The notes beneath the pieces are model-generated. The model ran no database searches, had not been told where the DNA came from, and was given only the letters and a program-made list of their open reading frames with translations. Position numbers and translations under genes: made by a program. This document shows, piece by piece, positions 1-64,000 of a stretch of 64,000 nucleotides of DNA. Source of the DNA: Natrarchaeobaculum aegyptiacum (GTDB lineage: Archaea; Halobacteriota; Halobacteria; Halobacteriales; Natrialbaceae); assembly GCF_002156705.1 (NCBI RefSeq), contig NZ_CP019893.1, positions 806,001 to 870,000 on the forward strand. The letters are read 5' to 3'. Every line of letters begins with the position of its first letter. Position 1 is the stretch's first letter.

Positions 1-342
1 TCCCGAAACCTGCACTTCGGGACCGTGTTCGACAGTGAATTCACCGGTAATCGATTGAATCTTTCCCGACAGAAGCGGTGTCAACTCGCCCTCGTCACCG
101 TACCCCATGGCGATTTCCACGTCGGTCCCGACCTCGAACTCGTCCCAGGACAGCCCGGCGAACTCGTCGAGTTCTTCGTCGAACGGGAAGTTGAGACCGA
201 ACGAGAACCGATCCGCTCCGTCGAACGATGTCTCGACGACGAGATCGGCAATCCGACCCCCCGGTTCCTGGAACCGCTGGTCGCCGATCACTACTTCGAA
301 CCGTGGCGAATACCGGGGATGGTTGTCGATGTCGTAACTCAC
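1..342 (-). CDS. Contractile injection system spike/hub protein (VgrG/gpD-like), C-terminus outside window
   Basis: Read leftward from GTG at 340-342, the frame stays open to the window edge (114 codons), so the gene is cut off at base 1. The visible part starts MSYDIDNHPRYSPRFEVVIG and has the beta-rich N-terminal layout of the phage late-control D/VgrG/Afp8 hub: a short lead strand, a conserved PRFEV strand, then LVVETSFDGAD and an acidic beta barrel. An AGGTGA ribosome-binding site lies a few bases before the GTG. In this family the protein trimerises as the spike base at the tip of the inner tube. It follows the LysM tube-adaptor gene after a 72-bp gap, which is the Afp7-Afp8 order. Assignment rests on the N-terminal domain and the neighbour; any C-terminal effector domain is not visible. 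Confidence 0.72.
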   Translation of the reverse strand, partial: MSYDIDNHPRYSPRFEVVIGDQRFQEPGGRIADLVVETSFDGADRFSFGLNFPFDEELDEFAGLSWDEFEVGTDVEIAMGYGDEGELTPLLSGKIQSITGEFTVEHGPEVQVSG

Positions 343-414
343 GTTTCGGTCACCTCTCTCGACACGATACGCGCCGTCGCTCGAGTTGCTCGGTGTGGGA
401 TGTACTCGATCATA

Positions 415-1083
415 CTACAGTGGGGGCAACTCGAGCTTGTCTCCTGGCTCGATCGCCCGGGGGTTGTCGATGTCGTTCTGATCCGCGATCGTTCGCCAAT
501 GTGATGGATCACTGTACTCCTCGTCGGCGATTAACCAGAGCGTATCTCCTTCGGCTACCGTCCAGACTTTCGTCTTGTCTGTCGACTCCGGGGAAACCAC
601 CGACTTATGATAATCTGCTGTTTTGTACTCTTTGAAGACGATCGACACGCGAGCCCGTATCGGGATTCCACTGGGCAGGAACTTCGTAAATTGCTTGTTC
701 GCACGTTGGACTAATGCGGTGAAATCGATTCCATCTCCCCACACGAACCGACAGACCGGCGGGGCGTGAAGTTCACCGTCGACGGTCAGCAAGTAATCGA
801 TCGCGTCCGTATACCGTTCACGGACGTCGAGATCTTCGGACGATGCGTCATCGGAGCCGAGTTCGTTTGTCGTGTCGAAAAACAACTCCATCGACAGCGT
901 CTCCGCATTCCCGTCGACAAACTGCATGATCGACGCTCCCGATCCAGTCGCTTTCATCTCGCCGTAGTTGACACTCTTTTCGAGTGCGTACGAACTCGGG
1001 TTGAACCGACACTCGATCGTTTCGCCTTGCTTTTTCCCGTTGAGGATCGTAATCTGGGCCTTCTCTAGTTTTCCATTCGTCAT
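415..1083 (-). CDS. Contractile injection system tube/baseplate adaptor with LysM domain (Afp7/gp53-like)
   Basis: The 222-residue protein has two parts. Residues 1-150 form a beta-rich tube-initiator domain with the family pattern ITILNGKKQGETIECRFNP near the N-terminus, SLSMELFFDT-like strands and a PPVCRFVWGD strand. Residues about 168-222 form a LysM module (VWTVAEGDTLWLIADEEY, then DNPRAIEPGDKLELPP). This architecture is typical of the T4 gp53/Afp7/Pvc7 family, which joins the inner tube to the spike hub. The ATG overlaps the stop of the upstream giant gene by 4 bases, so translation is probably coupled. Length is normal for the family. Together with the adjacent hub gene it is the best evidence that this operon encodes an injection particle. 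Confidence 0.85.
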   Translation of the reverse strand: MTNGKLEKAQITILNGKKQGETIECRFNPSSYALEKSVNYGEMKATGSGASIMQFVDGNAETLSMELFFDTTNELGSDDASSEDLDVRERYTDAIDYLLTVDGELHAPPVCRFVWGDGIDFTALVQRANKQFTKFLPSGIPIRARVSIVFKEYKTADYHKSVVSPESTDKTKVWTVAEGDTLWLIADEEYSDPSHWRTIADQNDIDNPRAIEPGDKLELPPL

Positions 1084-4000
1084 TGCTGACCTCTTCGTTC
1101 ACGTTCGATTCGCTTTCGTCGCTCGAGTTTCCGATGAAGGCGTTCGACGACACGATCGACGTCTGCCTCGTATCGGAGCGATTCGTCTGGCAACTGAACG
1201 CTGCTCTTTGTTCGACGAGGCTGTGCTCTGTGATCATCGGTGGAGTGGTGGGCTGGCGCTCCGTGTGCCTGGTCGATGTGACTCCGGTGTCTCTCGCTAG
1301 AGTCGTCAACCGGGCCGAAGGACATCGCTGGTGGCGGTCCACCAGTCTGATCGATGCCCTGGGAACGACGGTCCTCGTGTGGGAATAGCCGTCCCGATTC
1401 TGGACCCGAGTTCCCTTCGATCGCCGATCGGTTCGTAACCCACTCGTGTCGTCGTCCGCGTCTGGATCGCTCCGACGTGTCGGAACGTCGTGAGTCCGCT
1501 GACCGACGGTTCTGGACACGCTGGTCCGACAACTTTCTGTTCGGCCTGTTCCGTGTCCCGGCCGTGCTGTCACCGGATCGCGGACCCGATCGGGATCGGA
1601 ACGCATTTTTCTGCTTCCGTTCGCCGATTAGGGGTGCGGAGACGTGCGCCGACGCAGCCTCCCTACCGCCACCGCGACGAGACTGCTGTTGTCCGCCGGT
1701 AGTGGCGATTGGTTGCTGGGCTCTGTAGACGAGAGCGGGCCGATCAGTATGTGAACTGGCTGTCCCAACCATCGACTCGTCGACACTACTTTCAGATTGG
1801 AATGTTTTATATTTATTTATCCCAGTTTTGCTATTGATTTCTCCTGGCTCGGCTGCCCGTTTCTCACCAGTTGTTTGAACTCGTCTCGGGGCCGTAAGCG
1901 ACGGTGACGAGTCGACGACTCTCGGTGCGGTCACGTTCTCATCGTTCTCCGGGGTCGATTCGGAGCCTGTACCGATCGCTGTCTGTCCGGACGAGGATCG
2001 CTGCTGTTGGTTCTGGTTCCGATCCTGATTTTGATCCTGGCTCTGGTCTTGGTGGTGCTCGAGTTGCGAGATGCTCGGCGATCGGTCGTTTGTGACGCTG
2101 CTTACCCGGGGAACGAGGGGCGACTCGTCACTCGACGGTCGGTGGTCCGTCCCCGTCGTGGTCAAGCTACCCAAGACGTCACGACCCGTCGACTGCGTCC
2201 CAAGGATTCGGATTCCGGAGCCGACTGTACTGGTCACTGTCGCCGTACGAGTAACTGACGGAGAGCCCGACCCCGACGAACGGATGGAAGCCCGATCAGG
2301 ACTGCGCCCCACCCCAGCAGTGTCTTCAGTTGCCGCAGTTTCTGAAACCGAACTCCTCGCTTCACTGCCACTGACTGTACCACTGGTACCGAGGGAAAGC
2401 CGCGGTGACGACGCTCGAGATGCCGTACGGTTGCTCGATGTCGACACCATCGGACTCGAGGCGCGTTCCTGACGTTCTGGTCGTTCTGGTTGTTCAGGTG
2501 TGCGGTTCGCGTGGAATTCCTGCGTTTGGGTCGCATCGGAGTCGGTCATCGGAGAGCGAGACTGCACGAAGAAACGGCTGCGACGTGGTTGACCTGCAGT
2601 GGCACTCTGTTCGCTATGCACTGCTGTTTGCGTCCCTCTCGCCGTGTTTTCGAGCGAAAATACGGATCGCTCCGACGTCGACACTGACCCGGTCCCACCG
2701 GTTTCGGGTTCGGCAGTTGGAACCGCCATCCCGGAGCTCTCGGTCACGTCGTTTACCATCCGTCCCCGCTCTGTGGCCACCCGGTCCGTATCTCGATTCG
2801 CCGGACGGGAGAACAGATCTGTACCCTGATTCGTCGGACCGGAGAACTGATCCGTCGACTCGAGCGGCGAGTGGGTGTCTGGAGGTTCCCCCGTCCCCCA
2901 GGTGGTTGCCGCCGAAGCTGGCACCCCACTCGAGGACGTCGTCACGGGACTGGTGGACGTGATTCGGACATCTGTGGCCGCAGTGTGTATTCCAATCGAT
3001 GCGGTCCGATCACCAGCGTTGTGTGGGGCCGACCCGATCGAAAGCCGACTACTGGCGTCGGAACTCTCGGTGATGAAGGCGGTACTGGTCGCCTGTGAGA
3101 CCGGCGTCGGGTCCGCATGCGGGTTTGTCGAGGTCCGGTCGGCAACCGAACCACCCGGCGACGAGCGTGCGGTCGTCGCAAAAAACGATACCGATTGCTG
3201 CGATCTGTAGTTCGACTGGCCTCGTACTGTCTGGTGATCTCTCGGACGATCGACGGAGACGGCCTTCGCAGATTCCCCCGGAGTCGTGACTGTCGCTCGT
3301 GACGCCGCCACCTGTGGGGTCACATCTGACGAAGCTGGCACCTCCTTCGAGAGCGTCAGGGGGGTGTCGGTCGCGAGTTGCACACTCGTAACCCCAGTGT
3401 GGGACGCCATCGATGCAATCCGGTCCCCGGGGCGGTGAGAGATCGATCTGATCGAGGGCCAACTTCTGGCATCGGACCTCTCGGTAACGAATGCGGTACT
3501 GGTCGTCCGTGAAACTGGTGTCGTGTCCGTATGCGGGATTGTCGAGGACTGATTGGCTGCCGATCCACCCGTCGGCGAGCGAACAGTCGTTGCCGGCATC
3601 GATACCGACTGCTTCGATCGGTGGTTCGACTCGCTTCGGGCTGTCTGGTGATCCCTTGGGCGATTGGCGGATGCGACCGAGACGAGTTGCTGTGATTTCG
3701 CAATTCTATCGGTTGGCCTGCCGTTCGACGCGATCGTCGCCGTCTCTGTGGGTTTGGGTTCAACTGGTGGGTGGCTATCGAGTTGGGACACGGACGGTGA
3801 CCGGGACACGTCCCGGCTGATCTCAGTCAGTATCGTTCCGATCCGTGACGTGGACCCGGTCGTCTCCGGTCGCGTGTTCTCAGGCGTCGGGGTTCGGAAT
3901 TGCGCGCGTGGTGACGACTGTTTGGAACCTGAATCGCGGTACTCGAGGGTGAACTGGGACGGTGGTATCGTCGCCGATCTGAACGATGCTGATCGATCGA

Positions 4001-6500
4001 CGGATCCACGCAGCCGATCTCGATTTACGTCATCCCCAATCCCCTCTCTGACGAGGCCCGACGCGGTCACAGCGTTGGGAGTCTCTGCTGTGACCGTTCC
4101 CCTGCCAGCCGTGCTCCGGCTCGAAACCGCACCGTCTCGGTGATCACCACCGCTCTCGTTTGCTAGCGGCCCCGCGTGGACCTCGCTCGCTCGCGCTGGT
4201 TTCCACGCCGTGAACGACTGTCGACCGCGCTCGTCCTGCGCTGCAGGGTGGATCCGAGTCGAGTTGCGGACGAGTTGCGATCCGATTGTGGGTCGCGGGA
4301 TCGAGTCGGTCGGGGGAGGGCTCGAAGACGACTCCAAGCCGACGACGGACGCGTCGTCGCTGGTGGGAGTCGTCTTCCCGCGAGCGATACCCGTCCTGTC
4401 CGGCGAAGCATTGGCAGCCACTGGCTCGATCTCAGTCCAGTGACGACTGGATCCGCTGGGGGTGTCGGAACCAGTATGGATTGCTGGGTACTGACGATCC
4501 ACTCGAGATCGAGGCCGCTTACGATCCGATTTCGTGGGAGTGGACTGGACTACGACTGGTGACACGCTGGCCGCAGCGGCTACGCGATCCACCGCTTGCA
4601 CCTCCCCCCGTCCAACGTCCGTGCCTGAAACGCGTGGAGACGGCTGACGCGGGATGACTGCAGTCGTCGAACGGATAGGGCTGTCATACCACCCACTGGC
4701 AGACGACGATTCATTGCTGTCCTCGTACGAACGGGCTCCGTCGGTCGTTGCGTCCGTTTGAGATCCGGATCGGGATCCGACACCCCTCGAGCGACCGGCA
4801 GTCGTCAGGACCGACATTCTGCCTCGCTGGCTATCTTGCCGACCTGCCGCCCGTTGCTCATCGGCTGTCGACTCCACAACCGTCGGAACGGGTCTTCGGA
4901 CGGCTCGAGGTCTCCGGTCCGTTAGTCGCCGTCGATGGTCACGTTCGATCACTGACGCATCCCCGGCGTCCGATCGAACTGTGCTAGTAGTGGCCGATGT
5001 TCCCCCACTGTTGGCTGCGATCTGCCGGCTCGCCGTTGCAGTCACGTCCCGATGCTCTGCTGGCAATTCGGTGCCGCCGAGCAGGTTCGAGGAGTCTCCA
5101 ACTGCGGGTCCGCCAGCGTCGGTATCAACCCGCCGGTCAGTTCGAGCCGCGGTAACTGTTCGAACAGTTCGCGGATTTCGGACAGTGGACCGTTGGCGCT
5201 CGAGCACCGAGGATTCGTTCGCTCCGTCGTCGACCTGGCCGACGTTCCGTGAGCGAGACCTGTCACCCTGAAAGCGGTGGCCGGACGGATCTCCCTGACG
5301 CGACGACACGGTGTTGGGTGGCCCCGGCGTCTCTGTCGCCGGTGATCGACTATTACCAGACCTGACACTGGCCGACACCGATTCGCTCCCCTCGCTTCGC
5401 TGGCTTCGGTGGTGTGTTGTCGTCCAGCTTGATCGAAGCCGTCGAATGTCGTCACCGGCCGCTCGTCCAGTCAGTGCCGCGATACCGATGGGACGCGTCG
5501 ATCGACGAGTGCCGACCCCGTAGACGCCCTGCTCTGTCGCTATCGACGAACGGGCAGCGTCCGTCGTCGTCTTCTCCCTCTCTCGTGACGGCTGTTGATC
5601 ACCGTGGGTCGTCGGGGTTGGCACGTCGTCGGTCGCTACTGACGCCCTCGAGGACGTGCGCTGTCGGTACCGGAATTCGGGTGTACCCGAAACCCCGACT
5701 TTGATGGCGACTGCTCCGCTTCGTTCGTCCGTTGTTGTAACAGTCGATTCGTTCGTGGTAGACGTCCCTTCGGTCGTGGTCCCACCCTCGAATTGCATCT
5801 CGCTGGCTGGACGCGGTATTCGGTCGTTCCGGGGCGGGGACTGCTCCTGAATAACCTGCCGTTCTCGATTCGCGTCCGTCTTTTGGCTCGCCGACTCGTC
5901 TTCGGGAGCCGCGGACGTGAGATGGCTGGGCGTCTCGCCGAGCGTGGAATCGCGTACTCGCACCTGGGTCCGTTCCGGCGAGCCGCGCTGGTCCGCTGTG
6001 GACGTTTCGATCAGCGACAGTGGATCACCGTCGGTATTGAGTCCGAACGGTTCCGGTGGGTCGTCGGGGAGAAACGACACTCCCGCCAATTCTCGGTCCG
6101 ATTGGGAGTCAGTTGTGTCGTCTTCGTTCGTGGCGGATTTTGCCCCGTGGTCCTTCGGCGGAGGGGCATACCGGTCGCGGAGACGGTACGTTCGGTTGGC
6201 CGTCGAATACCGGTTGCGGATTCCGAGCGCAAATCCGTCTATCAGCCTCGATGGCTCGAGTGTACGAATGCCGCGATGTCGGTTCTGAACGCCTGCAACG
6301 TGGTGGCCAACGCTCGTCTGTCTGACTGGCTGTCGGTTACTCGTCTCATCGTCGTATTCCGACTCTCGTCGTGCATTCCCGTCGCTCCAGTCCATACTGA
6401 CGCTGATGTCACGAATCGGTCCCTCGACAGCGTTTGGAGACGTTCTGGGTCCGGATTCAGGGTCGAACATACGTTGTGTGGTTAGTATCTCGACTCTCAA
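1080..6500 (-). CDS. Giant low-complexity Ser/Thr/Arg-rich protein of the injection-system operon
   Basis: This is an 1806-residue protein whose function I do not recognise. It has no signal peptide, no membrane helix and almost no hydrophobic stretches. It is dominated by Ser, Thr, Arg, Gly, Pro, Asp and Gln and should be largely disordered. Unlike its neighbours it is not strongly acidic. Residues about 946-1083 and 1084-1198 are a diverged tandem duplication. The last about 30 residues form a charged helix (VDRVVERLHRKLERRKRI, then ERERRG) that could dock to a structured partner. I believe similar basic C-terminal helices occur in other eCIS small proteins, but this is from memory. The TTG at 6498-6500 overlaps the upstream stop by 4 bases; ATG at 6468-6470 is an alternative start. 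Coupling on both sides says it belongs to the particle, perhaps as a tether, fibre or length-setting filament. Confidence 0.7.
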   Translation of the reverse strand: MRVEILTTQRMFDPESGPRTSPNAVEGPIRDISVSMDWSDGNARRESEYDDETSNRQPVRQTSVGHHVAGVQNRHRGIRTLEPSRLIDGFALGIRNRYSTANRTYRLRDRYAPPPKDHGAKSATNEDDTTDSQSDRELAGVSFLPDDPPEPFGLNTDGDPLSLIETSTADQRGSPERTQVRVRDSTLGETPSHLTSAAPEDESASQKTDANRERQVIQEQSPPRNDRIPRPASEMQFEGGTTTEGTSTTNESTVTTTDERSGAVAIKVGVSGTPEFRYRQRTSSRASVATDDVPTPTTHGDQQPSREREKTTTDAARSSIATEQGVYGVGTRRSTRPIGIAALTGRAAGDDIRRLRSSWTTTHHRSQRSEGSESVSASVRSGNSRSPATETPGPPNTVSSRQGDPSGHRFQGDRSRSRNVGQVDDGANESSVLERQRSTVRNPRTVRTVTAARTDRRVDTDAGGPAVGDSSNLLGGTELPAEHRDVTATASRQIAANSGGTSATTSTVRSDAGDASVIERDHRRRLTDRRPRAVRRPVPTVVESTADEQRAAGRQDSQRGRMSVLTTAGRSRGVGSRSGSQTDATTDGARSYEDSNESSSASGWYDSPIRSTTAVIPRQPSPRVSGTDVGRGEVQAVDRVAAAASVSPVVVQSTPTKSDRKRPRSRVDRQYPAIHTGSDTPSGSSRHWTEIEPVAANASPDRTGIARGKTTPTSDDASVVGLESSSSPPPTDSIPRPTIGSQLVRNSTRIHPAAQDERGRQSFTAWKPARASEVHAGPLANESGGDHRDGAVSSRSTAGRGTVTAETPNAVTASGLVREGIGDDVNRDRLRGSVDRSASFRSATIPPSQFTLEYRDSGSKQSSPRAQFRTPTPENTRPETTGSTSRIGTILTEISRDVSRSPSVSQLDSHPPVEPKPTETATIASNGRPTDRIAKSQQLVSVASANRPRDHQTARSESNHRSKQSVSMPATTVRSPTGGSAANQSSTIPHTDTTPVSRTTSTAFVTERSDARSWPSIRSISHRPGDRIASMASHTGVTSVQLATDTPLTLSKEVPASSDVTPQVAASRATVTTPGESAKAVSVDRPRDHQTVRGQSNYRSQQSVSFFATTARSSPGGSVADRTSTNPHADPTPVSQATSTAFITESSDASSRLSIGSAPHNAGDRTASIGIHTAATDVRITSTSPVTTSSSGVPASAATTWGTGEPPDTHSPLESTDQFSGPTNQGTDLFSRPANRDTDRVATERGRMVNDVTESSGMAVPTAEPETGGTGSVSTSERSVFSLENTARGTQTAVHSEQSATAGQPRRSRFFVQSRSPMTDSDATQTQEFHANRTPEQPERPERQERASSPMVSTSSNRTASRASSPRLSLGTSGTVSGSEARSSVSETAATEDTAGVGRSPDRASIRSSGSGSPSVTRTATVTSTVGSGIRILGTQSTGRDVLGSLTTTGTDHRPSSDESPLVPRVSSVTNDRSPSISQLEHHQDQSQDQNQDRNQNQQQRSSSGQTAIGTGSESTPENDENVTAPRVVDSSPSLTAPRRVQTTGEKRAAEPGEINSKTGINKYKTFQSESSVDESMVGTASSHTDRPALVYRAQQPIATTGGQQQSRRGGGREAASAHVSAPLIGERKQKNAFRSRSGPRSGDSTAGTRNRPNRKLSDQRVQNRRSADSRRSDTSERSRRGRRHEWVTNRSAIEGNSGPESGRLFPHEDRRSQGIDQTGGPPPAMSFGPVDDSSERHRSHIDQAHGAPAHHSTDDHRAQPRRTKSSVQLPDESLRYEADVDRVVERLHRKLERRKRIERERRGQQ
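2905..3665 (-). repeat. Diverged tandem duplication inside the giant gene, period 414 bp
   Basis: The coding segment that begins RPRDHQTARSESNHRSKQSV (its Asn codon at 3663-3665) is followed exactly 414 bp (138 codons) later by RPRDHQTVRGQSNYRSQQSV. Similarity continues through PATTVRSPTGGS / FATTARSSPGGS, STAFVTERSDA / STAFITESSDA and GDRIASMASHTGV / GDRTASIGIHTAA to EVPASS / GVPASA near 2905. It is in-frame and diverged, so it is an old unequal-crossing duplication kept open by selection. Confidence 0.8.
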
Positions 6501-7669
6501 TCCTGCGGTGTTGGACTACCGGTTGCACCAGCGACCAAATCGGGTGCGTTGGCGGTCGAGTGACGGCTATCGTTGTCTCCTTGGGCGGATTCAGTCACGT
6601 GTTTCGAGCTGTCCCGACCGATTGCGCTTGCGGCTTGCTCCGTCCACTGGAGGTAGTTGACTTCCCCGTCTTTCGTAAACACTGTCGGCGTCTCTCCGCC
6701 TCGCTTGAGGTTGTATCCGAGCGGGAGTTCGAGGGCGTCGTCGTTTGGCTTGAGCGAGAACGCCTCGTCTATTTCGAAGGTCCCCTCTTCTCCCGGGCTG
6801 ATCGTCGTATCGACGCCTGGTCTGAAGAGATCGAGGTCTGTGTCCCTGATCAGTGACCCCGAGAAATCGATCGATCGGTCCGAGTGATTCCGAACGATCA
6901 GTTCGAAACTGTTCCGGGCTTCTGGAGTCCTGATGTCGGTAATGATGAGATCAGTGCGTTCGACTGTTCGTTTTTCGTATCGGTTGTAAAGCAGTAGCGT
7001 CACTACTCCCCAGAGTAGCCCGGCACAAAGTACGGGAACCCACCAGAGAGGTCGGTCGAAATACCACGTGACGACGCCGACGATGAGACCGCTGCCGATC
7101 GCGACAAGGAGACCGACGATCATCGCAAGGGTTCGGCTTTCTAACCCTCGAGTAAGCACGTATCCGACCCTAATCGATCCAAGTGTCGAAGACGTCTGTC
7201 GGCTCTTTCGGTAGCCTAACAACACCGCTCCGACTGCAAGCGGCCAGGTCAGTAGTATGCCAACGAACAGTATCGGTACCGTGATCCACCCAACGGCGTA
7301 TGCCGCCGCCAATACGACAGCGACCGACAGGGCCGCAACCCACCCGCTGAGCATCGCTTTTGCCCACGTCGAGCACTGCTCCCAGCGCTGAAGGATCGTC
7401 TCACGGTTGTTCCGATACAAGAGGTAACAGCCACCGAGAAGGAGTCCGAACAGAAACGCCGTGAGGAAGGTGGTTTGCATCGGTACCAATTCCCTTCCCA
7501 AGACAGGTATCGTCACCAGTGGCGTGGTGTCGAACCATCCGAATACCCACAACCCCAGCGTCACCGCGACCGCGATCGCAGTCGCGAGTATCACAGCGGG
7601 AAGAACCGGCTTGATAAACTGGTTCACCGACGTTGCAACCGCTTTCTTTGCTTTTGTTGTGATCGTCAT
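6497..7669 (-). CDS. Polytopic membrane protein with C-terminal beta domain, first gene of the injection-system operon
   Basis: The 390-residue protein (from ATG at 7667-7669) has about six membrane helices. They lie near residues 18-45, 60-82, 103-125, 126-147, 180-200 and 205-225. A soluble part follows that begins TDLIITDIRTPEARNSFELI and looks like an Ig/CARDB-like beta sandwich, then a hydrophilic, probably flexible tail of about 60 residues. An upstream in-frame ATG at 7777 would add 36 residues of non-membrane sequence and is less convincing. The stop overlaps the start of the giant gene by 4 bases. I do not recognise the family. Heading an operon of particle parts, it could be a membrane anchor, docking site or exit-pore partner; this is inference. 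Confidence 0.7.
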   Translation of the reverse strand: MTITTKAKKAVATSVNQFIKPVLPAVILATAIAVAVTLGLWVFGWFDTTPLVTIPVLGRELVPMQTTFLTAFLFGLLLGGCYLLYRNNRETILQRWEQCSTWAKAMLSGWVAALSVAVVLAAAYAVGWITVPILFVGILLTWPLAVGAVLLGYRKSRQTSSTLGSIRVGYVLTRGLESRTLAMIVGLLVAIGSGLIVGVVTWYFDRPLWWVPVLCAGLLWGVVTLLLYNRYEKRTVERTDLIITDIRTPEARNSFELIVRNHSDRSIDFSGSLIRDTDLDLFRPGVDTTISPGEEGTFEIDEAFSLKPNDDALELPLGYNLKRGGETPTVFTKDGEVNYLQWTEQAASAIGRDSSKHVTESAQGDNDSRHSTANAPDLVAGATGSPTPQD

Positions 7670-7777
7670 TGTCCAGTATTCTGCGCTCTGATCGATGCGT
7701 ATTCCAATAGACCACGGCGACGGTGGTGCACACCGATTCGTAGCACTTCGGGCGAAACCGAGTGAATCCGACGCCAT

Positions 7778-8069
7778 CGACGTCGCTTCTCCCCCCGCCC
7801 TACTCTCACCAGATGGGATCCTGCCCGCAGTATGGATACTCCACCACTCGAGCGTGCTACACTACTATTCATAGCCACGTTGCTAATATCATTATGTAAG
7901 AGAAATATAAATACTTTGGTATGGTCACAAAAATATTTATAGGTCAATACGAGCGATTGAACGGGTAGTGATGACGATCAGCCGATCGGTGGACGTAATA
8001 GAGACAATCATCATGTGAATAATCTATGCACTTATATCTATCTAATTAATCCTTGAAGAGAACGTATTA
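7778..8069. promoter_or_regulatory. AT-rich divergent control region between the injection-system operon and cdc48
   Basis: This region is far more AT-rich than its surroundings. A leftward TATA-like element (GTATTTATATTT on the minus strand) lies at 7903-7914. A second AT core (AAATATTTATAGGT) at 7931-7944 could serve either strand. A long run of A/T continues to 8048. The leftward element would give an untranslated leader of roughly 100 bases to the first possible start (7777), or about 210 to the preferred one (7669). Confidence 0.5.
8032..8039 (+). promoter_or_regulatory. TATA-like box of the Cdc48 gene
   Basis: TTATATCT is centred near 8035. With the usual archaeal spacing of about 26 bases this predicts a transcript start near 8062, giving a leader of only about 8 bases to ATG 8070. 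That supports the upstream start over the family-like ATG at 8103. Confidence 0.5.
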
Positions 8070-10361
8070 ATGGGGAGTAATACACTACTATCAACTCGAC
8101 GAATGGAACTCATCGTAAAATCACTCAGCCAGAAGGATGCCGGTCGCGGCCTCGCTGCAGTCGACGGAGCAGCGATGACTGAACTCGGTATTGAAAACGG
8201 TGATTACGTCTATATCAAGGGCGATCGCGGCGAGGTAGCCGCTCGCGTCTGGCCAGGATATCCCGAAGACGAGGAGTTGGGGATTCTTCGTATCGACGGA
8301 CGGCTTCGGAAAGCAGTCGGCACCAATATCGATGACACCGTCGATGTGTCGGCTGCCGATCTCCCGGCTGCAACGATCCTCACTGTAACCGCTCCAGAGA
8401 CACTGCGTGTCGACGGGGATCTTGCCCCCATCGTCAAGCGAAAGCTCAAAGGGCGGGCAATTGATCCCGGACAAACCGTCCACATTTCGCTCGCGCTTGG
8501 GCCCGGTTCGTCGGTCTCGAAACGACAGATCCCCATACAGGTCGCGGAAATCCAGCCAAGCGATACCGCCATCGTCGTCGAGTCGACGGAACTGAGCGTC
8601 GAAAAACGACCGGCCGAACGAGCGCAGGATCACGAGGAGTCGAGCGACGATCAGTTGGCGTCTGCGTCCCAGTCCGAATCACAGATCCAGACGGAATCGC
8701 CGGACATCACCTACGAGGACATCGGTGGCGTCGACGACGAACTCGAGCAGGTCCGTGAAATGATCGAGTTGCCGATGCGCCACCCCGAACTCTTCCAGCA
8801 GCTGGGGATCGATCCACCAAAGGGCGTGTTGTTGCACGGGCCGCCGGGAACAGGAAAAACACTCATCGCAAAGGCCGTCGCCAACGAGATAGACGCGTTC
8901 TTTACGGATATCTCTGGTCCGGAGATCATGTCACGATACTACGGTGAATCGGAAGAACAACTCCGGTCCGTTTTCGAGGACGCGACAGAAAACGCACCTG
9001 CGGTCGTCTTTATCGACGAGATCGACTCTATCGCACCGAAACGTGATGATACCAGCGGCGATGTCGAGCGCCGGATCGTTGCACAACTACTCTCATTGCT
9101 CGACGGTATCGAGGAGCGCGGTGAAGTCGTGGTTATCGGTGCCACCAACCGTCTCAATGCGATCGATCCCGCGCTCCGACGAGGTGGCCGGTTCGACCGC
9201 GAAATCGAAGTTGGCATTCCAGATCGAGACGGCCGCGAGGAAATCTTCGAGGTTCATACCCGTGGAATGCCCCTATCCAAGGAGATCGACCTCAGCGAGT
9301 ACGCCGTAGATACCCACGGGTTCGTCGGTGCGGACATCGAACAACTCGCCAAGGAAGCAGCGATGCGGGCACTCCGTCGTGTCCGCCCGAATCTCGACCT
9401 CGAGGCGGATACGATCGACGCGGCGGCACTCGAAGCGATCCGTATCGAGGACCGTGACTTCCAGCACGCGATGAGCAGCGTCGATCCGTCCGCACTCCGT
9501 GAGGTGTTCGTCGAGGTGCCGGACACTTCCTGGGACGAGGTCGGCGGTCTCGAGACGACGAAAGAGCGACTTCGGGAGACGATCCAGTGGCCTCTCGCGT
9601 ATTCACCCGTCTTCGACGAACTCCATCTCAGTGCGGCAAACGGCGTCTTGCTGTACGGGCCCCCAGGGACCGGGAAAACGTTGCTGGCCAAAGCCGTCGC
9701 AAGCGAAGCTCAGAGCAACTTTATTTCGGTCAAAGGGCCTGAATTGCTCAACAAGTACGTCGGTGAATCCGAAAAAGGAGTCCGAGAGGTGTTCGAGAAG
9801 GCTCGCTCGAACGCGCCAACGGTGGTTTTCTTCGACGAGATCGACGCCATCGCTGCCGAACGTGGGAGTGGTGGAGATGCTTCCGGCGTTCAGGAACGCG
9901 TGGTATCCCAACTGCTGACGGAACTCGACGGTCTCGAGGAACTCGAAGACGTCGTCGTGATCGCGACCAGCAACCGACCGGACCTCATCGACGACGCACT
10001 GTTGCGTCCGGGACGGTTCGACCGTCAGATCCACGTTCCGATACCAGACGAGCAGGCACGTCGCGAAATCTTTGCCGTCCACACGGCACACCGTTCGATC
10101 GGCGACGATGTCGAACTTGCCCGCCTCGCCGGTCGGACACAGGGGTACGTCGGCGCGGATGTCCAGGCGATCTGTCGGGAGGCCGCGATGGAGGCTGCAC
10201 GGGAGTACGTCGATGGGGTGACACCGTCGGACGTCGACGACGGTGTCGGAACGATCACAGTGACTGCCGAGCACTTCGACCACGCGATCAAAAGCACGAG
10301 CTCGAGCGTCGACCAAGCGACGAAACGCCGATACGAGGAACTCGAGCGGAAGTTCAACTAA
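8070..10361 (+). CDS. Cdc48/VAT-type AAA+ ATPase with two ATPase rings
   Basis: The 763-residue protein has the full Cdc48/p97 layout. A double-psi-barrel N domain covers residues about 12-190 ([31 protein letters not shown]). A polar linker follows, then ring D1 (Walker A GPPGTGKT near residue 256, Walker [11 protein letters not shown]) and ring D2 (GPPGTGKT near 528, [10 protein letters not shown]), each with an arginine-finger segment ([17 protein letters not shown]). Members unfold proteins or remodel complexes. The homologous start is residue 12 (ATG 8103), but the TATA geometry fits 8070. It is divergent from the injection-system operon. eCIS loci usually carry an AAA+ ATPase (Afp15 class), though that one has a single ring, so this may be a dedicated partner or simply one of several haloarchaeal Cdc48 paralogues. 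Confidence 0.95.
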
Positions 10362-10419
10362 ACGGTAGCGCGGAGTCCCCTTCCTCAAGCGCGAGCGAAG
10401 CGAACGGTAGGGAAGGGAG

Positions 10420-10652
10420 GAGCGCATTCGTATCACCTTCGAGGACCTAACGGACATCCGCGACCGAATCGGCGCGTCGTAGACGACAAGTGGGCGTTCC
10501 GAATGCGCTGCGAATACGTCGAATACAACGCCGAATCGGTTGGGGTCTCGGTGAAGCAAGTCGCGTCGGCGTACACGTCGAAGCGGTGCTCCGAGTGCGG
10601 ATTCACAGAAATGCAAGGAGGAAGCCCACGACTTCGGTCGTGGGGTTACTGA
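10420..10652 (+). pseudogene. Decayed TnpB (IS200/IS605-type OrfB) C-terminal fragment
   Basis: Two pieces of a TnpB-like protein survive in different frames. The first, 10420-10482, reads [17 protein letters not shown] and then meets a stop; it is the FEDL block around the RuvC catalytic glutamate. The second, from 10491 to a TGA at 10650-10652, reads [16 protein letters not shown] and then [11 protein letters not shown], the first half of the zinc ribbon. The second CxxC is deleted and the sequence jumps straight to the element end. There is no start codon and the frame is broken, so no product is expected. Confidence 0.85.
10625..10644 (+). mobile_element. Right-end hairpin of the decayed IS200/IS605-type element
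   Basis: CCCACGACTTCGGTCGTGGG is a perfect 8-bp stem with a TTCG loop (CCCACGAC / GTCGTGGG). It sits immediately after the zinc-ribbon remnant of TnpB. In this element class a subterminal hairpin marks the right end and the 3' end of the guide-like right-end RNA. It also ends next to the stop codon of the convergent oxidase gene and may act as its terminator. Confidence 0.6.
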
Positions 10653-11729
10653 CTAATCTACTTGTTCCCATGGACCCCACTCGGAGTCACCGGGTTCGTC
10701 ACCCTGGGTCCACCACCGGGCTTCCCACGTTTCGCCGTCGTGGCTAACCTGGTCTCCTTCGTTGTAGACCACATCAGGTCCCCATTCATCAGCGTCAGGT
10801 GAGTCGTCATCGTTACCACTGTCGTCGTCCTCGACGTCCACGACGTGTTCCCATGGACCCCACTCGGAGCTGCCGGGTTCGTCACCTTGTGTCCACCAAT
10901 TGGCCTCCCAAACAGCACCATCGTGAACGACTTTATCGTCACTCACGTAGGTCTCATTAGAGTCCCACGCGTCGTGGACGGATTCATCACCGTTGTCGGG
11001 TTCGTCACCGTTGTCGGGTTCGTCACCGTTGTCGGGTTCGTCACCGTTGTCGGGTTCGTCACCGTCAAACTCAACATAGGAGCACGAATAGAACGCTTCC
11101 GGCGAATCGGACCGTTGCCAGACCGTGTAGATTACGTGCTCTCCACTGCGCTCAGGTACATCTACACCATCGATGGTTATTGTTCTATCAGGGCTAAAGG
11201 GATCAGTCTCGTGGATCAATTCCAGGTCATCCCATGCAAGCCGAGTGTCTGGGTTCCATCCATCCTTGGTGATGTAGATTTGGAAGTACTCGGTTTCGTG
11301 TGGCGCGGATGCTTCATAGGTAAGCGTCTGCTCACCAGGCTCTATCTCCGTTATCGGCCAGTCACCTGGTTCATTGAACGCTTCGTATTTATCGCGTGAG
11401 GCGCTACAAAGTTCACCATCATCAATGAGTTCCTGGTGGTTGCTGTCAGCGTCCAGGATATTTATTTCGTGCCAGTCATAGATTGCCTGCGGATTCTCCC
11501 CGTAGGCATATTGGCACATCTCGTTGTCCCCATCGTCTATGAAATTGCAGTAGTACGTCTGACTCGCTGGATCCTCCATGGATCCATGCGCAGCGGCCAC
11601 CTGTACCGCAAAGATTCCGAGAACCATTACAAAAAGGGCCATTACCCCTATTTTGGCGATACGTGATCTCGTAACATGCGGCGCCCGATTACTTTTATTC
11701 GTATTTTTCAATGGTTTATTTGTAGTCAT
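10653..11729 (-). CDS. Secreted AA10 lytic polysaccharide monooxygenase with two CBM5/12-like chitin-binding modules
   Basis: The 358-residue precursor has a signal peptide (basic, then MALFVMVLGIF, cleavage after VAAA at residue 47) that leaves His48 as the mature N-terminus. The mature sequence starts HGSMEDPAS, the AA10 signature. The second copper-brace histidine is probably in YDWHEIN, and an aromatic residue in SPEAFYSCSYVEF is a candidate axial ligand. The oxidase domain ends near residue 230. A linker of four DNGDEP-type repeats leads to two aromatic modules (residues about 247-292 and 312-358), each containing WWTQGDEPG. The family oxidatively cleaves chitin or cellulose; these modules favour chitin. 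The stop lies right beside a TnpB relic, but the last module looks complete. Confidence 0.93.
   Translation of the reverse strand: MTTNKPLKNTNKSNRAPHVTRSRIAKIGVMALFVMVLGIFAVQVAAAHGSMEDPASQTYYCNFIDDGDNEMCQYAYGENPQAIYDWHEINILDADSNHQELIDDGELCSASRDKYEAFNEPGDWPITEIEPGEQTLTYEASAPHETEYFQIYITKDGWNPDTRLAWDDLELIHETDPFSPDRTITIDGVDVPERSGEHVIYTVWQRSDSPEAFYSCSYVEFDGDEPDNGDEPDNGDEPDNGDEPDNGDESVHDAWDSNETYVSDDKVVHDGAVWEANWWTQGDEPGSSEWGPWEHVVDVEDDDSGNDDDSPDADEWGPDVVYNEGDQVSHDGETWEARWWTQGDEPGDSEWGPWEQVD
10983..11054 (-). repeat. Four 18-bp tandem units encoding the oxidase linker
   Basis: Four consecutive units of 18 bp (TTCGTCACCGTTGTCGGG on the plus strand, the first with one change) encode GDEPDN repeats of the flexible acidic linker. 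A partial fifth unit follows. Unit number probably varies between strains by slippage. Confidence 0.9.
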
Positions 11730-11814
11730 CGCGATTCAATTTTACATTGGATGGGTCAGTATATATTGTTTTGTATTGGAGATGGGAATGGAAATTAAGG
11801 TGTTTATTTCAGGC

Positions 11815-12396
11815 TAGTTTATCTCTGGTTGATCTATTTCTCGTGTGAACCCGTCCTCCGTGCTTTGTAGGTTCCGACGGCGACGTCGAAGAAGGGATCT
11901 TGGGCTGTGACCTCCTCTACGGCCTGACGGCCGTGGCATCCGGCCACCGGATGACCGGCCTGCCGAAGCAGGACGTTGCGGTTCCGACCCGCACTCAGAG
12001 GGAACCGGCAACATCTCGGACGACACAGTCCTCCGACGGTCCGCGAGAGTCGACTCTCGCTTGATACCGGCGAAACTCTCGTTTTCTCCCTCGCTATAGG
12101 GCTGTGGCCCGGTCACGCAGGCCCATCGGAATCGATGGCATTGCCGTGTGACGAGCAGACCGCGTTCGTCACCACCCCCTGTCCGTTGGGGGCCGGCGTC
12201 TCACCGATTCCGTAGCAGTTTCCAGTATATTGGGACCCGAGAAAAACCTTCGGTCGGTCATCCAGTCCGGCCACAGTACGGTGGTCTGTGTGTCCTGAGT
12301 GTCCGCTCGGCCCCCGCCTGTTCGTTCCTCGGTTCCGACGCTCTGTCAGAACACTCGTCACTCACGGGAAGGCGGGGGTGTGCGCTCGTATCTCTA
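11815..12396. other. 582-bp stretch without a recognisable gene; hairpin-rich, possible mobile-element relic
   Basis: No open frame here has haloarchaeal coding character. The stretch holds a cluster of perfect small inverted repeats: ACGGCC/GGCCGT at 11919-11934, ATCCGG/CCGGAT at 11938-11952, CCTGC/GCAGG at 11959-11972 and a 16-bp palindrome CGAGAGTCGACTCTCG at 12044-12059. On the minus strand a GAGGAGGTCAC string near 11910-11920 resembles the right end of haloarchaeal IS200/IS605-type elements. A short minus-strand frame (GETPAPNGQGVVTNAVCSSH, 12137-12196) may be a degraded transposase tail. This reading is tentative. Confidence 0.3.
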
Positions 12397-12861
12397 TCAG
12401 GCCTCGTCGGCGGCCATCTCACGAACGGCGTCCCACTTGCCCTCGGACTCGAGGTGTGACTGCAACTCGTCGGCGTAGCGCTGGGTGAGCCGTTCGGCGG
12501 CCTCGAGTTGTTCGGCGTGTGAGTCGCCACTGCCGCCGCCGAGGCCGAGTGCACCCTTGATCGAGTCGACGACGCTGCCGGAGCCGCCGGAGCCGCCGGA
12601 ACCGCCCTGAGCACCACCCATGCCGCCCATCCCCGCCTGGATGTTGTCCAGTTCGGGGATGATCTGGTCGACCTGTTCGGTGTTGGCGACGATGCGGGCT
12701 CGCTCCGGGTCGCCGGGGTTTTCGATCTCGAACTCCGTCGCGGTCATGATCAGGCTCCACTGCTGGTTGGAAAACTCGGAGCCGTCGATCTGGCTGGCGA
12801 ACTGCTGGTCGACGGTCATCCGATCGCCGACGATTCGATCGGTCCACGAGGAGTCGCTCAT
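12397..12861 (-). CDS. Haloarchaeal DUF5799 family protein
   Basis: The 154-residue acidic soluble protein starts MSDSSWTDRIVGDRM. An alpha/beta N-terminal half (residues 1-75) contains QQWSLIMTATEFEIENP. A Gly/Met/Ser-rich flexible linker (about 77-115, with repeated GGSG) follows, then a helical C-terminal segment from about residue 115. Sequence and layout match what I know as DUF5799, a conserved haloarchaeal family of unknown function. It is a single gene, not overlapping its neighbours. Confidence 0.8.
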   Translation of the reverse strand: MSDSSWTDRIVGDRMTVDQQFASQIDGSEFSNQQWSLIMTATEFEIENPGDPERARIVANTEQVDQIIPELDNIQAGMGGMGGAQGGSGGSGGSGSVVDSIKGALGLGGGSGDSHAEQLEAAERLTQRYADELQSHLESEGKWDAVREMAADEA

Positions 12862-12927
12862 ATCCGGTAGTTGGTCGGCTCTCGCAAGAGCGTTTCCCTC
12901 CGCACACCAGCGGACGCACCCGGAGAC

Positions 12928-13428
12928 TCACTCGAGTCGTTCGGACGTCTCGGCGTACCGACTCGAGAGTTCGACGTAGCGGTCGGCGGTCGAGCGAAGA
13001 CGTGGATCGTCGACTTCGGCTTTCGGTTCGGCCGGTGCGCCGGCGACGAGCGTGTTCGGTGGGACCTCGGTTCCCTCGGTGACGACGCTGCCGGCGGCGA
13101 CGACGGCGCCTTCTCCGATCACGGCGCCGTCGAGGACGACCGCGTTCATCCCGACCAGCGCGCGTTCGCCGACCACCGCGTCGTGGACGATCGCGCTGTG
13201 ACCGATCGTCGCGTAGGGCTCGAGTTCGGCGTCTTCGTGCATGACGGCGTTGTCCTGGACGTTCGCGCCCTCGCCGACGACGATCGTGCCGTGGTCGCCC
13301 CGGAGGGTCGTGTTCGGCCAGACGCTGGCGTCGGCTTCGACGATCACGTCGCCGATGACGACTGCGGCCGGGTCGACGTACGCCGAGTCGGCCACCTGCG
13401 GTTCCGTTCCGTCGAACGAGCGAAGCAT
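12928..13428 (-). CDS. Gamma-carbonic anhydrase family protein (left-handed beta-helix)
   Basis: The 166-residue protein from ATG 13428 consists mostly of hexapeptide repeats (VVIGDVIVEADASVWPNTTL, then GANVQDNAVMH and GERALVGMNAVVLDGAVIG) that fold as a left-handed beta-helix. A C-terminal helix follows (residues about 140-166). The three histidines that bind metal in the family are present as GDHG, MH and IGH. Such trimeric YrdA/PaaY-like proteins bind metal; not all are active carbonic anhydrases. An upstream in-frame start at 13509 would add 27 atypical residues, so the ATG before MLRSFDGTEP is preferred. Confidence 0.88.
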   Translation of the reverse strand: MLRSFDGTEPQVADSAYVDPAAVVIGDVIVEADASVWPNTTLRGDHGTIVVGEGANVQDNAVMHEDAELEPYATIGHSAIVHDAVVGERALVGMNAVVLDGAVIGEGAVVAAGSVVTEGTEVPPNTLVAGAPAEPKAEVDDPRLRSTADRYVELSSRYAETSERLE

Positions 13429-13705
13429 ACACGTGCCTGTCGCCGGCACGGTCTTCAACGTGCCTATCGTGGGGCGGTGTCGAGACCCAACCGACTCGAG
13501 GAGGATCACTGTCGCTGCCTGGACGGCTCAGCGGTGTCGACCCTACTTGCGTTGGCCACACCATTACAACTGACCCGCTCGCTTCTCAGAGTGCAGCGGG
13601 ACGAATGCCTGCCCCGGCACCCACTCCGCTGCCACGTCCTCGACCAGAGACCTTGCCCAGCGAGCCTCCCATCCCACCTCAGAACCAGCACCGTCTCGAG
13701 GCTCG

Positions 13706-14086
13706 CTACAGCGATTTTTCGGCGTACAGTTCCGGTTTCAGCGCGTCGTGGACCTTACAGAGGTCGTCCGCGCGGTCGAAGATCTCCGCTGCGGTCTCCT
13801 CGTCGACGTCCGCATCGACGCTGACGTCGAAGGAGATCGCCTCGAGTTTGTCGTCGTCGTTCAGGTCGCCGGTGATGGCGATTTCGATCTGACCGAGGTC
13901 GTCGACGCCGCGTTGCTGGCCGGCCACCCGGAGGGCAGGGACGTAGCAGGAGCCGTAGGCGGCCAGCAGTGCCTCGAGGGTGTCTGGAGAGTCCTCGCCG
14001 GTTGCGTCGATATCGGTCTCGAACTCGCGGATCTCGTTCGTGGCGCTGTACCCTTCCTCGGAGATCGTGGTGACGGTCTTTGCCAT
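13706..14086 (-). CDS. OsmC family protein
   Basis: The 126-residue protein from ATG 14086 starts MAKTVTTISEEGYSATNEIR. It keeps both family cysteines, in AAYGSCYVPAL and DDLCKVHDAL, which in OsmC/Ohr act in thiol-dependent reduction of organic hydroperoxides. The middle strand set (QIEIAITGDLND and FDVSVDADVD) matches the family fold and the length is normal. The longer frame upstream adds an unlikely MPAPNVFAPA extension, so the downstream ATG is taken. Neighbours share its direction but are not obviously co-transcribed. Confidence 0.87.
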   Translation of the reverse strand: MAKTVTTISEEGYSATNEIREFETDIDATGEDSPDTLEALLAAYGSCYVPALRVAGQQRGVDDLGQIEIAITGDLNDDDKLEAISFDVSVDADVDEETAAEIFDRADDLCKVHDALKPELYAEKSL

Positions 14087-14193
14087 GCCACTCGCGACGT
14101 CTACGGCGGGTGCAAAAACGTTTGGTGCCGGCACCCGATCCTCCGAACCGGAAAACGACGTACAGGGACCGCATGCGGTTGTTAATGCCCGAT

Positions 14194-14895
14194 CTACAGT
14201 TCGAACGGCTCGTCTGCCTCGAGGACGTGGACCTCGGCGTCGCTGACCGCGGCCTCGAAGTCCGCGGGGTCCTGCTCGATCGGCGGGAACGTGTCGTAGT
14301 GCTGTGGGAAGGCGTGGTCGGCGCCGGTCCAGTCGACAGCGACGCCGGCCTGGGTCGGCCCCATCGTGAAGTGGTCGCCGATCGGGACGATGGCCGCGTC
14401 AGGTGCGAGGTGGTCGCCGATCACGTCTTTCATCTCCGACATCAGGGCGGTGTCGCCGGCGTTGTAGACGGTGGTCGAATCGTCGTCGGTCGGGTCGCCG
14501 TCGGCGATCACGAACCCGGCGGGCATCCCGCCGCTTGCGTCGTTTTCGGTCATGATGCCGTTGGTGTGGTCGGCGCGAACCATCGTCACGGTGGCGTCAC
14601 CGCAGTCGACGGTCCCCCCGAGGTTCATCCCCATGCCGCCGACGGCGTCCTCGAAGCCGAACTCCTCCTGGCAATACGAGACGAGTTCCGGGGTGGCGAC
14701 GAGCGTCGCGTCCGAGAACTCGCCAGCGTGAGCGATGTGGTCGGCGTGGCCGTGGGTCAACAACACGTAGTCCGGGTCGTCGACGTCGGCCGGTTCGAGA
14801 TCGGTCTTCGGGTTGTCGAAGAACGGATCGATCAACAGGTCGGTACCCCCTACGGTGACGTGCCACGTCGAGTGGCCGTGCCAGGTGAGTTCCAT
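14194..14895 (-). CDS. UPF0173-type metal-dependent hydrolase (metallo-beta-lactamase fold)
   Basis: The 233-residue protein starts [13 protein letters not shown], as UPF0173 proteins do, and carries the metal motif [13 protein letters not shown] near residue 48. Further expected ligands follow in [21 protein letters not shown] and [12 protein letters not shown]. The family hydrolyses unknown small substrates with a dinuclear metal site. Length is normal. It stands alone upstream of a 600-bp non-coding stretch. Confidence 0.9.
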
Positions 14896-15522
14896 GGCAG
14901 TACAAGCGTTTGGTTCTCGATATCTTAAATGTAGGTGGGCGACTGGGGGTTCTCAACGTAGACGAGGATGCGTCTCGCGGAGACGAAACCGTAGTGGAGA
15001 CGTCGGGGGCCGTCCGTCGCACCGACATGGGCGATCGACCGGGGAGTACGATTCTGACCGAAATACACCGAATTGCACCGGTACCTCAGCGCCCGCTGCG
15101 GGTTGTACGATCACCACCCTTTATAGGGCGGGTCGGGAAACCCGGAAACGCCGCAGGCGACTGACACACCACGTATGCGGCCGATCGCAGTTGCGGTCGA
15201 CGTTCGAGCGGCACGCCGTCGTCGACAGCGGGCCGACCGCACACCTCGGTCTGGCGGCCACGTGATGGCCGCAGTTCGACGACACCCTCGACGTCGTAGG
15301 CCACCGGGGACGCAGACGGCTGTCCCCCGCTGGCCTCGATCGCTACGTCCTCGAGTGACAGGTCACGAACTCGTGGCGTCCTCGAGCCGTGAGTCACGAA
15401 CCAGGAGTTGCGACGCTGACCGCGTGATCACCGGCCCGGTCCCGTCGGTGTCGCGCTCGACGGCGCTGCGCTCGAGAGCCGCGATGCCGTGGCGTTTTTT
15501 ACCCCCGACCCGTACGACGGGT
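14896..15522. other. 627-bp intergenic stretch without a confident gene
   Basis: One minus-strand frame (15086-15397) contains a plausible run VRDLSLEDVAIEASGGQPS but degenerates on both sides and has no start context; it could be a decayed gene. A TATA-like CCTTTATAGG lies at 15118-15127. I see no tRNA cloverleaf and no strong repeat. Confidence 0.4.
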
Positions 15523-15786
15523 ATGCTCGCACTCACGCTCGAGGAGTTCATGGTCGAGTTGAACGAGGGGTCGATCAAGAACGTCGGACCGACGAACAAG
15601 TCGGCGACGGTCAAACTGTTCGACGTCGAGTCCGCCGAGGCCCGGGAGTTCGGCGACAAACGGGTCAAACTGGTCTTCGAGGACGAAGACGGCAACGAGG
15701 TACAGGTCTCGCTGTTCCCGGAGGACGTCCGAACGATCGTCAGCGACGTCGAGGCGCTCGAGGACGATTCGCCCGTGTTCGAGTGA
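15523..15786 (+). CDS. Small conserved acidic haloarchaeal protein, function unknown
   Basis: The 87-residue protein from ATG 15523 starts MLALTLEEFMVELNEGSIKN. It is acidic, soluble and mixed alpha/beta, with a strand-rich centre (ATVKLFDVESAEAREFGDKR, VKLVFEDEDGNEVQVSLFPE) and an acidic tail. The much longer frame upstream is Arg-rich and lacks haloarchaeal codon character, so it was discarded. I cannot name the family. Confidence 0.65.
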   Translation: MLALTLEEFMVELNEGSIKNVGPTNKSATVKLFDVESAEAREFGDKRVKLVFEDEDGNEVQVSLFPEDVRTIVSDVEALEDDSPVFE

Positions 15787-15937
15787 GCCTCACGATCGCC
15801 GTGATCGCCGGAATCTCGACCGCTGGCCGGGTCTGGAACGGACACTGATCAGGCCCGTACACCGGTGGTCCCGTCCGCGTACGCGCTCGAGTCTAATTCG
15901 ACAACCGTTTTAGGACGAACCTGCTTGAACCGAGTAG

Positions 15938-18052
15938 ATGGGTAACTGTATCATCTGCGGCACGCCTGTCGACGGCGAAATCTGTGAGAGTCACGAAGAA
16001 GACGTTGTCTTCGAGTTTCGTGGCACTGCCCCCTCACAGCTGACCCCGGGTCGGTACTACCGGGGCACCGTCGACGGCTACGCCGACTTCGGCGTGTTCA
16101 TCGACGTCGGAGATCACGTTACGGGACTGTTGCACCGAAGCGAACTCGACCAGCGACTCGAGAGTCTCGACTGGGAACCGGGCGACGAGGTGTACGTCCA
16201 GGTTCTCGACGTCCGCGACAACGGGAACGTCGACCTCGGCTGGTCGATCCGACAGCGCGAACGCGAGTTCCGCGGCAAACTGATCGACACCCCACAGGGC
16301 GAGGTTCGCCCCGAAGACCTCGAGGACGAGGACGAAGACGAGGGTGACGACCCGGTAGACGCCGCTGGCGACTCCCAGTCGACCGACGCCGAACCGTCCG
16401 AACCGGACGCCGCTCGAACGGCCACGGAAGCGGTCGCCGGCGGCGAGGGTGCCGTCGTGACCGAAACGGCCGCCCCGTCCGGCCCGGCGACCGACGACGC
16501 GGCAGACGCCGCTCCCGAAGCAGAGCCCGAACCGGCGCTCAAGCGCACGACGGTCGACGCCATCGGTTCGCAGGTCGGCTCCGTCGTCCGGCTCGAGGGC
16601 GAAATCACCGGCGTCCGCCAGACCAGCGGCCCGACCGTCTTCGAACTGCGCGACGAAACCGGCACCGTCGAGTGTGCTGCCTTCGAAGAAGCCGGCGTCC
16701 GCGCCTACCCGAGCGTCGAGATCGACGACGTCGTCGCCCTCGAGGGTGAAGTCGAGCGTCACCACGGCGATCTGCAGGTCGAAACCGAGACCCTCGACGT
16801 ACTCGCAGACGAGGCTCGCGACGGGGTTCGCGACCGCCTCGAGAGCGCCCTCGAGAACGAGGCCAGCCCAGCAAACACCTCGCTGCTCGCCGAACACGCT
16901 CCCGTCGAAGCCGTCGACGAGGAACTCACCGAGGCCGCGACGGCGATCCGTCGTGCGGTGATGGAGGCTCGACCGATCGTGGTGCGCCACTGGGCGACCG
17001 CCGACGGCTACGTCGCCGGTGCCGCCATCGAACGGGCCGTCCTCCCACTGATCCGCGAGAAGCACACCCGCGATGACGCCGAGTATCACTACTTCGAGCG
17101 CCGACCGCTCGACGGGCGCGTCTACGACATGGACGCCGCGACCGACGACGTCACCTCGATGCTCGAGGCTCGCGACCGCCACGGCGAGCAGATCCCGCTG
17201 GTCGTCCTCGTCGACACCGGCGCGACCGCGGAATCCGTCGACGGCTACGAGTTCCTCTCGATGTACGACGCCGAGGCGATCGTCATCGACGACAGCCGTG
17301 CTGACGATGAGATCACCGACGCCGTCTCGGTCGCTGTCACCCCCTCGCTCGCCGACGCCGACGTCGCCGACCTGACGACGACCGCGCTCGCGGCGAACGT
17401 CGCCGCACAGGTCAACGACGACGTCCGTGAGGACCTGGAGCACCTCCCCGCAGTCAGCTACTGGGAGGACGCCCCCGACGTCTACACCGACCTCGCGAGC
17501 GACGTGGGCTACGACGAGACCGCCATCTCCGAGCGCCGTGAGGCCATCGCACTCGAGGCCTACTACCAGTCCTACAAGGACAAGCGTGAACTCGTCGCCG
17601 ACCTGCTGTTCGACGGTGAACGCGACGGTGACCTCGCCGCTCACGTCTCCGAGCAGTTCCGCGCGAAACTCGAGACCGAACTCGAGACTGCCCAGGAGAA
17701 CGCGACCATCCGTGGGCAGGACGGCGTTACCGTCACGCTGCTCGACACCGACGCGTTCACCCACCGATACAACTTCCCGACGACGGTCCTCTTGCTCGAC
17801 GAACTCCACCGTAGCGAGCGCGACCGTGCCGGGTCGCCGTTCGCCACCCTCGGCGTCGGGACGGACGAACTGCACGTGCGAACGACCGAGACCGTCGACG
17901 TCCGCGACCTCGGTGACGAGATCGCCGCGGCCGTCCCCGACGCTGGCGTCGGCGTCGTCGGCGGTGCAGACGGCTACGTCGAGTTCCTCCCCGGCGAACG
18001 CGACGCCGTACGCGACGCTGCGATCGACGCTCTCGTCGAGACGCTCGCGTAA
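15938..18052 (+). CDS. S1/OB-fold/DHH-superfamily protein (RecJ/Cdc45-like) with degenerate catalytic motifs
   Basis: The 704-residue protein has four parts. They are an N-terminal zinc knuckle (CIICGTPVDGEICESH, residues 4-19), an S1 domain (about 33-108, RYYRGTVDGYADFGVFIDVG), an acidic linker (about 120-200) and an OB-fold (about 210-290, GSVVRLEGEITGVRQ). A RecJ/DHH-like region fills the rest. In active RecJ the first motif is DxDG; here it reads RHWATADGYVAGAA. The DHH triad position reads VIDDSRADD. The metal ligands therefore seem lost, as in eukaryotic Cdc45. Haloarchaeal members are usually called RecJ-like exonucleases. On this sequence a structural or nucleic-acid-binding role, for example with CMG/GINS, is as likely. 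Confidence 0.8.
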   Translation: MGNCIICGTPVDGEICESHEEDVVFEFRGTAPSQLTPGRYYRGTVDGYADFGVFIDVGDHVTGLLHRSELDQRLESLDWEPGDEVYVQVLDVRDNGNVDLGWSIRQREREFRGKLIDTPQGEVRPEDLEDEDEDEGDDPVDAAGDSQSTDAEPSEPDAARTATEAVAGGEGAVVTETAAPSGPATDDAADAAPEAEPEPALKRTTVDAIGSQVGSVVRLEGEITGVRQTSGPTVFELRDETGTVECAAFEEAGVRAYPSVEIDDVVALEGEVERHHGDLQVETETLDVLADEARDGVRDRLESALENEASPANTSLLAEHAPVEAVDEELTEAATAIRRAVMEARPIVVRHWATADGYVAGAAIERAVLPLIREKHTRDDAEYHYFERRPLDGRVYDMDAATDDVTSMLEARDRHGEQIPLVVLVDTGATAESVDGYEFLSMYDAEAIVIDDSRADDEITDAVSVAVTPSLADADVADLTTTALAANVAAQVNDDVREDLEHLPAVSYWEDAPDVYTDLASDVGYDETAISERREAIALEAYYQSYKDKRELVADLLFDGERDGDLAAHVSEQFRAKLETELETAQENATIRGQDGVTVTLLDTDAFTHRYNFPTTVLLLDELHRSERDRAGSPFATLGVGTDELHVRTTETVDVRDLGDEIAAAVPDAGVGVVGGADGYVEFLPGERDAVRDAAIDALVETLA

Positions 18053-18198
18053 GGTCAGGCTCACGAGTTCCGTTCTCCGACCGCAAGCCCTCGAGTGACG
18101 ACGCTGTCGGCGGCGCTGTAGGAGGATACACGCCGTGAGATCACAGCACCGTCGTGTATGTCGGTAACAACCTTCTCACTCGAGCGCGTACACCGCTT

Positions 18199-18753
18199 AT
18201 GGAGACGGCCAGCGATCCAGGAGGCCGGTTTCGCGAGAACCTCACCGAGATCACGGCCTTGCTCGTGACCGGTGTCTGGCTGGCGCTGCTCCTGTCGCCC
18301 ATCGGCGGCAGTGCGTGGCTCGTCGCACTGCTGGTCGGATATCTCGTCGTGGTCCCGATCGTCGCGCTGTTGTACGGCGACGAACTCGACCGCAAGGAGT
18401 GGTGGGACGACTGGGTCGGCGATATGCTGTACTGGTACGACGAGTCGGATCTCGAGGACGATTCCGACGGGGTGCAGACGGCGCAGACGGCACAGACGGC
18501 GGATTCGGCCAGCGATCCCACGACCCGGGAGGCACTCGAGACGCTACGCGCCCGGTACGCCGGTGGCGAGTTGACCGACGAGCAGTTCGAGCGGAAACTC
18601 GACCGGTTGCTCGAGACGGAGACGCTCGAGGACGCAGAACGGTGGCGGCGGAACGCCGAGCTGGAGAGGGGTTCGGGCGAGGCAGCTTCCGGACCGGCTG
18701 ACGCGCGGGGTCGGGACGACGAACTGGATCGGAACCTCGAGCGGGAGTCGTAG
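18199..18753 (+). CDS. SHOCT-domain membrane protein
   Basis: The 184-residue protein from ATG 18199 (METASDPGGRFREN) has two close membrane helices at residues about 15-55 (ALLVTGVWLALLLSP, WLVALLVGYLVVVPIVALL). A cytoplasmic acidic segment with WWDDWVGDMLYWYDE follows, then a SHOCT motif near residues 113-140 (LRARYAGGELTDEQFERKL). The rest is a charged tail. SHOCT domains mediate oligomerisation in many short membrane proteins; no enzymatic role is expected. Confidence 0.82.
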   Translation: METASDPGGRFRENLTEITALLVTGVWLALLLSPIGGSAWLVALLVGYLVVVPIVALLYGDELDRKEWWDDWVGDMLYWYDESDLEDDSDGVQTAQTAQTADSASDPTTREALETLRARYAGGELTDEQFERKLDRLLETETLEDAERWRRNAELERGSGEAASGPADARGRDDELDRNLERES

Positions 18754-18870
18754 GCGACGACACACTCGAGTGGTTCGTCGATTGGCGCGCCGGGTGAGCG
18801 ACCACTGTGGGGTGTGCCCTCACTCGAGAGTCCGACACGCTTATTCACCGCGCGGGCCCACCTGTCGACA

Positions 18871-20550
18871 GTGAGTACCGAGACGCCCGATTCCGACGCG
18901 GAGCCCACGGAGACCGAGGCGTTCCGTCGGGTCTGTGAGACGCTGGTCGACCGCATCCTCGCGGGCGAGATCGAGCGCGAGGAGGTCGAAAAGGCCAAAC
19001 TCGAGGCCTGTTCGGAACACTCGGCCCCGAAGGTACCCAAGAACTCGGAGCTGCTGGATTACGCGCCGGAAGAACACCGCGAGGACCTGGAAGCCGTGCT
19101 CCAGCGCAAGCCAGTTCGGACCGCCTCGGGGGTCTCGCCGGTCGCGATCATGACCAGCCCGGAACGGTGTCCCCACGGGAAGTGTCTGTACTGTCCCGGC
19201 GGGCCCGATTCGGAGTTCTCGAGTTCCCAGAGCTACACGGGCGAAGAACCCGCGGCCGCACGCGGGGTCCAGAACGATTACGATCCCTACGGGCAGGTGA
19301 CGCTGCGACTCGAGCAGTTGCGCCAGATCGGCCACCCCGTCGACAAGGTGGAGTTGATCCTGATGGGCGGGACGATGACCGCGCGCAGTCACGACTATCA
19401 GGAGTGGTTCGTCAAGCGCGCGCTCGAGGCGATGAACGACTACGACGTCGAGAAGGAACCCGAACCCGCGGAGGGCGTCAGTTTCGCGGAGGACCCCGAG
19501 GAGTACGAGTGGAAGTACGTCGAGGACGTCATCACCGAAAACGAGACGGCGGACGTGCGCAACATCGGGACGACGTTCGAGACGAAGCCCGACTGGTGCG
19601 ATCCGGAACAGATCGACCGGATGTTAGATCTCGGCGGGACGAAAGTCGAAGTTGGCGTCCAGACGACCTACGAGCGGATCAATCGGGAGATGCACCGCGG
19701 GCACGGCGTCAAGGAATCGATGGAGGCCAACCAGCGGCTTCGGGATGCCGCGTTCAAGGTCGGCTTCCACATGATGCCCGGCCAGCCCGGGATGTCGAAA
19801 GAGATGTGTCTCGAGGACTTCCGGCGAATCTTCGAGGAAGAGGCCTGGAAGCCAGACTACCTGAAGATCTACCCGACGCTGATCGTCCGCGGGACGGCGA
19901 CCTACGACTGGTGGCACAGGGGTGAGTACGAGCCACTGGACAACGACGAGGCCGCCGAACTGGTGGCGGAGATCAAAGACATGATCCCGCGGTACACGCG
20001 CCTCCAGCGCGTCCAGCGGGACATCCCGGCGGACTTCATCGACGCTGGCGTCTGGAAGTCGAACCTCCGGCAACTCGCGCGCCAGCGGATGGCCGACCAC
20101 GGCTGGGAGTGTGAGTGCATCCGGTGTCGCGAGGCCGGAATGAACGACGAAGAACCCGAGAAGGTCGAACTCGACGTGATGACCTACGACGCCTGCGGCG
20201 GGACGGAACACTTCATCTCCTTCGAGGACTTCGACCAGGACCTCCTGATCGGCTTCTGTCGGCTCCGGTTCCCGAACGACCCCGTGCGACCGGAACTCGA
20301 GAACGCCGCCCTCGTCCGGGAGTTGCACGTCTACGGTTCGGAGGTCGCGATGGGCGACGAGAGCGAAGACGGGAGCGGTCAGCACCAGCACCAGGGCTAT
20401 GGCCAGCGACTGATGAACCGCGCCGAGGAGCTGGCTGCCGACGCCGGCTACGACAAACTCAGCGTCATCTCGGGCATCGGCGCGCGCGAGTACTACCGCG
20501 AGAAGTTAGGGTACCACCAGGACGGCCCGTACGTGAGCAAGCGGCTGTAG
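18871..20550 (+). CDS. elp3: Archaeal Elp3: tRNA U34 carboxymethyltransferase (radical SAM + GNAT)
   Basis: The 559-residue protein from GTG 18871 carries the Elp3 radical-SAM cluster motif CPHGKCLYC (cysteines at 100, 105 and 108). It also has the family blocks GGPDSEF, LILMGGTMTARSHDYQEWF, VGVQTTYERINREMHRGH and FHMMPGQPGMSKEM. A C-terminal acetyltransferase domain follows (ELHVYGSEV, GQRLMNRAEELA, GIGAREYYREKLGY). Archaeal Elp3 alone makes cm5U at the wobble position of tRNA using acetyl-CoA and SAM. A longer in-frame start at 18814 would add 19 residues across a likely promoter, so the GTG is preferred. Confidence 0.95.
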   Translation: MSTETPDSDAEPTETEAFRRVCETLVDRILAGEIEREEVEKAKLEACSEHSAPKVPKNSELLDYAPEEHREDLEAVLQRKPVRTASGVSPVAIMTSPERCPHGKCLYCPGGPDSEFSSSQSYTGEEPAAARGVQNDYDPYGQVTLRLEQLRQIGHPVDKVELILMGGTMTARSHDYQEWFVKRALEAMNDYDVEKEPEPAEGVSFAEDPEEYEWKYVEDVITENETADVRNIGTTFETKPDWCDPEQIDRMLDLGGTKVEVGVQTTYERINREMHRGHGVKESMEANQRLRDAAFKVGFHMMPGQPGMSKEMCLEDFRRIFEEEAWKPDYLKIYPTLIVRGTATYDWWHRGEYEPLDNDEAAELVAEIKDMIPRYTRLQRVQRDIPADFIDAGVWKSNLRQLARQRMADHGWECECIRCREAGMNDEEPEKVELDVMTYDACGGTEHFISFEDFDQDLLIGFCRLRFPNDPVRPELENAALVRELHVYGSEVAMGDESEDGSGQHQHQGYGQRLMNRAEELAADAGYDKLSVISGIGAREYYREKLGYHQDGPYVSKRL

Positions 20551-20576
20551 CGCAGGGCACGCTGTTTTCCCACCCG

Positions 20577-20798
20577 TCAGCACCGCTCGCCCCAGTCGCG
20601 CCAGTCGAGGTCGTCGTGCAGTCGCACCTCCACCTCGAGACTGCAGCCCGGGCAGAAGAACGCGACCCCACGTCGTCCCGGTTCGAACTCCTCCCACTCG
20701 TCGTGGGCTTCACAGCCGACGCGGAGGCCCTGCTCTTCGCCCTCGAGGTCCTCGATCCGGTACGGTCCGACGGCACCGAGTGTGTCCGGCTGGCTCAT
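20577..20798 (-). CDS. Small zinc-finger-like haloarchaeal protein, function unknown
   Basis: The 73-residue acidic protein starts MSQPDTLGAVGPYRIEDLEG. It contains CPGC plus a separate GCEAHDEWEEF segment and a terminal cysteine, consistent with a single zinc knuckle. It lies convergent to elp3 with a 26-bp gap. Small CPxC proteins are numerous in haloarchaea; the function is unknown. Confidence 0.72.
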   Translation of the reverse strand: MSQPDTLGAVGPYRIEDLEGEEQGLRVGCEAHDEWEEFEPGRRGVAFFCPGCSLEVEVRLHDDLDWRDWGERC

Positions 20799-21441
20799 AT
20801 CCCGTGGTTCGTCGTCGCCGACCGTAACACCGTTGGGAGCGCTCGACGGGTCGATGGCAGGTCCGTCGGCGCTTCGAAAGCGAACCGCGTCAGAACCCCA
20901 GTACCTCGTCGATCAACACCAGCTGGGTGCGGTCCTCGACCCGCTCGTACTCGAGCGAGACCAGTTTGTCGACGACGCGACCCTGTCCGCAGACGACCCA
21001 TTCCGAGCACTACGAGGACAGGTCGTCGAAGCGCGAGTCGGCTGGGGAGGACGAGACACGAACGGAGTGAGTGCCTCGAGGATGCGAACGGAGAACGGAA
21101 TGACCGTAAGTGGTGAGTCCCGGGTGGGACTGAACGGGGCCGGTGCGTCGAGCACGAACGACACGAGTGCGATCCTCGGAAGCCACAGCTCGTGAGCGGA
21201 GCGAGCGAGAACGTCTCCCGCTGATCGCGGTCGCTGGTGGCCGGTAGCACCGCAGGTGAGCGAACCCGATGAGCGAGCCGAGGCACGTACCTCGGCAGCG
21301 AGCTCGAGCGGGACAGGGGGCTTTCGAGGTGTTCTCGAGCAATTCTACCGATACTCGAGTACGGATACTATATCGAATTCCGAAAAACACCGATAGAGGT
21401 GAGAGACGATCAGGCGAACTCGAGCGGCGAACGACGGCGAG
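20799..21441. other. 643-bp stretch: decayed gene tail and repeat-like DNA
   Basis: The only protein-like sequence is a minus-strand tail at 20890-21009. The rest has no convincing frame. At 21310-21330 the string AGGGGGCTTTCGAGGTG resembles one arm of the nested inverted repeat at 57546-57718. The preceding 130 bases contain many short GAGCGAGC-type repeats, so this may be a second, more decayed copy of that element. Confidence 0.4.
20890..21009 (-). pseudogene. Orphan C-terminal fragment of an unidentified protein
   Basis: The 39 codons read CSEWVVCGQGRVVDKLVSLE, continue acidic, and end RTQLVLIDEVLGF before a TGA. Composition is typical of real haloarchaeal protein, but an in-frame TAG lies directly upstream and no start is available. 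This looks like the tail of a truncated gene; the family is unknown to me. Confidence 0.4.
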
Positions 21442-22458
21442 TTACCAGAACTGGTCGAGCCCGGACTGGCGTCGACGTTTGCCGGCGGGATCGGCGATCC
21501 AGGGGGTCCGGCGCTCGCGTTCGGCCTCGAGGTCGACATCGGTTTCGTCACCCGGCTCGTGGGCCGGACAGGCTGGCCCACACTCCGACCCGGCGTCGAC
21601 GACCCGACCGGCCCAGTCACAGTAGGGGAGCGTAACCTCGCTCGAAGGGGCGTCGTCCCCCAGCTGACAGTTCCCACAGGCTGGCAGGCCGAACGTCCGC
21701 CAGCCCTTGCCGTAGGCTCGCTCGGCGAGTCGACGACGTGTGCGAGCTTTGTCGTCGGCGTCGACGATTTCGACGTCGGTCCGGCCGGGGTTGGCCTCGA
21801 GCGGTTCGACGCCCGGCCGATCGACCGGCAGTGGCTCGGCTTCGCGAACGACCTCGATTTCGACCTCGAGGGCCGATGCGGTTACAGACGGATCGGCGTC
21901 GGCGGACTCGCGATGGACGCGCCAGACGCCCACCTCGTCAGGGATACGATTCAGGTGCGCCCGCGTCACGTAACTCTCGGTCGCGAGGACGACCTCGTCG
22001 ACCAGCGCGAGGCTGACGTCCGTCCGCAGCTGGGACTCGAGGTCGCCGGGCCGGCCGAGGTCCGGCTTGTTCTCGATACCGCGAATGCGTCCGTACCAGT
22101 CGGGGTAGCGCGCGACCTGTCGGACGTACTCCCGGCCGTTGCGAAGCTGTGATTCGAAGAAGCCAATCTCGAGGGCGCGTTCGGTGGCTCGCCGTGCACG
22201 GTCGGGATGGCAGTCGAAGGCGTCCTTCCAGTACCGGGCCCGGCCCGGGCCGACGGCGGACTCGATGGCCGTATCGGGGATCGCCGCGCTCGTGAGTTGC
22301 GGTCGCTCGTCGAACTTCGGGCCCGGCTCGACGCAGACCACGTCGAGGATCCGACCACCGGGGTCGGCCACGCTCGCGCCCAGCTGACGGGCCACGACGC
22401 CCTCACAGCGGGTCTCGAGGTGGGCACACAGCTCGAGTTCGAACGCGAACTCCGACAC
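21442..22458 (-). CDS. DUF5787 family protein, possible PD-(D/E)XK-type nuclease
   Basis: The 338-residue protein matches what I know as haloarchaeal DUF5787. The N-terminal half holds ELCAHLETRCEG and ILDVVCVEPGPKF, followed by RIRGIENKPDLGRPGDLESQ. The latter resembles the ExK-plus-Q core of restriction-endonuclease-fold proteins. Near the C-terminus are paired cysteines (PACGNCQLGDD, LPYCDWAG, SECGPACPAH) that probably bind zinc, and the tail ends RRRQSGLDQFW. The nuclease idea is inference from the short motif. It is a single gene. Confidence 0.75.
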   Translation of the reverse strand: MSEFAFELELCAHLETRCEGVVARQLGASVADPGGRILDVVCVEPGPKFDERPQLTSAAIPDTAIESAVGPGRARYWKDAFDCHPDRARRATERALEIGFFESQLRNGREYVRQVARYPDWYGRIRGIENKPDLGRPGDLESQLRTDVSLALVDEVVLATESYVTRAHLNRIPDEVGVWRVHRESADADPSVTASALEVEIEVVREAEPLPVDRPGVEPLEANPGRTDVEIVDADDKARTRRRLAERAYGKGWRTFGLPACGNCQLGDDAPSSEVTLPYCDWAGRVVDAGSECGPACPAHEPGDETDVDLEAERERRTPWIADPAGKRRRQSGLDQFW

Positions 22459-22646
22459 GCTCGAGGGGAGGGGCGGTGGGGAAAAAAGGTGTGTGGTTGG
22501 TGGATGGTCGGTGGTTACTGGTCGGAGGTGGAAGGTCGCGGGTAGGGGTCACAGATGGTGAATCGCCGGTGACGACACCGATCTCCACTGGTACAAGCCT
22601 CGAATTCGGACGAACAGTTAATCGCCACGAGCGGCTTTACTCGACC

Positions 22647-23120
22647 ATGTGGACGCGACGGACCGTCGTCGAGGCGACGGCTCTGGCCGGGGTCGGCCTG
22701 CTCGCTGGCTGTCTCGAGGACGACGAGGAGTCAGCCGACGAGCCACCGGAAGACGACGACGCGCCAGCGGACGCCGACGAAGGCGGACAGACCGACGACC
22801 TCGAGGCGGCCATCGCCGACCACGACCCGGTCGATCGGACCGACGCCGAGGAGGTGACGATCGACGTCGCACCCGACGGCGAGTTGCGATTCGACCCCGA
22901 GGCCGTCCTGGTCGAGCAAATGACGACCATCACCTGGCGCTGGCCGGAACCCGGCTACGAGATCTACCCGATCGAGAGCCCAGACCAGTGTGGCTGGGCA
23001 GGGGACGACCACGGCTCGGGTCACTCCTGGGAGTTTCCGTTCGTCGGGACCTACGAGATCGGCTGTACGACGCCCGACGACGAGGAGTTCACCGGCCACC
23101 TGTTCGTCACGGAGGGGTGA
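22647..23120 (+). CDS. Lipoprotein with cupredoxin-like domain (halocyanin relative)
   Basis: The 157-residue precursor from ATG 22647 starts MWTRRTVVEATALAGVGLLAGC, a twin-arginine signal with lipobox (Cys22). A very acidic linker (about 25-65) follows, then a cupredoxin-like domain to the end (EEVTIDVAPDGELRFDPEAV, GTYEIGC, GHLFV). The cysteine in the loop corresponds to the copper ligand, but the usual HxxxM that follows in halocyanins is replaced by TTPDDEEF. Copper binding is therefore doubtful. The in-frame upstream start at 22476 is rejected because the Tat signal begins at 22647. Confidence 0.78.
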   Translation: MWTRRTVVEATALAGVGLLAGCLEDDEESADEPPEDDDAPADADEGGQTDDLEAAIADHDPVDRTDAEEVTIDVAPDGELRFDPEAVLVEQMTTITWRWPEPGYEIYPIESPDQCGWAGDDHGSGHSWEFPFVGTYEIGCTTPDDEEFTGHLFVTEG

Positions 23121-23260
23121 CCGAAGTCGGCCCGGGTATCGCCCGGTCCCCTGATGAGACGGACTGACGAGCCGCTGATGCCGACTCGAGACTCTCGTCG
23201 GACCGGGGTACTGTCAGGCAGTCGTGAACGCCCGACGGGAGGTGGGCCCAGAACAGTAGG

Positions 23261-23269
23261 TTTTTAAAG
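23261..23269 (+). promoter_or_regulatory. TATA-like box upstream of the aIF2-gamma operon
   Basis: TTTTTAAAG lies 40 bases before the ATG at 23309 in otherwise GC-rich DNA, predicting a transcript start near 23290 for the five-gene translation/transcription operon. Confidence 0.5.
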
Positions 23270-23308
23270 CGCACGGCGGAAGTTCTACTCAAGATTACTC
23301 ATCGTCTT

Positions 23309-24568
23309 ATGGCAGGAACCCAACAACCGGAGGTGAACATCGGACTCGTCGGCCACGTCGACCACGGCAAGACGACGCTGGTGCAAGCGTTGAGTGGCTC
23401 GTGGACGGACCAGCACAGCGAAGAGATGAAACGCGGCATCTCGATCAGGCTGGGCTACGCGGACGCGACGTTCCGTCGCTGTCCGGACGTGGACGAACCC
23501 GAGTGTTACACCGTCGAGCAGGAGTGTCCGGATGGCAGCGAGAGCGAGCCGCTTCGGACCGTGTCGTTCGTCGACGCCCCGGGGCACGAGACCCTGATGG
23601 CAACGATGCTGTCTGGCGCGTCGCTGATGGACGGAGCCGTGCTGGTGATCAGCGCCAGCGAGCCCGTTCCACAGCCCCAGACCGAAGAGCACCTGATGGC
23701 GCTCGACATCATCGGCATCGACAACATCGTCATCGCCCAGAACAAGGTCGACCTCGTCAGCACCGATCAGGCCCGACAGAACTACGAGGAGATTCAGGAG
23801 TTCGTCGAGGGCACCGTCGCCGAGGACGCCCCCGTCGTCCCCGTCTCCGCGGGCCAGGAGGTCAACCTCGACCTGCTGATCGACGCGATCGAACGAGAGA
23901 TCCCGACGCCCGACCGCGATCCCGACGCCGACGCCCGGATGCACGTCGCCCGGAGCTTCGACATCAACAAACCCGGTACCACGGCGGAGAACCTCTCCGG
24001 CGGCGTTCTCGGCGGCAGCCTCGTCGCGGGCGAACTCGAGGTCGGCGACGAGATCGAGATCAAACCCGGCCGCGAGGTCGAAGAGGGTGGCCAGACCGAG
24101 TACGTTCCGATCGAGACGACGATCCGATCGCTGCAGGCCGGCGGCGAAACCGCCGACACCGTCACACCCGGTGGCTTACTCGGCGTCGGCACCGGACTCG
24201 ACCCGTCGCTCACCAAGGGTGACGCCCTCGCGGGCCGCATCGCTGGCCCGCCCGGCAGCCTCCCGCCGACCTGGCAATCCTTCACGATGGACGTCGACCT
24301 GCTCGACCGCATCGTCGGGAGCACCGAGGACGCGACGGCCGCCGCCGATGGCGGCGACGGCACGATCGACGAAATCTCGACCGGTGAACCCCTGATGATG
24401 ACCGTCGGCACGGCGACGACCGTCGGCGCAGTCACCAGCGCCCGCGAAGGCGAGTGTGAGGTCTCGCTCAAACGCCCCGTCGCAGCCGAACCCGGCGCGA
24501 AGATCGCCATCAATCGCCGAATCGGTGCTCGCTGGCGGCTGATCGGACTGGGAACCTTACAGGGCTGA
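23309..24568 (+). CDS. eif2g: Translation initiation factor aIF2 subunit gamma
   Basis: The 419-residue GTPase starts [20 protein letters not shown]. It carries the G1 motif [10 protein letters not shown]3 DAPGHE and G4 NKVD, and a cysteine-rich insertion ([18 protein letters not shown]) typical of eIF2-gamma. EF-Tu-like domains 2 and 3 follow ([32 protein letters not shown] at the end). It binds initiator Met-tRNA as part of the aIF2 trimer. It heads an operon with the PIN, Rpo7, Spt4 and dephospho-CoA-kinase genes, all tightly spaced. Confidence 0.97.
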
Positions 24569-24575
24569 GCCGAGT

Positions 24576-24962
24576 ATGAGCACGCGGGTCGCCCTCGACA
24601 CGAGCGCGCTGATGATGCCGGTCGAACTCGACGTCAGGCTGTTCGACGAACTCGAGCGATTACTGGATTCGTTCGAGCCGATCACCCCGCAGTCGGTCAT
24701 CGAAGAGCTTCGACGGCTCTCCGAGAAGGGTGGCACCGAGGGAACGGCCGCGAACGTCGGCCACGATCTGGCGACCGAGCGCTGTCTCGTCGTCGACACC
24801 GAGGCGTCGTACGCCGACGACGCGCTGGTCGAACTCGCCCGCGAGGGGACCGTCGACTACGTCGTCACCAACGATCGGCCGCTCAGGGACCGCGTGCTCG
24901 AGGAGAACAGACCGGTAATTGCATTACGCGGGAGAAACAAGTTAGCGATCACTCAACCATAG
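24576..24962 (+). CDS. PIN-domain ribonuclease (Fcf1/Utp24-like)
   Basis: The 128-residue PIN protein starts MSTRVALDTSALMMPVELDV. Acidic catalytic positions appear as LDTSALM, SVIEELRRL, YADDALVEL and VTNDRPLRDRV. It starts 7 bases after aIF2-gamma and ends directly before rpo7. That fixed position is shared by many archaea and points to an RNA-processing role (Fcf1-like rRNA maturation), not to a toxin. No antitoxin lies beside it. Confidence 0.85.
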   Translation: MSTRVALDTSALMMPVELDVRLFDELERLLDSFEPITPQSVIEELRRLSEKGGTEGTAANVGHDLATERCLVVDTEASYADDALVELAREGTVDYVVTNDRPLRDRVLEENRPVIALRGRNKLAITQP

Positions 24963-25532
24963 ATGTACAAACGGGTCAGATTGAAGGATACGGTGGAAGT
25001 ACCGCCGGAGGAGCTGGGCGACGTCTCGCCGGACCTCGTCAAGAAGCTCCTCCAGGACAAACTCGAGGGTCGGATGGACGAGGAGGTCGGCAGCGTCGTC
25101 TCCGTCACCGAAGTCCACGACATCGGTGAGGGGACGGTCCTGCCGAACCGACCGGGTGTCTACTACGAGGCCGACTTCGACGCGGTCACGTTCGACCCCC
25201 ATATGCAGGAGGTCGTCGACGGAACGGTCGTCGAGGTCGTCGAGTTCGGTGCGTTCGTCGGGATCGGTCCCGTCGACGGACTGCTCCACGTCTCCCAGAT
25301 CAGCGACGAATACCTCGCGTTCGACGGCGAGAATCAACAGCTGTCCTCGAACGAGTCCGACCGCGCACTCGGCGTCGAAGACGCCGTCCGCGCGCGGATC
25401 GTCACCAAGAGCATCGACGAACGAAACCCCCGTGACTCCAAGATCGGACTCACGGCCAAACAGCCGGGCCTCGGCAAGCACGGCTGGCTCAAAGAAGACC
25501 ACGAGAAACAAGAAGCAACCCCGGGTGAATAA
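24963..25532 (+). CDS. rpo7: DNA-directed RNA polymerase subunit Rpo7 (E')
   Basis: The 189-residue protein starts MYKRVRLKDTVEVPPEELGD. It has the N-terminal RNP-like tip domain (about 1-80) and a C-terminal S1/OB domain (about 82-180, DGTVVEVVEFGAFVGIGPVD, LLHVSQISDEY). Rpo7 forms the polymerase stalk with Rpo4 and binds emerging RNA. The ATG follows the previous stop immediately, so the genes are co-transcribed. Confidence 0.96.
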   Translation: MYKRVRLKDTVEVPPEELGDVSPDLVKKLLQDKLEGRMDEEVGSVVSVTEVHDIGEGTVLPNRPGVYYEADFDAVTFDPHMQEVVDGTVVEVVEFGAFVGIGPVDGLLHVSQISDEYLAFDGENQQLSSNESDRALGVEDAVRARIVTKSIDERNPRDSKIGLTAKQPGLGKHGWLKEDHEKQEATPGE

Positions 25533-25534
25533 CC

Positions 25535-25732
25535 ATGGCATCCAATCGGCTCGTCTGTCGGGAGTGTCACCGCGTCAACGATCCCGACAACGAAACCTGC
25601 GACGCCTGTAACTCCTCGTCGCTCACCGAAGACTGGGCGGGATACGTCGTCATCGCCCACCCCGAAGACAGCGCAATCGCAACCGAAATGCAGGTCACCG
25701 AACCCGGCGCGTACGCGCTGAAAGTCCGGTAA
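25535..25732 (+). CDS. spt4: Transcription elongation factor Spt4 (RpoE'')
   Basis: The 65-residue zinc protein starts MASNRLVCRECHRVNDPDNE. It carries the two knuckles CRECH and CDAC, then WAGYVVIAHPEDSAIATEM. Spt4 pairs with Spt5 on the RNA polymerase clamp to raise processivity. It starts 2 bases after rpo7 ends. The length is normal for archaeal Spt4. Confidence 0.96.
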   Translation: MASNRLVCRECHRVNDPDNETCDACNSSSLTEDWAGYVVIAHPEDSAIATEMQVTEPGAYALKVR

Positions 25733-25734
25733 CC

Positions 25735-26340
25735 GTGACGCGCAATAGCAACGATACGGGCGGCGAGAGTGACGAAGGCGACGAACCGCGGGAGTATCAG
25801 CCGCTGCTCACCCTCCCGAAAGACCTCCGCGGCGACCTCAAAGACCCCATGGGGCCGATCGAGACCGAAGCCGACGCCTTGCTCGCCGAACTCGAGGGGC
25901 CACTCATCGCGGTCGGAGACGTCGTCACCTACCACTTCCTTCGGGCCGGCCACACGCCGGACGTCGCCGTCGTCGACGAACAGACGAAGCGCTCGGCAGT
26001 CGACGACGAGATCCGCGAGACCGTCGCAGACGACGTCCAGCTCGAGGCCGTCAACCCGGCCGCCGAGATTTCGGTCGACGTCCTCGAGGCCCTTCGAGAA
26101 GGACTCGAGACCGACGAGCCGACGACGATTCTGGTCGACGGCGAAGAGGACCTCGTCGCGCTTCCGGCAATCGTCGCCGCGCCAGCTGGTGCGAGCGTAG
26201 TCTACGGCCAGCCCGACGAGGGGATGGTCCACGTCGTCGTCACCGAGGACGTTCGGGGACGGGTTCGAGACCTCCTCGAGCGCTTCGACGGCGACACCGA
26301 ACGGCTGTGGGACCTGCTCGAGGGTGCAGGAAACGGCTAG
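25735..26340 (+). CDS. GTP-dependent dephospho-CoA kinase (DUF359)
   Basis: The 201-residue protein starts from GTG 25735, two bases after spt4. After a polar start it has LTLPKDLRGDLKDPMGPIET, IAVGDVVTYHFLRAGHTPDV and VVDEQTKRS, then LVDGEEDLVALPAIVAAP and VYGQPDEGMVHV. These blocks define the archaeal DUF359 family, shown to be GTP-dependent dephospho-CoA kinase, the last step of CoA synthesis. Placement after rpo7-spt4 is common in archaea. Confidence 0.93.
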   Translation: MTRNSNDTGGESDEGDEPREYQPLLTLPKDLRGDLKDPMGPIETEADALLAELEGPLIAVGDVVTYHFLRAGHTPDVAVVDEQTKRSAVDDEIRETVADDVQLEAVNPAAEISVDVLEALREGLETDEPTTILVDGEEDLVALPAIVAAPAGASVVYGQPDEGMVHVVVTEDVRGRVRDLLERFDGDTERLWDLLEGAGNG

Positions 26341-26439
26341 CGATCTCGATTTTCGTCCGTATCACTCGGCGCGAGCGCCAGTGGCGTAACATGCGTTCGG
26401 GTGAAAGAACCTATGCTCCTTCACGTCGTACGACGAGGT

Positions 26440-27024
26440 ATGGGAGATTCAGAGTCCTCGGGCCGCACCGACGCACACCCCGGAGACGGAATCGAGGCGT
26501 GGGTGGCAGAGACCACCCCTGCAGAACGGGTCAAGGAGGTGATCCGGCACGCGTACACACCGGTGTCGGCGAGCGAGGTTGCAGACGAGGCCCAGACGAC
26601 GCCGAAGACTGCACGGAAACACCTCGAGTCGCTTTCGACCGACGGGTTCGTCGCCGTCGACGGTGACGACCAGGGTGGAAAACGGTATCGCCGCTCACCC
26701 GAGTCACTGGTCGTCGCTCGCGCGAATCGATTGCTGTCGGACCTGTCGACGACGGACCTCACGGAGCGTGTGACGGAGATGCAAGCGACGATTCGTGAGT
26801 ACCGATCCACGTACGGCGTCGACTCTCCGGAAGAACTCGCAGTCGCGCTCGGTGCCGAGGCGCTCGAGGGTGAAGAGGCCGCGGACGACGCCGTCGACGT
26901 GAGCGTAGTCACTGAGTGGCAAACGACGCAGCGAAACCTGGCGTTCGCTCAGGCAGCGCTCTCGATCGATCAGGCGACCGAGCACGTCGAAGAGGGGCGG
27001 TCGGGGTCGGTCGCGAACTCGTGA
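26440..27024 (+). CDS. HTH regulator (DUF7342-like), likely antitoxin partner of the next gene
   Basis: The 194-residue protein from ATG 26440 has an N-terminal winged helix-turn-helix at about residues 15-75 (VKEVIRHAYTPVSASEVADE, TPKTARKHLESLSTDGFVAV, wing KRYRRSPESL). A helical C-terminal region follows (LTERVTEMQATIREYRSTYG). A longer start at 26401 lacks conserved sequence. Its last codons overlap a GTG start of the next gene, so the pair is translationally coupled. In haloarchaea this HTH family often precedes DUF6516/TumE-like genes and is predicted to be the DNA-binding antitoxin. That role is inferred. Confidence 0.78.
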   Translation: MGDSESSGRTDAHPGDGIEAWVAETTPAERVKEVIRHAYTPVSASEVADEAQTTPKTARKHLESLSTDGFVAVDGDDQGGKRYRRSPESLVVARANRLLSDLSTTDLTERVTEMQATIREYRSTYGVDSPEELAVALGAEALEGEEAADDAVDVSVVTEWQTTQRNLAFAQAALSIDQATEHVEEGRSGSVANS

Positions 27025-27515
27025 CGGTGATGGGAGCCGACGACGGCGGCGACGACAGCGAGGACCACGATCCGTCGTCACACAGACTCCGGGGCCCGAT
27101 CGACGCCGACGCGCTCGTCACGACTCGCGGTGTCTTCGATCGAATGCTACCGCTTTCGGAGACGAATCTCGACGATCCGGTCGATCCGACGGTACTCACC
27201 GTCGAACTGACCCCGGGAGTGGCCGAAGACGTGACCGGCCGGTTCGACGTCCAGTGGACGACTGCAGACGACTACAAGTACCACTACACGGAGCCCGACC
27301 TCGACTTCCGCTGGGGCCGCCACCCTCACGGTAGAACGTACGACGTCCCCGGAGACGCACACTCCCACCCGCCGCCGGCGGCCTCGAGTGACCCCTCCGT
27401 GGTCGAACCGTCCCAGTTTCGCGTCCACCGGCCAGCGATCGTGACCAGAGGTGTGATCACGAACTGGGAAGCGGCCGTCGAAAACGGACTCGAGGTGCTG
27501 AACGAGCCGGAGTAA
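27021..27515 (+). CDS. DUF6516/TumE-like protein, possible toxin of a TA pair
   Basis: The 164-residue protein starts at GTG 27021 (4-bp overlap with the HTH gene; ATG 27030 is the alternative). After an acidic start the core reads DVQWTTADDYKYHYTEPDLD, FRWGRHPHGRTYDV, GDAHSHPPP. This resembles the R/W-D-x-x-PHH plus HxHxPP histidine signature of DUF6516 (TumE). TumE-TumA is a described bacterial toxin-antitoxin pair of a DUF6516 toxin with an HTH antitoxin, which is the arrangement seen here. The family is assigned from motif memory; whether it is toxic is untested. Confidence 0.6.
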   Translation: MTVMGADDGGDDSEDHDPSSHRLRGPIDADALVTTRGVFDRMLPLSETNLDDPVDPTVLTVELTPGVAEDVTGRFDVQWTTADDYKYHYTEPDLDFRWGRHPHGRTYDVPGDAHSHPPPAASSDPSVVEPSQFRVHRPAIVTRGVITNWEAAVENGLEVLNEPE

Positions 27516-27604
27516 CTGGAAAAGTATCCGACGCTGCTGAGGTCGATTTGGACGTACCGACGACGACACTACATGTATCGGCCGTCACCACGTACCTGAA
27601 CACC

Positions 27605-28372
27605 ATGAGCGACGGCACCGATTCGAAACGGGAGACCGTTACGTCGTTCGGTGCCGCCGCCGACGACTACCTCGAGAGCGCAGTTCACAGACAGGGTGCG
27701 GATCTCGAGCGGGTCGCGGACTGGTGTTCGGACGCGACGCAGGTCCTCGACATCGCCACGGGCGCTGGACACGTCGCCGGTGCGGTCGCCGCCCGCGGTG
27801 TTTCACGCGTCGTCGCAGCCGACGCTGCACCGGAGATGGCCGCAACCGCCGAAAGCGAGTTCGACGGTGTCGAGGGAGTGATCGCAGACGCCGAGGCACT
27901 CCCGTTCGCCACCGGGGCGTTCGACGCTGCGACCTGCCGGATCGCGGCCCATCATTTCCCCGATCCGGAGGCATTCGTCTCCGAAGTCTCGCGGGTGCTC
28001 GAGCCGAACGGCACGTTCGCCTTCGAGGACAACGTCGCGCCGGCCGACGACGACCTCGACGCGTTCATCAATCGCGTGGAGCGACTGCGCGATCCGACGC
28101 ACGTGCGCTCGTACCGGACGAATCGCTGGATCGAGTTGCTCGAGGCGAACGAATTCGTCGTCGAGGACGTCCACCACGTCCGGAAGACCCTCGAGTTCGA
28201 CGGGTGGATCGACGCCCAGTCCGTGGGCGACGACCGCCGTGGAGAACTCGAGTCGATCCTCCTCGCGGCACCCCCCGAAGCGACGACGGCGTTCGAGATC
28301 GACGTCGAAGACGGGCAGGTTCGATCGTTCGCGAATCACAAGGCCCTGATCCGGGCCAGACGGCTCGAGTAG
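27605..28372 (+). CDS. SAM-dependent methyltransferase (class I)
   Basis: The 255-residue protein from ATG 27605 starts MSDGTDSKRETVTSFGAAAD. The SAM motif I is VLDIATGAGHVAGAVAARG; motif II VVAADAAPEMAATAE and motif IV FDAATCRIAAHHFPDP follow. The C-terminal region resembles UbiE/COQ5-like and small-molecule methyltransferases. The substrate is unknown. It stands alone; an upstream in-frame start at 27548 lacks family sequence. Confidence 0.88.
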   Translation: MSDGTDSKRETVTSFGAAADDYLESAVHRQGADLERVADWCSDATQVLDIATGAGHVAGAVAARGVSRVVAADAAPEMAATAESEFDGVEGVIADAEALPFATGAFDAATCRIAAHHFPDPEAFVSEVSRVLEPNGTFAFEDNVAPADDDLDAFINRVERLRDPTHVRSYRTNRWIELLEANEFVVEDVHHVRKTLEFDGWIDAQSVGDDRRGELESILLAAPPEATTAFEIDVEDGQVRSFANHKALIRARRLE

Positions 28373-28402
28373 GCTACCCGAGACGGGAGTACCCGGAACG
28401 AG

Positions 28403-29392
28403 TTACTCGAGGACGGTGTGCTCGAGCGTCCCGATCCCCTCGATTGCGAGTTCGACGCGGTCGCCGTCCTCGAGGAACTGCCGGAGCTCGAGTCCACAGC
28501 CCTCGCCGACGGTGCCGCTGCCGATGACGTCGCCGGGGTACAGGGTTTCGGACTGTGAGAGGTGTTCGACGATGTCGCCGAAGGAGTGGTACATCTCGTC
28601 GACAGTGCCCTCGGACCAGACGTCGCCGTTGACGCGGGCGGTCATCGGCGCGGCGAGCACGTCGACGTCCTCGCGCGGGACGAGGTAGGGACCCAGACCG
28701 TTCGCGAAGTCCTTGCCCTTCGCCGGCCCGAGTCGGCCACCCATCTCCTCGCCCTGAATGTCGCGAGCGCTGAAGTCGTTGAACACCGTGTAGCCCGCGA
28801 TGTGCTCGTCGGCTTCGTCAGCAGGAATGTCCCGGCCTCGCTTACCGATTACGGCCGCAATCTCGAGTTCGTAGTCCATCAGGTCGGAGTAGGCGGGCCA
28901 CTGGACGGTCTCGCCGGGATCGACGACGCTGTCGGGGTTGCCCTTGTAGTAGACCGGCAGGTCGTACCAGACGTCGGGGACGTCGCCGTCCATGCTGTTC
29001 TGGACGTGCTCTTCGATGGCCATGAAATCGCGCAGCGAGTTGGGTCGTGGAAGGGGCGCACGAAGCTCGTACTCGCCGGGTTCGTAGCGCAGTGTCGCGC
29101 CACCGGGACCTCGCTCGGCGTCAGTTTCGGCCGCGTAGGCGAGCGCCTCGCGCGCGTCGTCGATGGCCCGGTCGCCGCGTGCCAAGAACGCGACCATCTC
29201 CGGGGGGACGTGGGCCTCGGCGAGTCTGCGAGGAGCGGGTTCGCCCTCGGCCGCGAGGGCGGCCGCGTAGGCGGCGGTGAGATCCACGAGGGTGGCCTCG
29301 CCTGCGGCGTGGCTGTCGCTCGACTCGTCGACGGCACCGATGCGCTGGACGGGTCCGGTCTGGGCCTCGATTTCGAAGGTCGCAAGTTTCAT
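28403..29392 (-). CDS. Fumarylacetoacetate hydrolase family protein
   Basis: The 329-residue enzyme has the FAH catalytic core in its C-terminal two thirds. Landmarks are FMAIEEHVQN, DYELEIAAVIGKRGRDIPAD, HIAGYTVFNDFSARD, AKGKDFANGLGPYLV, and near the end LYPGDVIGSGTVGEGCG. The metal ligands in YELE and FNDFSARD are present. Family members cleave C-C bonds in acyl pyruvates and acetoacetates. The ATG overlaps the stop of the cyclase-family gene by 4 bases, so the two probably act in one degradative pathway, for example an aromatic or tryptophan-derived intermediate. Confidence 0.92.
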   Translation of the reverse strand: MKLATFEIEAQTGPVQRIGAVDESSDSHAAGEATLVDLTAAYAAALAAEGEPAPRRLAEAHVPPEMVAFLARGDRAIDDAREALAYAAETDAERGPGGATLRYEPGEYELRAPLPRPNSLRDFMAIEEHVQNSMDGDVPDVWYDLPVYYKGNPDSVVDPGETVQWPAYSDLMDYELEIAAVIGKRGRDIPADEADEHIAGYTVFNDFSARDIQGEEMGGRLGPAKGKDFANGLGPYLVPREDVDVLAAPMTARVNGDVWSEGTVDEMYHSFGDIVEHLSQSETLYPGDVIGSGTVGEGCGLELRQFLEDGDRVELAIEGIGTLEHTVLE

Positions 29393-30219
29393 GTCTCACC
29401 CTCCGATTCGCGCTCTTCGACAAAAGCAACCGGGCGAACCCAGCCGCCGCTTGCATCCTCGATTGAGATGGGGAAGGCGACGATCGGTACGTCGGTCTTC
29501 CGGGGCAGCGCGTCGAGGTTCGCCATCTTCTCGATCTGGCAGTACTCGACCTCCCGACCCGCGAAGTGCGCGGGCCACAGTTCCGACTCGTCGCCGGTCT
29601 CGGCGTAGCGCTCGCCCATCGCAGTGAAGGGCTTGTCGAAGCCGTAGGCATCCGTCCCGATCACCCGGACACCCTGCTCGACGAGGAATTTCGTCCCCGC
29701 AGCGCTCATCCCCGGGAACTGCGTGAGGTACTCGGGCGTCCCCCACAGCTCGTCCGCGCCGGTCTGGATCAGGACGATCTCGCCCGGCGAGAGGTCGTGC
29801 TCGAGCTCTGCGAGTGCCTTCTCGAGGTCCGGGACCGAGATCTCCTCGCCGGGGTCCATCCAGCGAAAGTCGAGGACGACCGCCGAGCCGCGACACCACT
29901 CGAGGGGGACCTCGTCGATCGTCTTTGCCGGTTCGCCGTCGACCTCGGGGCCGTAGTGCCACGGGGCGTCCATGTGGGTACCCGCGTGGGGGATCACCTC
30001 GAGGTCCTCCCAGGCCAGCCCCATGCCCCCGGGGAAGTCCTCGCCGTCGACGTCGTGGCCCATCGCCTGCAGGTTCTCCGCGAGGCGATCGGCACCGGCC
30101 TCGTGGCCGAAGTGATCGATCGTCGGCGGCTCGGGTTCGCTCGCGACGCCGTCCTCGAGGCCGATGCTGAGGTCGATCAGGTCGACCCCCTCGGCCGTGA
30201 GCAGGTTCGGGTCGTGCAT
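29389..30219 (-). CDS. Cyclase-family (KynB-like) metal-dependent hydrolase
   Basis: The 276-residue protein from ATG 30219 (a GGAG site sits 8 bases upstream) has the diagnostic metal motif HAGTHMDAPWH near residue 78, plus LIDLSIGLEDG at the start and VIGTDAYGFDKP in the middle. The family includes arylformamidase and isatin hydrolase. It overlaps the fumarylacetoacetase-family gene. A GTG start 9 bases further up is possible. The substrate is not decided by sequence. Confidence 0.9.
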   Translation of the reverse strand: MHDPNLLTAEGVDLIDLSIGLEDGVASEPEPPTIDHFGHEAGADRLAENLQAMGHDVDGEDFPGGMGLAWEDLEVIPHAGTHMDAPWHYGPEVDGEPAKTIDEVPLEWCRGSAVVLDFRWMDPGEEISVPDLEKALAELEHDLSPGEIVLIQTGADELWGTPEYLTQFPGMSAAGTKFLVEQGVRVIGTDAYGFDKPFTAMGERYAETGDESELWPAHFAGREVEYCQIEKMANLDALPRKTDVPIVAFPISIEDASGGWVRPVAFVEERESEGET

Positions 30220-30303
30220 ACCTGACACTCCGCAGGCACGACCTTAGCTGTGGGTGACGTCCGCAAGGTGCGACCTGATCCACTGGCTGGTACGGGAGGG
30301 AGG

Positions 30304-30310
30304 ATATTTA
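30304..30310 (+). promoter_or_regulatory. TATA-like box of the geranylgeranyl-reductase-family gene
   Basis: ATATTTA is centred about 28 bases before ATG 30335, the spacing expected for a leaderless haloarchaeal transcript. It fixes the start at 30335 rather than the upstream in-frame 30254. Confidence 0.55.
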
Positions 30311-30334
30311 CCGACTGACGAGAACCTGCAGAAT

Positions 30335-31426
30335 ATGTACGACTTCGTCGTGGTCGGCGTCGGCCCCGCCGGGGCGCGCTTTTCGAGGCGCGCCGCCGAA
30401 CGCGGGTACGACGTCCTCGCCCTCGAGAAAGGCGAGATCGGCACGCCACTCGCGTGTTCGGGACACGTGAGTACGGATATCTGGTCGATCACGGGCCCGG
30501 GGGCGCGCGAGGAGCTGTTCCAGAACGAGATCTACGGCGCGCGCTTCCACGTCGGCGGGCCACAGAGCCGCGCCTATCCCTTCTACAAGCGCGAGGTGGC
30601 CTCGAACGTCATCGACCGCGTCGGCCTCGACAGGCACCTCGCGGATCTCGCACGCGAAGCGGGCGCCGACGTCCGCGATGGATACACCGTCACCGGCGTC
30701 ACCGAGCACCGCGACGGCGTCGAGGTCGTCGCGAACGGCCCCGACGGCACCGAGACCGTCGAGAGCAAACTGGTCGCCGGCTGTGACGGCCCGCGCTCGC
30801 GGGTCCGGGAGGAACTCGAGCTCCCCCAGCCCGACGAGTTGCTCCACGGCGTGCTCGCGTTCTCCGAGGAGGAAGACCACCAGGACTTCGTCGACGTCCA
30901 CCTCACCGCGCCGACCTTCTTCGCCTGGCGCATCCCCCGTGGCGACGCAGGCGTCGAGTACGGGCTGGCAGCCCCACCGGGCGTCCAGGTCACCAGACAC
31001 TTCGAGGAGTTGATCGACGGCTACGAAATCGACGTCTCCCACCGCTGTTCCGGCGCGATTCCGATCGGACCGCCCGAGCGCGTCACCTCGAGCCGGGGCT
31101 TTCTGATCGGCGACGCGGCGGGCCAGACCAAGCCGTTCACCGGCGGGGGGATTCTCTACGGGACGACGGCGGCCGACCACGCCGCCCGCGAGATCGACCC
31201 GGATCGGCCGGAGACCGTGGTCGACTACGAACGCGCCTGGCGGAACGACCTCTCGCGCGACCAGCGACTCGGGCACCTCCTGCGGCAGGCGTACTCCCTG
31301 CCGGAACCGGTCCAGCGGATCGGCCTGCGCGCGCTTTCGGGCGAGATCGGCGTCCACATGGACCGGCCGACGTCGCTCGTCTCGCCGGCACACCTCCGGG
31401 CGCTGGTCTCGAGGCTTCGGCCGTAG
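30335..31426 (+). CDS. Geranylgeranyl reductase family flavoprotein
   Basis: The 363-residue protein from ATG 30335 starts MYDFVVVGVGPAGARFSRRA, the FAD-binding GxGxxG fold. LALEKGEIGTPLACSG, a CDGPRSRVREEL block, and the second FAD motif FLIGDAAGQTKPFTGGGILY follow. The family reduces geranylgeranyl double bonds in lipids, chlorophyll side chains or quinones. Length fits the short archaeal subgroup. It is divergent from the cyclase/fumarylacetoacetase pair, with 115 bp between. Confidence 0.88.
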   Translation: MYDFVVVGVGPAGARFSRRAAERGYDVLALEKGEIGTPLACSGHVSTDIWSITGPGAREELFQNEIYGARFHVGGPQSRAYPFYKREVASNVIDRVGLDRHLADLAREAGADVRDGYTVTGVTEHRDGVEVVANGPDGTETVESKLVAGCDGPRSRVREELELPQPDELLHGVLAFSEEEDHQDFVDVHLTAPTFFAWRIPRGDAGVEYGLAAPPGVQVTRHFEELIDGYEIDVSHRCSGAIPIGPPERVTSSRGFLIGDAAGQTKPFTGGGILYGTTAADHAAREIDPDRPETVVDYERAWRNDLSRDQRLGHLLRQAYSLPEPVQRIGLRALSGEIGVHMDRPTSLVSPAHLRALVSRLRP

Positions 31427-31495
31427 GGACGGAGAACCGGTAACCCACGCCGACTGCCGACAGACCGAAGGTCGCGGTGACGAAAGCAGCAGCCG

Positions 31496-32959
31496 ATGAC
31501 TGGACGGCGACCGGCAGTAGTCGCGCGTGTCGGGCGCGCGTTAGAGCGGCTGGGGATCATCTCAGCCGACCGGTTCGGCCCGACGGCGGATCTGGCGGGG
31601 CCGCGCATCGTCACCGGCTTCGCGATCATGTCGAAGCAGACGGCCGACCTCGCGATGGTTGGGATGGCGGTCGGCACCGCCGGGACCGCCGGGCTGGCGT
31701 TCGCGCTGGCCTACTGGGAGATCGTCGTGATGATCGGGCTCGGACTGGCCGGCGGGACCGTCTCGCTCGTCTCGCAAAACTTCGGCGGCGAGGAAGACGA
31801 GCGCGCCTCGCTCGTCGTCACCCAGAGCGTCTTCCTCGCGGTGGCCGTCGCACTGCCCATCGCCGCGGCGTTTGCGCTCGCCGCCGAGTCGCTCGTGGGA
31901 CTGTTCGCGCTCGGCCCCGGCGCACTCGAGGGCGAGGGCGGTGCTGCGGCGATCGGTCACGGGGCGACGTACCTCGTGTTCGTCGCGCCGGCGGTCCTGT
32001 TCGAACTGTTGAACCTGATCGCGAGTCGGACCTACACGGGGGTCGGCGATACGTTCACCGAGATGGTGATCCGGGCTGGCGGGGCGGTGCTCAACGTGAT
32101 CATCAGTGCAGTACTCATCTTCGGCGTCGGCATGGGCGTCGCCGGCGCGGCGATCGGAACGACCGTCTCGACCGGCGTCGTCACTATCGTGCTGGCCTGG
32201 GGGATGGTCGGCCGGTCCTACGGCGTCCTCGGGATGGAGCCGAGCCCCGTTCCGATCACCCGGGCTGGCCTGCGGCTCGAGCCCGGCTTACTGCGTCAGA
32301 TCGCCGAAATCTCGACGCCGGAGATCGGCCGCCGACTGGCCCAGGGGATCGCCGTCTTCCCGCTGCTGTGGATCGCGGCGACGTTCGGTCCGGTGATCGT
32401 CACGGCGTTCGAGGTCGGCCGGCGGGTCCGGAGCCTGATCAACAGCGTCAACTGGGGGCTCTCGCTCGCGGCGAGTTCGCTCGTCGGCCAGCAACTGGGC
32501 GCGAACGACGAGGCCGAGGCGGGCGCCTACGGTGCGGCGATTATCCGGCTCTCGACGGTCGTCTACACCGGTCTCGCGGTCCTGGTGGTCGTCTTCGCCG
32601 AGCCGATCGCGAGCCTCTTCGTGGGCGACCCCGCCGAGGTCGCTCAGGCCGGCGCGTTCGTCGCCGTCGCCGCCGTCAGCTCGGTCGGGTTCGGGATCGA
32701 CGGCGCGGCAGCGGGCGCGCTCCTCGGGGCCGGCGACACCCGGCTACCGTTCGTCGCCTCGCTGGTCGGCCGCTACGTCTTCGCCATCCCGGTGGCCGCG
32801 CTCGGCCTCGTGACGCCACTCGGCGTCGCCGCGCTCTATCTGGCGTTCCTGCTCGAGGCGTACGTCCCGGGCGGGATCAACTACTGGCTGTTCAGGCGTG
32901 GACGCTGGAAAGCCGTCAGTCGACGGTACCGACCGTCGGCGGAGTCGGGGACCGACTGA
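31496..32959 (+). CDS. MATE family efflux transporter
   Basis: The 487-residue membrane protein has 12 predicted helices in two repeats. Landmarks include GPRIVTGFAIMSKQTADLAM, GTVSLVSQNFGGEEDERAS in the first half and SLAASSLVGQQLGANDEAEA in the second, the symmetric Q-N/Q-G segments of MATE proteins. These export organic cations or drugs with Na+ or H+. It follows the reductase gene in the same direction after 69 bp. Confidence 0.92.
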   Translation: MTGRRPAVVARVGRALERLGIISADRFGPTADLAGPRIVTGFAIMSKQTADLAMVGMAVGTAGTAGLAFALAYWEIVVMIGLGLAGGTVSLVSQNFGGEEDERASLVVTQSVFLAVAVALPIAAAFALAAESLVGLFALGPGALEGEGGAAAIGHGATYLVFVAPAVLFELLNLIASRTYTGVGDTFTEMVIRAGGAVLNVIISAVLIFGVGMGVAGAAIGTTVSTGVVTIVLAWGMVGRSYGVLGMEPSPVPITRAGLRLEPGLLRQIAEISTPEIGRRLAQGIAVFPLLWIAATFGPVIVTAFEVGRRVRSLINSVNWGLSLAASSLVGQQLGANDEAEAGAYGAAIIRLSTVVYTGLAVLVVVFAEPIASLFVGDPAEVAQAGAFVAVAAVSSVGFGIDGAAAGALLGAGDTRLPFVASLVGRYVFAIPVAALGLVTPLGVAALYLAFLLEAYVPGGINYWLFRRGRWKAVSRRYRPSAESGTD

Positions 32960-33000
32960 CTCCGTCTGGAGGTCCGGTAACGGGCAACCCGGCGATCGGG

Positions 33001-34308
33001 TTACGGGTTCTCGAGCCCGCGGCGTTCGGAAACGACGTACTGAACCTCGATCGGGAGTCGCTCCTCACCCGGTGGCTCGATGGCCGCCGCGAGGTCGTCG
33101 GCCAGCCCCGGTTCCGGTTCCGCGTCCGGCCCGGCGACGGTGACGACGACGCGGTCGACCGACTGGATCGGATAGTCGTCGTCGAGTTCCACTGCGACGT
33201 CCTCGAGCGTGCGGTCGTCGTAGGCGGGATCTGCGAGGACGGCTTCGGCTTCCGACTCGGCTGCGGACTCGAGCTGGGTCGTCTGGAACTCGAGGACGGT
33301 GACGCCGGCCAGCGGAGCGGCGAGGACGAGCAGGCCGACCGCGAAGATAGTCGCATAGACGGCCGTCGGCCGTCGAGTCGGCGATACCTCGAACAGCCCC
33401 TGTGGGCGATAGCCAGCGATCCAGAGCGTTCCCAGCGCGGCGAGGTTGATCGAGAGGACGTTGACGACGACGAGGATGGCCGCGCCGAGTGCGGCACCGT
33501 ACATCCCCCAGGCGACCGTAATCCCGACCGCCGCGGCCGGCGGAATGAGTGCCGCGGCGATCATCACGCCGACGATTGCCTCCGAGAATCCGCGGGTGAG
33601 ACTCAGGATGCCGGCGATACCGGCCCCGAGCGCGACCGCCAGCGAGAAGACGTTCGGCGCGACGCGCTCTTGCAGTTCGGTGGCGACGACGATGTCGACG
33701 CCCGCGGGCTCGAGTCCCGCGAAGCGAGCGAGCGTCGCCAGTCCGATCGAGGCGACGATGACCAGCGTGACGCCGGTCAGCTGGTACCGAAACCCCGTCC
33801 GACGGAGCCGGTCGTCGCCCGTGACGATGCCGACGTTGGCCGCGAGCGCAGGGCCGAGCAGCGGGGCGATGACCATCGCGCCGATGACGACCGCTGGCGA
33901 GTCCGCGAGCAGGCCCGCGGTGGCGACGACGGCGCTGATGAGCAACATGGTGGCGTAGACTGGAACCGGCGGCGTGAGTTCGTCCGCTTTCGTTCGCAGC
34001 ACCTGTCTCGAGGTCCGAGAGCCAGTCTGTCCGCCGGTCCGGTACTGTTCCCGGAGCGTCGCGAACCGCTCGGAGACGACCGTCTCGGCGTCGATCACGA
34101 CGACGGTCGACTCGTCACCGATGCCGGCCCGTTTCAGCCGGTCGAGGATCGGTTCGACCGCCCGCGTCGGCACCGGAAACCGCACCACCGCGTCGTAGGC
34201 CCTGTCGCTGGTCTCGTCGCCGACGACGTAGTCGATCCCTTCGTCTTCGAGAATGTCGAGGACAGCCCGTCGGTTCCCCTCGGGAACGGTCACTTCGAGG
34301 TACCGCAT
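33001..34308 (-). CDS. DUF389 membrane protein (TIGR00341 family)
   Basis: The 435-residue protein from ATG 34308 starts MRYLEVTVPEGNRRAVLDIL, a soluble ferredoxin-like region of about 110 residues. Five to six helices follow with the family signatures SPAVVIGAMVIAPLLGPALA and SEAIVGVMIAAALIPPAAAV. A C-terminal soluble domain comes after about residue 330. DUF389 proteins are widespread and uncharacterised. The ATG at the family start is preferred over an in-frame start 18 codons upstream. Confidence 0.92.
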   Translation of the reverse strand: MRYLEVTVPEGNRRAVLDILEDEGIDYVVGDETSDRAYDAVVRFPVPTRAVEPILDRLKRAGIGDESTVVVIDAETVVSERFATLREQYRTGGQTGSRTSRQVLRTKADELTPPVPVYATMLLISAVVATAGLLADSPAVVIGAMVIAPLLGPALAANVGIVTGDDRLRRTGFRYQLTGVTLVIVASIGLATLARFAGLEPAGVDIVVATELQERVAPNVFSLAVALGAGIAGILSLTRGFSEAIVGVMIAAALIPPAAAVGITVAWGMYGAALGAAILVVVNVLSINLAALGTLWIAGYRPQGLFEVSPTRRPTAVYATIFAVGLLVLAAPLAGVTVLEFQTTQLESAAESEAEAVLADPAYDDRTLEDVAVELDDDYPIQSVDRVVVTVAGPDAEPEPGLADDLAAAIEPPGEERLPIEVQYVVSERRGLENP

Positions 34309-34446
34309 ACGGGGGCCACACTCGAGGCGCTGATAGCCCTTGGGGCGATTACTGCGCCACACGGACCCGCAGGCGACCGGCTCGAGGGGAGCAGGTGACA
34401 GGTGCGGCCGACCGGCGACGGTAACCGACGACGCCGCGTCTGACCG

Positions 34447-34532
34447 CTATAGTAGCCACTGCACGTCAGTGCACACCTGATCGCCAGACTGATCGGCGAT
34501 CAGTGTGTGAATCGTTGCAGTTGTTACTATAG
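34447..34532. repeat. 86-bp imperfect palindrome with CTATAGTA ends (possible MITE or structured repeat)
   Basis: The left arm begins CTATAGTAGCCACTGCA and the right arm ends TGCAGTTGTTACTATAG. The inner arms are TGATCGCC (34478-34485) and GGCGATCA. Pairing is strong over arms of about 39 bases with a few mismatches around an AGACTGATC loop. It lies between the start of a DUF389 gene and the end of a SpoIIM-like gene, so it interrupts no frame. Such palindromes are often dispersed non-autonomous elements; I see no second copy in the window. Confidence 0.7.
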
Positions 34533-34612
34533 TACCGTTCCAGGCGCCGACTGCGAGGTCGATCCGACTGACGCCGATCGGTTCGACCTCGCAGTTCAGA
34601 CCTGGACCGCCA

Positions 34613-36133
34613 CTAGAGGAACGGTCGCCAGTAGTACGGACTCACGAATCCCTCGACGAAGCCAGCGACCGCCAGCAGGATCCCGAGTCCGACGAGTACC
34701 CAGAACGCGCGTTCGAGGGCGTCCGCGAGGACGTCGGTGCTGGCTCGTCCCCTGAACGTGCGCCAGCCGAGGACACCGAGTCGAATCCCCAGCGCGCTGG
34801 CGATCAGGATCGCCGGAATCTCGAAGATGCCGTGGGGAACGACGAACGCCAGCAACTCGAGCGGTTCGACCTCGAGGCGGGCGAGGACGCCAATGTTGAG
34901 GCCGTTGAACACCACGGAGACGAGTGCCGGGACCGCGAAGACGACGCCAGCGAAGGCGGTGTTGATGGCGACGAGCCAGTTGTTCGCGAACAACTCGAGG
35001 GCGAACGCTGGCGGGATGATGCCCTCGATGCGCGCCGAGATCGACGCCGGGACGGTCCCCGCGAACGGTGCGGCCGCCCACCACCCCGCGTAAAACGAGG
35101 CGACGGCGAGGCCGAGGACGAGTACGTGGGTTCCCGGCGTCGCGCGGACGAACGCGACCAGTTCGCTCCAGCCGCGTCGAATCCCACGACGGAGCTGGGT
35201 CCGAAGGGATCGATCCGGCGTAGCGGGCGGTCTGAACTGGTCCCGGTAGCGCTGGTAGAGTCCCGTCTTGAGGAGGTCGAGCGCGGGGAACAACAGGAGC
35301 GAGGTCGCGAGCGTGACCGGCATCACGACCTCGAAGAAAACGAGTGCGCTCGAAACGACCCCGACCGCCATGATCGATCCGACGGAGATGGCGTAGTAGA
35401 ACGCCGCGGAGACCGGCTCTCTCCGGACGAATCCAGCGGTGTTCGAGAGCGAGGAGAATACGCCCGCGTCGTCGACGACGACCGCGACGGGAGCGAACGC
35501 GAACAGTGCCCGCACGACGGCGATGAGTGCGACCCACACCATGACCCCGAGCAGCGCGACCAGAACCGCAACGATCGGATTCGCGAGCGCGAACAGGACA
35601 GCGATGAACAGGACCGGCAGAAAGACGAGTGTGGTCACGACGATCCAGAGGACGATCTCGAGCACGTAGAGCAGGACAAACCGGACGCCGTACCGTCGGA
35701 AGCCAGCGATGCCGGCGGTCGTTCCACGTCGGTTCTGCAGTCTGGCGTGACAGGTTGCGAGCTGGCCGCCAGCGACGACCGCAGTGGCGATCAGGAACAC
35801 GCCGACGTAGACGATCGCTGCGAGGCCGAGCAGGAGCGACAGCGGAAGGGTCAACAGCGGCTCGAGAGCGTCACCGAACTCGACGATCCAGTCGCCGAAG
35901 GCCTCTGGATCGCCCTCGGGGTCGGGCATCTCCTCGACGCCGGCGAGAGCGGTCTCGACGACCTCGAGGCGGCCCGTCGAGAGGACGTAGAGGTAGGCGA
36001 CGACGACGGCGACGAACGGGACGACCTGGGCGACGAGAGGGACCGCGCTTCCGAGAAAATACAGCGGGAAGAAGTCCGCCGGGCGGCTGCGAAAGACGGC
36101 ACCGACGGCACGGAGGGGGTCGGAGAGGCTCAT
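34613..36133 (-). CDS. Polytopic membrane protein: DUF7847-like N-terminus with SpoIIM/DUF95 C-terminus
   Basis: The 506-residue protein from ATG 36133 starts MSLSDPLRAVGAVFRSRPAD. The first about 300 residues form six or so helices with two internal repeats, like haloarchaeal DUF7847 membrane proteins. Residues about 320-506 form the DUF95/SpoIIM domain (FAGTVPASISARIEGIIPP, FANNWLVAINTAFAGVVFAV, VVPHGIFEIPAILIASALG). SpoIIM relatives occur in membrane-remodelling or secretion-like complexes; in archaea the role is unknown. A longer start at 36184 lacks support. Confidence 0.85.
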   Translation of the reverse strand: MSLSDPLRAVGAVFRSRPADFFPLYFLGSAVPLVAQVVPFVAVVVAYLYVLSTGRLEVVETALAGVEEMPDPEGDPEAFGDWIVEFGDALEPLLTLPLSLLLGLAAIVYVGVFLIATAVVAGGQLATCHARLQNRRGTTAGIAGFRRYGVRFVLLYVLEIVLWIVVTTLVFLPVLFIAVLFALANPIVAVLVALLGVMVWVALIAVVRALFAFAPVAVVVDDAGVFSSLSNTAGFVRREPVSAAFYYAISVGSIMAVGVVSSALVFFEVVMPVTLATSLLLFPALDLLKTGLYQRYRDQFRPPATPDRSLRTQLRRGIRRGWSELVAFVRATPGTHVLVLGLAVASFYAGWWAAAPFAGTVPASISARIEGIIPPAFALELFANNWLVAINTAFAGVVFAVPALVSVVFNGLNIGVLARLEVEPLELLAFVVPHGIFEIPAILIASALGIRLGVLGWRTFRGRASTDVLADALERAFWVLVGLGILLAVAGFVEGFVSPYYWRPFL

Positions 36134-36235
36134 GGTTGCCCCATCATCGCCAGATAAGTTAAGGGAAGTGATCGATCTCGTCACCGATGAAGAGACCGGG
36201 AGAGCGGCGTATACGGAGAAGTTCGGTCAGCGGGG

Positions 36236-36511
36236 TCAGTTGTACGTCCGATCGTCGAACCCGTCATCGTCGTCGTCCCGGACCCCGTTCGAGAGCCGAG
36301 GGGTGAATCCGCCGGTCAGGATGACGGCGACGACGATGAGCGACGCGGCCAGGACGACGAAGTCGGCACTCGGGTCGTAGCCGGCCAGGCCAGCACCCGT
36401 CGAGACGACGAAGATGGTCACGGCGAAGACGATCGTCGCGAGCAGGCCCACGACGAGGATGCCGAGGACCGTCACCAGCAACCCACGGACGAGGCGGGAC
36501 AGGGATGCCAT
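36236..36511 (-). CDS. Small two-helix membrane protein
   Basis: The 91-residue protein from ATG 36511 (MASLSRLVRGLLVTV) has two membrane helices at about 8-35 and 48-70 and an acidic C-terminal tail. The family is not recognised. The short length, hydrophobicity and acidic tail are typical of real haloarchaeal small membrane proteins. Confidence 0.65.
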   Translation of the reverse strand: MASLSRLVRGLLVTVLGILVVGLLATIVFAVTIFVVSTGAGLAGYDPSADFVVLAASLIVVAVILTGGFTPRLSNGVRDDDDDGFDDRTYN

Positions 36512-36599
36512 CGTATCGACTCTTGGGACACCGGGCACGTAGGTGTTATCGTCCGTGACGGATCGGCGAAAAAAGACCGACGGCTCGAGTGTCGAGCCC

Positions 36600-36845
36600 C
36601 TATCCGAGCAGGTATCGCAGTTTCGAGTAGCGCTCGACCAGCGGTTGCCCGCCGACGCGCCGCTGTTCGACGACCCTGTCCAGCCCGAGGAACGCGAGCC
36701 CCATCGTGAGTCGGAGTCCGACGACGAACCACGCGCTCAACGCGTGGGGCTCTCCCTCGAGGGTCACGCCACCGTAGCGACTTTCAACCGATTTGCTGGA
36801 GTCGTTGACATCGTCGGTCACCTCTTGCGATTGCCGATTTTTCAC
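36600..36845 (-). pseudogene. Truncated DoxX-like membrane protein
   Basis: The 81-codon frame from GTG 36845 reads SRYGGVTLEGEPHALSAWFV then VGLRLTMGLAFLGLDRV, which resembles the N-terminus and first helix of haloarchaeal DoxX (thiosulfate:quinone oxidoreductase-like) proteins. The frame then runs into unrelated polar sequence and stops, so the remaining three helices are missing. It lies head-to-head with the rhodanese/metallo-beta-lactamase gene, a usual sulfur-metabolism neighbour. This is probably a relic. Confidence 0.45.
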
Positions 36846-37024
36846 CCATGCGCATTACTCGCTTTTCGGCCCCCATCTATTCGGAACGGTGCCATAGGTT
36901 TGTGCGGAATGTGATTTCCCATCCGAGATCCCCACCGTTCGTGTTTCGGGACTGGGTGAGAGTGTCCGCCCGAACCGGAGTGGGCTACGGACGAGACTTA
37001 GGGGATCGAAACCGTACGACTGGC

Positions 37025-38206
37025 ATGGTCACCACGCTCTCCCCCGACCGGCTCGCCGCGATGCTCGACGGCGACGAATCGTTCACGCTCGTCGATACGC
37101 GCCCCGAAGAGAGCTACGAGTCCTGGCGCGTCCCCGGCGCGATCCACTTCCCGTTCGGCCCGGAGGAGGAACTGGACGGTCGCCTCGAGGAGTTCGACGA
37201 AACCGTCGGCGACGCCGACCGCGTCGTGACGATCTGTGCGAAGGGCATCTCCTCCGGAAATCTCGCCACGCAACTCTCCTCGGCAACCGACGACCACGAG
37301 GTCAACGCGGTCGATGGCGGCATGAAAGGCTGGAGCGGCGTCTACGAGACCGCCGCGGTCGACGCCGGCGGCGACCTCACGATCGTTCAGGTCCAGCGCC
37401 GGGCGAAAGGCTGTCTGGGGTACGTCGTCGGCTGTGCGGCGACCGGCGAGGCCGTCGTCGTCGACCCCACCGCCGACGTCGAGGAGTTCGTGGTCGCCGC
37501 CGAGGAAGCCGGTCTCACGATCGACGGCGTGATCGACACCCACGTCCACGCCGACCACGTCTCGGGCGGCCGCGAACTCGCCGACCGCCTCGAGGTGCCC
37601 TACTACATGGGCGAGCACGCCGCCGACCGGGACGTGACCGCCGAGTTCACGCCGCTCGCGCACCTCGAGGTGCTCTCCGTCGGCGACCGCGAGGTGAAGG
37701 CGCTGTACACGCCGGGGCACACGAGCGACATGCTCTCCCTGCTGGTCGACGATCGAGCAGTGCTCACCGCCGACACGCTGCACGCCGAGTCGACCGGGCG
37801 AACGGAACTCGAGTTTGGCGAGGTGCCACGCGCCTTGGAAACTGGGAACGGTGAAACCGCGAGCAATGGCGAAGAAGGAGCCCGACTGCTCTACGAGACG
37901 CTCCAGCGGACGATCCTCACCCAGCCAGAACAGATACTCGTCCTCCCGGGCCACGTCCCCGTCACCGCCGAGGGCGAGTTCGACACCGGCACGCCCGGCA
38001 AACCAATCACGACGACGATCCACGACGCACGGACTGGGATCGACGTCCTGCGTCTCGAGGAAGACGAGTTCGTCGACCGGATGGCCGACGCCGGCGAGAA
38101 ACCCGCCAACTTCGAGGAGATCATCGAGACGAACCGCGGGACCCGGGAGCAGCCCCCGGAAGACCGCGTCGAACTCGAGATGGGGCCGAACAACTGCTCG
38201 GCGTAG
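37025..38206 (+). CDS. Rhodanese + metallo-beta-lactamase fusion (persulfide dioxygenase-like)
   Basis: The 393-residue protein from ATG 37025 has an N-terminal rhodanese domain (residues about 1-115, FTLVDTRPEESYESWRVPGA; active-site loop ICAKGISSG with the catalytic Cys). A metallo-beta-lactamase domain follows with the metal motif THVHADHVSGG and YTPGHTSDM, then a conserved tail ending LEMGPNNCSA. It resembles ETHE1/Blh-type persulfide dioxygenases that turn sulfane sulfur into sulfite. The broken DoxX nearby fits a sulfur pathway in decay or rearrangement. Confidence 0.9.
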   Translation: MVTTLSPDRLAAMLDGDESFTLVDTRPEESYESWRVPGAIHFPFGPEEELDGRLEEFDETVGDADRVVTICAKGISSGNLATQLSSATDDHEVNAVDGGMKGWSGVYETAAVDAGGDLTIVQVQRRAKGCLGYVVGCAATGEAVVVDPTADVEEFVVAAEEAGLTIDGVIDTHVHADHVSGGRELADRLEVPYYMGEHAADRDVTAEFTPLAHLEVLSVGDREVKALYTPGHTSDMLSLLVDDRAVLTADTLHAESTGRTELEFGEVPRALETGNGETASNGEEGARLLYETLQRTILTQPEQILVLPGHVPVTAEGEFDTGTPGKPITTTIHDARTGIDVLRLEEDEFVDRMADAGEKPANFEEIIETNRGTREQPPEDRVELEMGPNNCSA

Positions 38207-38568
38207 TCGAGCTGTGTGAGCCGCCGACTGGTGGCTCCACCATTCCACCTGCCCGAACAACCGAAATATTTACACATGCCAAGCACGTAATCAAAATGGG
38301 GCACGAGCCCTTCCTCCAGCGGAACAAACGGCGATCCGTAGCGCCTGTGGCCGAAGGCCGACCGGCGAACGGTTTCCACCGAGCCCGACGTGGCCGAGGA
38401 CACGGCTGCGACACGGCGATGACCCGGGCCGGAGCCGGCCGTCCGACAGGTCCAGTCCGCCGGATCGTCGCCATGCGGAAGCCCCCTGGAGGATACACAC
38501 GGGGTCGAGGCCGGCGACAACGCACGCAGTGCCGAAGCCGGTCGAAGAACTCGTGTGGACCGTTTCGA
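38207..38568. other. 362-bp stretch with a strong promoter-like site but no recognisable gene
   Basis: AAATATTTA at 38265-38273 is a good TATA match and is followed 23 bases later by ATG 38296. The frame from there is Arg-rich (MGHEPFLQRNKRRSV) and runs antisense into the SnoaL-like gene, so it does not look like haloarchaeal coding DNA. It may be an untranslated RNA or the site of a lost gene. Confidence 0.35.
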
Positions 38569-38916
38569 TTACCCCTTCCGCGCGAACGTCTCCAGTCTCT
38601 CGATCACCGGCGCTCGAGAGTCGTCGTGGCACTCGAGCGCGAAGAAGTCGGCGAACTCGAACAGTACCTCGTCGGCGTCGCGAACTCTGCCGCGCACTGC
38701 AACTCGATCGCCGTCGACCAGCACCGACTCGAGGTCGTGGCTCGTGTCGGGATTGGGCCGCTCCTCGCGCATGAACTGGACGAACGCCTCGCGGCTCTCG
38801 AACGTCCGATCCGGCCGTCGCTGGACGAATCCCGGAGCGAGGACTGACTCGAGGGGCCCGTACTCGTGGGCGTCGAGGGCGTCGTAGTACCGTCGAACGG
38901 TCTCGGGCGCGTCCAT
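38569..38916 (-). CDS. SnoaL-like/NTF2-fold protein
   Basis: The 115-residue protein from ATG 38916 starts MDAPETVRRYYDALDAHEYG, the helix-strand start of NTF2/SnoaL folds. FESREAFVQFMREERPNPDT and VLVDGDRVAVRGRVRDADEV follow. Such proteins are small-molecule isomerases, hydrolases or binding proteins. The function is not determined. The upstream extension (start 39012) is Arg/Cys-rich and rejected. Confidence 0.82.
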   Translation of the reverse strand: MDAPETVRRYYDALDAHEYGPLESVLAPGFVQRRPDRTFESREAFVQFMREERPNPDTSHDLESVLVDGDRVAVRGRVRDADEVLFEFADFFALECHDDSRAPVIERLETFARKG

Positions 38917-39027
38917 GCCCCCGACATTCGAGCGCGGGGGTAAAAGCCTGCCCTCGCTGCACCGACACCGCGTCGGTATACGCGCCGTTCCACGCCGCTT
39001 TTCTCTCACCACCTCTTACCCGGTCGC

Positions 39028-39528
39028 GTGGAGTGTCACGTCTACTACGAGGGCGACGACGACCCCGACAAGTGCACGGCCCGCCGCCTCGAGCGCTTCG
39101 ACGAGGCCGTCTTGCACCGCTCGATGCGGCAGGTCCCCTACGGGGTCGTGCTCAACCCCCACGCCGAACAGGCGCTCTCGCCGGCCGACGCCGCCGAAGG
39201 CCTCGAGACGCTCGTCGCCCTCGATTGCTCGTGGGAATCCGCGGAGGCCGCGGCCTTCCGGATGAACGGCGTCCACCGCGCCCTGCCCTTTCTGGTCGCG
39301 GCCAACCCGGTGAACTACGGCCGACCGTTCCGCCTGACGACCGTCGAAGCACTCGCCGCCGCCTGCTGCATCTTCGATCGCTACGATCGCGCCGAAGAAC
39401 TCCTCGAGCCGTTCCGCTGGGGCGAGACGTTCCTCACGCTCAACGAGGAACCGCTGCGCCGCTACAGCGAGTGTAGCGACTCGAGTGAGGTCGTCGCCGT
39501 ACAAGACGACTACCTCGCCGGGGAGTGA
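39028..39528 (+). CDS. tsr3: Tsr3: 16S rRNA aminocarboxypropyltransferase (DUF367)
   Basis: The 166-residue protein from GTG 39028 starts [20 protein letters not shown]. It has the family blocks [48 protein letters not shown] and [14 protein letters not shown]. Tsr3 transfers the aminocarboxypropyl group of SAM to N1-methylpseudouridine in small-subunit rRNA. The GTG matches the family start. L40e follows 79 bp downstream. Confidence 0.95.
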
Positions 39529-39576
39529 CCGCCGGTCGTCAGCCGCTCGCAGGACCCACCTGCCCCGGATCACAGC

Positions 39577-39586
39577 GGTTATATGC
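39577..39586 (+). promoter_or_regulatory. TATA-like box of the L40e gene
   Basis: GGTTATATGC lies 22-31 bases before ATG 39608, giving a leaderless or near-leaderless transcript. Confidence 0.5.
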
Positions 39587-39607
39587 CCCTCGGGCCAACG
39601 ACGGGGT

Positions 39608-39757
39608 ATGCCAGGATCCGACGCCGCCGACCGTCGAACGCTCGAGAAGATGATCTGCATGCGCTGTAACGCCCGCAACGCGGCCGACGCCGACCGCTGC
39701 CGCAAGTGTGGCTACGGGAACCTGCGCCCGAAAGCAAAGGAAAAACGCGCAGCCTGA
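39608..39757 (+). CDS. rpl40e: 50S ribosomal protein L40e
   Basis: The 49-residue zinc ribbon protein from ATG 39608 starts [20 protein letters not shown]. It has CMRC and CRKC knuckles and the basic tail [13 protein letters not shown]. It is basic while nearly all neighbours are acidic, as ribosomal proteins are. Longer in-frame starts upstream run through the promoter and are rejected. Confidence 0.95.
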
Positions 39758-39828
39758 ACGCCGTCTTCTCCTCTCTTCGACACCGACGCTCGAGCCGCTG
39801 GCTCGCTCGAGCGTGCGTCGTCTCTCGA

Positions 39829-40440
39829 CTACTCGTCGGGATACTTCGGCTCCCGCTTCTCCGCCCGCTGCAGCGCCGTCTCTACCACGTCTCGAACGTC
39901 ACCGTGGAAGACGCCACCGTGGCCCGAATACATGTGCTCAACGCTCTCGGGCAGGCGCTCGAGCAGGTCCTCGATGCTCTCGATCAGTCGCTCACGGGAC
40001 TGGCCGGCCATGTCCGTGCGGCCGAAGCTGCCGTAGTCGAACGCACCGTCGTCGTGGACCACGACGTCGCCCGAGAAGAGCGTCGTCTCGGAGACGAACG
40101 CGACGTGGTCGTCGGCGTGGCCGGGCGTGTAGACCACGTCGAAGGTCTCGTCGCCGATCGTCACCGTATCGCCGTCGTCGATCGCCTCCGTGCGCAACGG
40201 ATGGTCGTCGTAGGCGTAGACGTCCGGGTCGAATTCCTCGACGACTGACTCGAGTTCGGCGACGTGATCGCCGTGCTGATGGGTGAGAGCGACGGCGTCG
40301 ACGTCCTCGACGTGAGTCCGGATCTGATCGATCACGCCGTCCCAGGCACCCGCGTCGACGAGCGTGTTCTCCTCGCCGACAGCGAGGTAGGCGTTGCAGG
40401 TGAACGTCTCCGCATCCGCGGTCACGTGACGTACGTCCAT
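39829..40440 (-). CDS. Metallo-beta-lactamase fold hydrolase (glyoxalase II-like)
   Basis: The 203-residue protein from ATG 40440 starts MDVRHVTADAETFTCNAYLA. It has the metal motif LTHQHGDHVAEL, then YTPGHADDHVAFV, LFSGDVVV and a final YSGHGG block. The pattern is that of small glyoxalase-II-like thiolester hydrolases. The substrate is unknown. It lies convergent to the L40e gene. Confidence 0.9.
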   Translation of the reverse strand: MDVRHVTADAETFTCNAYLAVGEENTLVDAGAWDGVIDQIRTHVEDVDAVALTHQHGDHVAELESVVEEFDPDVYAYDDHPLRTEAIDDGDTVTIGDETFDVVYTPGHADDHVAFVSETTLFSGDVVVHDDGAFDYGSFGRTDMAGQSRERLIESIEDLLERLPESVEHMYSGHGGVFHGDVRDVVETALQRAEKREPKYPDE

Positions 40441-40589
40441 ACCTGACACTCGAGGGCCGAGACAAAAATGCTGGTGCCCGGGCTCGCGGTGCCAGCGTGC
40501 AGCGGGAGTCGTTGTCCGCGAACTCAGTTCCTACCGACATCCCGGGTGACCGCGGAATTTTTGACACCGGAGGGAGTAGTAGAACGTGC

Positions 40590-40766
40590 ATGGGATTCGG
40601 GAGCTACGACGAATCCGAGCAACGGGACGTAGATACTGATTTTGACGACGACGACGCGGTATCGGCCGAAGAGAACAGCCACGAAGGAAGCATCGAGTTC
40701 GAGAACGGAGCCTCGAGCGACGAGTTACTCGACCGGTTACAGGAGATCAAAGAGAGCGAGGACTGA
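40590..40766 (+). CDS. DUF5786 family protein
   Basis: The 58-residue very acidic protein from ATG 40590 starts MGFGSYDESEQRDVDTDFDD and ends with a helix (SSDELLDRLQEIKES). The MGFGSYDESEQ start is characteristic of haloarchaeal DUF5786. The function is unknown. The in-frame upstream start at 40497 is rejected since the conserved motif begins at 40590. Confidence 0.88.
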   Translation: MGFGSYDESEQRDVDTDFDDDDAVSAEENSHEGSIEFENGASSDELLDRLQEIKESED

Positions 40767-40803
40767 CCCGGTGGCGGCGACCCGGCTCCGGTGATCCAAC
40801 ACT

Positions 40804-41376
40804 GTGATGAAATCTGGGGTTCGGGCACTCGGAATCGCCGAGTCGTATCAGGAAGACGCGAGCCACAGCACTCTCGCCGGAGCCGTCGTTCGCGCCGACG
40901 GCGTTCTCGAGGACCTCGATTACGTATCGTGTACGGTCGGCGGAACCGACGCCACCGACGCCGTGGTCGACCTCCTCGAGGGCCGTCTCCGGCCGGACGT
41001 TCGGTACGTCTTCTTCGGTGCCGTCGCCCCCGCGTGGTACAACGTCCTCGATCTGTCCCGAATCGCAGCAGTCGCCGACCGGCCGGTGCTCGCGGTGACG
41101 TTCGAAGCGAGCCCCGGTCTCGAGCCCGCACTCCGGGACGCGTTCTCGGGTCGGCAGCTGGAATCGCGACTCGAGACGTACCGATCGCTGCCCGACCGCT
41201 ACCCGGTCGAGATCGGTGAGAGCGAAGAGACGGTCTACGTCAGACATCTGAACTGCGACCGCGAGGAGGCCGCCGAGGTCGTCGACGGATTCACGCTCGC
41301 TGGCGGCCGTCCCGAACCGATCCGGGTTGCGAGCGTGGCCGCTCGAGCCGGTGATCGATACGTCGACGAGGGGTAA
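40804..41376 (+). CDS. DUF99 family protein (endonuclease V-like fold)
   Basis: The 190-residue protein starts at GTG 40804 or ATG 40807 (MKSGVRALGIAESY). The family signature appears as GIAESYQED, LAGAVVRADGVLEDLDYVSC, VVDLLEG and YVFFGAVAPAWYNVLDL. A conserved C-terminus follows (RHLNCDREEAAEVVDGFTLA, PEPIRVASVAARA). DUF99 proteins share the endonuclease V fold and are thought to act on deaminated DNA. It sits 186 bp before the uracil-DNA glycosylase gene, consistent with base repair. Confidence 0.92.
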   Translation: MMKSGVRALGIAESYQEDASHSTLAGAVVRADGVLEDLDYVSCTVGGTDATDAVVDLLEGRLRPDVRYVFFGAVAPAWYNVLDLSRIAAVADRPVLAVTFEASPGLEPALRDAFSGRQLESRLETYRSLPDRYPVEIGESEETVYVRHLNCDREEAAEVVDGFTLAGGRPEPIRVASVAARAGDRYVDEG

Positions 41377-41562
41377 GGCTGGCCGGCAGCTCGAGTGCGG
41401 TTCCAACGGGTCCAGAGCTTGCTGATCGCAGTGACGGCACGGAGGGTGTCGACGACGTCGTCGTCTCCGACGGCGACCTCGAGACGTAGCAGCCGAGCAC
41501 GTCCGGGAGAACTGCATACGGCGACCCGAAAGACGTAGTACGGTACCTCCCGACCGCCCGGT

Positions 41563-42156
41563 ATGAGCGAGATGGAAGACCTTCGGGTCACGGCGTGTGA
41601 ACGCTGTCCCGAGCTGGTCGAATCCCGAAACCGGATCGTCAACGGCACCGGTCCCGACGACGCCGAACTGCTGTTCGTCGGCGAGGGTCCCGGTGCCAAC
41701 GAGGACGCCGAGGGCGAACCCTTCGTCGGTCGCAGCGGCTCCGTCCTCGACGACGGGCTCCGGGCCATCGGCGTCGACCGGTCGGCCGTCCGGATCACCA
41801 ACTGCGTACGCTGTCGGCCGCCGGAAAATCGCGACCCCACCACCGAGGAACTCGCGAACTGCCGCGGCTACCTCGAGACCGAAATCGACCGACTCGGCCC
41901 CGAAGTGATCGTCACCCTCGGAAAGGTCCCGAGCGAACACCTCCTGGAGCGGTCGGTCGCCGTGACGAAGGAGGCAGGTGAGATCGAGGAAGTCCGGATC
42001 GGCGGCGAGCCCCGCCGGGTGCTGATCAACGTCCACCCCGCGGCGACGCTGTACGATCGGAGCCAGAGCGAGACGTTCGAATCGACGCTCGAGCAGGCGG
42101 CGGATCTGGCGGGGCTCGAGAACAGCAGCGACCAGTCGCGACTCGACGGGTTCTGA
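41563..42156 (+). CDS. Uracil-DNA glycosylase, family 4 (Fe-S)
   Basis: The 197-residue protein has motif A LFVGEGPGANEDAEGEPFVG and motif B INVHPAATLYD. The four cluster-ligand cysteines expected of the family are present in CERC, NCVRC and LANCRGY. It excises uracil from DNA, important in GC-rich haloarchaea exposed to cytosine deamination. The ATG (MSEMEDLRV) gives the usual length. RNase HI follows convergently. Confidence 0.95.
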   Translation: MSEMEDLRVTACERCPELVESRNRIVNGTGPDDAELLFVGEGPGANEDAEGEPFVGRSGSVLDDGLRAIGVDRSAVRITNCVRCRPPENRDPTTEELANCRGYLETEIDRLGPEVIVTLGKVPSEHLLERSVAVTKEAGEIEEVRIGGEPRRVLINVHPAATLYDRSQSETFESTLEQAADLAGLENSSDQSRLDGF

Positions 42157-42179
42157 CGACCGGACGCAGCGGAGGGCTC

Positions 42180-42833
42180 TTACCCAGGTCCGAACGCCGC
42201 GATGTCAGCGCCCACTGTCGCCAGCGCGTCGGCGGGGTTCGGGTCGCTGTCGGCCAGATGAGTGTACCGCTGCTCCGGAACGCTCGAGAGCGTCGCCGCG
42301 ACGGCCTCGCTGTAGGCCTCGACGCCGGGTTCCGTCGGGTCCTCACCACCCCAGACGTCCCGGATGACAGTCATCGAATCGATGCGCACCTCGAGCCTCC
42401 GTGGGTCGTACCGAGTCACCAGTTCGGAGAGCCCCAGCTCGAGGGCGGCGTACTCGGCGGTGTTGTTCCCCGTCCGGGAACCGACGGGGCGGCCGAGACG
42501 GGCGAGCTGGTTCTCCGCGGCGTCGAGAACGACAGCGCCAGCACCTGCGGGGCCGGGGTTGCCGCGTGAACTGCCGTCGACGTAGAGCACGAACGCGTCA
42601 CCCACCGGCTCGGGAGCGGGCGGCCGGGTGAGTTCCGACTCGAGCAGGTCCTCGAGTGCGCGGCGCAGCTCCGCCGGACTGGTTGCGGGGTCGAAGAGTC
42701 CACCGTAGCCGGGGACGGCGTCGTCGATGGCGTCGGTGGCAGTTGCCATCTCGTAGCCGACGCGAGCCAGCACCTCGTCGACCAGCGTGGCCAGCGGCGA
42801 GCAGTGTTCGGCCGGAAGGCGGTCGTCGCTCAC
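42180..42833 (-). CDS. rnhA: Ribonuclease HI with N-terminal helical extension
   Basis: The 217-residue protein from GTG 42833 has a helical N-terminal region (1-75, LATLVDEVLARVGYEMA) typical of haloarchaeal RNase HI. The nuclease domain follows. Catalytic acids appear in LYVDGSSRGNPG, NTAEYAALELGL, VRIDSMTVIRDVWGG and DPNPADALA. It degrades RNA in RNA-DNA hybrids. It is convergent with the glycosylase gene. Confidence 0.93.
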   Translation of the reverse strand: MSDDRLPAEHCSPLATLVDEVLARVGYEMATATDAIDDAVPGYGGLFDPATSPAELRRALEDLLESELTRPPAPEPVGDAFVLYVDGSSRGNPGPAGAGAVVLDAAENQLARLGRPVGSRTGNNTAEYAALELGLSELVTRYDPRRLEVRIDSMTVIRDVWGGEDPTEPGVEAYSEAVAATLSSVPEQRYTHLADSDPNPADALATVGADIAAFGPG

Positions 42834-43052
42834 GGTACGTGCCCCCTCGAGTGTCGGTTCCTGACTCCCGGACTATCGCTGCCGGACGAGGTCGGTGGCT
42901 GGTCACACCACGGCATACCGGTTCTCGGCGCTCGAGCGAAATAATCCCTTCAGGTGCGCCGGTGGCAGGCCGATTCGAATCGATCCGTCCGTTACGACCA
43001 GCGAGTCAGCAAATGGAGAACGAGACGGCCGAGAGGCCGCTCGGGTGACCGG

Positions 43053-43457
43053 TCACTCCCGATGGTACCGGACGACGTCGAGAACGGCACCGACCTCGTC
43101 GTTCCAGAACGTTTCGTCAGCCGTCACGAGCGCTGCACCGTGTTCTCGCGCCGAGGCTGCGATCAGTCCGTCGGGCTGATCCGCCGGAACGCCGATTTCC
43201 AGAAGCTCTCGTTGCAATCGCGCGGATTCGGTCGCGGTCTGCTCAGTCACGTTGACGATCTCCATGGTGGAATCGACGATCGAGAACACCTCCTCCGGGG
43301 TACCGGGAACGTAGCCGTAGAGCACCCCCATATACGTCTCGTACAGGACGAGACCCGAGACGATCCACTCGTCGTCCTCGTACTCGATCAATAGCTCTCT
43401 CGCCGGCTCGTATCCAGCCAGATAGTCGCTCAGGACGTTCGTATCCAGCAGCAACAT
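43053..43457 (-). CDS. VapC-type PIN-domain toxin
   Basis: The 134-residue PIN protein starts MLLLDTNVLSDYLAG (first catalytic Asp). It has YETYMGVLYGYVPG carrying the Glu, and ARLQRELLEIGVPADQPDGL and ALVTADETFWNDEVGAVLDV with the remaining acids. Its ATG overlaps the stop of the upstream small gene by one base (TAATG). Tight coupling to a short DNA-binding-type protein is the classic VapBC layout, and a tandem operator lies before the pair. The likely activity is site-specific RNA cleavage. Confidence 0.88.
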   Translation of the reverse strand: MLLLDTNVLSDYLAGYEPARELLIEYEDDEWIVSGLVLYETYMGVLYGYVPGTPEEVFSIVDSTMEIVNVTEQTATESARLQRELLEIGVPADQPDGLIAASAREHGAALVTADETFWNDEVGAVLDVVRYHRE

Positions 43458-43699
43458 TATTCGTCCGTCTCCTCGATTCGCTCACGCATCCGTTCTCGCG
43501 TCCCCCGACGAAGCTCGTCGATCTGCTCCGGATCGTACTCGAACGCCGGATCAGCCTCCGCGAGTGCTCCGAATCCGGCCCATTTGTCCGTCCCCTCAGT
43601 GAGCCGCTGAAGCAGCTCGTCGTAGCTCTCGTCTTCACGCTTGTGGAGGTCTAGCTGCGCCTTCGTCCGCCGGGAGATGCGAATGGAGGTATCACCCAT
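43457..43699 (-). CDS. VapB-like antitoxin (DUF7557-like ribbon-helix-helix)
   Basis: The 80-residue protein from ATG 43699 starts MGDTSIRISRRTKAQLDLHK, a strand plus helix typical of ribbon-helix-helix antitoxins. YDELLQRLTEG follows and an acidic tail (DPEQIDELRRGTRERM) probably wraps the toxin. The longer upstream frame crosses the operator and is rejected. One-base overlap with the PIN gene makes co-translation certain. Confidence 0.82.
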   Translation of the reverse strand: MGDTSIRISRRTKAQLDLHKREDESYDELLQRLTEGTDKWAGFGALAEADPAFEYDPEQIDELRRGTRERMRERIEETDE

Positions 43700-43723
43700 G
43701 TATGCACATACGTATGCACATAC
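43700..43723 (-). promoter_or_regulatory. Tandem 12-bp operator directly before the VapBC-type pair
   Basis: Two back-to-back perfect copies of GTATGCACATAC fill 43700-43711 and 43712-43723, ending next to the antitoxin ATG. Each copy is itself a near-palindrome (GTATG-CA-CATAC). A TATA-like AAAAATAA on the minus strand at 43744-43751 would place the transcript start within the repeats. A dimeric ribbon-helix-helix protein bound to each copy would block initiation, giving autoregulation. Confidence 0.7.
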
Positions 43724-43854
43724 AAAATGGTTGGCGAAACCAGTTATTTTTCTCACACTCGCTCTGCTTCGAAACCACGTACGAGGCCACGCGTTCGGGG
43801 AATCCGAACCGGCGACCCGTGGCCTTATTCCCTCGGCGTTCGAATGCGCCGGTA

Positions 43855-44220
43855 ATGGACGGCGAAATCTCACCGTCGGAGGTCAAGGAACTGCTCGAAG
43901 AGGACGCGGACGTCAGAATCGTCGACATTCGCGACGAGCACAGTTTCCAGCGAAGCCACATCCCCGGCAGCGAGAACGTGCCGTTTCACGAACTCACCCG
44001 TCGCGTCGACGAACTCGAGGACGCAGCGCGGATCGTCACCGTCTGCCCCCACGGCAAGGCCAGTGTGCAGGCGGCGAACCTCATCGGTTCCTACGAGGGG
44101 ACTGCCGACGCGACCGTCGAGAGCATGGCCGGCGGACTCGAGGAGTACGGCCTCCAGTTCGGTCTCTCCCGGGAGGAGTCGGCCGAAGAAGCTGGTGCCG
44201 ACGCCGAGTCGCCGTTTTGA
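43855..44220 (+). CDS. Single-domain rhodanese sulfurtransferase
   Basis: The 121-residue protein from ATG 43855 starts MDGEISPSEVKELLEEDADV. It has the rhodanese fold markers VRIVDIRDEHSFQRSHIPGS and the active-site loop TVCPHGKAS with the catalytic Cys. It moves sulfane sulfur between small donors and acceptors. A longer in-frame start (43702) overlaps the divergent operator and is unlikely. Confidence 0.9.
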   Translation: MDGEISPSEVKELLEEDADVRIVDIRDEHSFQRSHIPGSENVPFHELTRRVDELEDAARIVTVCPHGKASVQAANLIGSYEGTADATVESMAGGLEEYGLQFGLSREESAEEAGADAESPF

Positions 44221-44422
44221 GGACCAGAGTGCCACACCGACCCGATCGGTGGAATGTAGCGGCCCTGAAATCCATCGAGTGGGCCAGAACGTCGTTCGTA
44301 TCACGCTGGCAGTTCGAAGTGGTCCGTACACACCAGCCAGTGCCCTCCCCTGGTCGCGGCCCATTTTTCGGCTCTCGCAGGTGACCGGCGGATCTTCGAG
44401 TCGTGACGGCGAGGTCACAACG

Positions 44423-45691
44423 TCACGCGCGGTGCCCGTCCCACTCCCCAACCTCGACGACCAGACCGGCGTGGCGAAGCCGATCGGCGAGCGGCTCGCC
44501 GATTCCGGATGCCGGGGTGAGGATGCCACCCTCGAGTGGCGAGTCGACCTCCTCGCGGACGAGACACATTGCGGCCTCACCGAGCATGATCGCGGTCGCG
44601 CCGTACCCCGGATCGCGGTCGGCACTGATCCGGCCCTCCACGACGAACGGGCCGTCGATGGCGGTCCCGCGGCCGAGCGCCCGCAGAGTGAAATAGCCCG
44701 TCTCGATCTGTTCTCTCGTCGGTCCCTCGCCCGGATCGGGGAACACGAACCGGCGGACTCCCTCCCGGATCGGTCCGACGGCCATCGCGGCAGTGGCGAG
44801 TCCGAGTCCTGCGGTGATAGCGCTTGCACCCACGAGGCCGCCGGGGCCACCACCCACGGGGACGACCTCCGTACACTCGAATTCGCGGCCCCAGGGATAG
44901 TCGAGCAGGGCGTTGCTCCGGCGGACGACCCGCTCGTTGACGACTGCCATCGGTGACGGGGCCGTCCACACCGCTCGTAAGGGGTCCATCGTCGGGAGCG
45001 TCTGGGCACCCGGGTCGACGCCGTCGCGTTCCCCACGCGGTGCCAGCGAGTACGGGTTTCGGAGCGTCTGCCGGGCGATCGGGTCCGTCGATGCGGCCCG
45101 AAACACGTCGACGATGCTCGAGGCCGTCCCGCCGCTGACGCCGCCGCGACCGTCCTCGAGGTAGAGTCGCACCAGATCACACGACGCCCCGAACTCCTCG
45201 CGGGCGAACGACTGGACGAGCAACGTGGCGAGGTCGGCAGGGATCGAGTCGAACCCGCAACTGTGGACGATCCGGACGCCGGCGTCGACCGCCTCCTCGT
45301 GGTAGCGATCGATCATCTCCCGCACCCAGGTGACCTCCCCGGTCAGGTCACAGTAGTCGGTTCCGGTCGCGAGACACGCCTCGACGAGCGGCGTACCGTA
45401 TCTGGTGTACGGGCCGACAGTCGTACAGACGACCTCGGTGCGGTCGGCGAGCGCGTGGAGACTGTCGGGATCGGTCGCGTCGCCGACCTCGATCGGTATC
45501 TCCTCCCACCCGGACTGGCTGCTGGTGAGCGTCGACGCCAGTTTCTCGAGGCGGCGCTCGTCTCGACCGCCGAGGGCGAGCGAGAGTTGCGCCGGCGTGT
45601 ATCGGTCGGTGAGGTGCTCGGCCACGAGGCGGCCAGCGACGCCGGTTGCACCCCAGACGACGAGGTCGTGCGTTCGATCGGTGGTCGACAC
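44423..45691 (-). CDS. Saccharopine dehydrogenase-like / trans-acting enoyl reductase family protein
   Basis: The 422-residue protein starts MSTTDRTHDLVVWGATGVAG with a Rossmann GATGVAG motif. EVVCTTVGPYTRYGTPLVEA, TGTDYCDLTGEVTWVREMID and HSCGFDSIPADLATLLV follow. This is the family of mycobacterial trans-acting enoyl reductases and SCCPDH-like proteins. It acts on membrane lipids or polyketide-like chains with NAD(P)H. The substrate in haloarchaea is unknown. Confidence 0.9.
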   Translation of the reverse strand: MSTTDRTHDLVVWGATGVAGRLVAEHLTDRYTPAQLSLALGGRDERRLEKLASTLTSSQSGWEEIPIEVGDATDPDSLHALADRTEVVCTTVGPYTRYGTPLVEACLATGTDYCDLTGEVTWVREMIDRYHEEAVDAGVRIVHSCGFDSIPADLATLLVQSFAREEFGASCDLVRLYLEDGRGGVSGGTASSIVDVFRAASTDPIARQTLRNPYSLAPRGERDGVDPGAQTLPTMDPLRAVWTAPSPMAVVNERVVRRSNALLDYPWGREFECTEVVPVGGGPGGLVGASAITAGLGLATAAMAVGPIREGVRRFVFPDPGEGPTREQIETGYFTLRALGRGTAIDGPFVVEGRISADRDPGYGATAIMLGEAAMCLVREEVDSPLEGGILTPASGIGEPLADRLRHAGLVVEVGEWDGHRA

Positions 45692-45880
45692 GGCTGGTCG
45701 TCAGTTCGCGCTCGACGGACTCAACTGTTGGGTGGGGACCAGGACGGTGGCTCGACCGGCCAGCGGATCACTGACCGGAGTCGACGGGCCTCGAGAGGCG
45801 CGCGACCGTGACCCCCCGCAGGACTCGACGTCGCGCCACGACGGGGTCTGGGCGACCGGCGCCCCCTCGAGTCGGCACTG

Positions 45881-45890
45881 TAAATTAATT
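45881..45890 (+). promoter_or_regulatory. TATA-like box of the carotenoid oxygenase gene
   Basis: TAAATTAATT in GC-rich surroundings lies 24-33 bases before ATG 45914, giving a leaderless transcript. Confidence 0.55.
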
Positions 45891-45913
45891 GTCGCTCCGA
45901 CCGACCTATCCGT

Positions 45914-47332
45914 ATGTCGCCACCGCCCAGTCGCGCATACGAACTCGGCTTTCGCTCGGTCGACCGCGAGTACGCCGGCCGACGGCTCCCGGTCGAGGGG
46001 ACCGTTCCGACGTGGCTCTCCGGCGCGCTGATCCGGAACGGACCGGGCCGGTTCGAGTTCGGCGGTGAACGTGCGGCCCACTGGTTCGACGGACTGGCGA
46101 TGCTCCGTCGGTATGGGTTCGACGACGGCACCGTCACCTACACGAACCGGTTCCTGCGGAGCGATGCCCGTGCGGCAGCCGACGCCGGCGACGGTGCGGC
46201 GGAGTTCGCGACCGGTGGCAACTCCCTCCGCGGAACCCTCGGGTGGCTCCGGTCGCTCGGGCCGCCCGAACCGACCGACAACGCCAACGTCCACGTCGCC
46301 CGGATCGGCGATCACTTCGTCGCGCTCACCGAGGCACCCCGACGAATCGCGTTCGACCCGGTGACCCTCGAGACGCGCGGCGAGTTTCGCTGGCGTGACG
46401 ACATCCCCGAGCACCTGGCGACGGCACACCTCCGGGTCGATCCGACTCGCGAGGAGACGATCGGCTTCTGTACCGAGTTCGGACTCGATCCGACCTACCA
46501 CCTCTATCGAATCTCCCACGACCGTGGCAGCCGAACCCCAATCGCGACCGTCCCGGCTGCCGGGCCGGGCTACGTTCACGACTGTTCGATCACAGACTCA
46601 CACGTCGTCATCGTCGAAACGCCACTCCGGATCTCGATCGTCAAGGTACTCGCGCCGTGGACGGAAGGATTTCTCGACCTCCTCGAGTACGACGAGGACG
46701 CCGGCAGCCGATTCGTCGTCGTCGACCGCGACACCGGGGCCGTGGTCAGGACGTTCGAGACGGCACCGTTTTTCTCCTTTCACCACGTCAACGCCTTTCA
46801 GGACGACGACGAGGTGGTGGTCGATCTCGTCGCCTTCGAAGACGACGCGATCGTCCGGGCACTCTCCCTCGAGGCGCTCGCGGCCGACGGCTTCGAGGCG
46901 GCTCCGGACGGCCGGTTTCGAAGATACCGACTCCGTCCGGGCGACGGACGGGTCCGGCGCTCACAGCGGTACGACGGTGGACTGGAGTTACCGACAGTTC
47001 CGGAACGATTCGGGGGTCGCCGGTACCGGTATGCCTACGCACAGGCGACCGACCGGCAGGGGGCGAACGGACTGGTCAAACTCGACGTCGAGAGCGGCCA
47101 GGCAACGGAGTGGTGGGAACGCGGCGTCTACGTCGAGGAACCACGGATGGTCGCCCGTCCAGACGCGGCGGCCGAAGACGACGGCGTCGTGATCGCACCA
47201 GCGCTCGATACCCGACGGGAGCGATCGCTGCTGCTCGTGTTCGACGCAGAGACACTCGCCGAGCGAGCGCGAGCCCCGCTGCCTCACGCCGTCCCCTTCG
47301 GGTTCCACGGCCGGTACTTCCCCGACGCCTGA
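45914..47332 (+). CDS. Carotenoid cleavage oxygenase
   Basis: The 472-residue protein starts MSPPPSRAYELGFRSVDREY. It carries the seven-bladed-propeller family signatures LSGALIRNGPGRFEFG and HWFDGLAMLRRYGFDDG. Four histidines that would hold the catalytic iron occur in LATAHLRVDP, YVHDCSITD, FFSFHHVNAF and the C-terminal FGFHGRYFPDA. The family splits carotenoids oxidatively, for example to retinal. The next gene is a geranylgeranyl reductase family member, so an isoprenoid theme is likely. Confidence 0.93.
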   Translation: MSPPPSRAYELGFRSVDREYAGRRLPVEGTVPTWLSGALIRNGPGRFEFGGERAAHWFDGLAMLRRYGFDDGTVTYTNRFLRSDARAAADAGDGAAEFATGGNSLRGTLGWLRSLGPPEPTDNANVHVARIGDHFVALTEAPRRIAFDPVTLETRGEFRWRDDIPEHLATAHLRVDPTREETIGFCTEFGLDPTYHLYRISHDRGSRTPIATVPAAGPGYVHDCSITDSHVVIVETPLRISIVKVLAPWTEGFLDLLEYDEDAGSRFVVVDRDTGAVVRTFETAPFFSFHHVNAFQDDDEVVVDLVAFEDDAIVRALSLEALAADGFEAAPDGRFRRYRLRPGDGRVRRSQRYDGGLELPTVPERFGGRRYRYAYAQATDRQGANGLVKLDVESGQATEWWERGVYVEEPRMVARPDAAAEDDGVVIAPALDTRRERSLLLVFDAETLAERARAPLPHAVPFGFHGRYFPDA

Positions 47333-47364
47333 CCTCTCTCGTTGGTGGGGAGGCTAGCTCTCGA

Positions 47365-47373
47365 GAATATATC
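47365..47373 (+). promoter_or_regulatory. TATA-like box upstream of the second geranylgeranyl reductase gene
   Basis: GAATATATC lies about 100 bases before ATG 47473, predicting a leader of about 75 bases, unusually long for this genome. Confidence 0.4.
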
Positions 47374-47472
47374 GGTATTTCAATAGAAAGGCGACTGCTC
47401 GAGACGCCACGAAGACCTCGCCACAAGAGCAAGAGTTACGCTCCCTACATCCAAACTGTCGGAGCGGACGTA

Positions 47473-48960
47473 ATGGAGCGCAACCACCACGACGTGATCG
47501 TTGTCGGGGGCGGAATATCCGGGTGTTTTGCGGCGGCAACAGCGGCGACGGCGGGCCTCGATGTCGTCCAGCTAGAGCGCAAGCCCCGCGAACAGGGCGG
47601 ATTCATCGCCTGTGGCGACGCGATCAAGAGTCCGCGAGACCCACAGAAGTATCCCGGTCCGATCGACATGGACGCGATCGCCGACGACGAATCGGTCCTG
47701 GTCGACAACAACATCGACCAGATCGAGTACCGGGACGAGCAACTCGGCGTTCGGAAAATCCTGCCCTACGAGACGGGCAGCAACGTCGTCGACCGCTACG
47801 AGTTCGGCCAGCGACTGCTCGAGCAGGCCGCCGAGCACGGGGTGACCCAGCACTACGACACCGTGGTCAACGAGGTAACCCAGAACGGGCGCGTCACCGG
47901 CGTGAAAGCCGTTCGTGACGGCGATCCGGTTTCCTACGAGGGCTCGGTAGTGATCGACGCTGCAGGCGCACAGTCGATCCTGCAGGACATGATCGAGTTC
48001 GAGACGCTCGAAACACCCAGTGATCCAACGTTCGAGGTCCCCCACTACACCCACTTCGGGTCGGCCTATCGCGAGATCATCGAGACCGACGAGCCGGTCG
48101 AGTACCAGAACGCCATCGTCGGGAAACCGCTCGAGGAACTCGGGTACATCTGGTACTTCCCACGGACACCGACGCAGATCAACGTCGGGCTGGGGTTCCA
48201 GATGAACAAACCGCCGATCCCACTGGTCGACCGCTTGCGCCGCGACGTCGAGAGCAGACCCGAGTACGGGGGTGCGACCGTCGCCGAGCGATTCGGCACC
48301 GCGAACAAACTCGGGTCTGCGATCGCACTCCGCCGACCGCTCGATTCGATGGTCGCGCCCGGGTACCTCGCGACGGGCGGCGCGGCCGGAACGACCCATC
48401 CGATCACGGGAAAGGGCATCCGGGGGGCCGCATACTCCGGCTACTCCGCCGGTCGCGCCGCCATCGAAGCGATCGAAGACGGCGACGTCTCCGAGGCCGG
48501 ACTCTGGGAACACAACCGCTGGCTGTACCGCGACCACGGCGAAGCCGCGAAACTCGCCTCCTGGGACGCCTACAACGTCGCCGCGAGCGCGCTCGAGGTG
48601 AACGTCCTCCGGGCGCTCACCGCGTTGCTTCCCGAGACGGAACTCCGCGAAATCGTCGGCACCTCGACGGAAGTCGAGAGCCTCTCTGCGAAGCTACTCG
48701 TCGGCACCGGGATACTCAAAAACTTCGTCGCCGAGTATCGCAGAGACACCTTCGACGCGCTCGGGGTGAGTCTGGGAGCCCTGTCAGACGCCGTCCTCAC
48801 GGTCAGGAAGACGCGTGACTACGTCGGGACGTACCAGAAGCAGTACGAGGCCTATCCGGCGGACCCATCGACGTTCGACCGATGGCGTGCCGACCGCGAC
48901 CGAATCGACCAGGGGTTTTACGACGCGCTCGAGCTGTCACCCAGCGAGTACAAGTACTGA
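47473..48960 (+). CDS. Geranylgeranyl reductase family flavoprotein (digeranylgeranylglycerophospholipid reductase-like)
   Basis: The 495-residue protein from ATG 47473 starts MERNHHDVIVVGGGISGCFA (FAD fold). It has QLERKPREQGGFIACGDAIK, a central IWYFPRTPTQINVGLGF block, and the second FAD motif YLATGGAAGTTHPITGKGI. Length and the IWYFP motif fit archaeal enzymes that saturate digeranylgeranyl lipid chains. The long in-frame extension upstream lies inside the carotenoid oxygenase and is spurious. Confidence 0.92.
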   Translation: MERNHHDVIVVGGGISGCFAAATAATAGLDVVQLERKPREQGGFIACGDAIKSPRDPQKYPGPIDMDAIADDESVLVDNNIDQIEYRDEQLGVRKILPYETGSNVVDRYEFGQRLLEQAAEHGVTQHYDTVVNEVTQNGRVTGVKAVRDGDPVSYEGSVVIDAAGAQSILQDMIEFETLETPSDPTFEVPHYTHFGSAYREIIETDEPVEYQNAIVGKPLEELGYIWYFPRTPTQINVGLGFQMNKPPIPLVDRLRRDVESRPEYGGATVAERFGTANKLGSAIALRRPLDSMVAPGYLATGGAAGTTHPITGKGIRGAAYSGYSAGRAAIEAIEDGDVSEAGLWEHNRWLYRDHGEAAKLASWDAYNVAASALEVNVLRALTALLPETELREIVGTSTEVESLSAKLLVGTGILKNFVAEYRRDTFDALGVSLGALSDAVLTVRKTRDYVGTYQKQYEAYPADPSTFDRWRADRDRIDQGFYDALELSPSEYKY

Positions 48961-49197
48961 TCGGTGGTCGAAGCGGCTCGAGCGCGTCGTGAGACACTGG
49001 CGGGGCGAACGTTCTGCGTGTGGCTGGAGTGAAGAGCCGCTGCGAGTGCCGCCATCGAAACCGGGGCGACTGTCGGAACGGCCGAAGAGTGCTGTCGGTG
49101 GGTGGCTGGAATCGCCACCGAAGCCAGCGGCTCTCGAGAGCGTTACGATCGGAAAACGGTTCGGGGTCCGCCCGACTGAGTCAGATCATCGCGGGCA

Positions 49198-49491
49198 TTA
49201 GGCGACGTTGAAGCCGCGATCCCGAAGGAAGTCTTCGACGCGGCCGCGGTGGTTACCCTGCAGTTCGATGTGGCTGTCTTCGACGGTACCGCCACAGGCG
49301 AACTTGGACTTGAGATCCGACGACAGACTGTCCAGGTCGACGTCCTTCGGATCGAATCCTTCGATGATCGTTACCTCCTTACCGTATCTGCGCTCGTCAA
49401 TGCGGATGTTGAGTTGCTGTTGCCCCTTGGCCACGTCTTCGCAGACGCAGAGTTCCTCGGGCAGCCCGCACGTCGAGCAGACTTCCGACAT
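49198..49491 (-). CDS. Translation initiation factor aIF1 (SUI1)
   Basis: The 97-residue protein starts [20 protein letters not shown], a zinc knuckle common in archaeal aIF1. The SUI1 core follows ([55 protein letters not shown]). It monitors start-codon selection on the small ribosomal subunit. Length is normal. Confidence 0.96.
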
Positions 49492-49515
49492 TACGTGCTG
49501 TGCTACGAAAGGACC

Positions 49516-49524
49516 ATATTAAAC
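49516..49524 (-). promoter_or_regulatory. TATA-like box of the aIF1 gene
   Basis: GTTTAATAT (minus strand) ends 25 bases before ATG 49491, the spacing of a leaderless transcript. Confidence 0.6.
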
Positions 49525-49574
49525 ACTATCGGGACCCAGACGCCCTCGTGCGGTTCTTTTTGACGTGTCGACCA

Positions 49575-51929
49575 TCAGGATTGTCCTCGACCGGGGAACG
49601 GCAGGCGACTGCGCTCGCGCGCCAGGTCGTCGACGGCACGGATTGCGGCGTCAGCGGACGCTCGATCGACACCTTCGCCGTAGACCGCTCGCTCGCGACA
49701 CGCGAACACCGTACGGACGCGAGGGTCGATCACGAGGTTGTCGCCCGCCCCGTTCGTGCTTCGGGGTTCCGACGCTACGCCCACCGTCTCCTCGGTCGCC
49801 GCGGCTGCCTCGAGCGCCCGCAGATACGCCCGCGGCGATTCACCCGGCCGTCGCGGGCGGTAGGCGTCCGCGAGCAGCCACTCGAGTCGGCGGAACGCCC
49901 GTTCGGCGTCCCGATCGGGATCGCCACGGGGGCCGTGCCAGTATCGGCCGATTCCTCGACGGAAGCGATGAACGCCGTCCGTGTGGCGGGCGAACGCAGC
50001 GAGACCGACGAGCGCGACCGCGAGGAGGGCGACCGTCTCCCACGAGGTCGGGACGACGATCGGGCCGCTCTCCTCACCGTCGTCTCCGCTATCTCCCTCG
50101 TCAGCCGGTTCCATCCCATCGTCGTCCTCGACGGAGTCCTGTTCGTCCTCCGGTGAGGGTGCGTCGTCGTCCTCGCGGTCGGCGGGATCGACGCGGTCGT
50201 CGTCAGTCACACCGGGGTCGTCCTCGGACTCGCCGCCATCGTCGTCTGCCGGCGAGTCGGTTCCGTCGGGATCGTCCGCCAGCGACGAGTCGGTACCGAC
50301 GTCGGCGTGAGCCTCGTGGGTGACCTCGCGATCTGCCGGCGGCGTCGGCTCGAACGGCACCCAGCCGTGGCCCGGGAAGTACACCTCGACCCAGGCGTGG
50401 GCGTCGAGACCGCGAACCTCGTAGGTGTCCTCGTCGACCTGCTCACCGGCCGTGTAGCCGGTCGCGTACCGCGCGGGGACGTCCTCCGCACGGAGCATCT
50501 GAACCATCGTCGTCGCGTAGTAGACACAGTAGCCCGCGTCCATCTCGAGCAGGAAGGTCTCGGCGACGTCACCGGTCGGCCGGTCGACCTCGAGGGAGTA
50601 CTCCTTCGAGTTCCGGAGGTAGTGTTCGATCGCGACGGCCGTTTCGAAGGGCGTCTCCGCTTCCGCCGCGATCTCGGCTGTCCGCTCGTCGAAGGCGCTC
50701 GAGGTGGTCTCGGGACGCTGGAGGTAGTAGTCCTCGACCTCGTCCGGATAGTCCGTTCCTGCCCGCCGGAGCTCACCCGGATCGGGATCGACGACGGCGC
50801 TCTGGACCGTGTAGGTCTCGCCCTCGGCGAGCGCCGAGCCGGGGTGAACCTGGCCGTGACTGGTAACCGTCGCGTCCTCGACGGCCGACCCCCGGAGGTC
50901 GATCGGCTCGGCCGCGACCGGTGTGACGCCGAGTTCCGTCTCCGCGCGAACCTGCTGTTCGACCAGGTCGTACTCGCCAGGTGGGGGCCGAAGGGTGTCC
51001 TCGAGTGGCGATTCCTGCCCAGAACGGAGCCACTCGCTGCCCGTGTACCGGTCGTAGACGCCGGTGCGCCAGTAGGTCGGCTGCTCGCTCTCGACGGTGA
51101 ACCGGACCTCCGGGGAGAGGTCGACCGAGCCGGCGATTCCGGAGCGCTCCGGTGAGGCGTCGATCGTCCCCTCGAGCGTCCCAGCCTCGCCGGTTCCGGG
51201 GGTCGACGCGGTCGTCGGCCCGCTCGGAACGAACGAGACGGTCAACGAGAGGACGAGCACGACGGCCAACAGGACTGCGAGGAGGTCGACCTGCCCGAGC
51301 GAGCCGTTGCGGCGCTCGAGTTCGCCGAAGCCGACCGCGGCGATCGCAGCGAGGCTCCCCAGGAGCGTGACGGTCGTCCCGGCATCGCCGGTCAGGACGA
51401 GGAAGCCGAGGGCGAATCCAGCGGGGAGCACGCTCGCCGCGTACCGGCCGCGGAGCACGAGGTACCACGAGAGGAACGCGGGTGCGGGGGCGAACGCGAC
51501 GGTCCAGACGTCTGCGGCGACCATCTGCAACAGGGGCTGGCCGGCCGCGAGCGTGATCGCGTCGGCGACCAGGTCGTCGGCGGTCGCCCCGAGGACGTCG
51601 AGTCGCACGCCCGCGGCCTCGAGGTAGTAGGCGAACCCACCTGCACCCGCGAGGAGTGCGAGAACCGCTGCACTTCGCGGCCGAATCGCTCGCGCGAGGA
51701 TCGTCGCAACGAGGATCGAGACGCCGACGACGGCGAGCAGGGTCTGGGTCCCGCCGACGACCCGGGTCACCTCCCGGAGGACGCTCACGTAGGCGGCCAC
51801 GAGCACGAGGACGCTCCCGAGCGCCAGCAGCCGGAACGTCGCAGTCTCCGAGTCCGATCGTAACGACCTGATCCTCCCCATTCCGCCCGCAGTGTCTCGA
51901 TCCGTCGGCTCCGCGTTCGTCGCCGTCAC
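49575..51929 (-). CDS. TgpA-like membrane transglutaminase (DUF3488/DUF4129 type)
   Basis: The 784-residue protein has about six N-terminal helices (residues about 30-245) and an extracellular region. A transglutaminase-like domain lies at about residues 410-530, with the catalytic triad in MDAGYCVYYATTM (Cys), GLDAHAWVEVYFPGHG (His) and PFEPTP (Asp region). A very acidic linker and one more helix (about 640-660) precede a C-terminal DUF4129 domain. The GTG start overlaps the DUF58 stop by 4 bases. With MoxR and DUF58 upstream it forms a widespread operon thought to modify or degrade envelope proteins. Confidence 0.92.
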   Translation of the reverse strand: MTATNAEPTDRDTAGGMGRIRSLRSDSETATFRLLALGSVLVLVAAYVSVLREVTRVVGGTQTLLAVVGVSILVATILARAIRPRSAAVLALLAGAGGFAYYLEAAGVRLDVLGATADDLVADAITLAAGQPLLQMVAADVWTVAFAPAPAFLSWYLVLRGRYAASVLPAGFALGFLVLTGDAGTTVTLLGSLAAIAAVGFGELERRNGSLGQVDLLAVLLAVVLVLSLTVSFVPSGPTTASTPGTGEAGTLEGTIDASPERSGIAGSVDLSPEVRFTVESEQPTYWRTGVYDRYTGSEWLRSGQESPLEDTLRPPPGEYDLVEQQVRAETELGVTPVAAEPIDLRGSAVEDATVTSHGQVHPGSALAEGETYTVQSAVVDPDPGELRRAGTDYPDEVEDYYLQRPETTSSAFDERTAEIAAEAETPFETAVAIEHYLRNSKEYSLEVDRPTGDVAETFLLEMDAGYCVYYATTMVQMLRAEDVPARYATGYTAGEQVDEDTYEVRGLDAHAWVEVYFPGHGWVPFEPTPPADREVTHEAHADVGTDSSLADDPDGTDSPADDDGGESEDDPGVTDDDRVDPADREDDDAPSPEDEQDSVEDDDGMEPADEGDSGDDGEESGPIVVPTSWETVALLAVALVGLAAFARHTDGVHRFRRGIGRYWHGPRGDPDRDAERAFRRLEWLLADAYRPRRPGESPRAYLRALEAAAATEETVGVASEPRSTNGAGDNLVIDPRVRTVFACRERAVYGEGVDRASADAAIRAVDDLARERSRLPFPGRGQS

Positions 51930-53032
51930 GGACTCACCCCCGATTCGGACGGCCCTGAATCGCCAACTCGAGCGCCCTCGATTGCCCCCGTATCCGGTTC
52001 GTCGCTCTGGCCGGTCGGATCGACCAGCACCTCGGACCCGCCGACGGCCACGACCGGTCCGGAGTCGGTGGCGCGGATCACGACCTCGGAATCGCTGCCA
52101 GCGCCACCCTCGAGCGGCTCACCCTCCCAGCGCGCGAGGACCGCGAGCAGGTCGCGGTAGTGCTCGGGGCCAGCTCCCGGCTCCAGTCGGTCCCCGCCCG
52201 CGACGAGACCGACCCGGACGCCGGACTCCAGACACTCGTCGACGACCGCCGCGGCGACACTGGCGAAATCGTCGATCGTCTCGGCCGTCCCGGCACGGGT
52301 CTCGTCGTCGGTCACGCCCTCGAGGGCGACCGTGACCGCCCCGGTCGAGTCGGTCGACGTGCGCTCGGAGACGAGCAGGTCGCCACCGGGACGCTTGGCA
52401 CTGGCTTTCCAGTGGACGTCACCCAGCGGGTCGCCACGCTGGTACGCCCGGACGTGGTCGAATTCCTCGCGGCCGTCCTCGTGACCGGCACCGCTACCAG
52501 CGACACGAGCGAGCGAGGTTCGCAGGTCACGTCTGACCCCGGAACCGAGCGAGGCGACCCGCGGATAGACGAGGACCGTCATCGTCTCCTCGCGGTCGAA
52601 TCGGCGGGTCACGAGCCCGAAGACGTCGGTGACGACGACCGACAGCGGTCCGAGTTCGTGGACGCCCCGCGCTGTGAGGTCGACCTCGTACGTGAGCCGG
52701 CGGCCCGCCTCGAGCGTCGTCTCGAAGACCGGGTCCGAACCGTCGACGAGCTCGAGCCCGTCGCCGATCCGGTCACGAATCGTCGCCCCCGTAGCGCCGT
52801 CGCTCTCGAGGGTGAGCGAGACGGTTCGGCGGTCGCCGGGAAACCCCGGTTCGACCGGGGCGCGATCGACGGCCGGCCGCGAGCGCAGGCCGACGATGGC
52901 CACGGCGGCGACGAGGACGACGACGAGCGGGGCGACGATGGCGTTCAACGATCGCGGGCCAGCGTGCAGGCTGGCCGCGAACGCGAGCACGACGATGACG
53001 AGTGCCGTCAGTCCTCGCAGCGTCGGTCGCAT
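51926..53032 (-). CDS. DUF58 domain protein of the MoxR operon
   Basis: The 368-residue protein from ATG 53032 starts MRPTLRGLTALVIVVLAFAA, two close helices in the first about 50 residues. A beta domain follows, then the DUF58 block REEFDHVRAYQRGDPLGDVH plus WKASAKR and a vWA-like region (TVALEGVTDD). DUF58 proteins work with MoxR ATPases. The ATG follows the MoxR stop by 4 bases and the gene overlaps the transglutaminase gene. Confidence 0.9.
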   Translation of the reverse strand: MRPTLRGLTALVIVVLAFAASLHAGPRSLNAIVAPLVVVLVAAVAIVGLRSRPAVDRAPVEPGFPGDRRTVSLTLESDGATGATIRDRIGDGLELVDGSDPVFETTLEAGRRLTYEVDLTARGVHELGPLSVVVTDVFGLVTRRFDREETMTVLVYPRVASLGSGVRRDLRTSLARVAGSGAGHEDGREEFDHVRAYQRGDPLGDVHWKASAKRPGGDLLVSERTSTDSTGAVTVALEGVTDDETRAGTAETIDDFASVAAAVVDECLESGVRVGLVAGGDRLEPGAGPEHYRDLLAVLARWEGEPLEGGAGSDSEVVIRATDSGPVVAVGGSEVLVDPTGQSDEPDTGAIEGARVGDSGPSESGVSP

Positions 53033-53036
53033 CGGA

Positions 53037-54065
53037 TCACCGCCGTGACCGGTCGTCGTCTGCCTCGGTCGGATCGTCCACCGGCACTTGCTCGAGCGCC
53101 TCGGAGACGATCTCCTCGGCGTCGCGCTCGCGGTCGGTCGTTCGGATCCGGTGGGGGAAGACCACCGGTACCTCGACCTGGAGGTCGTCGGGGACGACGT
53201 AGTCGCGGCCTTCGAGGGCGGCCCGCGCCTGCGCGAGCCGGAGCAGCGCGATCGTCCCGCGTGGGCTGACACCGATGCGGGCGTGCTCGCGGGTGTAGCC
53301 GGCCAGCCGGGTCGCGTACGAACGAACGGGCTCGGACGCGGTGACGGTCCCGACTGCTTCCCGCGCGCGGACGAGCGTCTCCCTGTCGACGACCGGCTCG
53401 AGCGACTCGATCGGGTGATCGCCGACGGTCCGTCCGAGGAGGTCGACCTCGTCGTCGGGATCGGGATAGCCGAGGTGGAGTTTCTTCGCGAAGCGGTCGA
53501 GTTCGGCCAGCGGGAGTTCGTAGTTGCGTGTCGGTTCGACCGCGTTCTGGGTGGCGATCACGACGAAGGGATCGGGGAGGTCGCGGGTCTCGCCGTCGAC
53601 GGTCACCTGTGCTTCCTCCATCGCCTCGAGCAGCGCGGCCTGCGTCTTGGGGGGTGCACGATTGATCTCGTCGCCGAGGACGACGTTCCCGAAGACGGGG
53701 CCGGGCTGGAACTCGAACTCGCGGCTGCGGTCGTCGAAAACGTTGACGCCGGTGACGTCGGTCGGCAACAGGTCGGGCGTAAACTGGATTCGGCTGAACG
53801 TACAGTCGACCGAGCGGGCGATCGAGCGGGCGAGCATGGTCTTCCCGACGCCGGGAACGTCCTCGAGCAGGACGTGCCCCCCACCGAGGAGGGTCGCGAC
53901 CACGTGGTCGACGACCGACTCGTTGCCGACGATTACACGCGAGACGTTCTGCTGGATCGCCTCGCCGACATCGGCGACGGTATCGATCGGGAGGGTAGCG
54001 GGGTCGTCTCGCCCTCGCCGATCGTCAGCCAGATCGGTCGAGGAGGACGGATCGAGGTCACTCAT
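53037..54065 (-). CDS. MoxR family AAA+ ATPase
   Basis: The 342-residue protein starts MSDLDPSSSTDLADDRRGRD. It has Walker A GVGKT in VLLEDVPGVGKTMLARSIAR, Walker B VVLGDEINRAPPKTQAALLE, sensor VIATQNAVEPTRNYELP and the C-terminal lid. MoxR ATPases act as chaperones for vWA/DUF58 partners. It is the first gene of the three-gene operon. Confidence 0.94.
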   Translation of the reverse strand: MSDLDPSSSTDLADDRRGRDDPATLPIDTVADVGEAIQQNVSRVIVGNESVVDHVVATLLGGGHVLLEDVPGVGKTMLARSIARSVDCTFSRIQFTPDLLPTDVTGVNVFDDRSREFEFQPGPVFGNVVLGDEINRAPPKTQAALLEAMEEAQVTVDGETRDLPDPFVVIATQNAVEPTRNYELPLAELDRFAKKLHLGYPDPDDEVDLLGRTVGDHPIESLEPVVDRETLVRAREAVGTVTASEPVRSYATRLAGYTREHARIGVSPRGTIALLRLAQARAALEGRDYVVPDDLQVEVPVVFPHRIRTTDRERDAEEIVSEALEQVPVDDPTEADDDRSRR

Positions 54066-54399
54066 CGCTGCCCGGGAGCGGATGGTGGTTCGACTGATCG
54101 ATCGAATGCGGTCCCACGAAGGCGGCTCATACGTCCGAATGGTCGGTCGCGAAACATAGGTGTTGTGTCAGGTGCGATCAGCGTCGTCAGATCCTGCAAG
54201 ACGCGCGTGCGAGCGTCGGGAGTCTTCCCACGCCGGGACGGAAGTGTGTTTGCCACCCGGCAACGGCCCAGCGTGCGCTCGGACGTGGAATCGCAAGCAG
54301 TCGTCGGGACACTGGCGTCAGGCAGCCGGGGAAATTCGACGTCCCAGCCGCGTCGCTACGCGGCTGACAATCGGAAAACGATACCCCTTCTGAATCGAC
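54066..54399. other. 334-bp intergenic stretch, no gene seen
   Basis: It contains the upstream region of the MoxR operon. No frame has haloarchaeal character, and I see no tRNA-like fold or long repeat. Confidence 0.5.
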
Positions 54400-54594
54400 T
54401 TACAGTCGCTCGAGATTCGTCGCGCGCGGGCCCTTGTCGGCCTGCTCGATGTCGAATTCGACCTCCTGACCCTCTTCTAGGTCCGGACCACCGACGTCTT
54501 CCATGTGGAAGAAGACGTCCTCGTCCGCGTCGTCAGTCTCGATGAAACCGTAGCCGCCAGTGTCGTTGAAGAACGCGACCGTACCTTTCGCCAT
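54400..54594 (-). CDS. Cold-shock domain protein (CspA-like)
   Basis: The 64-residue protein starts MAKGTVAFFNDTGGYGFIET. RNP1-like GYGFIET and RNP2-like DVFFHMEDV are present, then the strand EEGQEVEFDIEQADKGPRAT. It is a single OB-fold RNA/DNA chaperone. Haloarchaea carry a few paralogues; length is normal. Confidence 0.96.
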   Translation of the reverse strand: MAKGTVAFFNDTGGYGFIETDDADEDVFFHMEDVGGPDLEEGQEVEFDIEQADKGPRATNLERL

Positions 54595-54620
54595 TGCACG
54601 CTAACAGAACCACGTTAAAG

Positions 54621-54629
54621 ATATAAATG
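54621..54629 (-). promoter_or_regulatory. TATA-like box of the cold-shock gene
   Basis: CATTTATAT (minus strand) lies about 27-35 bases before ATG 54594, consistent with a nearly leaderless transcript. Confidence 0.6.
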
Positions 54630-54815
54630 TTCGGGAGGCGGACTCCTGCACCGGACGTACGTACAGCGATCGGCCGATTCGGTGGGTCGGAGCGGTGCCA
54701 GTGGCGACGGAATTGTGGCGGACGAACTCGAGGACCGTGTCAGATTCGTCACCACAGCTACGACACCGTCGTCGCCCTCTCTACCGAAAAAGCAGGCCGA
54801 GTGCCCCGGGGTCGT

Positions 54816-54862
54816 ACGGAAGACTTCGTCTTCCGTGACGACGAGACGCCTCCGGCGTCTCG
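54816..54862. terminator. Two adjacent perfect hairpins at the end of the DUF7573-like gene
   Basis: Stem ACGGAAGA/TCTTCCGT (54816-54836) and stem CGAGACGCC/GGCGTCTCG (54842-54862) stand 22 bases beyond the stop of the minus-strand gene at 54885. They could end its transcript. Similar GC-rich hairpin strings also mark IS200/IS605-type element ends in haloarchaea, so a mobile-element relic is an alternative. Confidence 0.4.
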
Positions 54863-54884
54863 AACCACTTGCCCCCAAGGCGGT

Positions 54885-55253
54885 TCACCACTGTTTACAC
54901 GATGGGCAGACGTACTCGCCGTCGTCGTGCCAGACACGTTCGGTCGGCTGACCACAGGTGGCACACTCGTAGTCGCCGCGAGCGAACGTCGTGGTCGGTG
55001 TGTCACCAGCACCAGCGTCTCTGTGGGCCGGTTCGGATGGTGACTCGTCGCCTGCCACCTCGTTCACCCTCTCTTCTGAGAACGCATCGTCTGCCCCTCC
55101 GTTCTCGAGGTCACTCGCAGAATCGAACCGGTCGTCGGGAGTTCCGACTTTCGCCCGGTCGTCGCCACTGTCTCGATCGTCGCCACCGCCCTCACTGCCT
55201 TCACCGTTCGATTCAGACGACGCGAAATCGGTGAGCGTCGTATCCTCAGTCAC
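54885..55253 (-). CDS. DUF7573-like acidic protein with C-terminal zinc ribbon
   Basis: The 122-residue protein from GTG 55253 (MTEDTTLTDFASSES) has a short conserved N-terminus and a long acidic Ser/Gly/Asp-rich disordered middle. A C-terminal zinc ribbon with CATCG and CPSC (YECATCGQPTERVWHDDGEY) follows. This matches what I know as haloarchaeal DUF7573. The function is unknown; the layout suggests a tethered protein- or nucleic-acid-binding ribbon. Confidence 0.75.
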   Translation of the reverse strand: MTEDTTLTDFASSESNGEGSEGGGDDRDSGDDRAKVGTPDDRFDSASDLENGGADDAFSEERVNEVAGDESPSEPAHRDAGAGDTPTTTFARGDYECATCGQPTERVWHDDGEYVCPSCKQW

Positions 55254-55391
55254 GCTCGAGGGTAGACGTCGCGACCGTATAGATCCTGTCGGCTCGCGTG
55301 CGGTCGCTCGGGCGGTGTTCTCCCCCGGGTTCTGCGCGCCCGCGCCCGACAGACCGGCACCGCCAAGTACCACCACCGTCAACGCCCGACC

Positions 55392-55586
55392 ATGGAGAGC
55401 GCTATCGCACTGAACGTCCTGGTGGACAACATCGTCGAGATGAACGAACACTTCGGCAACGTGGCGGCCGGTGACGGAGCCGCACCCCTGCTGGTCCTCG
55501 TCGGGACGATTCTCGTTATCTTCAGCGTCGCCGTCTTCGGCGGCCTCACCCTCGGTGCAGTCGGGAGCCTCTTTACCTCGAACTGA
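55392..55586 (+). CDS. Small single-helix membrane protein
   Basis: The 64-residue protein (MESAIALNVLVDNIVEMNEH) has one clear membrane helix at about residues 32-58 (PLLVLVGTILVIFSVAVFGG). The N-terminus is acidic and the C-terminus short. It resembles haloarchaeal small hypothetical proteins; no function is known. Confidence 0.65.
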   Translation: MESAIALNVLVDNIVEMNEHFGNVAAGDGAAPLLVLVGTILVIFSVAVFGGLTLGAVGSLFTSN

Positions 55587-55614
55587 GACAGACCCGTTTC
55601 AGGCCCAGCCGTTC

Positions 55615-56628
55615 TCACGCAGAGTCAGCCAGCTCGAGCGCTTCGCTCGCCCGTTCGATGGCGTCCTCGAGGTCCGGTCCCAGCGGCGAGCCGACGACGA
55701 TGCCGTCGACGTGCTCGAGGGCCGCCTCGAACCGCTCGGCGACCGTCTCGGTCGTTCCGGCGATGCAGAACGCGTCGATCATTGCGGGCGTGACGTGGCC
55801 GAAGGCGTCGGTCAGGTCACCACGCTCTAGGGCCTCGCTCACCGCCGAGGCCGCTTCCCGGTCGATATCGTGACGCTCGAGGACCGGCTCGGCCGCGCCG
55901 CCGACGATGAACGCGACCGGTGGGCGGGCCGCCTCGCGGGCTTCGTCCTCGTCGGCGGCCACGCTGACGCTGGCGAACGCGAGCGCCTCGAACGGCCCGT
56001 ATGAATCGGGCCGGTCCGCGAGTCCCTGCTCGAGCTGGCCGGCAGCCCACTCGAGGTCCCGCGGATGGGCCGCGTTGATCAGCGTGCCGTCGGCGTGCTT
56101 GGCACTCATCCGGAGCATATGCGGACCCTGTGCGCCGACGTAGACCGGAATCTCGCCGTCGGGCTCGAGGTTGAGCGAGGCGTCTTTTGCGGTGAACGTC
56201 CCGTCGTGAGTGACGGTCTCGCCGTCCCAGAGATCCTGTGCGAGTTTGAACGTCTCGAGGACGCGCCGGAGCGGCTTGTCGTGGTCGATCCCGAGGTTTG
56301 CGAGCGAGGAACGATCGCCGGCACCGACGCCGAAGACGCCACGGCCGTCGCTGACCTCGTCGATGGTCGCCGCCTGGGCGGCGAGTTTCACCGGGTGGCT
56401 CTCGTATGGGTTGACCACGCCCGGCCCCAGCCGGATCGAGTCGGTCTCGGCGGCCATCCGCGAGAGCGCGACGAACGGGTCGCGGTTGAAATAGTGGCTA
56501 CTCGCGAAGGCGACGTCGAAGCCGACGTCCTCGGCTCGAGCCGCGAGGTCGGCGACCCGGTCGGGGTGGTGTTCGGGTGTGAGTTCGATCCCCCACGTCG
56601 GCCCATCGCTTGCGGAGTCGTCGCTCAT
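55615..56628 (-). CDS. mer: F420-dependent methylene-tetrahydromethanopterin reductase-like (Mer)
   Basis: The 337-residue LLM-class enzyme starts near GIELTPEHHPDRVADLAARA. It has VAFASSHYFNRDPFVALSRM, RLGPGVVNPYESHPVKLAAQ, GRGVFGVGAGDRSSLANLGI and VYVGAQGPHMLRMS. This is the F420-dependent bacterial-luciferase-like fold, haloarchaeal Mer subgroup. Its start overlaps the stop of cofE by one base, linking it to F420 synthesis. Haloarchaea make no methane; the role may be folate-type one-carbon metabolism. Confidence 0.9.
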   Translation of the reverse strand: MSDDSASDGPTWGIELTPEHHPDRVADLAARAEDVGFDVAFASSHYFNRDPFVALSRMAAETDSIRLGPGVVNPYESHPVKLAAQAATIDEVSDGRGVFGVGAGDRSSLANLGIDHDKPLRRVLETFKLAQDLWDGETVTHDGTFTAKDASLNLEPDGEIPVYVGAQGPHMLRMSAKHADGTLINAAHPRDLEWAAGQLEQGLADRPDSYGPFEALAFASVSVAADEDEAREAARPPVAFIVGGAAEPVLERHDIDREAASAVSEALERGDLTDAFGHVTPAMIDAFCIAGTTETVAERFEAALEHVDGIVVGSPLGPDLEDAIERASEALELADSA

Positions 56629-57407
56629 CAGTGCTCACCCCCCTCGAACGCCCACTGGCGAAGCGCCTGCCTGATCAGGTCGTCCTCGACAGGTCGGAAC
56701 AGTTCGTCGCTCTCCGGCAGGTCGCCGAACTCCCAGTCGCGGATGGCCACGGCGGGAACGCCGTCGGCCCCCTCGCCGGTCACGAGATTGGCCGCGGCGG
56801 CGAGTTCGTCGACCACCGACTGGACTGTCACGCCCAGTTCGCGGCCGTCCCGGTCGGGCTCGCCTCGCCAGTCCCGGCTCGCGGCGATTCCCGCCCAGCC
56901 GATCGCGACCCCGCGCTGGCCGTGGCGAAACGGTCTCCCACACGTGTCGGTGACGATCACCGCGACGTCCTCGAGCCCGTGCTCTTCGAGGCCCGCACGA
57001 ATCCGCTCGGCGCTCTCGGTCGGCCGCCGCGGGAGCAACAGCAGGTCGTGGCCTGGCACGTTCGACCGGTCGATCCCCGCGTTGACGCAGATGTGGCCGA
57101 AGTGTGTCTCGGTGAGCATGAACGGACACTCGATCAACAGTTCGGTACTCTCCTCGAGAACCGCCTGCGCGAATCGCGGATCTTTCTCCTCGCCCGTGAC
57201 CGCACCGATCCGGTCGGCGAGTTCTCGCGCGCGACCGCTGACGGGGTACTCTGCGAGGTTCGCCGTCCGCCCCTCCGCCTTCGAGACGACCGTGCTCGCG
57301 ACCGTGAGCACGTCCCCCGGCTCGAGGGTGGCCCGATCCGCGACGAGCGCGGCGAGATCGTCACCGGGACGGATCTCGGGCAGATCCGTCACTGGCTCGA
57401 GTTGCAT
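56628..57407 (-). CDS. cofE: Coenzyme F420-0:L-glutamate ligase
   Basis: The 259-residue protein starts MQLEPVTDLPEIRPGDDLAA. It shows LTVASTVVSKAEGRTANLAE, HFGHICVNAGIDRSNVPGHD, LLLLPRRPTESAERIRAGLE and the conserved IVTDTCGRPFRHGQRGVAIG. These are hallmarks of CofE, which adds glutamates to F420-0 using GTP. It is coupled to mer. Confidence 0.96.
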   Translation of the reverse strand: MQLEPVTDLPEIRPGDDLAALVADRATLEPGDVLTVASTVVSKAEGRTANLAEYPVSGRARELADRIGAVTGEEKDPRFAQAVLEESTELLIECPFMLTETHFGHICVNAGIDRSNVPGHDLLLLPRRPTESAERIRAGLEEHGLEDVAVIVTDTCGRPFRHGQRGVAIGWAGIAASRDWRGEPDRDGRELGVTVQSVVDELAAAANLVTGEGADGVPAVAIRDWEFGDLPESDELFRPVEDDLIRQALRQWAFEGGEH

Positions 57408-57545
57408 ACTCGAGGGTAGGCTGGCGACCTGAAAAGGACTCCGTCACCGGATAATGAAGTCGGGGTCTGGCCGACGTCGAGCGACCGGTTTCGTTTCACA
57501 TAGACTGGCGTTCGGACTCGAGTTCGACGTCGGCCGAGCTACAAC

Positions 57546-57718
57546 CACCACGAAAGCCCCTGCCCCGCTCGAGCAGCCGCGTAGCTTGGCCGATCAGCCG
57601 ACACGGGTGGGAATGAAAGGGGCTGGCGTGCTCGCTGAGCGAAACGACGCACGCACCGAAGCGAAGCGAGGCGCGCAGCGAGGTGCAGGCAGCGAGCACG
57701 CCAGGGGCTTTCGTGGTG
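57546..57718. repeat. Nested inverted-repeat element between cofE and nurA
   Basis: Outer arms CACCACGAAAGCCCCTG (57546-57562) and CAGGGGCTTTCGTGGTG (57702-57718) are perfect 17-bp inverted repeats. Inside, GGCGTGCTCGCTG (57625-57637) and CAGCGAGCACGCC (57690-57702) form a perfect 13-bp stem closed by a GAAGCGAAGCGAGG-type loop. The rest of the 404-bp gap 57408-57811 has no gene. It may be a structured RNA, a terminator or a MITE-like element; a partial relative may exist near 21310. Confidence 0.75.
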
Positions 57719-57811
57719 TGCAAACCAGATCACCACCGGGCGTCACATGATCAGACGACAAAAAGGACGAGGACCACTGGCTTTTTGCGGGTGGGCTGGG
57801 AGCGCTCTGCC

Positions 57812-59092
57812 ATGACTCTGGACCCCGTCCACTTCGACGGCATCGCGGGGCTGGCTCGCCGGATCGACCACGGGGCCGACGAGCGAGACCGGCGGGAGTT
57901 CGCCGAGACGGTCTGGGCGCAGTTCCTCGAGCCCCTGCGGGACGGCGACGGCCGACCGATCCTCGAGCCGGTCGCCGACCGGTCCCGGATGCTGGTCGAC
58001 TGCGAGGACGCCGCCCTCCAGGAGCCGCCGTTTCCGACCGTCAACGGCCTCGACGCGGGAACGATCAACCCGACGACGTTCCGCAACGGACTCGTACTCG
58101 ACGTCGCCCACGCCGCGATGAGCGCCACGCCGAGTGACCTCGAGCTACATCGCTCGCGGACGGCCGTGATGACGGTCCACTCGAACGACGAGACGGCCCA
58201 CGTCCACAACGACGACTGGGAGACGTTCGACGAGGGAAAGAGCAAGCGCCGGGCGTTCGCCGTCGGCGACGTCGACCGGTTCGCCGAGGGCGTCGTCCAC
58301 GCGCTCGCACTCTACCTCGCCGAGAGCGAACACGCCCTCGAGCACGCAGCCCAGGTTCGAGACCTGCTGATCCTCGACGGGCCGCTGTACCCCCGCGGCC
58401 TGCTTCGGTGGGCCGACCAGCACGAGGACCTCCGGGACTTCCTGCTCGAGGACCCGCGGCCGACGACGGTCCTCGAGAACTACGTCCGACTGGTCGAGGA
58501 CTTCGCCGATCGGGGCGTGCCGCTCGTGGGCTTCGTGAAGAATCCGGCGACGCGGCTGATCACTCGGACGCTGAAGGAAAACCCGGAGATCGATGTCAGC
58601 GCCCCCTGGAGCGACGACGCCGCGCTGTTTACCCGCCTGCTCGAGCGCGGAGAGTTCGTCGACGACGTCGAGGGGACCCGGTGGGAGCGAAACACCGAGG
58701 CGCTGACCTACACGAACTGGTTCCACTCCCGCGGTGGCGTCGATCGACCGCTATCTGGCGACGGCGACGCCCTCGGGGTCGACCGTCGGCGGCCGCTCGA
58801 GGACTACGAAGTGACGTTCTTCGTGCTCTACGACCCGCGGGACGACCTGCTCTACCGCGTCGAGGCCCCCTACGCGTTCACGCGCGATCGCGACCTCCGC
58901 GAGCGCCTCGCGATGGCCGTCGTTCAGGAGGTCGCCGTCGCCCACGGCCCACCGACGATCGTCGAAAAGGCAGACGAACTGGCGCGAATCAGCCGGTCGG
59001 AGAAACGGTCACTGCGGAACCGACTCGAGACGGAGTTCGACTCGAGTCAGCGCCGAACCTACGACGATCACCGCTGGGACCAGTCGCTGTAG
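57812..59092 (+). CDS. nurA: DNA double-strand break repair nuclease NurA
   Basis: The 426-residue protein from ATG 57812 starts MTLDPVHFDGIAGLARRIDH. The NurA pattern includes DGDGRPILEPVADRSRMLVD, GLDAGTINPTTFRNGLVLDV, LLILDGPLYPRGLL and GVPLVGFVKNPATRLIT. NurA is a 5'-3' nuclease that works with the HerA helicase in end resection; herA is not in this window. The upstream in-frame start lies in the repeat element and is rejected. Confidence 0.9.
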   Translation: MTLDPVHFDGIAGLARRIDHGADERDRREFAETVWAQFLEPLRDGDGRPILEPVADRSRMLVDCEDAALQEPPFPTVNGLDAGTINPTTFRNGLVLDVAHAAMSATPSDLELHRSRTAVMTVHSNDETAHVHNDDWETFDEGKSKRRAFAVGDVDRFAEGVVHALALYLAESEHALEHAAQVRDLLILDGPLYPRGLLRWADQHEDLRDFLLEDPRPTTVLENYVRLVEDFADRGVPLVGFVKNPATRLITRTLKENPEIDVSAPWSDDAALFTRLLERGEFVDDVEGTRWERNTEALTYTNWFHSRGGVDRPLSGDGDALGVDRRRPLEDYEVTFFVLYDPRDDLLYRVEAPYAFTRDRDLRERLAMAVVQEVAVAHGPPTIVEKADELARISRSEKRSLRNRLETEFDSSQRRTYDDHRWDQSL

Positions 59093-59111
59093 AAGGATAC
59101 ATGAGCTGGCT

Positions 59112-59456
59112 TCACCGCGACTCGAGTTCGGCGTCCTCGAGCAGTTCGATCTCGACGTCCGGTTCGTCGATTCCGATGCGTGCAAACTGGGTCCGGACGT
59201 GTTCTTTCGCGGCGTCGACCGCCTGATCTCGAGTTTCGAACCCGCGAGGCATCGGCGACTCGAAGGCGATGTTTACCTCGCGGTCGTCGATCTGCTGGAC
59301 GCTCCCGCCGCTTTCGACCTCGTAGAACTCGTCGCAGATCCAGACGTAGGGGGCGTCGTCGTCGGGCGAGCCGCTGAACTGGGGCGGCTCCTCGCCGCGC
59401 TCGAACAGCGTCCCGGTAAGCTCCGTCCCGCCGGCGCGGCCGCGTACCATGAGCAT
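59112..59456 (-). CDS. DUF7113-like haloarchaeal protein
   Basis: The 114-residue protein from ATG 59456 (MLMVRGRAGG; ATG 59450 also possible) contains TELTGTLFERGEEPPQFSGS, APYVWICDEFYEVESGGSVQ and a C-terminal helix QAVDAAKEHVRTQFARIG. This matches what I know as DUF7113, a conserved haloarchaeal family without known function. The longer upstream frame runs through an element relic. Confidence 0.78.
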   Translation of the reverse strand: MLMVRGRAGGTELTGTLFERGEEPPQFSGSPDDDAPYVWICDEFYEVESGGSVQQIDDREVNIAFESPMPRGFETRDQAVDAAKEHVRTQFARIGIDEPDVEIELLEDAELESR

Positions 59457-59559
59457 TTCTCTGGCCGAGCTAGGGTGGCGAGACCCAAAAACCCGCTGCC
59501 GTGATTCAGCGTCGCACAATCCCACGGTCCGGAGTAGTCGACGACCAGTACGTGGAGGT

Positions 59560-59667
59560 GGGTACGGCTCGACGTGCGACTCGAGATATCGGTGCGTTCG
59601 TCGACCATCAGCGATTTGCGGAACGTTCGGGGCGAAAGCCTCGCGCTTCAGCGCGCGGAGAATGTCA
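59560..59667 (+). mobile_element. Right-end relic of an IS200/IS605-type element
   Basis: The string GCCTCGCGCTTCAGCGCGCG (59638-59657) followed by GAGAATGTCAA resembles the subterminal hairpin and end of haloarchaeal IS200/IS605-type elements. The stem is GCGC-TTCA-GCGC. The adjacent frame GRKPRASARGECQS looks like a degraded TnpB tail. No transposase core is left. Confidence 0.4.
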
Positions 59668-59743
59668 ATCTGCGACGTGTTGCTGAATACAGGGCACGTA
59701 TCGCTCACGAACTGATTTGTCACTCGAAGCCTGAACGACAGTT

Positions 59744-60235
59744 GTGTCCGAAGATCAAGTCATCTACGAGTCGATTGGGGTAATCCGAACGCCTTTCGAA
59801 TCACCAGATGGAATGCCGATTCAACCGGTTGGAGATGCCGCTGTAGAGGGGACCGTGGAACTGAAGGAAGCGTATTCGGATGGAGTGAAAGACCTCGATG
59901 GATTCACGCATTGTATCTTGCTGTATCACTTTCATGCGTCCGACGATGCTGCTCCGCTGGAGGTTGAACCGTTCCTCGATGACGAACCGCGCGGAGTCTT
60001 TGCGACGCGAGCGCCGCAGCGTCCGAACCCAATCGGCCTCTCTGTCGTCGAAATAGAATCCATCACAGATGGAGACGTGACCGTCAACGGCATCGATGTC
60101 GTCGATCAGACACCAGTGCTAGATATTAAGCCATTCGTTCCCGACTTCGACGTTCCAGCTGACGCGGATACTGGGTGGCTCACCGCCTCGAAGTCAACGA
60201 TTCGATCGAAGCAAGCTGACGAACGGTTTCTTTGA
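59744..60235 (+). CDS. trmO: TrmO: tRNA t6A37 N6-methyltransferase
   Basis: The 163-residue protein from GTG 59744 begins MSEDQVIYESIGVIRTPFES. It has the TrmO (YaeB/VirR) signatures DGFTHCILLYHFH, RGVFATRAPQRPNPIGLSVV and DVVDQTPVLDIKPFVPDFD. TrmO uses SAM to make m6t6A next to the anticodon. Its codon use is noticeably more AT-rich than the surrounding genes, and it lies between two relics of IS200/IS605-type elements, which suggests import. Confidence 0.93.
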   Translation: MSEDQVIYESIGVIRTPFESPDGMPIQPVGDAAVEGTVELKEAYSDGVKDLDGFTHCILLYHFHASDDAAPLEVEPFLDDEPRGVFATRAPQRPNPIGLSVVEIESITDGDVTVNGIDVVDQTPVLDIKPFVPDFDVPADADTGWLTASKSTIRSKQADERFL

Positions 60236-60307
60236 GAAACTCACACCTCGAGTTGATCACGCCACTCCTGATAGGAGCTACGCACCGACTCAAAAGAATT
60301 CGGGCGC

Positions 60308-60622
60308 TCAACGATTCTTGTCGAAGGCCTCCACTGCATCCTTCCCAAGGTCGGTGAAATACATGCGGTAGTACATGTACGAGCCGAGCAGTAAGGCACC
60401 GAGACTCGCTGTGAACCACCCGATGCGAGTATCCGGTACCCACGCTCTCGGCGGCCCAGTTCTGACTGGTTCTTCCGGGAAAATCGACGGGAACCGGGAA
60501 AGCAAAACCGGTTCAACGACTACCATCAGGAACGCGCCGATTAGCACCATCACGACAAACGTCTCACCGAGGAACCGGCGGGTGCTTTCATGCCGGAGAA
60601 GTTCCTTTTGTCGTTCTTTCAT
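60308..60622 (-). CDS. Small two-helix membrane protein
   Basis: The 104-residue protein starts MKERQKELLRHESTRRFLGE. Helix one is FVVMVLIGAFLMVVVEPVLL, helix two WFTASLGALLLGSYMYYRMY, with a periplasm-facing PEEPVRTGPPRAW loop. The family is not recognised. The first codon lies inside a 26-bp duplicated sequence. Confidence 0.65.
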   Translation of the reverse strand: MKERQKELLRHESTRRFLGETFVVMVLIGAFLMVVVEPVLLSRFPSIFPEEPVRTGPPRAWVPDTRIGWFTASLGALLLGSYMYYRMYFTDLGKDAVEAFDKNR

Positions 60623-60676
60623 TCTTGCGTCTGTTCGCTCTCAACTTTTGATTCTTGCGTCTGTTCGCTCTCAACT
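60621..60676. repeat. Two direct copies of a 26-bp sequence, period 30 bp
   Basis: ATTCTTGCGTCTGTTCGCTCTCAACT (26 bases) is present at 60621-60646 and again at 60651-60676, separated by TTTG. The first copy overlaps the start codon of the minus-strand membrane protein; the second abuts the end of the TnpB relic. Confidence 0.9.
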
Positions 60677-60960
60677 CGGGATTGTGACTTCCTCCCCACC
60701 CTGCTCGCTCACGACTGACGCCGTTCGCTCCTCGAGGGTAGCGTGAGACCGGAGGTCTCACGGATCATGCGAACGGGCGCTTCGCGCCCGTGAGCAGATG
60801 GGGCTTCCTGTTTCCACGACGTTGTCAGACTACGTCTGACAGCCCGTGAGATGTAATCTCACGAACGCGCTTTGCAGGAACCGAATCGGTTCCCGCAGGG
60901 AGCGCAGTCTCCGCAGGCGTTCGAAAATCACATAGTGATATTCGAACGATCCATCTACTG
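60677..60960 (-). pseudogene. Decayed TnpB C-terminus with retained hairpin-rich right end
   Basis: On the minus strand RTPAETALPAGTDSVPAKRV (60864-60923) is the typical tail of haloarchaeal IS1341-type TnpB. Its continuation VVETGSP (60800-60820) is in another frame after stops. It is followed by six perfect or near-perfect stems: 60918-60948, 60878-60892, 60845-60863, 60824-60840, 60774-60790 and 60742-60762. The segment ends GGGGAGGAAGTCAC at about 60685-60698. The protein core is missing, but the right end, where the guide-RNA scaffold lies in active elements, is well kept. Confidence 0.75.
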
Positions 60961-61298
60961 GCCGACTGGTTCACCTGACCTGGGTTGGAATCGAGCTAAA
61001 TGGACGCTATACAGATCCGCTGTATTCTGCAGCCAGCTTTCGACAGCCACTGGAGAGATCAACAACTGCTTCAGAAACTACCGAGCCTGCCTCATCGTTT
61101 GTCAGCGACCGCTGAGAGAATACGCGAACGGCTCTAGAACAACTCAGACATAGTCGATCGAAAGCGGCTCGGAGGAAAGTCCTCGTCACACGGGGCTCGG
61201 AGGGGGTAACACGTCGTCACAGCCGCCACCTGACGTAGGCACTCGAGCGGTTTTGGTCTGTCGCTTCGGCTTCGGCCCCACTCACGCTCACCCGCGCG
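60961..61298. other. 338-bp stretch with a short degraded frame
   Basis: A minus-strand frame (61007-61189) ends SLTNDEAGSVVSEAVVDLSS plus a LAAEYSGSV tail and looks like the remains of a real but unidentified gene. ATACAG/CTGTAT (61010-61026) is a small inverted repeat in its end. A GGAGGAAAGTCC string at 61171-61182 is probably chance. Confidence 0.35.
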
Positions 61299-62690
61299 CT
61301 ACTGGTCGCGCCAGCCCTCGAGGGCGCGCAACTTCTCGGCCACCGTCGCAACATCGCTCGGCTCGATCACGCCGTCCTCCGTGACGATTTCGGCCACGCA
61401 GTCTGCGGGCGTGACGTCGAACGTGGGGTTCACCACGTCGACCGCGGCCTCGCCGTCGTAGACCGCCTCGCGGGAGCCGGACTCGAGGTTGACTCCCTCG
61501 CGCGTGGAAATCTTGTCGCTGGCGGCGACGACGGTGACGGGAACCCCCGCGCTATCGGCGGCGATGGCGGCCGCACGGGTGCCGGTCTTGTTCACCACCG
61601 AGCCGTCGGGCTGGATTGCGTCGGCACCGACGACGACGCGGGAGACGGCTTCGCGGCCGAGCACGTGGGCGATCGCGGCGTCGGTGCAGACGGTGATCGG
61701 TGCGTCGACGGTCGATACCGAGGCCAGCCGTTCGGCAACGTCGATCCCCTCCCGCGCCGGGCGGGACTCGGCGACGTAGATCCGCGAGGGGGCCGCTCGC
61801 TCGAGGGCCGCGAGCACGGTTCCGGATCGCGAGAGCGTCAGGACAGTCCCGTCGATGCGGTCGCTCGCGGTTGTGGCGGCCTGCTCGTCGGCGTCGACCG
61901 CGCGGTCGATTGTCTCGAGGGCCACCGTGAGAACGGCCGGTGCGTCGGCGTCGGCCGCCCCCTCTCCGGAACCAGCCTCGGACTCGGCCCTGCCCATCAC
62001 CCGGTTCACGCGATTGCGCAGGACCGCCATCGCGGGCCGGGCCTCGAGCAGTCGTCCAGCCAGTGCGGCCAGTTCCTCGCGTTCGCCCGCCGGATCGGCG
62101 CGGTACTCGGCGCGCTCGCTGACGAGCAGGCCCGCCCGGTCGCGCAGCACCTCGAGTGCGCGGATCGAGAGCCACGCTGCGCCGTGGGTGTCGTCAGCGG
62201 TGATCGACCGAACCGTGGGTGCGACGCGCTCGTAGGCCGTCCAGAGCGCGGGCACCGTCTCGCGGTCGGCCCACGCCTCGTGATCGGGGACGTCGGTCGC
62301 CACGTCCGCGGGGAATCGACTCGCCAAGATCGCAGTCGGCGAGACCCACTCGAAGGCGTCGTGTTCCTCGCTTACCTCTATCTCGCGGGTGTCGACGTCA
62401 ACGAGGTACGGGTGGACGACCCACGAGCGCTCGAGATCGGGGTCGTCGAGCTCGACGGGCCGACCGGACCGGACGACGTCGGCTGGGCTGACCTCGAGGC
62501 CGGTTTCCTCGCGGATCTCGACGAGTAGCTGGTCGTCGGGCTGGCCCTCGGCGAAGCCGGAGACGCCGCCCCACTGGCCGCGGTAGGTGCCGACGGCGTC
62601 GCTCCGGCGGAGCAAGAGGACCTCCCCACGATATCGGAGGAAGGCCGTGACGACGTGATCCGAGTCGCTCGCGTCCGATCGATCGGTCAT
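61299..62690 (-). CDS. NUDIX hydrolase fused to eIF2B/ribose-1,5-bisphosphate isomerase-like domain
   Basis: The 463-residue protein from ATG 62690 (MTDRSDASDSDHVVTAFLRY) has an N-terminal NUDIX domain (about 10-150). Its box keeps the metal acids (QLLVEIREETGLEVSP) though the first glycine-glutamate spacing is unusual. From about residue 160 a second domain follows, with helical AAWLSIRALEVLRDRAGLLV and the eIF2B-alpha/R15P-isomerase core VVVGADAIQPDGSVVNKTGT plus VTVVAASDKIS. Archaeal relatives isomerise ribose-1,5-bisphosphate in nucleotide salvage, or are IF2B-like. The fusion suggests one enzyme that hydrolyses a nucleotide derivative and handles the sugar phosphate. Confidence 0.9.
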   Translation of the reverse strand: MTDRSDASDSDHVVTAFLRYRGEVLLLRRSDAVGTYRGQWGGVSGFAEGQPDDQLLVEIREETGLEVSPADVVRSGRPVELDDPDLERSWVVHPYLVDVDTREIEVSEEHDAFEWVSPTAILASRFPADVATDVPDHEAWADRETVPALWTAYERVAPTVRSITADDTHGAAWLSIRALEVLRDRAGLLVSERAEYRADPAGEREELAALAGRLLEARPAMAVLRNRVNRVMGRAESEAGSGEGAADADAPAVLTVALETIDRAVDADEQAATTASDRIDGTVLTLSRSGTVLAALERAAPSRIYVAESRPAREGIDVAERLASVSTVDAPITVCTDAAIAHVLGREAVSRVVVGADAIQPDGSVVNKTGTRAAAIAADSAGVPVTVVAASDKISTREGVNLESGSREAVYDGEAAVDVVNPTFDVTPADCVAEIVTEDGVIEPSDVATVAEKLRALEGWRDQ

Positions 62691-63004
62691 GGAGTGAGCA
62701 ACGTCGAGGGGTGAGGAATCGCTTTCGGGACCCACTCGCCGGCGATTGCGAACGGCCATCGTGACCGGGACGGTCGGTACCCACACCCGGGCGAGTGGGT
62801 GACCGATACGTGCCCGCCGTCTCACAGACGAGTCAACGAGTGACCGGCAGGAACACAGGCGAGGCCGAGACTGGAGAACCGGCCGTAGGATTCCACCGGG
62901 AGCGACGAGTGAACGGCGGTCGGACCGGATCGTGCCGGGGCCATCGCTCTGACTCGAGGCTGCAGGTAACAACACTGAGTACGATTCGTATCGCAGACAG
63001 GACA
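62691..63004. other. 314-bp divergent promoter region, no gene seen
   Basis: It separates the NUDIX fusion from trkH. No coding frame is convincing. The segment GTAACAACACTGAGTACGAT (62967-62986) may hold the weak promoter of trkH. Confidence 0.4.
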
Positions 63005-64000
63005 ATGAGGATTCGCGTCGAGTGGCGCCGCAGTCTGAATCTCACCGGGTCGGTGCTGAAGTGGCTGGCGCTCCCGCTGTGTTTTCCGCTCGTGTTGGCG
63101 GCCTACTACCGGGAGCCGGTCACTCCCTTTCTGGTGGCAATCCTCGTGACGCTGGTCGTCGGTGTGGCGTTCGAACGGCTCGAGAGCGAGGGGCAGCTGG
63201 GGCCGCGTGAGGCGTTTCTCATGGTCGCACTGACCTGGTTTCTGGTTGCGCTCGTCGGGGCGATTCCGTTCGTCGTCGCCGGCCAGGGGACGATCTCCCA
63301 CCCGGTCAACGCTCTGTTCGAGTCGATGAGTGGGCTCACGACGACGGGGGCGACTGTGCTCCGGGATTTCGACGCCCACGCCCGGTCGATCATGATGTGG
63401 CGTCAGCTCATCCAGTGGCTCGGCGGGCTCGGCATCCTCATCCTCGCGACGGCGATCCTCTCCCAGCTGTCGGTCGGTGGCGCACAGCTCATGGAGAGTG
63501 AGACCCAGTACCAGAACGTCAACCGGCTCACGCCTCACATCGAGGATACCGCACGCCTGATCTTGCGGCTGTACGCCGGACTGACGGCCGTCGCCATCGC
63601 CGTCCTCTACGGGCTCCATCTGCTCGGCCTCGCACCGAACATGACGCTGTTCAACGCGGTCGCACACGCGTTCACCAGCGTCGCGACAGCCGGCTTTTCC
63701 CCCGAACCGCTGAGCCTCGAGGCGTTCGAACCGATCGTCCAGTGGGCGGTCATGCCGTTTATGATCCTCGGTTCGACCAGCTTCGTTCTCATGTACTTCG
63801 TCCTGCAGGGCAACGTCTCCCGGCTGCGCGAGAGCGAAGAATTACACTTCTACCTCGGAAGCATCGTCGTCTTCGCCGCACTGGTGTTTACGGTGCTGAC
63901 GGTGACGGAGAACCCGACCGGGAACGGCATTCACGACACCGTTCGCCAGTCGCTGTTCAATGTGATTTCGATCGTCACCACCACGGGGTACGCTAACGCC
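63005..64000 (+). CDS. trkH: TrkH family potassium uptake protein, 3' end outside window
   Basis: From ATG 63005 the frame is open for 332 codons to the window edge. It starts MRIRVEWRRSLNLTGSVLKW and shows TrkH/KtrB repeats. The pore loops carry the filter glycines in SMSGLTTTGATVL, AFTSVATAGFSPEP and SIVTTTGYA, with WRQLIQWLGGLGILIL after the first. It moves K+ with TrkA-type regulatory partners, which are probably downstream. K+ uptake is central to the salt-in strategy of haloarchaea. Confidence 0.95.
   Translation, partial: MRIRVEWRRSLNLTGSVLKWLALPLCFPLVLAAYYREPVTPFLVAILVTLVVGVAFERLESEGQLGPREAFLMVALTWFLVALVGAIPFVVAGQGTISHPVNALFESMSGLTTTGATVLRDFDAHARSIMMWRQLIQWLGGLGILILATAILSQLSVGGAQLMESETQYQNVNRLTPHIEDTARLILRLYAGLTAVAIAVLYGLHLLGLAPNMTLFNAVAHAFTSVATAGFSPEPLSLEAFEPIVQWAVMPFMILGSTSFVLMYFVLQGNVSRLRESEELHFYLGSIVVFAALVFTVLTVTENPTGNGIHDTVRQSLFNVISIVTTTGYANA

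What the first reader, a model, noticed from the sequence alone, without database searches (positions are those of the whole stretch)
60742..60948. Six consecutive stems retained where TnpB has decayed
Six stems of 6-14 bp, mostly perfect, follow one another within 207 bases. In active elements this region yields the right-end (omega) guide RNA. Retention of structure while the protein is lost raises the possibility of a domesticated RNA or trans-mobilised element.
Basis: partly seen in the sequence, partly recalled or inferred. Interest (0 to 1): 0.5.

Follow-up and report, generated by a model that had tools for sequence, protein, structure and literature searches.

The report
Guide-RNA remnant filled with hairpin inserts
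The six stems are the leftover right end of a TnpB jumping gene in a salt-loving archaeon; only one belongs to its core guide RNA, and the other five come from small paired-hairpin units that turn up again and again at the same spots in such genes.

Summary
The stems are real (fold z about -9 on either strand). They lie on the minus strand, in the right end of an IS200/IS605 (IS1341-type) element: the last ~40 tnpB codons plus the omegaRNA region, ending at 60684 in GTCAC. No left end was found, so this looks like a 5'-truncated remnant; it is missing from the matching place in 8 of 8 relatives examined. The same genome holds an intact 439-aa TnpB with a ~93% identical right end. Stems change less than loops and covary. 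The main correction is anatomical. Relatives without inserts share a 110-122-nt core, and only one of the six stems (60866-60904) belongs to it. The other five belong to three paired-hairpin inserts: half of M1, M2 and M3. Across 87 related tnpB loci the inserts are present or absent as units of mostly 57-60, 46 and about 60 bp, scattered over the tnpB tree no better than random. M1 keeps the tnpB frame in 32 of 33 loci. Models of M1 and M3 match 48 and 41 of 61 haloarchaeal genomes; paired hairpins are ~19-fold denser at both ends of the tnpB elements sampled than in their flanks. They resemble REP dimers and Haloquadratum SMR repeats. Domestication is not supported. What moves the inserts is unresolved.

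The parts
60684..60955 (-). Right-end remnant of an IS200/IS605 (IS1341-type) element; 3' end GTCAC at 60684; homology to relatives fades at about 60943-60955
   Evidence: 93.5% over 260 bp to L013, 92.9% over 225 bp to L014; recurrent right boundary
60828..60947 (-). C-terminal tnpB remnant (TnpB residues ~401-439), stop TGA at 60825-60827
   Evidence: tblastn 77.5% over 40 aa to the intact TnpB of L014 (coordinates converted from L021)
60866..60904 (-). Core omegaRNA hairpin, the only one of the six reported stems found in module-free relatives
   Evidence: its two helices pair in 97.6% and 93.0% of cells over 34 module-free cores;
60918..60948 (-). Second hairpin of insert M1 (first hairpin lost)
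   Evidence: M1 defined in relatives; window matches M1 model R2 only weakly
60820..60865 (-). Insert M2, 46 bp, two hairpins (60845-60863 and 60823-60841)
   Evidence: present/absent in relatives; arms covary
60739..60798 (-). Insert M3, 60 bp, two hairpins (60768-60796 and 60742-60762), inside the right-end stem
   Evidence: model R1 86.5 bits (the window row was in the model); copies elsewhere
60799..60803 (-). 5' arm (CCCCA) of the right-end stem, interrupted by M3
   Evidence: pairs with 60694-60698; helix 6, helix 3
60694..60738 (-). Rest of the right-end stem-loop (inner 5' arm, apical hairpin, 3' arm)
   Evidence: helices 6, 9, 10; helices 3, 4; predicted fold
60664..60683 (-). Position of the presumed guide, flanking DNA just beyond the GTCAC end (inferred)
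   Evidence: boundary at 60684; in the window the only other match is 60634-60653 with 3 mismatches

Best explanation
Window 60684-60955 (minus strand) is the truncated right end of an IS200/IS605 (IS1341-type) transposon of a haloarchaeon. It keeps the last ~40 tnpB codons and a full-length omegaRNA scaffold region. In this transposon lineage the scaffold region has been enlarged by three paired-hairpin elements: M1 in the tnpB tail, M2 between the first core hairpin and the linker, and M3 inside the right-end stem. These are short, REP-like, non-coding repeats. They appear precisely at the same tolerated positions in many tnpB elements, keep the reading frame where coding matters, and leave the core helices able to form. 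The stems persist here because the copy is a fairly recent remnant of a lineage that still has an intact member in the genome, not because the RNA was domesticated. Shown: anatomy, homology, precise presence/absence, covariation, copies elsewhere, enrichment at tnpB ends, absence of the remnant at the matching place in relatives. Inferred: that the region makes or made an omegaRNA, that the units moved by transposition, and that insertion is tolerated rather than selected.
For: Same right end next to an intact 439-aa TnpB in the same genome (L014) and a second remnant, L013. 34 module-free relatives share a 110-122-nt core ending in TCAC, 96.0% of cells paired, 7 of 28 pairs changed on both sides. 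In 94 parsed loci M1, M2 and M3 are separate units. Close pairs show clean units: L196/L207, 97-100% identical within the element, 60 bp; L014/L166, 57, 46 and 60 bp. Presence is random on the TnpB-core tree: M1 27/86 with 24 changes (shuffled mean 23.3), M2 10/87 with 9 (9.7), M3 11/85 with 11 (10.5). M1 net length is a multiple of 3 in 32 of 33 (exception L078, whose TnpB match is in pieces), against 9 of 16 for the best M1-type match in 16 other loci (lengths, less the CG). Covariation in 14 right ends: 91.4% paired, 21 of 66 pairs changed on both sides, 0/500 shuffles; loops 0.491 vs stems 0.228. M3 model matches 41 of 61 genomes, M1 model 48 of 61. Paired hairpins per kb in 134 tnpB loci: left end 0.658, tail 0.629, first kb of CDS 0.022, flank 0.034. 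The remnant is absent beside the conserved 61164 region in 8 of 8 relatives.
Against: No transcript data. The exact insertion point and pre-insertion sequence were not reconstructed, because 60945-61163 matches none of 387 fetched loci. Gain and loss cannot be told apart on the tree, and tail-swapping by recombination between elements could also scatter the modules. Covariation in palindromic DNA need not reflect RNA selection; 20 M3 units outside this right-end type covary too. Unpaired non-loop columns vary less (0.168) than stems. Loci L037-L085 were fetched because they resemble the module-bearing query, which biases module frequencies and hairpin density upward. Candidate mobiliser unsupported: M3-rich genomes G011 and G129 (19 matches each) show no Y1 transposase, and G028 (41) only a fragment. 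In another tnpB family (L017, L135) an M3-type unit brings a stop codon, so insertion is not always tolerated.
Confidence: 0.85

Rival explanations
1. Domesticated orphan omegaRNA: the locus is kept because the RNA works in trans with the intact TnpB or as a regulator.
For: Scaffold helices still form; an intact TnpB with the same right end exists. Of 12 differences between the window and the other remnant L013, 5 fall in 132 stem columns and all 5 keep a standard pair, while 5 fall in 19 loop columns; this may date from before truncation.
Against: The matching place in 8 relatives, all three held congeners included, lacks it; in the window the guide position matches only its own flank and a 3-mismatch neighbour. 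No expression data.
Confidence: 0.06
2. PATE-like non-autonomous element still mobilised in trans, with left and right ends.
For: Two of 12 tnpB-poor copies tested have left-end similarity (L041 95% over 66 bp, L050 90% over 70 bp); the genome has two Y1 transposase matches, one without stops; PATEs are known in Haloquadratum (PMC3119063).
Against: No left-end similarity upstream of this copy (0 hits to 81 stretches of up to 300 bases upstream of tnpB; 0 hits of 60945-61163 to 387 loci). A left end further from tnpB than 300 bases could have been missed.
Confidence: 0.07
3. The modules are ancestral scaffold parts lost repeatedly by precise deletion, or swapped between elements by recombination, rather than inserted.
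For: The tree counts cannot tell gain from loss; elements of one genome can recombine.
Against: Copies outside tnpB, a sequence-unrelated hairpin pair at the M3 site in L229, a reverse-oriented M1-type unit at another tnpB site in L046, and clean unit-length differences between near-identical elements (L196/L207) favour insertion.
Confidence: 0.15

Closest known systems
IS200/IS605 (IS1341-type) TnpB omegaRNA / haloarchaeal sotRNA (PMC12558985; abstract, section 3.3.3 and part 1 of the discussion read)
   Same: RNA from the 3' end of tnpB and the right end, with hairpins and a right-end hairpin; the paper reports 10 omegaRNAs in Halobacterium salinarum.
   Different: Here tnpB is mostly gone and three paired-hairpin units enlarge the scaffold region; no expression evidence.
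REP elements, CGTC-tagged head-to-head dimers, including Rickettsia RPE-4/RPE-6 (PMC3733652; abstract and passages seen)
   Same: M1-type units mostly begin CGTC and end AACG, contain two hairpins, occur in several copies per genome and also inside reading frames; [quoted passage not shown]
   Different: Archaeal; loops mostly 3 nt (paper: 4-5); dense at tnpB ends. A search of that paper's text for 'halo' gave 0 and for 'archaea' 2 occurrences.
SMR-A small mobile repeats of Haloquadratum walsbyi (PMC3119063; passages seen)
   Same: Short transposase-free repeats that prefer IS605-type elements and PATEs and insert in their near-terminal palindromes.
   Different: SMR-A are about 110 bp with terminal inverted repeats; units here are mostly 46-62 bp paired hairpins.
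PATEs, e.g. HqIRS71 (PMC3119063; passages seen)
   Different: No left end found at this copy.

Membership tests
IS200/IS605 (IS1341-type) right end with omegaRNA | tnpB C-terminal coding sequence in the scaffold region | tested here: met
   77.5% over 40 aa
IS200/IS605 (IS1341-type) right end with omegaRNA | conserved right-end boundary, core hairpin and right-end stem | tested here: met
   ends GTCAC at 60684; core pairs covary
IS200/IS605 (IS1341-type) right end with omegaRNA | intact tnpB and left end (complete element) | tested here: not met
   only ~40 codons; no left-end hit
IS200/IS605 (IS1341-type) right end with omegaRNA | processed transcript bound by TnpB | not testable with these tools
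   no RNA data
PATE | both near-terminal palindromic ends without transposase | tested here: not met
   no left end found at this copy; left-end similarity in L041 and L050
CGTC-tagged REP head-to-head dimer (M1-type units) | CGTC tag, two hairpins, outward tags | tested here: met
   A4: CGTC start in 21 of 23 rows, AACG end in 23 of 23; full outward CGTC/GACG symmetry only in some units
CGTC-tagged REP head-to-head dimer (M1-type units) | loops of 4-5 nt | tested here: not met
   loops mostly 3 nt
CGTC-tagged REP head-to-head dimer (M1-type units) | dispersed copies in one genome | tested here: met
   1-35 matches per genome in 48 of 61 genomes; many sit at tnpB elements
SMR-A | about 110 bp with terminal inverted repeats | tested here: not met
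   units are mostly 46-62 bp
SMR-A | preference for IS605-type near-terminal palindromes | tested here: met
   0.66 and 0.63 per kb at tnpB ends vs 0.034 in flanks (sampling bias noted)

The most novel reading that the evidence does not exclude
Haloarchaea carry families of REP-like paired-hairpin miniature mobile elements that specialise on IS200/IS605 transposons. They insert, repeatedly and precisely, into the guide-RNA scaffold, the tnpB tail (in frame) and the left end, so omegaRNA scaffolds evolve by modular accretion of foreign hairpins. Either they hitchhike on or tame TnpB elements, or the extra domains change how TnpB uses its guide RNA.
Probability: 0.6. Interest if true: 0.68.

Novelty: new variant of a known kind. 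Interest (0 to 1): 0.52.

Why it matters
It would show how guide-RNA scaffolds of TnpB, the likely ancestor of Cas12, can grow: by precise insertion of ready-made hairpin pairs at tolerated joints, with natural with/without pairs (for example L014 and L166, 93% identical proteins) that can be assayed directly. It would extend REP-like elements to archaea and offers a lead on what moves CGTC-tagged REPs, which PMC3733652 leaves open.

Tried and rejected
Rfam on the whole window at gathering scores and on 60500-61400 at E up to 1: no match. Pfam on the remnant ORF at E up to 0.1: no match. The identification therefore rests on homology to L014.

Empty site: flanks of the window searched in relatives. 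In 8 relatives (three congeners) similarity to the 61164-61600 side stops at about 61155-61164 and no right end lies beside it; the gene on the other side is in 8 of 125 family genomes, own included. So the remnant is not at this place in those 8, but no exact empty site could be read.

Y1 transposase as the current mobiliser: presence does not track copy number clearly. M1-type matches occur in 48 of 61 genomes; 36 of those 48 and 6 of the 13 without a match have a PF01797 match. Of the M3-rich genomes G011 and G129 have none, and G028 only a 38-codon fragment with a stop. I keep a Y1 enzyme only as a possibility.

Own-genome target preference: of 11 M1-model matches 9 are listed with places; 7 of these lie in a tnpB or its remnant or within about 0.8 kb of a PF01385 match. 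Of 9 M3-model matches 8 are listed and 5 lie in such places, among them the window and the two copies it was modelled with. The unlisted ones were not checked.

Counts: 104 loci had a TnpB match at E up to 1e-20. 94 were parsed (the rest lacked anchors or repeated another). 87 were used for the tree (7 with short TnpB matches dropped); many inner branches are open and two long rows meet, as that call warns. Loci L037-L085 were chosen for similarity to the module-bearing query, so module frequencies are not population frequencies. One M1 (L067) contains an N. In one search, 2 of 15 right ends (L048, L084) were dropped because no 3' end was found, before the 14-row alignment.

Print: eight library searches listed no paper whose title or abstract start describes paired-hairpin inserts in haloarchaeal omegaRNA. 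Only the listed entries were seen. Subscription journals and ISfinder were not searchable.

Full report
What was checked. The six stems exist as described and are far beyond chance: the 207-nt stretch folds with z -8.9 (+) and -9.6 (-), 0 of 200 shuffles as stable. No Rfam family matches.

Where it lies. The window belongs to a 3.93-Mb single-contig genome. The region sits between a 104-aa ORF (60308-60622, minus) and a NUDIX/eIF2B-like gene (61299-63005, minus).

What it is. On the minus strand, 60947-60828 encodes TnpB residues ~401-439 (77.5% over 40 aa). The right end is 92.9% identical over 225 bp to that of an intact 439-aa TnpB at G000:C1:2811063-2812379, and 93.5% over 260 bp to another remnant at 2056968-2057227. 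The right boundary recurs at 60684 (..GTCAC). In six of nine pairs of relatives compared, similarity starts at TTTA, TTAC or TTAG on the left; right ends stop at TTCAC or just past GTCAC where the alignment reaches them. No stretch of up to 300 bases upstream of 81 related tnpB genes matches the sequence upstream of this copy, and 60945-61163 matches none of 387 fetched loci, so I read it as truncated. Of 12 tnpB-poor copies tested, L041 and L050 show left-end similarity; the other ten do not. Beside the conserved region that starts near 61164, none of 8 relatives (three congeners among them) has this right end. A plasmid match in Halostagnicola larsenii is annotated as an RNA-guided endonuclease TnpB family protein.

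Core versus inserts. Thirty-four module-free relatives give a 110-122-nt region from the first core hairpin to TTCAC/GTCAC. Its core hairpin, right-end stem and apical hairpin pair in 96.0% of cells, 7 of 28 pairs change on both sides, and 0 of 500 shuffles reach the paired share or covariation score. Against that core the window has extra sequence in three places. M3 is 60 bp at 60739-60798, inside the right-end stem. M2 is 46 bp at 60820-60865, between the first hairpin and the linker. The second hairpin of M1 is at 60918-60948, in the tnpB tail. Predicted folds keep the core hairpin and an outer right-end stem with the inserts present, though in the minimum-energy fold the first bases of M3 join that stem.

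The inserts come and go. Among 94 parsed tnpB loci 33 carry M1, 16 M2 and 14 an M3-site insert. In the 87 on the tree, 50 have none, 17 M1 only, 5 M2 only, 4 M3 only, 4 M1+M3, 2 M1+M2, 3 all three, and 2 are incomplete. The fewest changes on the TnpB-core tree are 24, 9 and 11; 200 label shuffles give means of 23.3, 9.7 and 10.5, so presence carries no phylogenetic signal. Close pairs differ by a clean unit: L196/L207, with 97-100% identity per 100 columns within the element, by 60 bp; L186/L210 by 57 bp; L014/L166 by 57, 46 and 60 bp plus a 51-bp in-frame hairpin pair deeper in tnpB. L046, L192 and L233 carry an M1-type unit in reverse orientation near base 475 of tnpB. L229 has a hairpin pair of unrelated sequence at the M3 site. 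M1 net lengths are 42, 54, 57, 60, 108 or 111 in 32 of 33 loci, all multiples of three; the exception (59) is L078, whose TnpB match is in pieces. As a rough control, the best M1-type match in each of 16 other loci has a net length divisible by three in 9 (lengths less two). M2, at the very end of the frame, is 46 in 14 of 16 loci. In close pairs M1 and M2 enter after a CG and end in AACG; this is read from the alignments and is an inference about the target.

They are dispersed repeats. M3-type units occur away from this right end in the own genome and in relatives. A model of M3 (R1) finds matches in 41 of 61 genomes, up to 41 in one; a model of M1 (R2) in 48 of 61, up to 35 (stricter filters, so lower bounds; matches at tnpB elements are included). 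In 134 distinct full-length tnpB loci, perfect hairpin pairs occur at 0.658 per kb in the 400 bases before tnpB and 0.629 in bases 1000-1500, against 0.022 in the first 1000 bases and 0.034 in the rest of the loci. Part of these loci were chosen by similarity to the module-bearing query.

Structure is kept. In 14 right ends with M2 and M3, 91.4% of cells pair, 21 of 66 pairs change on both sides, and no shuffle reaches these; slid controls pair in 33-48%. Between the window and the remnant L013 there are 12 differences: 5 in 132 stem columns, all keeping a standard pair, 5 in 19 loop columns, 2 in 80 others. But 20 M3 units outside this right-end type covary as well (98.8% paired, 9 of 20 pairs changed on both sides). 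The signal therefore belongs at least partly to the hairpin element and does not prove an RNA function at this locus.

Mechanism. Best supported: a dead or dying transposon end whose lineage had collected tolerated hairpin inserts. The element itself would work like other IS200/IS605 TnpB elements (PMC12558985, abstract, section 3.3.3 and part 1 of the discussion read): TnpB and a right-end RNA whose guide is the flanking DNA. For the inserts the closest parallels are CGTC-tagged REP dimers, which PMC3733652 says apparently lack a dedicated transposase (abstract and passages), and the SMR-A repeats that favour IS605-type ends (PMC3119063, passages). A Y1 transposase is an attractive mobiliser because IS605 ends are hairpins, but genome-by-genome presence does not support it well.

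Verdict. Observation confirmed; interpretation partly right. The locus alone is an ordinary remnant. The modular, precise and recurrent hairpin insertion into omegaRNA scaffolds that it exposes is the interesting part, and I rate it a new variant of a known kind.

Noticed in passing
window 54816-54862: Another pair of perfect 9-bp hairpins with 3-nt loops, of the same general build; several short ORFs overlap it.
   Followed up: no
window 60634-60683: A stretch of about 30 bp is repeated just beyond the right end, so the presumed guide sequence has a 3-mismatch neighbour copy upstream of the 104-aa ORF.
   Followed up: partly
window 61164-61268: Intergenic sequence conserved in several genomes next to the NUDIX/eIF2B-like gene, with no Rfam match; contains GGAGGAAAGTCC, which from memory resembles an RNase P motif.
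   Followed up: no
window 60308-60622: 104-aa ORF with no Pfam match, found in 8 of 125 family genomes.
   Followed up: no
L014:2561-3880: TnpB of the intact element carries a 51-bp in-frame hairpin pair (17 residues) just after the DRDANA stretch, absent from its 93% identical relative L166.
   Followed up: partly
L041 and L050: Deletion derivatives with left-end similarity and a right end; their junctions appear to fall within hairpin modules, suggesting deletion between modules.
   Followed up: partly
L017:2392-2451: An M3-type unit lies between two pieces of a different tnpB family; in L135 of another genome the same arrangement brings a stop codon into the frame.
   Followed up: partly
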